Below, piece after piece: positions 1 to 36,631 of a stretch of 36,631 nucleotides of DNA. How positions within the stretch are numbered: the first letter of the stretch is position 1; each line of letters starts with the position of its first letter. The position numbers and the translations under genes were made by a program. The DNA is from Anaerolineae bacterium (GTDB taxonomy: Bacteria; Chloroflexota; Anaerolineae; Aggregatilineales; Phototrophicaceae), in the NCBI GenBank assembly GCA_019912985.1, contig JAIOHN010000880.1, positions 1-36,631 on the forward strand, written 5' to 3'. The notes beneath the pieces were generated by a model, which saw only the letters and a program-made list of their open reading frames with translations, searched no databases and was not told where the DNA came from.

Positions 1-1531
1 GATGTAGACCATACACCAATGCACCGCCAATCGCCAACAAAATGAGCAAATCCCCGATGATGTCGATGACGCTGCGGGTCGTGTTCGCCTCTTGCTGGAA
101 GTGGTCGGCAAAAATATCCGGCAGCAGACTGCTGATCGCCAGGTTATCCAGCGGGGCGCGCACGCCTGGGCATGGATTGTATTGGGTTCCATCGCAGAAG
201 GCGCGTTGCAGCGATACCGAGTCCGTGCAGGACTGACCGTTAAAGAGCGATGCGCGGATCGTCCAGTTGAAGTTGAACCCCTGTCCCAACGCACCCAGAC
301 CCACATCGACGCTGGCGCTGGTGGAACCACCGGGCAAGCTGCGTGATGTCGACTGTCCAGAGTCAAGATTGGTGACGGTCAACTGGTAATTGACGACTCC
401 CCCATTGGTCGGCGGACTCCAGAAGAAGGAGGCCGGGCCGTTGGGCAGCCCTTCAAACGGTGAGGTCGCCCGGAAACCATTGCAACTCAACTGCGGTTGC
501 TGAGGTGGCTGTTGCGGCTGCTGTGGTGGCACAAACACAGGTGGAATGACAATGATCGGTGGTGGCTGAATAACCGTAATCACGATGACCGGCGTCACCG
601 ATGGTTCGCGCGACGGAATCAGGGTCGATGTCGGGAATGGTGTAGCCGATGGAACATCCGTCGGAATAGGCGTCTCAGTCGGCACATCGGTCGCAGTTGG
701 TTCTTCGGATGTAGCTGTTGGCTCCTCTGAAGTGGCGCTCGGCTCAGTGGTGACCGTCGCTGTAATGACCGTCGGCAGCGGTGTGGTCGTTGGTAGTGTC
801 TGGGTGGTCGGTGTTGTTAACAACGCCGCGCCCGCAATGCCTGCCGGGATCAGCAGCAGAAGCAGTAAAAGCAAAAGCAGCCCATAACGCGGACGTACCC
901 GCACCGTCACCTGCGTGAGTGTATCAAGCCCGCTGTTGGTAAGCGCGAACAGCGTCACCGGGAAAGTGCCGCCAGTCCACAGCGCGCGCGTTTTATAGGC
1001 ATCCAGCATGACGTTGATCGCCTGCCCCGGCTGGATAAAACTCTCTGCCGGGCTGATCTGGACGTCTAATCCCTCCGTATCGGTTTCCGTGCGGAAGTAA
1101 ATCGGCTGTGGCGTATCGCCGCTGTACTGCACCGTCACTGTGCTGGTCTGGCCGGGGTAGATTACGTCCGGTTCGGCGATCATATTCAAGCTGCCACCGA
1201 CAACCGGCGCGGTTTCAGCAGGTATAAATCCCGGTGTGTTCAGTGAGAAACGCACATCAGCGACGGACAAGGTCTCACCGGACCGCCATTCCTGACGCAC
1301 GTTGGGCTGTAAACGCCGACCATCGAGCGTGGTACCGTTGCTGCTGCCCAGGTCGGTCACGAAAATGCGATCCCCCTGCACCTCAATCAGAAAATGCTGG
1401 CGGGATAAAAAGCGTGATTCAATGCGTATATCCGCCTGGGGTGAAGACCCCACCACGGCCCGGTTGCCAGGAAGGCGAACGGTAATTGAATCGTTACCGT
1501 TGATGCTGTATTGAAGTCGAATGTCGTCCAT
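1..1531 (-). CDS. FHA domain protein with transmembrane segment, Thr/Pro-rich stalk and FN3-like C-terminal region (3' end truncated by window edge)
   Basis: Own translation from ATG at 1531 (minus): MDDIRLQYSINGNDSITVRLPGNRAVVGSSPQADIRIESRFLSRQHFLIEV...VTDLGSSNGTTLDGRRL is an FHA signature; then RPRYGLLLLLLLLLIPAGIAGAALL (TM), a TATSEEPTATDVPTETP stalk, and an open frame to the edge. Absent from the ORF track because it has no stop inside the window. Confidence 0.85.
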   Translation of the reverse strand, partial: MDDIRLQYSINGNDSITVRLPGNRAVVGSSPQADIRIESRFLSRQHFLIEVQGDRIFVTDLGSSNGTTLDGRRLQPNVRQEWRSGETLSVADVRFSLNTPGFIPAETAPVVGGSLNMIAEPDVIYPGQTSTVTVQYSGDTPQPIYFRTETDTEGLDVQISPAESFIQPGQAINVMLDAYKTRALWTGGTFPVTLFALTNSGLDTLTQVTVRVRPRYGLLLLLLLLLLIPAGIAGAALLTTPTTQTLPTTTPLPTVITATVTTEPSATSEEPTATSEEPTATDVPTETPIPTDVPSATPFPTSTLIPSREPSVTPVIVITVIQPPPIIVIPPVFVPPQQPQQPPQQPQLSCNGFRATSPFEGLPNGPASFFWSPPTNGGVVNYQLTVTNLDSGQSTSRSLPGGSTSASVDVGLGALGQGFNFNWTIRASLFNGQSCTDSVSLQRAFCDGTQYNPCPGVRAPLDNLAISSLLPDIFADHFQQEANTTRSVIDIIGDLLILLAIGGALVYGLH

Positions 1532-1970
1532 GTCTGCCCTATTCCCAGGGTTTATTATTATTATAGAACGGGTGCGGTTTCGCTGCCTTATCTCAAAGGC
1601 CCTGTGAGCTGCCCGTGAGCCTGAATCCTCACCGGAACTCTACAAAACCTAATGCATCACTTAACCAAATATCTACTGAAATATCACAGCAGCGCAATGG
1701 AAGGCCGCAGCCAGCTATGGTGGTAAACATATCAGTGAGGAAAGCGCCATCAAACTGAGCATTATGTCTCAGCAGACTGCGCCTGATAACAGCGTTGATG
1801 TGGCGGAGAAGGGTTATTTGCAGCACAGCGCAAAAGATGCGATGCATCAACAAATCGCTGAGATTCATTTCAACTGCATCTCCCCCTTCTCACCCGGTCA
1901 ATCAGGTAAGTCCTTTTCCTACCGGGCCAGATTCAAAAGCCCGGCAGGAAGATTTGCCAATCTTGTCCGA

Positions 1971-3788
1971 TTATCCGAGCGGCTCCTGGGTGGCACAAAT
2001 GCCCGAAAAGCTCACGGTGACGACCTTTGTTGCCGTACCCGTTTGTCCATTGGATGTCTCTGCTTGCAGACGAACGGTAAAGTTAATCTGCTGGAAATCA
2101 TTACCATCATCCCCAAGCCGTTGATATACGTGGGTTGGGTTTTCGGCAGTATCGGTGGTGTCATCACCAAAGCTCCAGAAGAAGACATCCGCACCCTCTG
2201 ACAGGTTCGTGAACTGGACGGTGGCTTCACAGGCTCCGCCCTGCCCCGGTGTAGCCAGGAAGTCCACATCCAGGTTGCAGTTGGGGTTAAATTCGAACTG
2301 AACGGTCACCTGAGCCGTGGTGCTGTCGGACAAGTCGCCTTGTGCAGCGGTCAGCCGGACGGTATATGTCTGCTGTGGGACCTGTGCTGACTGCACCGGC
2401 AGCAGGATGGCGCTTACCCTATCAAAGGTATAGACATGAACCGGATTACGCTCAGTACTGGTGGTGCCATCACCGAATTCCCACAGGTATTGATCAGCAT
2501 TTTGCGAAAGATTGCTGAAGGCGATTGCCCGGGCATAAACACCACAGAACTGCCCTGGTGGCAGGACGATTGGATTAAAGATGAATGCAGCCTGTGGCGC
2601 AGGTACCGGTGAAACTGGCAAACGCGGGAAACAAACAGTTTGTCCGGTCTGGATGATATTGGCATTTGGCAAGCAGTTCACCTGCTGCACCTGCTGGGCG
2701 CTCACCTGAGCCAACTGCGCCAACCGCCCCAATGAATCGCCCGGTTTCACAATATAACTGGGCCAGCCAAGCGCTCCACACTGGTTCACGCAGGCGGTAG
2801 GGGTAACTGTTGGCGAGGGTGTCGGCGTTCGTGATGGCGTTAACGTTGGCGTCCGTGAAGGGATACGGGTGCTGGTCACAAGCGTTGTGGTACTGGTCGC
2901 CGTGATCGTCGGGCTTTCTGTCGCCGTCAGCGTGAGTGTTTCTGTGGGTGTGGCAGTTTCGGTCACGATGGCTGTTTCTGTCGGCGTCAGTGTGAGTGTT
3001 TCCGTGGGTGTGTTGCTCGGTGCCGCAAAAGGTGTAAAAATACCTGCCGCATTGGCCGCCACTACAGCCGCTGCCCCACAAAGCAGCAACAACAGCAGCA
3101 ACAAGGGGATCAGCAGCCCGTAACGAGGCCGCACCCGCACCGTAATATCGGTAAAAGCGTCATTTCCTTGATTAGTGAGTGCGAATATCCGCAGCGGAAA
3201 GCTGCCCCCGGTCCAATAGGAACGCCGTTTATTCACGCGCAGCGACACATCCAGCGCTTGCTGTGGTGCCACATAGCCTTCATCAGGTTGCAAAACCACT
3301 TCGAGGCCATCTGTGTCGGTTTCGGTGCGCAGCGATACCGTCTGGGGTTCGGCCCCACGGTAGTAAATATGAACAGTGGCATTTTCGCCGGGATAAATTT
3401 CATCTGGCTCGGCCACCAGTTGCAGACTGGAAGCGGCGACGGGTACCGCCTCTGGCACAGTCGCCCCCACTGGTGCCAGCGCGCTCAGTTCAAAGCGCAG
3501 ATCGCCAATCATCATGGTGACACTGGGCTGCCATTCCTGGCGCGTGTTGGGCGGAATAGGCCGCCCGTTGAGTGTCACCCCATTTTTGCTGGCAAGATCG
3601 GTGACATATACGCGGTTATTAATGAGTTCGACGCGCGCATGCTCACGCGATATATAAGGAGAGTCGACACGAATATCCGCATCAGACGCCGATCCCAGAA
3701 TCATGGACGCACTGGTCAAGCGAGCGGTGGCAAATGCACCACCCCCTGTCGCATATCGAATCACGTATTCCGGCGAATTAGTAGACAT
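1971..3788 (-). CDS. FHA domain - TM - Thr/Pro stalk - LysM - two PKD-like repeats protein
   Basis: FHA motif (ILGSASDADIRVDSPYISREHARVEL..TDLASKNGVTLNG); TM RPRYGLLIPLLLLLLLLCGAAAVVAA; LysM YIVKPGDSLGRLAQLAQVSAQQVQQVNCLPNANIIQTGQTVCFP; PKD signatures WEFGDGTTSTERNPVHVY and WSFGDDTTDTAENPTHVY. Confidence 0.9.
   Translation of the reverse strand: MSTNSPEYVIRYATGGGAFATARLTSASMILGSASDADIRVDSPYISREHARVELINNRVYVTDLASKNGVTLNGRPIPPNTRQEWQPSVTMMIGDLRFELSALAPVGATVPEAVPVAASSLQLVAEPDEIYPGENATVHIYYRGAEPQTVSLRTETDTDGLEVVLQPDEGYVAPQQALDVSLRVNKRRSYWTGGSFPLRIFALTNQGNDAFTDITVRVRPRYGLLIPLLLLLLLLCGAAAVVAANAAGIFTPFAAPSNTPTETLTLTPTETAIVTETATPTETLTLTATESPTITATSTTTLVTSTRIPSRTPTLTPSRTPTPSPTVTPTACVNQCGALGWPSYIVKPGDSLGRLAQLAQVSAQQVQQVNCLPNANIIQTGQTVCFPRLPVSPVPAPQAAFIFNPIVLPPGQFCGVYARAIAFSNLSQNADQYLWEFGDGTTSTERNPVHVYTFDRVSAILLPVQSAQVPQQTYTVRLTAAQGDLSDSTTAQVTVQFEFNPNCNLDVDFLATPGQGGACEATVQFTNLSEGADVFFWSFGDDTTDTAENPTHVYQRLGDDGNDFQQINFTVRLQAETSNGQTGTATKVVTVSFSGICATQEPLG
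2915..3012. repeat. Imperfect 38-bp direct repeat (period 60 bp) in the Thr/Pro stalk of the FHA-LysM-PKD gene
   Basis: tttctgtcgccgtcagcgtgagtgtttctgtgggtgtg (2915-2952) and tttctgtcggcgtcagtgtgagtgtttccgtgggtgtg (2975-3012), three differences. Confidence 0.8.
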
Positions 3789-4048
3789 AGGCCAACTTTA
3801 CGTATTTAATATTCTATATACACATAGCATATCCGGTTTTGTGATTTCACGCGAAATACAGTTAAACATACAAATATAAAGAAATGTTTTCGATACGAAA
3901 TTACAACCAAACGCTAACCTTTTTGGCTGAAAAATAAGCGTACCGGCATCTTCCCCCCACTTTTTAGGTGGCGAACCACGTGAAAATTGGAGAAGTATGG
4001 CATTTATTACTTAAACACGGGCAATCGTTTAGAAAAAGGGGTGTTCTC

Positions 4049-4759
4049 ATGAGTCCAGTGCTGGTTGCAGTCATTATCTTTTTTGCCGTTTTCACACAGA
4101 GTGTTGCTGGCTTTGGACTACCGCTCATTGCGATGGCACTGCTCATCCAGGGCCTGGGCGTTGAAGTCGCTACACCTTTAGTCGCGCTCGTTACATTCAG
4201 CGCGGGCGTGGTATTGTTGTATCGCTATCGCGCGGCACTGAAGCCCCGCCTGCTGGTGCAGATTATTGGCGCATCGCTAGTGGGTATTCCATTAGGGGTG
4301 TGGCTTCTGCAAACTGCTGACCAGCAGTTGGTGCTCACGCTGCTGGGGATTGGTGTAGTTATCTACGCGCTCTACGCCCTCAGCAACCTCAAACTGCCGG
4401 AAATCCAGCATCCAATTTGGGCATACGGTATCGGCTTCGTCGCCGGCATTCTAAGCGGTGCCTATAACCTCGGTGGTCCGGTAGTGGTCGTCTATGGAAG
4501 CTGCCGCCGTTGGGTTGGCGCGGAGTTTAAAAGTACGATGCAGGGCTTTTTCGTCGTCAGCAGCCTCATCGTAATCGCCGCTTATGCGATCACTGGCAGT
4601 TACACCCCGGTGGTGTGGGAAAACTTCCTGTACTGCCTGCCGGCTATCGCGCTAGGGCTGGGAGCTGGTTTAAGCATGGACCGGTTCATGAACCCAGTGA
4701 TGTTCCGCCGCATCGTACTGGTGCTGTTGATCGCACTGGGATTAAATCTGATTTTCTAA
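4049..4759 (+). CDS. TauE/SafE-family (sulfite exporter-like) membrane permease
   Basis: Multiple hydrophobic segments; MSPVLVAVIIFFAVFTQSVAGFGLPLIAMALLIQGLGV and the GILSGAYNLGGPVVVVY glycine-rich motif typical of TauE/SafE. Start chosen at 4049; the ORF opens at 3968. Confidence 0.8.
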   Translation: MSPVLVAVIIFFAVFTQSVAGFGLPLIAMALLIQGLGVEVATPLVALVTFSAGVVLLYRYRAALKPRLLVQIIGASLVGIPLGVWLLQTADQQLVLTLLGIGVVIYALYALSNLKLPEIQHPIWAYGIGFVAGILSGAYNLGGPVVVVYGSCRRWVGAEFKSTMQGFFVVSSLIVIAAYAITGSYTPVVWENFLYCLPAIALGLGAGLSMDRFMNPVMFRRIVLVLLIALGLNLIF

Positions 4760-4798
4760 GAATCAGACTCGCAAGTGGAAATTGAGAGGGGGTACAAG

Positions 4799-5248
4799 AT
4801 GATCATTCTCAAGTGGCACTATAACGACGAACTCCATAAAGAAGCCTTCGGCAAAGAAAGACCAATTACGATTGGGCGTTCCAACAGCGCTGACATCGTG
4901 CTGGAGGGCAATGCACAGGTTTCGCGCAGTCATGCGTCCCTGTATTACAAGGACAATCAACTGCACATTCTCAACCTGAGCAAGAAGAATCCAGTGGATG
5001 TTCAGAACAGTGATAAGCATCGCCGCCTGAACAGTGATGACGATGCCGTGCTGGAAGAAGGCGCAATTTTCCGCATCGGCCCGGCGCAGTTCCAGGTCGT
5101 TTCGCTGGAACCCGAACCGCACGATGGCGAATTGATGGTGCAATGTCCCAAGTGTGGCCGCTACTGGCCCGCCAGCAAGCTGGACTGTCCCATTGATGGC
5201 TGGTCGCTGGCGAATGCACGAACCGTTCGCTGGCCGCTGGAACAGTAA
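4799..5248 (+). CDS. FHA domain protein with C-terminal zinc-ribbon-like CPKC...CP segment
   Basis: ITIGRSNSADIVLEGNAQVSRSHASLYYKDNQLHILNLSKKNPVDV is an FHA core; C-terminus VQCPKCGRYWPASKLDCPIDGW. Purine-rich RBS gagaggggg precedes ATG 4799 (ORF opens at 4775). Confidence 0.85.
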   Translation: MIILKWHYNDELHKEAFGKERPITIGRSNSADIVLEGNAQVSRSHASLYYKDNQLHILNLSKKNPVDVQNSDKHRRLNSDDDAVLEEGAIFRIGPAQFQVVSLEPEPHDGELMVQCPKCGRYWPASKLDCPIDGWSLANARTVRWPLEQ

Positions 5249-5259
5249 GGAGGTAAACC

Positions 5260-7293
5260 ATGATACGAGTAACCTGGCAAGACCTGGACAGCGGTCAGCA
5301 CGGTGATTATGAGGGCGAGCTACCCGTAACGATCGGGCGGCAAGCTGGGAACAGCATTGTGCTGCCGAGCAATCATGTCTCGCGGGAGCACGCCCGAATT
5401 GAAGAGAGTGGCAGTGGCATCGTTATCAACGATCTGGGCAGTCGGAACGGGATCGTCGCCAATGGGCGGCAGGTCACGCAGCTCAATTTGCGGAATGGCA
5501 CACAGTTTCGCCTTGGCCCATTTGAATTCACGATCCATCTCGAAGAAGCAGCGGCGGATGATGCGACGGTCGCCTATGACTTTGAAACCATTCGCGAAAA
5601 CGAGGACGATACGGCTTACTTCAACTCACCTCCTCCACCCACTCAACAAGCTGCCCAACCGCAGCAACCCGTGCAAAGACCTGTGCTGGATAAATCCACC
5701 ATCGTGATCGACAAAGTGGAGCCAATCGACGATGCGGTATTCCGCACACGCGAAAACAAGGTCGAACGTTTCCCACCAGGAAGCTTCTACCAGCAGGTAG
5801 TGTCTGTCGCGGAGTTGCGCTCCCTCGGCCTGCCAATTGAAGAAGTACCCTATCTCGCCGTTGGCGGCGGCATGGGCAGCTTTATCTGGGTCGATCATTT
5901 GCGCGTGTTCGGCGTCAAGCCGGATCAGGTGCGAGCGATTGGCTTTGAGCCAAAGCCATATGGTCGCTACCGCCGCCTGTGTCAGAACTCCCAGATCCCG
6001 GATCACGAGCGTTTGCGCAGTGACTCCGGCTCAACACCAGATAACGTCTGGGGTTGGCCGGGCTATGCCATGCGCGAGGCCGTGACGGACCTGGGCAAAG
6101 GTAAGGTCGGTCATTCATTTGCGGTGGTCCGGCAGATCTTCGGTGAGCCGACTTTTTCAGACACCTACACCCCCATCTCGGGACGCGTCTTTGAGTCAGT
6201 TGACCGTGAAGCAGCACGAATCGGGTGGGATCAAATCTGGAAACCCGGACGTATCCATGCTATTCGCAAAACGGATGATGGGCGCTACGCCGTCGCCTAT
6301 TCGGCGGGTGAAATTTCGCGCCCAGGCGTTCACAGCATCATCCTGGCAAAATATATCCATCTGGCGGTTGGCTATCCAGCCATTCGCATTCTCTCGGACC
6401 TGCAGGAATATCGCGAAAACACAGGCGATTTCCACCGGGTGGTCAATGCCTATGAAGAACATGATCATGTCTATCGCGAGTTGGAACGCAACGGCGGCAC
6501 GGTCATGGTTCGCGGGCGCGGCATCGTTGCCTCGCGCATCATTCAGCGGCTGTTCGAAGCGCGCCATGTGAATCCCAATATTGGCGTTCTCCACCTGATG
6601 CGAACCCCGGTCAAGGAAGGGAAGCATTTTGGGCGCGCAAAGCGACTGGTAAAAAGTCATTGGGAATTCCAGCCGTTCAACTGGCCCAAAGCCTGCTGGG
6701 GTGGCACACTGCGCAACAAACTGGAACGCGCAACCGATGCCGAGCGCTCCAAGCTGCTCGATCAATGGGGCGGCACGACGACGGCTGACCGTGTAGACTG
6801 GCAGCAGATCACCCGCGTAGGCCTCGAAGAAGGCTGGTATGACATCTCCTTCGGCGAGGTGCAGTGTGTAGAGCAAGATCCCAGTGGCAAGGTCGTCACA
6901 CGGGTCAAAGGCAATGCCAACCTGCCCCCGGCCAACTATGTCACCGATTACATCGTTGATGCGACCGGTCTGGAAGCTGGGTTGGATAGCAATCCACTGC
7001 TGCATGACCTGCTCACGCACTACGGGCTGCGCCGCAACAGCAAAGGCCGTCTGTTCGTCACCAATCAGTTCGAGATCGAGGGGATGCGCAATCACGATGG
7101 ACGCATGTACGCCTGTGGTGTGATGACCCTGGGTGGTCCATACGCCGCAGTCGATAGCTTCCTCGGCTTGCAGTATGCGGCCCTCCAATCAGTCGATGAC
7201 CTCAAACACAATCGTGCGCCGGGAGTCCGTGGTTTGAACGGGTTCCGGTCTGTACGACAGTACCTACGCTGGACGAGAGGAGCACAACCATGA
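5260..7293 (+). CDS. FHA domain fused to a FAD/NAD(P)-binding oxidoreductase-like protein
   Basis: N-term FHA (VTIGRQAGNSIVLPSNHVSREHARIEESGSGIVINDLGSRNGIVANG); Pro/Gln linker; Rossmann-like YLAVGGGMGSFIWVDHL, second GRGIVASRIIQRLFEA, and VTDYIVDATGLEAG (ATG motif of flavoproteins). RBS aaggagg upstream. Confidence 0.8.
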   Translation: MIRVTWQDLDSGQHGDYEGELPVTIGRQAGNSIVLPSNHVSREHARIEESGSGIVINDLGSRNGIVANGRQVTQLNLRNGTQFRLGPFEFTIHLEEAAADDATVAYDFETIRENEDDTAYFNSPPPPTQQAAQPQQPVQRPVLDKSTIVIDKVEPIDDAVFRTRENKVERFPPGSFYQQVVSVAELRSLGLPIEEVPYLAVGGGMGSFIWVDHLRVFGVKPDQVRAIGFEPKPYGRYRRLCQNSQIPDHERLRSDSGSTPDNVWGWPGYAMREAVTDLGKGKVGHSFAVVRQIFGEPTFSDTYTPISGRVFESVDREAARIGWDQIWKPGRIHAIRKTDDGRYAVAYSAGEISRPGVHSIILAKYIHLAVGYPAIRILSDLQEYRENTGDFHRVVNAYEEHDHVYRELERNGGTVMVRGRGIVASRIIQRLFEARHVNPNIGVLHLMRTPVKEGKHFGRAKRLVKSHWEFQPFNWPKACWGGTLRNKLERATDAERSKLLDQWGGTTTADRVDWQQITRVGLEEGWYDISFGEVQCVEQDPSGKVVTRVKGNANLPPANYVTDYIVDATGLEAGLDSNPLLHDLLTHYGLRRNSKGRLFVTNQFEIEGMRNHDGRMYACGVMTLGGPYAAVDSFLGLQYAALQSVDDLKHNRAPGVRGLNGFRSVRQYLRWTRGAQP

Positions 7294-7697
7294 CCCCGAC
7301 TTTAGGTGGACGCTGGCAATCGCGGATTTTCATTTTAGGCACAGCCGGGCTCATCGTCACCCTGCTCTTCGGAGCCGTGATCGGCAACTACGTGACCCCC
7401 CTGCTCATCCTGGGTGTGGTGATCGTCGCCGGCTTTTTCTGGGACGCGCTTTATACGTTTCTCCAGACTTACCGCTGGGATCAGGACTGGCCGCCAGCCT
7501 ATGTGCTGTTCGCGGGCATCTTCGAGGGCATTATGGCCGGAATCATTATCAATGTGATCCCGGGCTTCCCACTGCCTACGATCGGACAGTTTGTGGTCCA
7601 TTACTCTCTGGTCTGGATCGCGAGCTACATCATGCAGTTCAGCATCATGCGTGTGCTGTTCCCGCGCTGGCGCTATTATGGCGGGCGCGTTGTTTGA
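7290..7697 (+). CDS. Small integral membrane protein (about 4 TM), unknown function
   Basis: Hydrophobic helices IFILGTAGLIVTLLFGAVIG, LLILGVVIVAGFFWDALY, AYVLFAGIFEGIMAGIIINVI; overlaps the upstream FHA-flavoprotein gene by ATGA (7290-7293). Confidence 0.75.
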   Translation: MTPTLGGRWQSRIFILGTAGLIVTLLFGAVIGNYVTPLLILGVVIVAGFFWDALYTFLQTYRWDQDWPPAYVLFAGIFEGIMAGIIINVIPGFPLPTIGQFVVHYSLVWIASYIMQFSIMRVLFPRWRYYGGRVV

Positions 7698-7722
7698 GAG
7701 TACCCCCTCTCAGGAGCAGAGT

Positions 7723-7750
7723 GAGACCGCCTTCGGGCGGTCTCATTTTG
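7723..7750. terminator. Intrinsic-terminator-like hairpin GAGACCGCC-TTCG-GGCGGTCTC followed by ATTTTG
   Basis: 9-bp perfect stem (7723-7731 / 7736-7744) with TTCG tetraloop and a T-rich tail; located at the convergent junction of the 7290-7697 (+) and 7743-8165 (-) genes. Confidence 0.8.
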
Positions 7751-8165
7751 ATTGGGTACAGGGATAACGTCCAAAAGCGATGAGGCCACGTCGTTCCTCG
7801 ATTTGCTCACTGCGGTTAAGCCGCAGCAAACGCACCGTCACTCGTCCCTCTGGGGTCAATGGTTCGATCACTGGACCATCCAGGCGGAAATGATCTCCCC
7901 AACTTTGAATACGTGGATTATACAGAGCGGTAAGTTTGCCAGTCTCGCGATCAATCGAACCGATGTCGCTCCCCTTGTAGCTGTTACAGTTGGGACAACT
8001 CAAGGAGAGGTTTTCCAAAACGGTCTCTCCCTCATGTTTTTCAGCGATCACATGATCAACCTGAAATGAAAAGGTGCTGTCTTCCTGGCTAAGTAAGCAG
8101 TATTCGCAGCAATTGCCTGCTCGCTCAATCACCTGTCGACGTATCTCTACACCGATATAAGTCAT
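7743..8165 (-). CDS. HNH endonuclease family protein
   Basis: RAGNCCEYCLLSQEDSTFSFQVDHVIAEKHEGETVLENLSLSCPNCNSYKGSD: CxxC...DH...CPNCNxxKG HNH signature. Confidence 0.9.
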   Translation of the reverse strand: MTYIGVEIRRQVIERAGNCCEYCLLSQEDSTFSFQVDHVIAEKHEGETVLENLSLSCPNCNSYKGSDIGSIDRETGKLTALYNPRIQSWGDHFRLDGPVIEPLTPEGRVTVRLLRLNRSEQIEERRGLIAFGRYPCTQSK

Positions 8166-8413
8166 TCTTCAGCAAGTTTCTGGCGTGCGCGGATTTTCAG
8201 CATGTTCATAAAATGATTCATGCGCAGAAACTCATCCAACTCGTCCCGTTCTTCGGATGACAGCAAATCCAGGCGATTTTGCTCCAGTAAGTAGCTTAAG
8301 CGCTGTTCCAGGTGATCGGACGGCTTAAACGCGATGATCTGTGTGGGGGTAGGCGTGGATGCCAGAAAATCGAGTATTTCGCTGAAAAGCGTATCTGGCT
8401 GTGCAACGGCCAT
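8162..8413 (-). CDS. Small uncharacterised protein paired with HNH endonuclease
   Basis: MAVAQPDTLFSEILDFLASTPTPTQIIAFKPSDHLEQRLSYLLEQNRLDLLSSEERDELDEFLRMNHFMNMLKIRARQKLAEE; stop overlaps the HNH start by ATGA. ORF opens at 8443; the internal Met at 8413 is a likely start. Confidence 0.7.
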   Translation of the reverse strand: MAVAQPDTLFSEILDFLASTPTPTQIIAFKPSDHLEQRLSYLLEQNRLDLLSSEERDELDEFLRMNHFMNMLKIRARQKLAEE

Positions 8414-8562
8414 AGACTCATCCTCAAACTGTATTCCCACCAATTATAAGTGATAAAGTCGATCTTTTGCTCCCATAAAACCATCCGCGCTGGTGGACTT
8501 TGTTTTCCCCTGCGAATAGTGGTAGCCTCTAGCCGCATTCAAGTCAAAAAAGGAAGTTTTCA

Positions 8563-10131
8563 ATGACTGAGATCAAAATCACCGGCGAACAGTCACCGGC
8601 ATTTGATCAGATTTTGACCCCGGCAGCACTTGAGTTCGTTGCGACCCTGCATCGCCAGTTCAACCCGCGACGACAGGAGCTTTTGCAGCGCCGCGCCGAA
8701 CGCCAGGTCAGACTCGACAACGGCGAACTGCCAGACTTCTTGCCCGAAACTGCCAATGTACGGGCAGCAGCATGGCAAGTGGCCCCGACACCATCGGATT
8801 TGCAGCAGCGCTGGGCGGAGATTACCGGGCCAGTTGACCGCAAAATGATGATTAACGCCCTCAACAGCGGCGCAGATGTCTTTATGGCCGATTGTGAGGA
8901 TGCCTTCTCCCCCATCTGGACGCAGGTGGTTGAAGGACAGATCAATCTGCGCGATGCAGTGCGACATGAGATTACATTTGAAAACCCTGACGGACGGCGT
9001 TACACATTGAACGACACACCAGCCGTGCTGCTGGTCCGTCCGCGCGGCTGGCATCTGGTTGAAAAACACGTGCTGGTCGATGGCGCACCTGTCAGCGCCA
9101 GTCTGTTCGACTTTGGCCTGTATTTCTTCCATAATGCCCAGGAATTGCTTGATCGCGGCAGCGGGCCTTATTTTTATCTGCCCAAACTGGAAAGCCATCT
9201 GGAAGCGCGCTTGTGGAACGATGTGTTCAACAGTGCGCAGGATGCGTTGAACATTCCTCGCGGGACCATCCGTGCAACCGTCCTGATCGAAACGATCCTG
9301 GCGGCGTTCGAGATCGAAGAAATTCTCTACGAGCTGCGTGATCATTCCGGCGGCTGCAATGCCGGACGCTGGGATTATATCTTCAGCGCGATTAAAAAGT
9401 TCTCCGGTCGCGAAGACTTTATGCTGCCCGACCGCGCCCAGGTAACGATGACCGTACCCTTTATGCGTGCTTATACCGAGCTGCTGGTGCGAACCTGCCA
9501 CAAGCGCGGCGCACATGCTATTGGTGGCATGGCAGCCTTCATTCCCAGCCGCCGTGACCCACAGGTCAACGAGGTCGCACTGGCGAAAGTGCGTGAAGAT
9601 AAGGAACGCGAAGTCAATGACGGCTTTGATGGCACCTGGGTCGCCCACCCGGATTTAGTTCCAGTGGCGCGGGCCATTTTCGAGCAAAAGCTGGATGGCA
9701 AGAGCAATCAAAAAGATCGCCTGCGTGAGGATGTACAGGTCAGCGCTGCTGATCTGGTGAATATCCCGGTGCCGGGCGGCCAGATCACAGAAGAGGGTAT
9801 TCGTAGCAACGTCAGTGTGGGCCTGCAATATCTCAATGCCTGGTTGGATGGCAACGGCGCAGCCGCCATCTTCAACCTGATGGAAGATGTCGCCACCGCC
9901 GAAATCTCACGGGCGCAGTTGTGGCAATGGCTGCATCATCACGCCAAACTGGCAGATGGCCGCACATTCGATACCGGGCTGTATACACAAATCCGTGATG
10001 AAGAACTGGCGAAACTCGGCGGCAGGGATGCCGCGCACTATGCTCAGGCAGTCGAAATCCTGGATAAGCTGGTGCTGGCCGATGAGTTTGTGGAATTTCT
10101 GACCTTTATTACCTACGATTACCTGAACTAG
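8563..10131 (+). CDS. aceB: Malate synthase (A type)
   Basis: Full-length similarity by eye: [116 protein letters not shown]. Confidence 0.95.
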
Positions 10132-10185
10132 ATCGTTTTTATAGGGGCATGGATTGCCCCTATGCTTATTAAAGGACCGAAATGA

Positions 10186-10926
10186 ATGACTAGGAAAGTA
10201 CTGATTACCGGCGCGGCAGGACGCATCGGCAGTTATCTGACAGCGCATCTCAAAGATGATTACGACTTTGTGCTGACAGACATCCGCTCCCCTGCCGAGA
10301 CCTACGGGCTGCCTTTCAGCGAGGCCAACCTGACCGACATCGATGCGATGCACAAGCTGTGCGAAGGTGTCGATACGGTGATTCATCTGGCGGCAGATCC
10401 AAGCATGCGCGCTCCATGGGAATCGCTGCTGCCGAACAACCTCATCGGTGTTTACAATGTGTATAAAGCCGCAGCTGATGCCGAGTGTCGGCGTGTGATT
10501 TTTGCCAGCACAGTCAACACAATCAGCGGCTATCACGAGGGTGTGACCATCTGGCCGGATATGCCCGTGCATCCCGGTAATCTCTATGGCGCGAGCAAGG
10601 TCTGGGGCGAGGCATCAGGCTATGTTTTCGCGGATCAGGGTGTCATTTCCGTCATCTGCCTGCGCTTCGGCTGGGTAGTGATGCCCGATCATCCAGCGAT
10701 CACACCGGACCAGAGGATGCTGGATATGCTGCTCACCCTGCCCGATCTGACTAATCTGGTCCAGTGCAGCATCGAAGCACCAGATAGCTTGCGCTATGGC
10801 ATTTTCCACGGCGTTTCGGATAACCGCCACAAACGACTGGACATCACCAGCGCCCGCGAAATCCTGGGTTACAATCCGCAGTACGATGGCTTCGCGATTG
10901 CCGAGGCAAACGCCCAGAAGGGATAA
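10186..10926 (+). CDS. NAD-dependent epimerase/dehydratase, uronate dehydrogenase-like
   Basis: Extended SDR: VLITGAAGRIGSYL, VIHLAADPS, FASTVNTISGY, YGASKVWGE (YxxxK); overall layout resembles uronate dehydrogenases. Confidence 0.75.
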   Translation: MTRKVLITGAAGRIGSYLTAHLKDDYDFVLTDIRSPAETYGLPFSEANLTDIDAMHKLCEGVDTVIHLAADPSMRAPWESLLPNNLIGVYNVYKAAADAECRRVIFASTVNTISGYHEGVTIWPDMPVHPGNLYGASKVWGEASGYVFADQGVISVICLRFGWVVMPDHPAITPDQRMLDMLLTLPDLTNLVQCSIEAPDSLRYGIFHGVSDNRHKRLDITSAREILGYNPQYDGFAIAEANAQKG

Positions 10927-10930
10927 ACAC

Positions 10931-11833
10931 ATGCAAACAGCGACCAAGGAAACGCTCTATTTTGAAACGGGTGCCGATAACCCGGTGACCATGCGTGTTC
11001 AGCCAGGTGAGACGTTTGAAGTCGAGACCCAGATGAACGCTGGCCCCTGGCTGGATACCCACCCGGACGGTGAACGACTGCGCCAGAAAATTCGCGGCGG
11101 CAATCCTTCCAGCGGCTGCATTTACGTTGAGGGTGCGCAGCCAGGGCAGATGCTGACGGTTCATATCGGCGATATTGACCTGAACCCGGTCGGCTATACG
11201 GCTTTTTCCGGCAGTACCGGGGCCATGCCGGGCTGGTTGGGCGGCACTGGCATCGGTCGCCAGAGTAAAGTGGTAAACATCCATGATGGCTTCATCCAAT
11301 GGAGTGAGTCGGTCAAGATTCCTGTCGCGCCCATGATTGGTTTTGTAGGCGTGGCTCCAGCCCGTGAACGCTTCCATAATGGCTGGGGTGGTTATTGGGG
11401 CGGCAATTTTGACGTGCAGGAAATCACTACGGGCGCGGCGGTACAGCTAGCAGTACATCATCCTGGCGCGCTGCTGCACATCGGGGATATGCACGCTATC
11501 CAGGGCGACGGCGAAATCTGCGGCGCAGGCGGCATCGAAGCGGAAGGCCGCGTGCGCGTGCGCTGCGAAATCAGCGATAAACCCGCTGCGATGTATTGGC
11601 CGCGCATCATCACGGATACGCACATTATGACAGTGGCGATGGCCCGCCCGGCGGAGGATGCCTTCCGCACAGCACTGGAAGCGATGGTATTGTGGCTGGA
11701 AGAAAGCTACGGCTTCGAGCGCGGCGAGGCTTACCTCTATCTGGGACAGGTGCTGGAAGCGCGCTGTACCCAGTTCGTCAACCCGACTTATACCTACGTC
11801 GCCAAAGTCGCCAAGCGCTTTTTGCCCGGTTAG
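10931..11833 (+). CDS. Acetamidase/formamidase family protein
   Basis: MQTATKETLYFETGADNPVTMRVQPGETFEVETQMNAGPW...NPSSGCIYVEGAQPGQMLTVHIGDI...GYWGGNFDVQEITTGAAVQLAVHHPGALLHIGDMHAIQGDGEICG is the typical FmdA/AmdA core. Confidence 0.85.
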   Translation: MQTATKETLYFETGADNPVTMRVQPGETFEVETQMNAGPWLDTHPDGERLRQKIRGGNPSSGCIYVEGAQPGQMLTVHIGDIDLNPVGYTAFSGSTGAMPGWLGGTGIGRQSKVVNIHDGFIQWSESVKIPVAPMIGFVGVAPARERFHNGWGGYWGGNFDVQEITTGAAVQLAVHHPGALLHIGDMHAIQGDGEICGAGGIEAEGRVRVRCEISDKPAAMYWPRIITDTHIMTVAMARPAEDAFRTALEAMVLWLEESYGFERGEAYLYLGQVLEARCTQFVNPTYTYVAKVAKRFLPG

Positions 11834-11840
11834 CCTGTCG

Positions 11841-12614
11841 ATGAGCGACCTTTTTTCGCTGGCAGGCAAAGCCGCGCTCGTGACTGGCGCAGGCCGGGGC
11901 ATGGGTCAGGCCATTGCTCAAGCATTGGCGCGGCATGGCGCGGATGTGGCGCTTGCCAGCCGCACGGAATCCGAGCTTGCGGAAAGTTTGGCACTGGTCG
12001 AGGCCGAAGGCCAGCGTGCTTTCGCTTTTCCGGTGGATCTGCTTGAGTCCGGCGCGGCCTCGCAGCTTGTCGATGCAGCGGCAAAAGCCTTGGGACGGCT
12101 CGATATTCTGGTCACATCCTCCGGGACCATCGTGCGCAAACCGGCGCTGGAAATGAGCGAGGATGAGTGGGACCGCGTGATTGATCTCAATCTGAAAGCA
12201 CGCTTCTTCCTGGCGCAGGGCGCAGCCCGCCACATGACGGATGGCGGCAGCATGATTCATATTGCGTCGCTGTCCTCCTTTTTTGGTGTACCGAACCAGA
12301 TGCCTTATGTTGCCGGGAACGGCGGAATCGCTGCCATGACACGTGCTCAGGCAGTCGAATGGGCGGATCGGGGCATTCGCGTGAATGCCATCGCCCCCGG
12401 CACGATTCTCACACAGCAGACGGAAGGTCTGCTCTCCAATGCCGACGTCTACGCCAGCCGACTGGCCCGCATCCCGATGAATCGCCTGGGCGATCCACAG
12501 GATGTCAGCGGCGCGGCGGTTTTCTTAGCTTCCTCCGCAGCAGCCTACATCACCGGCCACATTCTTGTCGTAGATGGTGGCTGGCTGGCGGCTGGTGGTG
12601 GCCTGAAGGGATAA
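11841..12614 (+). CDS. SDR family NAD(P)-dependent oxidoreductase
   Basis: LAGKAALVTGAGRGMGQAIAQALARHGADVALASR (TGxxxGxG), MPYVAGNGGIAAMTRAQAVEWADRGIRVNAIAPG, HILVVDGGWLA. Confidence 0.9.
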   Translation: MSDLFSLAGKAALVTGAGRGMGQAIAQALARHGADVALASRTESELAESLALVEAEGQRAFAFPVDLLESGAASQLVDAAAKALGRLDILVTSSGTIVRKPALEMSEDEWDRVIDLNLKARFFLAQGAARHMTDGGSMIHIASLSSFFGVPNQMPYVAGNGGIAAMTRAQAVEWADRGIRVNAIAPGTILTQQTEGLLSNADVYASRLARIPMNRLGDPQDVSGAAVFLASSAAAYITGHILVVDGGWLAAGGGLKG

Positions 12615-14648
12615 ATGATGATGACGACACTGACGACCCAACACCCGATTACCCCCTCAATTGACCTGCGCGACATGCTGCGCCAGCATCTTATCCAGCG
12701 CAGTGCCGACTGCATGGAAGAGGCAGCCCAACGCCGCCAGAATGCTTTATCCAGCGGCGACATCAACACCTATCAGGCAGCGGTGCGCACAGCAGTACGC
12801 GGATTTTATGGTGATATGCCGGTTGGCCCGAATGCGCCACCAGTGCAGGCACACACAGTCAGCACCTTCGATAAAGACGGCTACCGACTGGAAAATGTCC
12901 TTTTCGACTCATTCCCCGGCTGGCAGGTCAATGCAACGGTCTATGTGCCGCTGAATTTTGAACCGCCCTACCCTGCGGTCGTGATTCCGGTCGGACATGC
13001 AGGCAAGCAGTACGAGAGCTACCAGCTTCCGGCGCAGTTTTTCGCCCGCAGTGGTTACATGGCAGTCCTGTTTGACCCCCCAGGACAGGCCAGCGAGAAA
13101 CAACTCGGCAATGACCACTTCCGCGATGGTGTGCGCTGCTATCTGGTCGGCGAGACATCCAGCCGCTATTTCGTGGGCGATGCCCTTCGCTGCATCGACT
13201 ATCTTGCCAGCCGCCCCGACGTGGATATGAGCCATGGTGTCGCCATGACCGGCGTTTCTGGCGGTGGCACCACCACCACATTCTCCGCGCTGCTGGATGA
13301 TCGCATCACCGTCAGTGGCCCGTCATGCTGTCTATCGCCGCGTGTAGCGCTGGATATTGTGCAGTGCTATGCAGGCTGCCCGGAAACCAATATGTGGCGG
13401 CGCTATGCTGAAGGGATTGATGAGATTGACCTGCTGTGCGCTGCTGCACCCATTCCCACGCTGCTGATGGCCGGGCGCACAGACGAGGTATTCCATATTG
13501 AGGACACCACCCAGCTGGCGGAACAAGTCGCCGCGTTTTATGCGGCAGCCGATGCGCCGGATCATTTTCACTTCTTTGTCGATGAGAGCGGCCATGCCTA
13601 TACACTGGCACAGGCACGCCAGTTCACGGCATTTATGAACCACTGGCTGCTCGGCACACCACAACGCTCGATTTGTGATCTGCCGGATTCAGCCTTTACG
13701 CTGGACCCTTACGAAGAGATGCGCTGCTATCCTGACGAAGCGGTTAATATGTTCAGCCTGACCCGCCAGCGTGGGCATGAACTGGCGCAAACACGCGATT
13801 CCAGTCCCGAAGCGATCCTCGCCGCCGCACGTCGCAGCAGCGGCGCGACCAACTTCCCACCCGCACCAGAGGCTGCCACAGGCGAACCGTTCCAGGTGTG
13901 GACCCATGATTGGGAACAGGTGCTGCTCAAACCAGAACCCGGAATCGAACTCCCGGCGACGTTTCTGGCGACCGAAAATGCTGCCGCGACCATCCTGCAT
14001 TTTGATGACGCGGGCAGACATCGCCTGCTCGAACGGCAGGGGCCATTGTTGACCGCAGCGAATTTCTTGCAGCGCGATAGCGATGGCAGAGCCAATATTC
14101 TCAGCGTTGATTTACGCGGCTGGGGGGATAGCGCGCCATCGCTTTATCCCTACGAGCTGGCAGGTTGGGGTGGCATCGATCGGGTGACGGCCTACATGAG
14201 TGCGGCACTCGGTGATGCAGTCCTCTCACAGCGGATTCGTGATGGACTGTCGGCACTGGCTTACCTGCGCACCCGTGTTGATCCCCAGAGCATCATCGTC
14301 ACTGGGAGTGGCTTAGGTGGCGTGGTGGCATTGCATGTGGCGGCATTTGTCGATGATCTGCAGGCAGTCATGACGTGGGATGGGTTGGTGAGCTTCCAGG
14401 CATTGCTGGACACACCAGCTTATCACTGGCCTGCCGATGCTTTCCTGCCGCTGGCACTGCTGAATTATGACCTGCCAGCATTGGCTGCTACCCTACCCTG
14501 CCCGGTCTTCATCGCCAACCCGCTGGATGGTGAGGCCAACCCGCTGACTACAGCAGACACTGACGAACTCAATCAGCGCATCGGGCGCGAGGTTTATCGC
14601 GCCGAGGCCAATTACGTCGAACTGCTGCGCGAGCTGATTCGCGCTTAG
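12615..14648 (+). CDS. Tandem alpha/beta-hydrolase protein, acetyl xylan esterase-like
   Basis: First half: GWQVNATVYVPLNFEPPYPAVVIPVGHAGKQYESYQ and MTGVSGGGTTTTF nucleophile elbow; second half: a second hydrolase-like fold IIVTGSGLGGVVALHVAAF. Start abuts the SDR stop. Confidence 0.75.
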   Translation: MMMTTLTTQHPITPSIDLRDMLRQHLIQRSADCMEEAAQRRQNALSSGDINTYQAAVRTAVRGFYGDMPVGPNAPPVQAHTVSTFDKDGYRLENVLFDSFPGWQVNATVYVPLNFEPPYPAVVIPVGHAGKQYESYQLPAQFFARSGYMAVLFDPPGQASEKQLGNDHFRDGVRCYLVGETSSRYFVGDALRCIDYLASRPDVDMSHGVAMTGVSGGGTTTTFSALLDDRITVSGPSCCLSPRVALDIVQCYAGCPETNMWRRYAEGIDEIDLLCAAAPIPTLLMAGRTDEVFHIEDTTQLAEQVAAFYAAADAPDHFHFFVDESGHAYTLAQARQFTAFMNHWLLGTPQRSICDLPDSAFTLDPYEEMRCYPDEAVNMFSLTRQRGHELAQTRDSSPEAILAAARRSSGATNFPPAPEAATGEPFQVWTHDWEQVLLKPEPGIELPATFLATENAAATILHFDDAGRHRLLERQGPLLTAANFLQRDSDGRANILSVDLRGWGDSAPSLYPYELAGWGGIDRVTAYMSAALGDAVLSQRIRDGLSALAYLRTRVDPQSIIVTGSGLGGVVALHVAAFVDDLQAVMTWDGLVSFQALLDTPAYHWPADAFLPLALLNYDLPALAATLPCPVFIANPLDGEANPLTTADTDELNQRIGREVYRAEANYVELLRELIRA

Positions 14649-14669
14649 GGACGCAGTTTGCTGCGTCCC
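14648..14669. terminator. GC-rich hairpin GGGACGCAG-TTTG-CTGCGTCCC at convergent gene ends
   Basis: 9-bp perfect stem between the hydrolase stop (14648) and the ABC permease stop (14681). No clear U-tract, so terminator function is tentative. Confidence 0.5.
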
Positions 14670-14680
14670 ACAATCGTCGG

Positions 14681-15565
14681 CTACTGCTTCACCGAGCCGA
14701 GTGTCAGGCCGGTGACAAAGTAGCGCTGCAAGAACGGGTAAACCATCAGGATCGGCACCGAAGCGACGAAGATCAATGCTGCGGACAGCCCTTCTGGCGT
14801 GGCGTTCTGGAAATCGAGACTACCGGAGGCTGACTGCCAGTTGATGCGACGCGTCGAGACCAGCGAGTAGAGGAAGCTTTGCAACGGCCACTGGTCGATG
14901 TTGTTGATATAGACGATGCCATCAAACCATGAATTCCAGTGTGCGACCGCTGTGAACAGCGCGATGGTCGCCAGTGCGGGCAGCGCAATCGGCAGGTAAA
15001 TTTTGAACAACACTGCTGTATGCGAAGCGCCGTCTAACCAGGCTGCTTCGGCCAGCTCATAGGGAATGCCTCGGAAGAAATTCACCATAATGATGATGTA
15101 AAAGATGTTAATCACCATTGGCAGGATCAGCACCAGGAAATTGTTCAGCAGTCCCAGGTTGCGGAAGGCCAGAAAAGTCGGGATCAACCCGCCGCTGAAC
15201 AACAGACCGAAGATCATGATCACCTTGAATGCCAACCGCCCCGGCATATGGATGCGATCCAATGACAGTGGATAAGCAGTCACGACGACCAGCAGCAGCG
15301 TACTAATGACCGCGACAATCACTCGCGCGACCGAGATACCAAATGATCCCAGGAATTGTCGATTTTGCAGGATGAAAGCGTAGTTATCGAAGGTCAGACC
15401 AATTGGCAGCAGACCCACCAATCCCGCAGAAACCGCCGCACGGTTGCTCAACGATTTTGATAGCAGATGGATAAAAGGCAGGATGCATGACAGCGCCAGC
15501 AGCGCCAGCACGATCCAGATGATCGTATCCACAATGAAATACTTTAGATTTCGTTCTTCAATCAT
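14681..15565 (-). CDS. Carbohydrate ABC transporter permease (LplC/YtcP type)
   Basis: FIHLLSKSLSNRAAVSAGLVGLLPIGLTFDNYAFIL and EAAWLDGASHTAVLFKIYLPIALPALATIALF (EAA loop). Confidence 0.9.
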   Translation of the reverse strand: MIEERNLKYFIVDTIIWIVLALLALSCILPFIHLLSKSLSNRAAVSAGLVGLLPIGLTFDNYAFILQNRQFLGSFGISVARVIVAVISTLLLVVVTAYPLSLDRIHMPGRLAFKVIMIFGLLFSGGLIPTFLAFRNLGLLNNFLVLILPMVINIFYIIIMVNFFRGIPYELAEAAWLDGASHTAVLFKIYLPIALPALATIALFTAVAHWNSWFDGIVYINNIDQWPLQSFLYSLVSTRRINWQSASGSLDFQNATPEGLSAALIFVASVPILMVYPFLQRYFVTGLTLGSVKQ

Positions 15566-15576
15566 GTCATGCCCTC

Positions 15577-16551
15577 CTAGAAAATGCGATAGTTGGCATA
15601 ACGGTCAGCTAGCCAGTATGAGGTAATAATCAGGACAAAACCGACCACCGCCTTGAACAGGCCAACGACGGTCGCAATTTCATAGTTCAGATCAATCAAT
15701 CCGACGCGGTAGACATAAGTATCAATGATGTCACCAGTCGAATACACTACCGGGTTGTAGAGCACCAGGATCTGGTCAAAGCCTGCATTCAGCACATTAC
15801 CCAGGCTCAGGCAGGCCATCAGCACGATAATGCTGGCAATCCCTGGAAGGGTTACATTACGCAAGCGCGCCCAGCGCCCTGCTCCATCCACCGCAGCGGC
15901 TTCATACAATTCCGGATTGATCTGCGTCAGCGCGGCTAGATAAATGACCGCACCAAAGCCAAAACCTTTCCAGACATCTGAGAGAATCAATGTCCAGGGA
16001 AAAGTCCCTTTATCACGCAAAAATCCGATTTCTGGTAGTCCGATGCTGGTGAGAAAGCTGTTGATCGGTCCGGAACCGCTGAGAATCGTGACCATGACCG
16101 CGCCCACGATAATCCATGATAGAAAATGTGGAAGCGTGGTAAATGTCTGCACAAACCGTTGATACATGGGAGACTTCACCTCATGTACCATCAGGGCAAA
16201 CACGACTGCGGCCACCTGCCCCAGTACAATCTTGCCAACAGCGATGAAGACCGTATTTTGTAACACCTGCAAAGTCTGAGGCCGGGTGAACACCTGCTGG
16301 AAATTTTCCAGACCGACAAACTCTGATCCTGCCAACCCTTTGAACGGGTTAAAATCTACAAAAGCAATTCCAATACCCCAGAGAGGGTAAAACTGAAAAA
16401 TAATAAGCATAATCGTTGCCGGAATCAGCATGAAATACAGTAGTTTGTGCTGCTTCCATACCTGACCGAAGGTTGGCTTACGCCCTTTCTGGACTTGTAC
16501 TTGCGCTTCCGAATCCCTCCCGGCAGCTATAATCGAGGAGTTGTCAATCAT
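15577..16551 (-). CDS. Carbohydrate ABC transporter permease (LplB type)
   Basis: GRKPTFGQVWKQHKLLYFMLIPATIMLIIFQFYPLWGIGIAFVDFNPFKG; EAAAVDGAGRWARLRNVTLPGIASIIVL; VLYNPVVYSTGDIIDTYVYRVGL. Confidence 0.92.
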   Translation of the reverse strand: MIDNSSIIAAGRDSEAQVQVQKGRKPTFGQVWKQHKLLYFMLIPATIMLIIFQFYPLWGIGIAFVDFNPFKGLAGSEFVGLENFQQVFTRPQTLQVLQNTVFIAVGKIVLGQVAAVVFALMVHEVKSPMYQRFVQTFTTLPHFLSWIIVGAVMVTILSGSGPINSFLTSIGLPEIGFLRDKGTFPWTLILSDVWKGFGFGAVIYLAALTQINPELYEAAAVDGAGRWARLRNVTLPGIASIIVLMACLSLGNVLNAGFDQILVLYNPVVYSTGDIIDTYVYRVGLIDLNYEIATVVGLFKAVVGFVLIITSYWLADRYANYRIF

Positions 16552-16605
16552 AACGGCAATCCTATCTTCCTGGCGGATGATGCGCTGTGCGCGATGTGGA
16601 ATGAT

Positions 16606-16631
16606 TCAGGGGCGCAATACTGCGCCCCTGA
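16606..16631 (-). promoter_or_regulatory. Intercistronic stem-loop TCAGGGGCGCA-ATAC-TGCGCCCCTGA between solute-binding protein and permease genes
   Basis: 11-bp perfect stem with 4-nt loop, directly downstream of the SBP stop (16644) and upstream of the LplB start (16551). Confidence 0.75.
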
Positions 16632-16643
16632 GGTTATAAACGA

Positions 16644-18344
16644 TCAGGAGATTGATGCTTTCCAGGCATTAACATCTTCAGTCACTTCGGCACCGCCCAT
16701 CGCCAGCCAGTCTTCCACATACTGGTCAAAGGCATCCAGATCACGCGCCCCGATGAGGATTTCGGTGTAAGCTGAGTCTTCCATTGTATTGAGGTCAGGC
16801 AGCAGCTCTGTCATACGTTCGGTGTTCGCACCCAGGAAGGCATCCACATAACCTTCGTCGCGGGTTTCGAACACGTGGTTGTAGTACTGGATCTCACGCA
16901 CAATGGCGTCCTGACTGATCAGGAACTGCTGAGCGCTGTTAAGCGTGGATGGGTCCGCTGTCAGCCACTCTCCCATATCCGCGTAGATGTCCGCCTGATA
17001 TTCGGGATAGCACATATACGGGAAGCCGAAACCAACTTCGTTGACGAACTGGTATTCCTGGTCGGGGAAGTTGGGACCAGCAACCACATTGCAGTTTTCG
17101 TCAAACTCCCAGGTGTAACCCTGTGTGAAGCCGTTGCTGTTACGGAATTCGCCATACTGCTGGTAATCCGTCCAGTTGACGTGCATGTCCATCTGCCAGT
17201 TCAACTGCTTGATGGCCGCTTCAATCTTCTGCGGGTCAATGTCACTACGGAAAACCACACCTGTGCCACGTGTGCTGGAACCAGCGCGACCTACCAGACC
17301 ATCGGGACCGGCAGGCGTCGGCATAATGGCTGCCTGGGCACCTGGCGTCAGTTCATAGAAGCTGCGAAGTCCACCGCCAGCGATCCACCACGGCGCGAAC
17401 CAGACACCCACGCGACTGCCCTGCCACAATTGTGCAGCATCGCCTTCACCATAAGTGAAGAAATCAGGATCAATCAGGCCGTCAGCATACCAGCGGCGCA
17501 GTACTTCCAGCGCTTGCTTGTTGCTTGGGTCCAGACCACCCCAACGCAGCGTGCCATCTTCATTCGCAATCCAGCGCTTGGGCATAGAACCATAAGCACC
17601 AAAGATCGGGTCGAGGCTGTTATACCAGGTCACAAGATTCTGGCAGGCGCTGACACCAAATTCGCACAGGCCTGCGCCCTTGAATTCACGCATGGCATTT
17701 TCCAGCTCTTCCACCGTGGTGGGCATCGGCAGCCCAACACTATCAAGGAAGTCCTGGCGGATGTGGCCGATGTTATCCACGTTCCAGGCTGGGCCATAGG
17801 TGAAGGCTACACCGTAAATGCGATCCCCACGGACAACGGAGGAAACCCAGTTGTCACCATCAGGATAGCGTTTCTTCTCTTTGACGAGATCAGAAGCGGT
17901 GGCATTCCAGATATCGGTGATATCAGCCACAGCATCGTTTTCAATCAGCAGCGACAGTGTGGTATCACCAGCTGCGAACATCTCTGGCAGCGAACCAGCA
18001 GCAATATCAGTCGCTATGCGTGTGGTACGCTCCTGACCAACAGCCTGCCAGGCAATGGTGTAGTTGATGCCAAGCTGCTCTGAAACGCGGTTATGCATCG
18101 GGTTGTTGAGGAAGTCATCCCCTTCGGGGAAAGGCGCATCCACGATGTATGGTGTAGAAATCTCGACTGGTGGATCGTATTTGTCGAATGCGGGATAGGT
18201 GGGAGTCCAATCCATCTCGCAAGCACCCTGCGCAACAGCTTCAGCAAGTGTCAATCCACCGGGAATCGTCAACCCAATCCCGGCACCAGCCGCAGAAGTC
18301 CCCATCACTTTTAGCATATCACGACGAGAAAGCTTATTGTTCAT
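16644..18344 (-). CDS. Extracellular solute-binding protein (LplA type) with Tat-like signal
   Basis: MNNKLSRRDMLKVMGTSAAGAGIGLTIPGGLTLAEAVAQGAC: twin-arginine leader; body PEMFAAGDTTLSLLIENDAVADITDIW... typical of long type-1 SBPs next to LplBC. Start moved from 18356 to 18344, which is preceded by gagagg. Confidence 0.88.
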   Translation of the reverse strand: MNNKLSRRDMLKVMGTSAAGAGIGLTIPGGLTLAEAVAQGACEMDWTPTYPAFDKYDPPVEISTPYIVDAPFPEGDDFLNNPMHNRVSEQLGINYTIAWQAVGQERTTRIATDIAAGSLPEMFAAGDTTLSLLIENDAVADITDIWNATASDLVKEKKRYPDGDNWVSSVVRGDRIYGVAFTYGPAWNVDNIGHIRQDFLDSVGLPMPTTVEELENAMREFKGAGLCEFGVSACQNLVTWYNSLDPIFGAYGSMPKRWIANEDGTLRWGGLDPSNKQALEVLRRWYADGLIDPDFFTYGEGDAAQLWQGSRVGVWFAPWWIAGGGLRSFYELTPGAQAAIMPTPAGPDGLVGRAGSSTRGTGVVFRSDIDPQKIEAAIKQLNWQMDMHVNWTDYQQYGEFRNSNGFTQGYTWEFDENCNVVAGPNFPDQEYQFVNEVGFGFPYMCYPEYQADIYADMGEWLTADPSTLNSAQQFLISQDAIVREIQYYNHVFETRDEGYVDAFLGANTERMTELLPDLNTMEDSAYTEILIGARDLDAFDQYVEDWLAMGGAEVTEDVNAWKASIS

Positions 18345-18421
18345 TTTTCCTCTCAATCTAATAAGGTTTATTCGGTTACTGCAGTGCCAGGCTTATATAC
18401 TGCTGACATCACCTCCTTTCA

Positions 18422-19480
18422 TCATTTAGCTGCATTATGTGACCGCACGGATTCACGTACCATCAGTCTGGAATGAAAAGTCTGGTGTGTTCGTGCCAGA
18501 TACGGATTGTTGATCTGCTCCACAATCAACTTGACTGCATGAGAACCCATTTGAACCAACGGATAGGCAATGGCGGTCAGAGGCGGATTGAAGGTGCGCG
18601 CATGTTCAAAATCGTCGAAGACCATTACCGATAAATCCTCTGGGATACGATAACCCGTCTCTTGAAGCAGCGGTAGACCCACCGCAGACGATTGCCAGTT
18701 ACTAAACAAGACTGCCGTGACATCTGGTTCCTGCTGGATAAAATCCCGCGTGACCTTAGTGAGGCTCTCCACCTCGAACTGGTAACCCTCTCCTTCATAT
18801 TCAGTGAGAAAGATCAGATCATCACGGCAGCTGATGTGATGCTCGGCAAGCGCCCGGTAATACCCTTCGATTCGCTGATCTACGTGCGGCGTGTCTTTTT
18901 GATGCCCCAGGACAGCGATCGTTTCGTGACCCAATTCCAACAGATGCTTGGCCGCTTTGTATCCCGCTTCGATCTCGTCCGGCGAAACAAAACTGGCTTC
19001 TTCGGGAAAATACGGTACGCCGATCTGAACCACTGGTAAGCCAGCTTCAGCAGCTTTTTTCAGGGTAGGTTCAAGCTGCCGTGTCCCCAGCGAAATCACG
19101 CCATCCGGGTAGAGATCAGGGTCCGAAAGGTAAATATTGGTCACATGCTCGGCCAGGTGCCCCGGATTATCTGCCGAAAGCCGCAGTTGAATCTGGTAAC
19201 GGTCAGCCGCATCCTGAATACCGGTCAATAAGTCTTTAAAATAATCAGTCGCTGTAATAAACATCGAGTGCAGCACCAGCAGTGACACGGTCTCACTGCG
19301 TCCCCCGTTGGGCGCAACTGCTTTCGCGTGCTCTGTGCTCTCCTGTACGGCCAGCTCATTGGCGGCTGCCAGAATGCGTTGGCGCATGGCTTTGGAGACG
19401 CCATCTTTATTGTTCAAAGCCAGCGAAACGGTACTGGTCGAAACACCAACATAGTTGGCAATTTCACGGGTTGAGGGCAT
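18422..19480 (-). CDS. LacI family transcriptional regulator
   Basis: MPSTREIANYVGVSTSTVSLALNNKDGVSKAMRQRILAAANEL (LacI HTH) plus periplasmic-binding-like domain. ORF opens at 19492. Confidence 0.93.
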   Translation of the reverse strand: MPSTREIANYVGVSTSTVSLALNNKDGVSKAMRQRILAAANELAVQESTEHAKAVAPNGGRSETVSLLVLHSMFITATDYFKDLLTGIQDAADRYQIQLRLSADNPGHLAEHVTNIYLSDPDLYPDGVISLGTRQLEPTLKKAAEAGLPVVQIGVPYFPEEASFVSPDEIEAGYKAAKHLLELGHETIAVLGHQKDTPHVDQRIEGYYRALAEHHISCRDDLIFLTEYEGEGYQFEVESLTKVTRDFIQQEPDVTAVLFSNWQSSAVGLPLLQETGYRIPEDLSVMVFDDFEHARTFNPPLTAIAYPLVQMGSHAVKLIVEQINNPYLARTHQTFHSRLMVRESVRSHNAAK

Positions 19481-19505
19481 AATTACCTGCACACGAGCGA
19501 ACGAA

Positions 19506-19516
19506 CGAACAGTTCG
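19506..19516. promoter_or_regulatory. Candidate operator, inverted repeat CGAAC-A-GTTCG inside GCGAACGAACGAACAGTTCGC
   Basis: Perfect 11-nt odd palindrome in the divergent promoter between the LacI gene (-) and the 19567 gene (+). Confidence 0.5.
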
Positions 19517-19566
19517 CTTGAATATACCACCTTATTTTGAATAGGCAAAATCCCTCGGAGCTAATT

Positions 19567-20997
19567 TTGAAAACAGACTCGTTAAATCCGGCAATGCTTG
19601 GCAGTTGGATTGCCTCATGGGTGCAGGAAAACGGGGCTATCCATGGATTTCATAATCACAGTGTCTGGGGCGGTAACCCCTACCGTTGGGGAGACTTCAC
19701 CGCTGGTCACAGCACATGGTCCAGCCCTTTCCTGGCCGGGCTGAGCTGCGCGTTGAAAAAACATCCCCACTCAGACGGTATCGCCCTCCTCTCGCGCTTG
19801 ATCCGCTTCCAGGCGACGGCATTCCAACCAGACAACCAATATGAACACATCGGCTTTCAGGTCGGGGAACTGCTCAACTTCGGCCTGATTCACAATGCCA
19901 TCACCAACGCCTCGCTGGGCCTGACCGCACTCAATGGCCGCGATTATCTACCCACCGAAGACATGGACCTCATCCGCCAAGCGGTCCTCAAAAATATGGA
20001 GGCCTGCAAGCGATACGGTGGCGGACGCGCGACTCGTGGTGCCACCGCCAATCAGGATTACGCACGGCTGTGGGGCAAGCTGCTCCTTCAGGAAGTATAT
20101 GAGGACAAGCGCTGGTATGACGAGATCGTAGAAGACCTCAACTTCATGATTGAGCATTTTCATATTGGTGGCTTTCCCGACTCAGACTGTGAAGCTACCT
20201 ACCGCGGCCTTAGTGACCTCAGCGCTGTAGAACCGGCTGAATACTATGGATTGATGATCTGCCCCCTCGTCATGGCTTACGAGGTCTATGGCGACGAGAA
20301 GTATCTGGATCATGCCGGGCGGATCTGCCGCCATGTCGCCCGTTCCGCCTGGGTGGACGACAACGGCCAAACCCGGTTCCATCGTATGTGGTATGTGCGT
20401 CACAGCCAATGGGTTAAAAATGATCAACCGATGCTTATTGCAGGCATGGGCGACTCGCTGGAAGGCATTTATCGCTATCTTCAGCACGTAGAGGATCGTG
20501 AGTTATCGGACTTTTTGGATGCCTGTGATGCCACCTATGCCTACTACCAGAATCCACGCGGTTACTTCGCCAGTGCCACGGGATGGCAAAGTGAAGTGGA
20601 TATTGCCCCCAGCAGCGCCTGGCACTCTCATGATTTTCGCTATCTGGCACTGCGGTACACCGTGGATGCTGCGTTCTGGGAGCAGTTTTTTGCGCCGTAT
20701 GAAAAGATGTCAGTGCTGCTAGGCGATCAATGCATGTGGTTTGAGCACGGCCAGCACTGGCAGATTCGGGATTACTTCTGGCAGGATGTTTTCCAACTGC
20801 TTGGCCGCAAGGATGAAGTTCATTTCGGGCGGGACATGACCTGGGTGGGCGGCCCTAAGGCGCTGCCCGAAAGCTATAACCACCCTGACGTCCCGGTTTT
20901 TCTCATGGCTGAGGATGGTATCTATCTCAAAGAAGGTGATGCAGCAACGATTGATGTCACCTCAGTCGCCAAACTGTCGTACAAAGGTACACTGTAA
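19567..20997 (+). CDS. Uncharacterised protein, probable (alpha/alpha)n-barrel carbohydrate-active enzyme
   Basis: LKTDSLNPAMLGSWIASWVQENGAIHGFHNHSVWGGNPYRWGDFTAGHSTWSSPFLAGL...; helix-rich, Trp/Tyr/His-rich. TTG start at 19567 has cggag upstream (alternative TTG 19537). Family not recognised with certainty. Confidence 0.55.
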   Translation: MKTDSLNPAMLGSWIASWVQENGAIHGFHNHSVWGGNPYRWGDFTAGHSTWSSPFLAGLSCALKKHPHSDGIALLSRLIRFQATAFQPDNQYEHIGFQVGELLNFGLIHNAITNASLGLTALNGRDYLPTEDMDLIRQAVLKNMEACKRYGGGRATRGATANQDYARLWGKLLLQEVYEDKRWYDEIVEDLNFMIEHFHIGGFPDSDCEATYRGLSDLSAVEPAEYYGLMICPLVMAYEVYGDEKYLDHAGRICRHVARSAWVDDNGQTRFHRMWYVRHSQWVKNDQPMLIAGMGDSLEGIYRYLQHVEDRELSDFLDACDATYAYYQNPRGYFASATGWQSEVDIAPSSAWHSHDFRYLALRYTVDAAFWEQFFAPYEKMSVLLGDQCMWFEHGQHWQIRDYFWQDVFQLLGRKDEVHFGRDMTWVGGPKALPESYNHPDVPVFLMAEDGIYLKEGDAATIDVTSVAKLSYKGTL

Positions 20998-21029
20998 TCG
21001 CCATCGTAAAATTTTAAGGAGAAAAATAC

Positions 21030-21725
21030 ATGCTAACCGAAGAACAGATCGCCCATTTTTATCGTGAAGGTTATGTGCTGGTGCGCGGACTGGTTCCCTC
21101 AACAGTGATTGACGACATCATGGTGGAGGCAAAGCAGCGCGTCCGTGAGGGGGATAAATGGCAGCCCACGATTTTTGATCACGAGAACCCCGCTGTCGAT
21201 GCACAGGTCCACCAACTGCTGTGGACACCGGAAGTGATCGACGCGGCTGGTGATCTGCTCGGTACACCACCACGGGTCTATTATGGGATGCTGGCGATCG
21301 TACCGGCCAAGGGAGGTAACGGCCTCCCCTGGCATCAGGATAACCAGTACACGCACATTCTGGGCGGTGCATTGAATGTATTTATCGCCCTTTCGGAAAT
21401 TACACCGGACATGGGTACATTATGGATTGGCCCGCGCACCCATCGCCTGGGTGTACAGCCATCGGAGGCCAATACGACGACCGCCCCCGGCCACCGGGAA
21501 TCCACGTACGAACCAGAGAACCCGATTCAACTGCCGACACTCCAGCCAGGAGATGCCTGTATCTTTGACCGCAGTACACTGCATCGCTCCCTGCAAAACA
21601 CAACGGACCGGCCTCGCTTTGCCTACGCGGCGCAGTTCCAGGCGGCACACAGCCGTCAGGCAGAGAGTGGTGAGCGTGATCCAAAACGCATGTTGGCTTC
21701 TGACCTGGCGAAGATGGTGGTGTAG
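21030..21725 (+). CDS. Phytanoyl-CoA dioxygenase (PhyH) family protein
   Basis: MLTEEQIAHFYREGYVLVRGLVPSTVIDDI; WHQDNQYTHI (HxD) and LHRSLQNTTDRPRFAYAAQF distal His/Arg. Confidence 0.88.
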   Translation: MLTEEQIAHFYREGYVLVRGLVPSTVIDDIMVEAKQRVREGDKWQPTIFDHENPAVDAQVHQLLWTPEVIDAAGDLLGTPPRVYYGMLAIVPAKGGNGLPWHQDNQYTHILGGALNVFIALSEITPDMGTLWIGPRTHRLGVQPSEANTTTAPGHRESTYEPENPIQLPTLQPGDACIFDRSTLHRSLQNTTDRPRFAYAAQFQAAHSRQAESGERDPKRMLASDLAKMVV

Positions 21726-21757
21726 GCTAAGGTCGTAGAAGCCTTAGGCGAAGGGTA

Positions 21758-22201
21758 CTAATGAGAATGAGGCGAATTCACTGAGATGTTGAGTGCGGCA
21801 TCCCAATCAATCCCACGGGTTAACCCCGGTGAGAGGGACTCAAGATATTCGATGGCTTTCTCGGGGTCGTCCCATATTTCGCGTTCCGGTTTAATGACAC
21901 GCGAAAGGCGGGTGAAGAGATTCACATAGAGCTGGGTTTGATAGGTGCCGCCAAAAGCGGTACTACCTGCCCAGTTGAGATGCTTGGTAAGCTGACCCAA
22001 TGACCGCAATATCACGGCGTGGTCGATGTGACCCAGGCGCAGGTCAGAGATGAAGTAAAGCGGTTCGGGAGCATTGTTTAACACGGCTTCAAGCTCCTGG
22101 ATAAAGGCGTAGGCCTCACCGGCAGAGGGCGATCTTCTCCACTGAATCAGAACCAGTTGGGGTGAGAGTTGCGTAAGCGCGTAAGCTTCCATCGATAACA
22201 T
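21758..22201 (-). CDS. Uncharacterised STAS-like-size protein
   Basis: MLSMEAYALTQLSPQLVLIQWRRSPSAGEAYAFIQELEAVLNNAPEPLYFISDLRLGHIDHAVILRSLGQLTKHLNWAGSTAFGG; intact ORF with coherent protein composition; family assignment is an impression only. Confidence 0.55.
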   Translation of the reverse strand: MLSMEAYALTQLSPQLVLIQWRRSPSAGEAYAFIQELEAVLNNAPEPLYFISDLRLGHIDHAVILRSLGQLTKHLNWAGSTAFGGTYQTQLYVNLFTRLSRVIKPEREIWDDPEKAIEYLESLSPGLTRGIDWDAALNISVNSPHSH

Positions 22202-22276
22202 CCTCGCGAATTAGCAATTGGGCTAATTCTGTTCTTTGTTATCATAGCATGAGATTTTTTAAGAAAACGTAAAAAT

Positions 22277-22304
22277 TTGGGGGCCGGTGATCACCGGCCC
22301 CCAA
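22277..22304 (-). terminator. Perfect 28-bp palindrome TTGGGGGCCGGTGATCACCGGCCCCCAA followed on the minus strand by AATTTTTACG
   Basis: Five nt beyond the stop of the 22309-24927 minus-strand gene; strong stem plus T-run downstream on that strand. Confidence 0.85.
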
Positions 22305-22308
22305 GACC

Positions 22309-24927
22309 CTAATCAAAATCGCTTTCCCAGTCCATCCTGACTGTAATACTCCCCTGCTTGCGGATGTTCCCAACACGCATGATCACTACAATCTCAGCAT
22401 CGCCTTTCGTCGTCTGCCCGGTGACCACGCCCTGATGATTGATCATGGCCTGATGCGGTTGACGGCTCAAATATGTGATGCTGCCCGCCTGCGGCTGGAT
22501 ATACTGGCCGAACGCCGTACGGCCCACCACTTCGATCTGCATGGATTCATTCATCTCTAGCTGCGTGCGCGGGGCCAAAATTTCTACCCGGTCAAACAGA
22601 TCGTCTACCAGCACATCCAGGGAAACCTGCTTGCCCTGACATAGCGCAGTGACACGCGCAACACCTTTACCGCGTGCCGTGATAATACCCACCTCGCTGA
22701 CCGCCACGATATGGTCATCGCTGCTGCTGAACTGACATGACGCCGCGTCTACATCCACATAAAAGCCAGAGACGGTGCGTCCGACCAGTTGGAGATGAAT
22801 CTTTTCACCACCATGCATGTCTACATAAGATTTGATTCCCACGCGGTCGTTGGTGATGAACAAGCGGTCCAGCGCTTCATTGGGGTCGGCATAGGCGAAG
22901 TCAGATAAGAGGCCAATATCCACCATGTTGATGTCTTCAAATCCCAGGCCGTAAGCCGGGGAGTCGTAGCGGAGACGAAAATCGTTGTGGTCAGCATCCA
23001 TGAAGTGTGGATCTGCCGTAATGGAATGCTGGTCGTATTCACGATCCAGGCTTTCACGCCACTGACTCAGCGAGCGAATACCGGGAATACCGCGCATTTT
23101 ATAAGCATCTTTGGTGTTGTAAAACAGATTGTCATCGGCGGATTTGAACTTGTTGCGCTCCCAGTTACTCATCGAATACACGATGTCACCCGCGTTATAG
23201 ACAATGTTGCGATCAAACTCCAGATCGTGGTTAGGAGCGTTCAGGTAGCCATGTACAGCAAAGGCGCTGTTACTGTTCTCCGAGTTGGCAGCGATATTGT
23301 TGTAGAAACGATTCTGGATGCCCTTAATGTAGAACACCGCCCACATCTTGCCGCCACCACCCTTCTGAAGGTTGTAGATCACGTTATTCGTGACCGTGGT
23401 ATTGCTCACCTCATCATCCAGGTAAACACCAAATCCGAACGAAAATGGAATGTCGCTATCGTGGATCAGGTTGTTGTGCAGCGTATTGCCTGCGCTGTAG
23501 ACGCCCCAGCCTTCAAAGACACCGGTATCCTGGGAGTCCACGTTTGCTCGCGACATATCATTAAACTCGATGACGTTACCGCGCGTGTGGATGAAATCCA
23601 TCACCATATCCTCGCGCACGCGAATGCCATCCACATCCTCATGGACCATAATCCCAGGCCACGTGCCTTTCATGCTGATCGCGTAGCGCGGCGTATGATA
23701 AATACGGTTGTGCGCGACATAACTCTCGCCTGTGTTGGAGAGCTGCACACCCGCGCCGTAACCAATCACCTGCCCGGTGTGATGGATGTAGTTATTGACA
23801 ACCTGATGTCCCTTGTTGATGGCGTCAATCGTGGTCCATGCGCCATTAAACAACACGCCTGTAAAACCGATGTTATGCAAATGGCAGCCGGTAATGCTGA
23901 CATTTTGTACCCACTGGTTGCCAAAGACACCATGCATACCCGTGTCGTGAATGTGGCAGTTGATAATGCTGATCTGCTCGGCGTTTTGCAGGTAAATCAG
24001 GCCATCTTCATTAGGTAGTGTAAATTCACCGCCGGGAGGCCGCCCGCCAAACTCGTTGACCGTATCAGAGGCGCACAGTTCCAACCCTTCCAGGCGAATA
24101 TTCTGTGTGACGGACTCGCGCGAACTGCCGACAAAAGCGAAAGCGCGGATGGCGGTCGGCGCGATGATGACCTGCTCCTCGATGGGAGTCTGTCGCGGCC
24201 AGTAGTAAACGATCATTTCCTGGCTATCGAGATAGAACTCACCCGGCGCATCCAACAGCTCCAGCGCGCCCTGCACAAAATAACGCGACCCGGCGGAACC
24301 GATAATGTAGCGGGTAGACCGTTCTAACGTGACCGTGCGTTCGTCAAAATCGACACTTTGCACCGGCAGAATATCCGTGAACCAGTTCCATTCCCCGTGC
24401 GGGCCACCCGGCCAGACATAGACCTGAAGCTCATGGATGTTCTCGATCTGTGGCACATCACCCGGTTTGAAACGAAATTGAAGCTGCGATTCCAGATCAT
24501 CCGCCGCTTCCACGCGATGATAGCCGCTGTTCGGATAGCGTGCTTTGATCGCCCGCAGGCCATTCTCGTAGAGTGTCTGGAAGGGATAATCGACATGCGC
24601 CTTGTAGATGCTGCCGCTGTGCGGTTCCCAGCCAGTCACTTGCAGCCCGGTATAAATGATGGGTTGTTCGCCAGGGTAATTGCGGTATGTGATCTGAAAA
24701 CCATCCTTACCGGAGTCGGCTTCGGTCAGGACCACTGTCGAATCAAGGAAGTATTCGCCACCGCGCAACTGAACTTCGATGTCCTCGGTCATGCCGCTGG
24801 CGATCTGCTGGCGGATGACATCACGCGCGTGATGGATCGACTTGAAGGGACCCTCATTGGCATGAGCATCCGGCTGGGTGCCGCTCCAGGCGTCATTTCC
24901 CAGGGGAGAAACGTAATATATCTGCAT
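22309..24927 (-). CDS. Right-handed parallel beta-helix protein with C-terminal Ig-like (BIG2-like) region
   Basis: MQIYYVSPLGNDAWSGTQPDAHANEGPFKSIHHARDVI, repeated ISIINCHIHDTGMHGV / NVSITGCHLHNIGFTGV / QVVNNYIHHTGQV / NTLHNNLIHDSDI beta-helix coils; C-term GVARVTALCQGKQVSLDVLVDD and QGVVTGQTTKGDAEIVV. Confidence 0.85.
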   Translation of the reverse strand: MQIYYVSPLGNDAWSGTQPDAHANEGPFKSIHHARDVIRQQIASGMTEDIEVQLRGGEYFLDSTVVLTEADSGKDGFQITYRNYPGEQPIIYTGLQVTGWEPHSGSIYKAHVDYPFQTLYENGLRAIKARYPNSGYHRVEAADDLESQLQFRFKPGDVPQIENIHELQVYVWPGGPHGEWNWFTDILPVQSVDFDERTVTLERSTRYIIGSAGSRYFVQGALELLDAPGEFYLDSQEMIVYYWPRQTPIEEQVIIAPTAIRAFAFVGSSRESVTQNIRLEGLELCASDTVNEFGGRPPGGEFTLPNEDGLIYLQNAEQISIINCHIHDTGMHGVFGNQWVQNVSITGCHLHNIGFTGVLFNGAWTTIDAINKGHQVVNNYIHHTGQVIGYGAGVQLSNTGESYVAHNRIYHTPRYAISMKGTWPGIMVHEDVDGIRVREDMVMDFIHTRGNVIEFNDMSRANVDSQDTGVFEGWGVYSAGNTLHNNLIHDSDIPFSFGFGVYLDDEVSNTTVTNNVIYNLQKGGGGKMWAVFYIKGIQNRFYNNIAANSENSNSAFAVHGYLNAPNHDLEFDRNIVYNAGDIVYSMSNWERNKFKSADDNLFYNTKDAYKMRGIPGIRSLSQWRESLDREYDQHSITADPHFMDADHNDFRLRYDSPAYGLGFEDINMVDIGLLSDFAYADPNEALDRLFITNDRVGIKSYVDMHGGEKIHLQLVGRTVSGFYVDVDAASCQFSSSDDHIVAVSEVGIITARGKGVARVTALCQGKQVSLDVLVDDLFDRVEILAPRTQLEMNESMQIEVVGRTAFGQYIQPQAGSITYLSRQPHQAMINHQGVVTGQTTKGDAEIVVIMRVGNIRKQGSITVRMDWESDFD

Positions 24928-25003
24928 GGTGAATTAGCCTTTATAAAAAGTAAGGAGTTGGTTGCCAGGGCAGCACGCAGGCCGCCCCAGCGATAAAGAA
25001 AAT

Positions 25004-26503
25004 CTAAGCCTGCTCGAAGGTCGAAAGCGCTGTAAAAGAGGGTTTTAGCGCCGGGTAGAGCGCCCTAAAGGTGGGATAGAGTTCGTTATAGCGCTGGACT
25101 GCGCCGGGTTCGGGCGTGGTTTCATCGACTTTATGCACCATCTGCGCACAGGCTGAGGGGACATCGGGATAAGCGCCACCGGCTACCGCCGCCAGGATCG
25201 CCGCGCCAAATGCGCCGCCCTCGGTGGTGTTGATGGTGTACAGCGGAATCCCCATGATGTCGGTAATCAACTGCCGCCAGACCGGGCTATTGGCCGCGCC
25301 TCCTGCGACGACTGCTTCACTGGGCTGGATACCCTGCGCCCGCAGCAGCTCCAACAGGTCGCGCATGCCGAAGGCCACGCCTTCCATGACCGCGCGAATG
25401 GTATGCGGCAGACCATGACGCAGCGTCAGCCCCACCAGCGCTCCACGTGCATACGGATCGGGATGCGGATGACGCTCGCCGCTCAGATAAGGTGCGAACA
25501 ACAGCCCTTCCGCCCCCACTGCGACCGATTCCGCCTTGGCATTGAGTTCGTCGTAACTGGCACCGGGCGCGAATTCATCCCGCAGCCAGCGCAGCGCTCC
25601 GGCAGCACTCAACATCACCCCCATGCTGAACCAGGTTCCCGGCATCGGTCCGCAGAAGGTATGCAGGCGACCCTCGAGTTCTGGCTCGTAGGAGTTGTTG
25701 ATGGCATAGGCCACACCCGAAGTGCCGACTGTCAGGCTGACCTGCCCCGGCAGCACAATGCCGTTACCAACGCCACCTGCGGGTTGATCCCCTGCCCCGC
25801 CGACAATCGGCGTGCCGGGCTTGAGTCCCGTGGCGGCTGCACCTGCCTCACTCACGGTCGCGCAGATGGCCTGCGATTCGTGGAGTTCGGGCAGCCAGCT
25901 GCGTGGGATGTCGCAGGCGGCCAGCATTTCATCCGACCACTGACGGTTGGCGATGTCCATCAGGCCGAAACCGGAGCCATCCGCCACATCACAGACGAAC
26001 GCGCCGCTGAGACGGTAGCGCACATAGTCCTTCGGCAGCAGCACATGCTCGATGCGGGCATAAACCTCCGGCTCATTCTCGCGCAGCCAGACGATCTTGG
26101 GCGCGGTGAATCCAGCAGGCAGGATGCTGCCGATTAGTTGGTAGAGGCGCTTTTCGCCCACGCGGTTGGTGATCGCCTCGCACTGTGCGCCGCTGCGTTG
26201 GTCGTTCCACAGGATGGCCGGGCGCAGCGGTTTGCCCGCCCCATCCAGGGCCGTGAGACCGTGCATCTGCCCGGTCAGGCCGATGGCACCCACTTCCTCA
26301 GCTGGAATCTGCTGAAGCACCGCTTGCAGCGCCTGACGGGAGGCATCCCACCACTGCTCTGGGTCTTGCTCCGACCATAACGGGCGCGGCGTGGATAAAT
26401 CGTGTGAAACACTCTGCGTCACAACGACAGTTCCAGCGGTATCAATTGCCAATGCCTTGGAGGCAGTGGTGCTGACATCAATCCCTATGAAATATCTGGA
26501 CAT
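25004..26503 (-). CDS. xylB: FGGY-family carbohydrate kinase, xylulokinase
   Basis: MSRYFIGIDVSTTASKALAIDTAGTVV; GLTGQMHGLTALDGAGKPLRPAILWNDQRS; GVAFGMRDLLELLRAQG; VAGGAANSPVWRQLITDIMGIPLY. Internal Met (26503) preferred over ORF start 26542. Confidence 0.9.
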   Translation of the reverse strand: MSRYFIGIDVSTTASKALAIDTAGTVVVTQSVSHDLSTPRPLWSEQDPEQWWDASRQALQAVLQQIPAEEVGAIGLTGQMHGLTALDGAGKPLRPAILWNDQRSGAQCEAITNRVGEKRLYQLIGSILPAGFTAPKIVWLRENEPEVYARIEHVLLPKDYVRYRLSGAFVCDVADGSGFGLMDIANRQWSDEMLAACDIPRSWLPELHESQAICATVSEAGAAATGLKPGTPIVGGAGDQPAGGVGNGIVLPGQVSLTVGTSGVAYAINNSYEPELEGRLHTFCGPMPGTWFSMGVMLSAAGALRWLRDEFAPGASYDELNAKAESVAVGAEGLLFAPYLSGERHPHPDPYARGALVGLTLRHGLPHTIRAVMEGVAFGMRDLLELLRAQGIQPSEAVVAGGAANSPVWRQLITDIMGIPLYTINTTEGGAFGAAILAAVAGGAYPDVPSACAQMVHKVDETTPEPGAVQRYNELYPTFRALYPALKPSFTALSTFEQA

Positions 26504-26562
26504 AAATCTACAGTCCTTTTCAAAAACTTTTGCAAGTAACACCCCAGAGTGTACTCAAGTTG

Positions 26563-26574
26563 GCAAGCGCTTGC
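26563..26574. promoter_or_regulatory. Candidate LacI-family operator GCAAGCGCTTGC
   Basis: Perfect 12-bp palindrome with central CG in the divergent intergenic region between xylB (-) and the Gfo/Idh/MocA gene (+). Confidence 0.65.
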
Positions 26575-26637
26575 GAGTGCTTCTGGACTGATGGTCTGTC
26601 AATAAGGTAAGCTGTTGGCGACAGGAGGATTGAAAAG

Positions 26638-27594
26638 ATGCGAATCGGAATCGTCGGGTCAGGTTCGATGGGCGCAGCGCACGCTCGGGGTTGGGCAGCC
26701 ACCCCGGCGACGATCGGCGGTTTTCTCAACCGCGCGTCGGATTCAGCGGCGCGACTGGCGGCACAATATGACGCACAGGTCTATGCGGATCTCGATGCAC
26801 TGCTGGCCGATGTCGATGTCGTCAGCATATGCACCCCTACCCCACTCCATCACGATCAGGTGCTGCAGGCTGCCGCCGCTAGGAAACATCTGGTGCTGGA
26901 AAAACCACTGGCGCTCAGCGTGGAACAAGGGCGCGAAATGCTGGATGCCTGCCAGCAGGCTGGAGTCCAACTGCTGATGGCCCATGTGCTGCGCTTTTTC
27001 CCGGCTTATGCACGCGTCCAGCAGATCATCACCCACGGCGAGATCGGCCAGCCCGGAGTGCTGCGGCTGTTTCGTCGCAGCAGTTCACCTCAAAAAGGCT
27101 GGTTTCTCGACACGGAACAATCCGGCGGCGTGATGCTCGACCTGATGATTCACGATCTTGATTATGCGCGCTGGTTGGCAGGACCGGTGACACGCGTCTA
27201 CGCCCAATCCACCGGGCCAAATGGTCACGCCAGTGCGGTGCTGACTCATGCCAGCGGTGCGCTGTCTTATGTAGAAGCATCGTGGGCTTATCCCCCACCC
27301 TTCTTCTGGACTGGTGTGGACATCACCGGGGCTGAGGGACTCATCCATTATGATTCGAAAGCGGCAGCGGCGATTGATCTGCGCCACTATGCGGACAATA
27401 CGCCACAGCAGCTGGCCTATGAACCGGCGGAAGATCCTTATATCACGCAGATCAAGACCTTTTACCATGCTCTGACCGAAGGCGCGCCTGTGCCTGTGAC
27501 CGCAGATGATGGACTGGCCGCGCTTCAGATCGCCCAGGCAGCCATCGAGTCCGCCCACAGCGGGCAGGCGATTGATCTTGCGTCGGGTATATAA
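26638..27594 (+). CDS. Gfo/Idh/MocA family oxidoreductase
   Basis: MRIGIVGSGSMGAAHARGWAATPATIGGFLNR; VVSICTPTPLHHDQVLQAAAARKHLVLEKPLALSVEQGREMLDAC (EKP motif); GGVMLDLMIHDLDYARWL. Confidence 0.93.
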   Translation: MRIGIVGSGSMGAAHARGWAATPATIGGFLNRASDSAARLAAQYDAQVYADLDALLADVDVVSICTPTPLHHDQVLQAAAARKHLVLEKPLALSVEQGREMLDACQQAGVQLLMAHVLRFFPAYARVQQIITHGEIGQPGVLRLFRRSSSPQKGWFLDTEQSGGVMLDLMIHDLDYARWLAGPVTRVYAQSTGPNGHASAVLTHASGALSYVEASWAYPPPFFWTGVDITGAEGLIHYDSKAAAAIDLRHYADNTPQQLAYEPAEDPYITQIKTFYHALTEGAPVPVTADDGLAALQIAQAAIESAHSGQAIDLASGI

Positions 27595-27641
27595 GTGCAT
27601 AAGGTGGCCGCCCTGTTTTCGCAGAATGGCCTATCAGCTAA

Positions 27642-28865
27642 TTACCGATAGTCGATCGGAATAAGCACCGCACTGTGCCTGACGTTATATAAAACCCAAT
27701 ACTCTCCAATACTAAGCTGCCGTTCTGCTTCACCCAAAAGTGCATCTGGGTCCATTCGCTCTGTCACGTTAGTAACCTCATCAATAGGATCTTCCTGCCC
27801 GACACGATATAAGGCAAAATCACTATCATCTCTAACTACAAAATAGTTGCTATCTGGTCCAAATACCGGGTTAAGAACGCCACTTTGAACAGGCATCAAT
27901 GTCTTAAAATTCCATACGAGATTGCCGTAAGTCGAAAGATAGCGTCCATCTGGACTAAAGCGTTTTGGCGTTATATTTTCACCAAGTTCCAGTGGCGATT
28001 CATCACGGATGTAAGCCTCGTTTGACTCGTGCCGCCATGCCCAGACACCAACCTGATCATGATCATCTCGCCCATAGGTGAGAACAGCCTCCCCGTCCGG
28101 CGATGCGACAACAGGCTGTCCGCCAAATATATACAAAGATTCTGGGTACATGAGTTCCTCAATACGATAGGCTGTACACTGTTCAGCTTGCCTGGTGCAA
28201 AATGAGAAAGCATTGGTAGCAGGTAGTTCCCCTGACCAGATATAGTGCTTTGTGATCAGCCATCCCTCGGGGGTCGCTATAATGGGGCCAAACGCATTGT
28301 CCAGTGGATGTCGATGTAATGCGCCGGTACGCGCATCCCAGATGACAAGATCACCACTGCCCTGGGTCGCCAGCAACTGGCTGTCTTCTGACCAGACTAA
28401 CGATTCAGGGTAGACAACTTCGCTGGCACTAACATCGATGTTAGTGTGAATTTGGAGGTCAGGCACAGTCAAAATCGTCAGATCGAAGTCCTTACGTATC
28501 GCAAGATATTGTTCATCGGGTGAAAACTGCATCTCAAAACTTGTCAGCAAACCATATGGTATGTGGTGTTCCAGAATCACACTGGCGGAGGGTTCAAGTT
28601 CCGGCGTCATCAGCTCGGGATTGCGCAGGTCCCACAACCGAATCTCAACATGGCTTTCATCTATCTCCCATCCCTGACCGGCAGCATATTGAGCATGTGG
28701 CGAAAGCAGAATACCCCAACCTTCGAGCGTGTGTATGTCGCTTCCAAAGTGAGGCGATAATGCCTGCGAAGAAGCGCTTGTGAACAGAAGCCACAGCACC
28801 ATGTTCGCAAAAGCGACGTATCTCAAAACCCTTACGTTAGACATCCATTGGCCCTTCACCCGCAT
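27642..28865 (-). CDS. WD40/beta-propeller-like protein with N-terminal signal or anchor
   Basis: Repeats such as SPDEQYLAIRKDFDLTILTVPDLQIHTN, SEDSQLLATQGSGDLVIWDARTGALHRH, SPDGEAVLTYGRDDHDQVGVWAW, SPDGRYLSTYGNLVWNFKTL; N-term hydrophobic VLRYVAFANMVLWLLFTSASSQA. ORF opens at 28898; start uncertain. Confidence 0.7.
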   Translation of the reverse strand: MRVKGQWMSNVRVLRYVAFANMVLWLLFTSASSQALSPHFGSDIHTLEGWGILLSPHAQYAAGQGWEIDESHVEIRLWDLRNPELMTPELEPSASVILEHHIPYGLLTSFEMQFSPDEQYLAIRKDFDLTILTVPDLQIHTNIDVSASEVVYPESLVWSEDSQLLATQGSGDLVIWDARTGALHRHPLDNAFGPIIATPEGWLITKHYIWSGELPATNAFSFCTRQAEQCTAYRIEELMYPESLYIFGGQPVVASPDGEAVLTYGRDDHDQVGVWAWRHESNEAYIRDESPLELGENITPKRFSPDGRYLSTYGNLVWNFKTLMPVQSGVLNPVFGPDSNYFVVRDDSDFALYRVGQEDPIDEVTNVTERMDPDALLGEAERQLSIGEYWVLYNVRHSAVLIPIDYR

Positions 28866-28884
28866 CGCAATGTCCTCATTCGGA

Positions 28885-29454
28885 TTACGCCCCATCATCA
28901 GAAACCGGATGCTCCCACACCTGCTTGAAAAGCAACCCCTTCAGCTTGTGGTCTTCCACCAACGCCTTGAAAGTATCAGAGGCGAATATCCGACCTAAAG
29001 GGAACTTTGTCTTGAAAATGTCTTGCCCTTCCACACAGGCAATATCGAAGGCATATTTTTTGATGAGGTTAATGTCTCCACTCTTGAACAATGTGTACTC
29101 TGAACGCTGATAATCAAAGCATGGCCGTACGTTCGTGACATTGATCAGGTAAAACTGCCCCGCGTCACAAAGGATCGGAAGAAATTCCACCGCATCTTTG
29201 ACCAGTGGTTCGAGCACGTTCCGAGCATGTTCCGAGCAGATAAAAAAACCCGGTAACCACGGAAAATCACTCAATTTCGATGGATCATCCTTAACCCTTT
29301 CCCCGTCCCGATACATCACAAAGCGGACGGGCTTCCAGTCTGACTTCAGGCTCTTGCCCTCCCGCATTCCTGTGGTAGCATCGACATCTTTCTCCTTGTC
29401 AAAGACTAGATGAGTTTCATAGGCTAAGTCTGATTTAATTTTCCAGATTTTCAT
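28885..29454 (-). CDS. Imm11-like (DUF1629) family protein
   Basis: MKIWKIKSDLAYETHLVF...SDWKPVRFVMYRDG...LSDFPWLPGFFICSEHARNVLEPLVKDAVEFLPILCDAGQFYLINVTNVRPCFDYQRSEYTLF...IKKYAFDIACVEGQDIFKTKFPLGRIFASDTFKALVEDHKLKGLLFKQVWE matches the family pattern from memory. Confidence 0.75.
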   Translation of the reverse strand: MKIWKIKSDLAYETHLVFDKEKDVDATTGMREGKSLKSDWKPVRFVMYRDGERVKDDPSKLSDFPWLPGFFICSEHARNVLEPLVKDAVEFLPILCDAGQFYLINVTNVRPCFDYQRSEYTLFKSGDINLIKKYAFDIACVEGQDIFKTKFPLGRIFASDTFKALVEDHKLKGLLFKQVWEHPVSDDGA

Positions 29455-29556
29455 GGTTCCTTACCCGTGACCTATCTCAGCATTGAAGAAACATTACCTC
29501 ACTTATAGTAAAGGACGAAATCATTCCTTACATTATGCTTACATAGACCCTTAGAT

Positions 29557-29588
29557 GAAAAAGCCGCTGCGTCGATGTGCAGCGGCTT
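29557..29588 (-). terminator. Intrinsic terminator of galT-galK: AAGCCGCTGC-ACATCGAC-GCAGCGGCTTTTTC on minus strand
   Basis: 10-bp perfect stem (29561-29570 / 29579-29588) with T-run on the minus strand, 47 nt past the galK stop. Confidence 0.85.
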
Positions 29589-29634
29589 ACGCAGATCACC
29601 AATTTTTAGCGGAGAAAAACCGCTGTGGAGGGGT

Positions 29635-30792
29635 CTAGCCCTCGATCACGGCTGCGCCTTCAGTCGCGTTACAGACGTAGATATTGGGCGCAGTGCCACT
29701 GACGGCCTCATAACAGACGCTGACGCTCTTGACAAAGGCATCGGCGGCATCGGCAGCGACCAGCGCCACCGCACATCCCCCAAAACCCGCCCCGGTCATG
29801 CGTGCGCCGTAGCAGCTTGCCTCGGCCTGGGCGCAGGTCACCATCTGATTGAGTGCCTCGTTGGTCACTTCAAAATCGTCGCGCAGGCTGTCATGGCTGG
29901 CATTCATCAGGCGGCCCAGTTCCGCCGCGTCACCGCGTTTCATGGCCTCCGCCGCCTGCACCGTGCGCGCGTTTTCGGTGATGATGTGGCGCGCCCGGCG
30001 GCGAGTCACATCCTCCAACCCATCACCCTGATCGTTAAACATCTCCAGCGAAACATCACGCAGCGCCTTCACGCCAAAGTATTGGGCGGCTTCCTCGCAC
30101 TGGCGGCGGCGCTCGTTATAGGCTGAATCGACCAGTCCACGGCGTGACATGGTATCCAGCACCACGACCACTGTTCCCGGTGGCAGTGGCACGCTCTCGG
30201 TTTGCAGCGAGCGACAGTCGATCAACAGCGCGTGATCAGCCTCCCCCACTGCCGAGATCATCTGGTCCATGATGCCGCAGTTCATCCCAACCCATTCGTT
30301 CTCGGCGCGCTGCGCCAGCAGTGCCATCGCGGGCGGGTCCCAGGGTATACCGGCCACCGCCGCGAACGACCGCGCCGTCGCCAGCTCAATCGCAGCAGAG
30401 GAAGATAGCCCCGCGCCAATCGGCACATCACCGGCCATCACACCTTCCCAGCCTTGCAGATCAAATCCCCCGGCTTTGAGTACCCAGGCGATGCCTTTGA
30501 CATACTCGGCCCACCCCTGCTGGGTATTTTCGAAGGCTTCCAGTTCAAAATGCAGGGTTTCGTCCATGTCAAGCGAGTACACGTCGATCTGGTCGTCATC
30601 ACGCGGGCGCAGCGCAATCCACACCGCCCGGTTGATCGCCATCGGCAGCACAAAGCCATCGTTGTAATCGGTATGCTCGCCAATCAAATTGACTCGGCCC
30701 GGCGCGCGGATGACAAATGCCGCTTCTGAGCCATACCGTTTTTGAAATTCGTGGGTAACTTTATCTTGTAGAAACATGCTTGATCCCATCAT
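29635..30792 (-). CDS. galK: Galactokinase
   Basis: [73 protein letters not shown]. The internal Met at 30777 is an alternative start. Confidence 0.95.
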
Positions 30793-31826
30793 CGTTGTTT
30801 GTAATGCACATCACTCAAAGCGCGCAGCCGCTCCGCTGCCTGTTCGGCAGTCAGGTCACGCTGCGCCTCGCCCATCATCTCGTAGCCGACCATGAACTTA
30901 CGCACGGTCGCGGAACGCAGCAGCGGCGGATAAAAATGCGCATGAAGCTGCCAATGGGTGTAATCCGCGTCGTCGTTGGGCGCAGCGTGCCAGCCCATCG
31001 AATACGGAAAAGAAGTTTCGAAGAGATTATCATAACGGGTCAGCAGCCGCTTGAGAATTGACGCCAGTGAATTGCGCTGCCCATCATTCAAATCAGGCAG
31101 ACGGAGAATATGCTGGCGCGGCATCAGCAGGATTTCAAACGGCCAGATCGCCCAATAGGGTACTACCGCCAGCCAATCCTCATTCTCAACCACAATACGC
31201 TCGCCCTCCCCTGCTTCGATGGCAGCATAGTCCACCAGCAGTGGCGATCCATGCGCTTCGTAATACAGGCGTTGGTGATGTTCCTCCGTGGCGACTTCAT
31301 TGGGCAAAATCGTCTCTGCCCAGATCTGGCCGTGTGGATGCGGATTAGATGCCCCCATCGCCAGTCCTTTGTTTTCGAAAACCTGCACCCAGCGATAGGT
31401 CTGGCCGAGTTCAATCACCTGTTCTGCCCAGGTGTCGATTACGGTTCGGATTTCGGCTTCAGGAAACTCCGGCAGGGTCAAGTCATGACGCGGTGAGAAA
31501 CACACCACGCGACAGGTGCCCTGCACACTCCCTGTTTTCAGCAAATGACTATGCGAAGATTCAACTGGAGGCGAATCCGGCAGCAGCGCAGCGAAATCAT
31601 TGGTAAACACAAACGTCTGCTCATACCGCGGATTTTGTTCACCATTGGCCCGCGTGTTGCCTGGGCAAAGATAGCAGCCAGGGTCATAGCGAGGCCGTTC
31701 TTCGGGTGTGGTTTTCTCCTGCCTGCCCTGCCAGGGCCGTTTGGTGCGATGAGGCGAAACCAACACCCATTCCCCCGTCAGCGGATTATAGCGACGGTGG
31801 GGATGGTCAGTGGGATTAAATTGCAT
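30789..31826 (-). CDS. galT: Galactose-1-phosphate uridylyltransferase
   Basis: [68 protein letters not shown] (HPHGQ active site). Overlaps galK by ATGA. Confidence 0.96.
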
Positions 31827-31851
31827 TCTAAATCCTTCGTTGTGTAAAATC

Positions 31852-32718
31852 TTATACAGCTTCTTTTAAACTGAGGCGATAGTGAAGGCGCAAGAAAGTT
31901 CTCATCCAAAGCGTCATCTCATGATCGGCTCGTACTTCATCTTGAGCATTACTGTATACGTGAATAGTTTCGCGCAAAGGACGCACATAACGTACATAGA
32001 CACGGTCGTTTCGATACACTGTAAAATAAAAACCCGCGTCCCCAAAACTCAGCCCTGAAGAAGTCAATGTTACGGAACCATCCTGGTGAACTGTTGGCTT
32101 CATAATCACGATTGCGTTGCCATTTGGCAGTGGAAAGGTCACTTTCACACATGGGCCAGGGTATTTTGGCACCTGACACACCGAGTATGTTCCTGCATAC
32201 AAGGTATGACCGGAACCAACCAACTGCCGCACCCAGGCGATATAATGGACACGTTCTGAGGCGGTATCAACCAGTTGTAAAATTTCACTGGTCATTCCCT
32301 GGCTGGTATCCAGCCCGGACAAAGGAACGTTTAGCTGCTGTAACCTGCGGCTAAACATAGAGGCCAGTAATCCACCAAATAGGCGAAACAACCCATTCCA
32401 CTGCGACCAAGCGTCCATTTCATATACTGCGGTATGTTCATAAAAGTGACGTACAGCAGATGATACCTGTTGAACACTAAATCCTTCCCAATCCAGGCGA
32501 GAGAAATCAGGCACAATACCAGCGACTCCTGTACGTAACTCCAAACCGTGTGTATGTGCGAAATTCCGAAAAAAATCCGTCCCTATGCGATTAGTATTCC
32601 CTATTGGACCGGATAACCAGGGAACAACTGCTAAATCGACCTGTTTTCCTGTAGTACATACCCACTGCTGAGTTACCCAGTCGGTTAGATAACCATTCTT
32701 CTCATTGATCCAATACAA
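31852..32718 (-). CDS. Conserved-looking hypothetical protein
   Basis: Intact 288-aa [53 protein letters not shown]...; coherent composition, lower GC than neighbours. Confidence 0.65.
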
Positions 32719-32758
32719 GTTTTACTCCCGCGCATTTCTCATTCTACAGTGAGCGGTT

Positions 32759-34129
32759 CTACTCGTTTCGTCCGTGCTCCCGCAGATGTTTCTGGTGTTC
32801 GCGCCACTGCTTGCGATCCACAGGCGCAAACAAGCCCTTGTGCAAAATAGCAGGCTCCAGTTCGCCAGGATAAGGGTCTCGCCCATTCAGCTTGTGCAGC
32901 ACATAAGCCAGCACCACCCGCACCGTCCCCAGGAACGGCACAACCAGGAACGCACCCAGGATGCCACCAAAGGCCGTGCCAATAATCAACCCGATGATAA
33001 TCAGCGGCAGCGGAATCGAGACTGCATCGCCCAGGATTTTCGGTGCGACCACATTCCAGATCAACTGCTGCATGACCAGATTCACGCCAATGACCAGCAG
33101 CCCAAGCGAAACTAATGATAATTCGGTGAACACCGTTGACCCCTGAAAAACGGGGATAAAGTACAACGGAAACAGCGCAATAATGCCGCCCAGCGTGGGA
33201 ATGACTGAGATAAAACCGGTAAAAACCGCCAGCCCAAAGGCGCTGGGGATCCCCATAATGGAGAGCTGGAGCCAGGTCAGGATGGCGATAATAAAACCGA
33301 TGACCACCTCGCCAACGAAGAAGCTGTTCCACACATCAATGATGCGATCCAGCAGCAGGCCATATTCACGATGGCCGCCTTCGGGGATACTACGGATAAA
33401 CAATTCAAAAGTACGTGGCACTTCCAGCAAAATCAGGAAGGCGAGGAACACCGTCAGGATCAGCTGGATCAACAATTCAAATACGCTGGTCACGGTCGAC
33501 GTGATCGTGCCTGTGAGCACGGGTGCCAGGTTAGAAATCCCCTGGATAATCTGTGCCAGATTAATCTGAACGCCGGTAGTTGTCTCTGGTGTAGTCGTCG
33601 CGCCGGGTAAACTCGGTGTCGTGGTTGTGCTGCCTGCAAATAGGTTTGATGGGAGTTCCTTCGCCAAATCACGCAAAGGGATAATGACCTGATCCAGGTT
33701 CACCGCTACGCCCAGGAGCATAATGTTATCGCCCGAAGCCTCATAATCCTGCAACTGCTGGTAGAGGTTGACATAGGCCTGATTAAACGAAACAGCAACA
33801 TCTTCCAGCACATTGACTGCTGCCGGAGCCAGGACAATGAACGTAACCAGGAGCACGACAAATAACAATATGAACACCACCACCACCGAAAGCGCATAAG
33901 GGAAATGCCCTCGCCGTGTCAGCGATCGTGCCAGCGGAAACAGTAAAAACGCCAGCACCAGCGCCATAATTAATGATTGCAACACCGGCTGCAACAGCGT
34001 GATGGTGTAAACACCGAGAATAATCAGGGCAACTGTCACCAGGCGACGGGTCCAGACGCCCCACTCCATTTCGGTGTAGCGGTTTGGGGGTGTTTCTTCA
34101 GGTTTGCGCATCTCTTCTGAAGTCGCCAT
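32759..34129 (-). CDS. AI-2E family transporter (PerM-like)
   Basis: Multiple TM; GHREYGLLLDRIIDVWNSFFVGEVVIGFIIAILTWLQLSIMGIPSAFGLAVFTGFISVIPTLGGIIALFPLYFIPVF; NLVMQQLIWNVVAPKILGDAVSIPLPLIIIGLIIGTAFGGILGAFLVVPF. ORF opens at 34213; start uncertain (34129 or 34147). Confidence 0.88.
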   Translation of the reverse strand: MATSEEMRKPEETPPNRYTEMEWGVWTRRLVTVALIILGVYTITLLQPVLQSLIMALVLAFLLFPLARSLTRRGHFPYALSVVVVFILLFVVLLVTFIVLAPAAVNVLEDVAVSFNQAYVNLYQQLQDYEASGDNIMLLGVAVNLDQVIIPLRDLAKELPSNLFAGSTTTTPSLPGATTTPETTTGVQINLAQIIQGISNLAPVLTGTITSTVTSVFELLIQLILTVFLAFLILLEVPRTFELFIRSIPEGGHREYGLLLDRIIDVWNSFFVGEVVIGFIIAILTWLQLSIMGIPSAFGLAVFTGFISVIPTLGGIIALFPLYFIPVFQGSTVFTELSLVSLGLLVIGVNLVMQQLIWNVVAPKILGDAVSIPLPLIIIGLIIGTAFGGILGAFLVVPFLGTVRVVLAYVLHKLNGRDPYPGELEPAILHKGLFAPVDRKQWREHQKHLREHGRNE

Positions 34130-34154
34130 TTTCAAGTTCCTACTCATGAACACA

Positions 34155-34182
34155 GCAGCCCACAGGCGCACCTGTGGGCTGC
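34155..34182 (-). promoter_or_regulatory. Intercistronic hairpin GCAGCCCACAGG-CGCA-CCTGTGGGCTGC
   Basis: 12-bp perfect stem, 4-nt loop, between the melA stop (34192) and the AI-2E transporter start; no U-tract on the minus strand. Confidence 0.7.
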
Positions 34183-34191
34183 AAATATGGC

Positions 34192-35490
34192 TTATTGATA
34201 GTGTGGCAGCCAATCACCGTGGGCTTCGATCAGATCATCCACCAGGGACCAGATTTGATCGAGGCTGAGTTCAGCAGCGGTGTGCGGGTCCAGCATCGCC
34301 GCATGATAGATGTGTTCGCGCTTGCAGGTCAGCGCGGCTTCCACCGTAAGCGCCTGCACATTGATATTGGTTTGCATCAGCGCGGCCAGATGCGGTGGCA
34401 GGGAGCCAATCTTGGTGGGCTGCACGCCGTTTTTGTCGATCAGGCAGGGAACTTCCACACAGCAGCCTTCTGGCAGATTGTCGATCAAGCCACGGTTGGG
34501 GACATTGCCATAAATGACACAGGGGTCGCCACTTTCCATGCTGCGGATAATCTGCGACCCATATTCCATACTGCGCTTGACTTCCAGCTTTTCATCGGGA
34601 TCTTCCATCCGGTCGCGCAACTTCTGCCAGCCCGCGATCTGGTTCTCGCAGCGGGTGATGTACTCATCCAGCGGGATATTAAATGCCTCGATGAGATCAG
34701 GCCGGTCACGCTTGATAAACCACGGCACATATTCGCTGAAGTGCTCGCTGGACTCCGTGACGAAATATCCGAGGCGATTGAACATCTCGTAACGCACCAG
34801 ATTCCAATCCGGCGCGCGCCCGTCATCGTACACTTTGCGAATTTCGGGATAGAGATTCTGCCCATCACGCTCGAATGTCAGGTAAAACGCCATGTGGTTG
34901 ATGCCTGCGCAGACGTAGTTAATTTCGTCTTCCGGCACACCAATATCGTGGGCGAGCTGATGCGCAGTTCCCTGCACACTGTGACACAGACCCACTGTCT
35001 TGATATTGCTGCCGCGATCAATCGCCCAGCAGTTCATCGCCATCGGATTCACATAGTTGAGATGCATTACATCCGGGCAAACCTGCTCCATATCCTGTGT
35101 CATTTCCAGAAAGACACGGATGGTCCGCAGGCCGCGCATGATGCCACCAATCCCCAGCGTGTCGGCAATGGTCTGACGCAGGCCGTACTTCTTGGGGATT
35201 TCAAAGTCAGTTACTGTCCCCGGCTTGTACCCGGCGATCTGAAACATGCTGATAGCATAGTCTGCGCCTTCCAGCGCCTTACGCCGGTCCGTGGTCGCTT
35301 CGATGGTGGGATTCGCGCCGACTGTCTCGGCCACCTTATGGGCCACCACATTCGATGTCTTCAGGCGTTCATCATCAATATCGAAAAGCGTGATCGTGGA
35401 ATCAGCCAATTCTGAATAACTGAGAATATCCCCCAGTAAATTTTTTGCAAAAACTGTGCTGCCTGCCCCGATGAAGGTTATTTTTGGCAT
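34192..35490 (-). CDS. melA: Family 4 glycoside hydrolase, alpha-galactosidase
   Basis: MPKITFIGAGSTVFAKNLLGDILSYSEL; LFDIDDERL; LNYVNPMAMNCWAI; TVGLCHSVQGTAHQLA; CAGINHMAFYLTFERDGQNLYPEIRK. Confidence 0.94.
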   Translation of the reverse strand: MPKITFIGAGSTVFAKNLLGDILSYSELADSTITLFDIDDERLKTSNVVAHKVAETVGANPTIEATTDRRKALEGADYAISMFQIAGYKPGTVTDFEIPKKYGLRQTIADTLGIGGIMRGLRTIRVFLEMTQDMEQVCPDVMHLNYVNPMAMNCWAIDRGSNIKTVGLCHSVQGTAHQLAHDIGVPEDEINYVCAGINHMAFYLTFERDGQNLYPEIRKVYDDGRAPDWNLVRYEMFNRLGYFVTESSEHFSEYVPWFIKRDRPDLIEAFNIPLDEYITRCENQIAGWQKLRDRMEDPDEKLEVKRSMEYGSQIIRSMESGDPCVIYGNVPNRGLIDNLPEGCCVEVPCLIDKNGVQPTKIGSLPPHLAALMQTNINVQALTVEAALTCKREHIYHAAMLDPHTAAELSLDQIWSLVDDLIEAHGDWLPHYQ

Positions 35491-35713
35491 TTTGACCTCT
35501 TTGTGGTTTTATTCAGCCCTGTTCAGGCTGCGATCGAAGTATCGTTGCTATTATACCCTGTGCGCTCCGTGTGTCGTCAGTAAATAGTCACCTCTATGGT
35601 GCATCAATGGGTTCTTATAGAGGACTTAATACAGCTTGAGTAGTGTCTTAACACCGGCCTGTTATAGTGCTGCTCATAGAGACCTGAGACCTCTGTGTGT
35701 AGCTGGCTTTATA

Positions 35714-35748
35714 GAAAGCGCCGCCCCCATACCCTCGGCGGCGTTTTC
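35714..35748. terminator. Bidirectional-looking hairpin GAAAGCGCCGCC...GGCGGCGTTTTC
   Basis: 12-nt arms (one G-T wobble) with A-run 5' and T-run 3', 2 nt past the stop of the 35751-36631 minus gene. Confidence 0.8.
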
Positions 35749-35750
35749 GT

Positions 35751-36631
35751 TTATGTTTGCGGCACAAATTGCGGCGTGCCAGCGAATAACTTGGCGTAAG
35801 GTGACGCTCGCAGCTCCTCTACAAAAACCCGGTGCGTCTCTAACATGCTGCGGCGTATATCCGCCAGCGTAATCGGTTTCCACTCCCCTGCTTCCGCCTT
35901 CTCCTTTTCACGGCGCAGGTGAGCAATGATGAAACCCGCCGAATTGTGAACATCACTCAGGCTTTCCAGCGCTGCCAGCGCCCCTTCAACCTGTTCTGCA
36001 CCATACTCCTCTACCAGCGCCTTTGTTCGCCCTCTTGTCAGCGAATGCGCTGAGTCGCGCTCATACACCACTCGATAAAGCCTTTCGGCTGCACCCTCCG
36101 TCTGAGGTGCGTTTGTTGTGCTTGACGGCGATAACTGCGACGATTTTTCGAGCTTGCGCGCTTTCTTCAGCGACTGCCACCATTGTTTACAACTTTTGAC
36201 ATCCTGCCAGATTTGCGCAGGGATAACCCGCCAGTGTTTTTCACCACAACGGCGGCAGCAGCCAGGTTCTTCACTGCGAACATGCCAGTTCAGGCATTGA
36301 TCGCATAACCAGAAGTGCTTTTCAGCTTCCAGCTCGGCTGGCTCTGGGGCGAGTGACGGTGTTGGGGTTGAAATCTGATCAGGCTGAACATCATTATTGT
36401 GAATATTTTCACATTCGATTACGCCTGGGCCTTGATTATCCTGGGCAATCGCGTCGCAGCAAACCTCTGTCTGCGGCCATTTTTCGATCATCTGTTCTAC
36501 AGTATAGAAGTTCCAGCACTGATATTTCAGCACCAATCGCTTTTTCTGATGCAGCAGCCGCATCGCGACCGACCGAATCGCTGGATAACGCTTTCCATCT
36601 CCGGTTTCGAGAAATGTGCCTAACTCTGACC
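35751..36631 (-). CDS. Zinc-ribbon-containing hypothetical protein (5' end truncated by window edge)
   Basis: WLCDQCLNWHVRSEEPGCCRRCGEKHW (CxxC...CxxC). Reading upstream of Met 36563 the frame stays open to the edge (SELGTFLETGDGKRYPAIRSVA-MRLLHQKK), so the true start is probably outside the window. Confidence 0.65.
   Translation of the reverse strand, partial: SELGTFLETGDGKRYPAIRSVAMRLLHQKKRLVLKYQCWNFYTVEQMIEKWPQTEVCCDAIAQDNQGPGVIECENIHNNDVQPDQISTPTPSLAPEPAELEAEKHFWLCDQCLNWHVRSEEPGCCRRCGEKHWRVIPAQIWQDVKSCKQWWQSLKKARKLEKSSQLSPSSTTNAPQTEGAAERLYRVVYERDSAHSLTRGRTKALVEEYGAEQVEGALAALESLSDVHNSAGFIIAHLRREKEKAEAGEWKPITLADIRRSMLETHRVFVEELRASPYAKLFAGTPQFVPQT

What the first reader, a model, noticed from the sequence alone, without database searches (positions are those of the whole stretch)
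4799..7697. FHA-flavoprotein operon: FHA/zinc ribbon, FHA fused to a FAD-dependent oxidoreductase-like domain, and a small membrane protein
Three tightly packed genes (12-nt gap, then ATGA overlap). The second fuses an N-terminal phosphothreonine-binding FHA domain by a Pro/Gln linker to about 500 aa carrying two dinucleotide-binding glycine motifs (AVGGGMGSF, VRGRGIVAS) and a flavoprotein ATG motif (VDATGLEAG). FHA domains normally recruit Ser/Thr-phosphorylated partners, so the fusion suggests redox chemistry gated or localised by protein phosphorylation. The coupled 4-TM protein could be a membrane partner. I know of no characterised system of this make-up.
Basis: partly seen in the sequence, partly recalled or inferred. 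Interest (0 to 1): 0.72.

Follow-up and report, generated by a model that had tools for sequence, protein, structure and literature searches.

The report
FHA-fused flavoenzyme with membrane partner
A three-gene cassette, found mainly in cyanobacteria and patchily in Chloroflexota, joins a phosphothreonine-reading FHA domain to an uncharacterised FAD/NADPH enzyme that almost always travels with a small membrane protein, which suggests an oxidation or reduction step at the membrane controlled by protein phosphorylation.

Summary
Genes are g1 4799-5248 (FHA + Cys cluster), g2 5260-7293 (FHA, Pro/Gln linker, ~510-aa flavoprotein-like region) and g3 7290-7697 (4-TM; ATGA overlap). No family library names the g2 C-terminus, but an alignment-based AlphaFold model (pLDDT 85, pTM 0.87) matches class B flavin monooxygenases of the N-hydroxylating branch (SidA/PvdA/KtzI; Foldseek E 8e-18, target TM up to 0.75). 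The FAD and NADPH glycine motifs, an Arg aligned with the NADP-phosphate-binding Arg of SsDesB, and the late TG motif are invariant; ornithine/lysine-site motifs are not kept, so the substrate probably differs. FHA is fused in nearly every homologue outside one actinomycete; pThr-contact residues are 90-100% conserved. g2 occurs in 61 of 386 cyanobacterial genomes and g3 in 61, shared in 60, even when unlinked; the one g3 without g2 is broken. Ser/Thr kinases flank 9 of 11 Chloroflexota loci. Best reading: a kinase-controlled, membrane-docked FAD/NADPH enzyme (class B-like) with the 4-TM protein as obligate partner. Substrate and reaction are unknown. Plant zeaxanthin epoxidase is a known FHA-flavoenzyme fusion, but of a different enzyme class and domain order. 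New variant of a known kind.

The parts
4799..5248 (+). g1: FHA protein with C-terminal Cys cluster
   Evidence: Pfam FHA E 3e-11 at aa 23-94; homologue directly upstream of g2 in 79 of 108 loci, not deduplicated
4865..5080 (+). FHA domain of g1
   Evidence: G34 R35 V49 S50 H53 (first-sequence numbering) invariant
5144..5197 (+). zinc-ribbon-like CPKC-x(n)-CPID of g1 (fourth ligand Asp; CxxC in most homologues)
   Evidence: no significant Pfam match
5260..7293 (+). g2: FHA - Pro/Gln linker - class B-like FAD/NADPH flavoprotein, 677 aa
5326..5517 (+). FHA domain of g2 (aa 23-86); R27, S41, R42, H44, N63 kept
   Evidence: Pfam E 1.3e-15; 90-100% conserved in 111 FHA copies
5620..5697 (+). Pro/Gln-rich linker
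   Evidence: read from sequence
5863..5880 (+). FAD-binding motif GGGMGS (aa 202-207), counterpart of GxGxGP of N-hydroxylating monooxygenases
   Evidence: invariant G202, G204, G206, S207; fold
6364..6378 (+). AVGYP motif (aa 369-373; HLATGYP in many homologues), end of first FAD half-domain
   Evidence: G371 Y372 P373 invariant
6514..6534 (+). NADPH-binding motif GRGIVAS (aa 419-425)
   Evidence: aligned by hhalign with GxGQSAA of N-hydroxylating monooxygenases; G419, G421, I422, V423, S425 invariant
6601..6603 (+). R448, candidate NADPH 2'-phosphate-binding Arg (R-S/T-P motif)
   Evidence: invariant; aligned with the RS of the NMO profile; R223/S224 of SsDesB bind the NADP phosphate (PMC8009421)
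6958..6972 (+). DATGL motif (aa 567-571), counterpart of ATGY
6973..7290 (+). [quoted passage not shown]
   Evidence: collinear in hhalign and model
7290..7697 (+). g3: 4-TM membrane protein, 135 aa
   Evidence: no Pfam match; hydropathy; 61 genomes with g2, 61 with g3, 60 shared
7290..7325 (+). N-terminal motif MTPTLxGRWQ(T/S)R of g3; T2 and L5 could form a pThr-x-x-Leu FHA ligand
   Evidence: T2 in 86 of 87, P3 and L5 in 87 of 87 unique sequences; the one exception (Ile) is the copy whose g2 lacks FHA
7476..7493 (+). WDQDWP motif in the predicted cytosolic TM2-TM3 loop of g3
   Evidence: W63, D64, D66, W67, P68 98-100% conserved

Best explanation
g1-g2-g3 encode a phosphorylation-controlled, membrane-docked flavoenzyme. 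The C-terminal ~510 residues of g2 form a class B-like two-dinucleotide-domain flavoprotein (an FAD domain split by an NADPH domain) that most likely uses NADPH to reduce FAD and oxidise a substrate, as a monooxygenase or closely related oxidoreductase, but not on ornithine or lysine. g3 is its obligate membrane partner; its conserved cytosolic face (MTPTLxGRWQTR, WDxDWP, MRxxFPxWRxxGG) would dock the enzyme or present a membrane substrate. The FHA domains of g2, and of g1 where present, bind threonine-phosphorylated protein(s) made by Ser/Thr kinases, often encoded next door, and so set where or when the enzyme works. Shown by computation: domains, fold, conserved cofactor motifs, pThr-contact residues, g2/g3 co-inheritance, kinase neighbourhood in Chloroflexota. 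Inferred: bound cofactors, catalysis, direct g2-g3 contact, pThr dependence, substrate.
For: Fold: AF2 on a 40-sequence alignment, pLDDT 85, pTM 0.87; 47 of the 50 best PDB matches are N-hydroxylating monooxygenases (SidA, PvdA, KtzI, DfoA, NbtG, DesB), E down to 7.9e-18, TM about 0.60 by query and up to 0.75 by target. Collinear profile alignment to genuine NMOs over 296 columns, E 0.001. 69 invariant columns including a 39% identical actinomycete homologue. FHA fused in almost all homologues with pThr residues conserved. g2 in 61 and g3 in 61 of 386 cyanobacterial genomes, 60 shared, Fisher p about 2e-68 without correction for kinship, including genomes where the two genes are unlinked; the lone g3 without g2 carries stops. 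In Nonomuraea the FHA-less enzyme and g3 are adjacent with a TTGA overlap. Kinases lie within about 3 kb in 9 of 11 Chloroflexota loci, 3.5% expected per locus from the window genome's kinase density.
Against: No biochemical data. The hhalign probability is only 22%; the assignment rests mainly on the fold match, and query TM 0.60 with rmsd 5-6 A leaves parts unmatched. Kinases are not adjacent in the window or in most Nostocales loci. g1 is absent directly upstream in 29 of 108 loci. In the window's own phylum only 3 of 400 sampled genomes have a close homologue, so it is an accessory function. g3 has no conserved Cys and only one mostly conserved His, so nothing ties it to redox chemistry directly. 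The FHA-less homologue shows that phosphorylation control is not needed for the core pair.
Confidence: 0.55

Rival explanations
1. The flavoprotein part has lost catalysis and serves as an NADPH/redox sensor: cofactor binding changes its conformation and the FHA domains report it to a phosphorylated partner.
For: Active-site positions of N-hydroxylating monooxygenases are not kept; FHA and kinases suggest signalling.
Against: 69 invariant columns spread over the whole domain, including both cofactor motifs and many polar residues outside them, resemble a working enzyme; a conserved membrane partner is not needed for a sensor.
Confidence: 0.15
2. It is a two-dinucleotide-domain NADPH:acceptor oxidoreductase (thioredoxin reductase / NDH-2-like) passing electrons to quinone or another membrane carrier near g3, not a monooxygenase.
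For: The remaining 3 of the 50 best fold matches are dihydrolipoamide dehydrogenase; obligate membrane partner.
Against: No CxxC redox pair among the invariant residues; the best matches are all monooxygenases; g3 has no conserved Cys or pair of His haem ligands.
Confidence: 0.2
3. It is a true ornithine/lysine/diamine N-hydroxylase of a siderophore pathway that has gained an FHA domain.
For: Closest solved folds are SidA, PvdA, KtzI, DfoA, DesB.
Against: Does not match Pfam Lys_Orn_oxgnase or an NCBIfam enzyme family; the SFLKDL and NTNYS substrate-site motifs are absent; no siderophore genes were recognised among recurrent neighbours.
Confidence: 0.05
4. The FHA domains serve only as constitutive protein-protein modules that assemble g1, g2 and g3, without phosphothreonine.
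For: In g1 the usual Asn-Gly pair is often Asn-Pro; the FHA-less homologue keeps the g2-g3 pair.
Against: Arg, Ser, His and Asn-Gly contacts are 90-100% conserved in the g2 FHA; kinases are enriched nearby in Chloroflexota.
Confidence: 0.2

Closest known systems
N-hydroxylating class B flavin monooxygenases (SidA, PvdA, KtzI, DfoA, DesB)
   Same: Overall fold and order FAD half - NADPH domain - FAD half; GxGxG(P/S) and GxGxxA motifs; Arg-Ser/Thr at the NADP phosphate site; late TG motif
   Different: About 13% identity; substrate-binding motifs absent; FHA fused at the N-terminus; membrane-protein partner; not in recognised siderophore clusters
Plant zeaxanthin epoxidase (FAD monooxygenase with C-terminal FHA domain)
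   Same: FHA joined to an FAD monooxygenase that works at a membrane and is discussed as phosphorylation-regulated (PMC12570779)
   Different: Class A-type monooxygenase (from general knowledge), FHA at the other end, eukaryotic, no g3; the window protein shows no match to FAD_binding_3
Bacterial FHA adaptor systems (OdhI/GarA, FhaA-MviN, Rv1747; from general knowledge)
   Same: FHA reads Ser/Thr-kinase output to control an enzyme or membrane protein
   Different: There the FHA is a separate adaptor or fused to a transporter, not fused to a FAD/NADPH enzyme
Chloroflexota flavoproteins at L012-L014 / L161-L163
   Same: Weak sequence similarity over the second half (E 1e-5 to 1e-7); the two tested match NAD_binding_9 / Pyr_redox_2
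   Different: No FHA found, open frames of 429-486 aa, only 21-24% identity

Membership tests
FHA domain (PF00498) | Significant match and conserved GR / S-R-x-H / N-G phosphothreonine contacts | tested here: met
   E 3e-11 (g1), 1e-15 (g2); residues 90-100% conserved in g2 FHAs
FHA domain (PF00498) | Binds phosphothreonine peptide | not testable with these tools
   needs a binding assay
Class B flavin monooxygenase (two-dinucleotide-binding-domain flavoprotein) | FAD domain split in two by an inserted NADPH domain | tested here: met
   model and Foldseek, collinear hhalign; architecture definition from PMC4981433
Class B flavin monooxygenase (two-dinucleotide-binding-domain flavoprotein) | GxGxx(G/P) FAD and GxGxxA NADPH motifs, Arg at the 2'-phosphate site | tested here: met
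   invariant in 41 sequences; the FAD motif has Ser in place of Gly/Pro at its last position
Class B flavin monooxygenase (two-dinucleotide-binding-domain flavoprotein) | Oxygenates a substrate through C4a-hydroperoxyflavin | not testable with these tools
   needs enzymology
SidA/IucD/PvdA N-hydroxylase (PF13434) | Match to the family model | tested here: not met
   PF13434 not among families matched by any of 40 members at E 0.1; none for the window protein
SidA/IucD/PvdA N-hydroxylase (PF13434) | Ornithine/lysine-site motifs (SFLKDL; NTNYS) | tested here: not met
   absent; the GGTTT stretch aligns near NTNYS
Zeaxanthin epoxidase | Class A (PF01494) FAD monooxygenase followed by FHA | tested here: not met
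   no PF01494 match; FHA lies at the N-terminus
Zinc ribbon (g1) | Two CxxC knuckles | tested here: inconclusive
   present in most homologues, window has CxxC and CxxD; no significant Pfam match

The most novel reading that the evidence does not exclude
The FHA domain of g2 recognises a phosphorylated Thr2 in the N-terminal tail of its own membrane partner g3 (M-pT-P-T-L, a pThr-x-x-Leu site), so that a kinase switches the assembly of a membrane-bound class B-like flavoenzyme: a bacterial flavoenzyme whose membrane docking is a phosphothreonine switch.
Probability: 0.15. Interest if true: 0.78.

Novelty: new variant of a known kind. Interest (0 to 1): 0.6.

Why it matters
It is a widespread (about one in six sampled cyanobacterial genomes), apparently uncharacterised enzyme-membrane protein pair with a phosphothreonine reader built in. 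It gives a concrete, tractable link between Ser/Thr kinase signalling and flavin redox chemistry at a bacterial membrane, in cyanobacteria whose kinases have few known outputs. Picosynechococcus PCC 7117, a relative of the laboratory strain PCC 7002, carries the triplet with a kinase gene next to it, so it can be tested in a cultured strain.

Tried and rejected
Pfam, NCBIfam and PDB-sequence searches of the g2 C-terminus gave nothing significant; a single-sequence AF2 model was useless (pLDDT 33). Weak per-member hits to SLOG (LSDAT_prok), Trp_halogenase and FAD_oxidored were not pursued because the fold gave a clear answer. A viral origin was rejected: BFVD matches were weaker (best E 1.1e-9, TM 0.34-0.53) and partial. 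Ornithine N-hydroxylase identity was considered and rejected on motifs. An explanation of the conserved MT... start of g3 by the ATGA overlap was rejected: g3 copies away from g2 keep MTPTL. Searches for homologues in the phyla of the Rhodothermaceae and 'proteobacterium' loci found only the starting genome. Literature searches for FHA with flavoprotein, monooxygenase, cyanobacteria or zinc ribbon found no description of this triplet. FHA double copies and a g2-g3 in-frame ORF were noted, not analysed further.

Full report
OBSERVATION. The three ORFs are present as described: g1 4799-5248, g2 5260-7293, g3 7290-7697, all on the + strand, with an 11-nt gap and an ATGA overlap. FHA domains are significant in g1 and g2; nothing in Pfam or NCBIfam covers the rest of g2 or g3.

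FOLD OF THE g2 C-TERMINUS. Sequence searches against solved structures failed. An alignment of 40 homologues (A1; identities to the window protein 47-61%) gave a confident AlphaFold model, pLDDT 85.1 and pTM 0.87. Foldseek against the PDB returned the ornithine N-hydroxylases SidA, PvdA and KtzI and the diamine hydroxylases DfoA and DesB as best matches (47 of the best 50; the other three are dihydrolipoamide dehydrogenase), E down to 7.9e-18, TM about 0.60 by query and 0.66-0.75 by target for most, 12-14% identity. These are class B flavin monooxygenases, defined by an FAD domain split by an inserted NADPH domain (PMC4981433). A profile comparison with real N-hydroxylating monooxygenases aligned 296 columns collinearly (E 0.001, probability only 22%) and placed GRGIVAS on the NADPH motif GxGQSAA and DATGL on ATGY. 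In the same alignment the conserved R-(S/T)-P of the family (R448) falls on the R-S of the NMO profile; in SsDesB this Arg and Ser hold the NADP phosphate (R223/S224, PMC8009421). The substrate-site motifs of the ornithine/lysine enzymes are not kept, and PF13434 is not matched. So it appears to work on a class B-like scaffold but is not a member of the SidA/PvdA family.

DISTRIBUTION AND PARTNERS. Homologues are mainly cyanobacterial: most of 43 loci in GTDB species genomes and 61 of 386 sampled cyanobacterial genomes, against 3 close homologues in 400 Chloroflexota counting the window's own and only the starting genome in two other phyla. The FHA is fused in nearly all intact copies, twice in four of them. 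g3 was searched independently in the same 386 genomes: 61 positives, 60 shared with g2, Fisher p about 2e-68 ignoring kinship. In several genomes g2 and g3 lie far apart yet both are kept; the single genome with g3 but no g2 has a broken g3. In Nonomuraea gerenzanensis an FHA-less g2 homologue (39% identity, beside a DUF4253 gene) is followed by g3 with a TTGA overlap. The core is therefore the flavoprotein plus the 4-TM protein; FHA is an added layer in Cyanobacteria and Chloroflexota. g1 homologues stand directly upstream in 79 of 108 loci (loci from two collections, not deduplicated), slightly displaced in others, and no clear g1 was found in six genomes of the Dolichospermum/Aphanizomenon type.

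SIGNALLING CONTEXT. The g2 FHA keeps R27, S41, R42, H44 and N63-G64 at 90-100%. Ser/Thr kinases, confirmed by Pfam or by catalytic motifs, lie within about 3 kb of 9 of 11 Chloroflexota loci; the kinase density of the window genome (23 over the cut-off in 7.28 Mb) predicts about 3.5% per locus (binomial p about 4e-12, or 5e-8 if the true rate were 10%; L036 and L038 are close relatives, so the loci are not fully independent). The window itself and most Nostocales loci have none nearby.

g3. Hydropathy and the positive-inside rule give four TM helices with N- and C-terminus in the cytosol. Conserved residues cluster on the predicted cytosolic side: MTPTLxGRWQTR, WDxDWP and MRxxFPxWRFxGG. There are no conserved Cys and one mostly conserved His, so it is more likely a dock or substrate gate than an electron carrier (inference). 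T2, P3 and L5 are kept in 86, 87 and 87 of 87 unique sequences; T2 is replaced by Ile only in Nonomuraea, whose enzyme lacks FHA. T2-x-x-L5 would fit a pThr-x-x-Leu FHA ligand; this rests on one natural exception and is offered as a hypothesis.

MECHANISM (inferred). A Ser/Thr kinase phosphorylates a membrane-linked partner (possibly g3 itself or the kinase); FHA domains of g2 and g1 bind it; the flavoenzyme, reduced by NADPH, then acts on a substrate at the cytosolic membrane face with g3. What is shown is the fold, cofactor motifs, co-inheritance and kinase neighbourhood; what is not shown is flavin, catalysis, substrate and phospho-dependence.

COMPARISON. FHA fused to a flavoenzyme is not unprecedented: plant zeaxanthin epoxidase carries a C-terminal FHA whose role is unresolved (PMC12570779). 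The bacterial protein differs in enzyme class, domain order and obligate membrane partner. No paper in the searched library describes the triplet; that library is limited to open-licence PMC papers. Verdict: a real, conserved, apparently uncharacterised system; new variant of a known kind.

Noticed in passing
window 1971-3788 (-): Another FHA protein close by on the opposite strand: FHA, a membrane helix, Thr-rich stalk, LysM and two PKD repeats, apparently a cytosol-to-outside signalling or wall-binding protein.
   Followed up: partly
L054 9374-11581 / L158 (Planktothrix): A second g2 copy, truncated by about 130 residues, runs in frame into g3 as one 735-aa ORF, while a complete copy exists elsewhere in the genome.
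   Followed up: no
L024, L029, L034, L160 (= L011): g2 carries two N-terminal FHA domains in tandem in three Chloroflexota and one Rhodothermaceae locus.
   Followed up: no
G788:C1:3657581-3658011: Cyanobacterial genome with a g3 interrupted by stops and no g2: parallel decay of the pair.
   Followed up: no
L017, L018, L021, L022 between g2 and g3: In Nostocales, genes resembling a CPBP-type membrane protease and a GDSL-type lipase stand between g2 and g3 (families judged by eye, not scanned).
   Followed up: no
L035, L040, L042, L045, L047, L048: A short secreted-looking protein with a YHS-like sequence recurs downstream of g3 in about ten cyanobacterial loci (not scanned).
   Followed up: no
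window 14681-36563: Sugar-use region: ABC transporter parts, LacI regulator, FGGY kinase, GalK, GalT and a GH4 glycosidase, ordinary.
   Followed up: partly
window 7743-8165 (-): HNH endonuclease-domain gene just downstream of g3 on the opposite strand.
   Followed up: no
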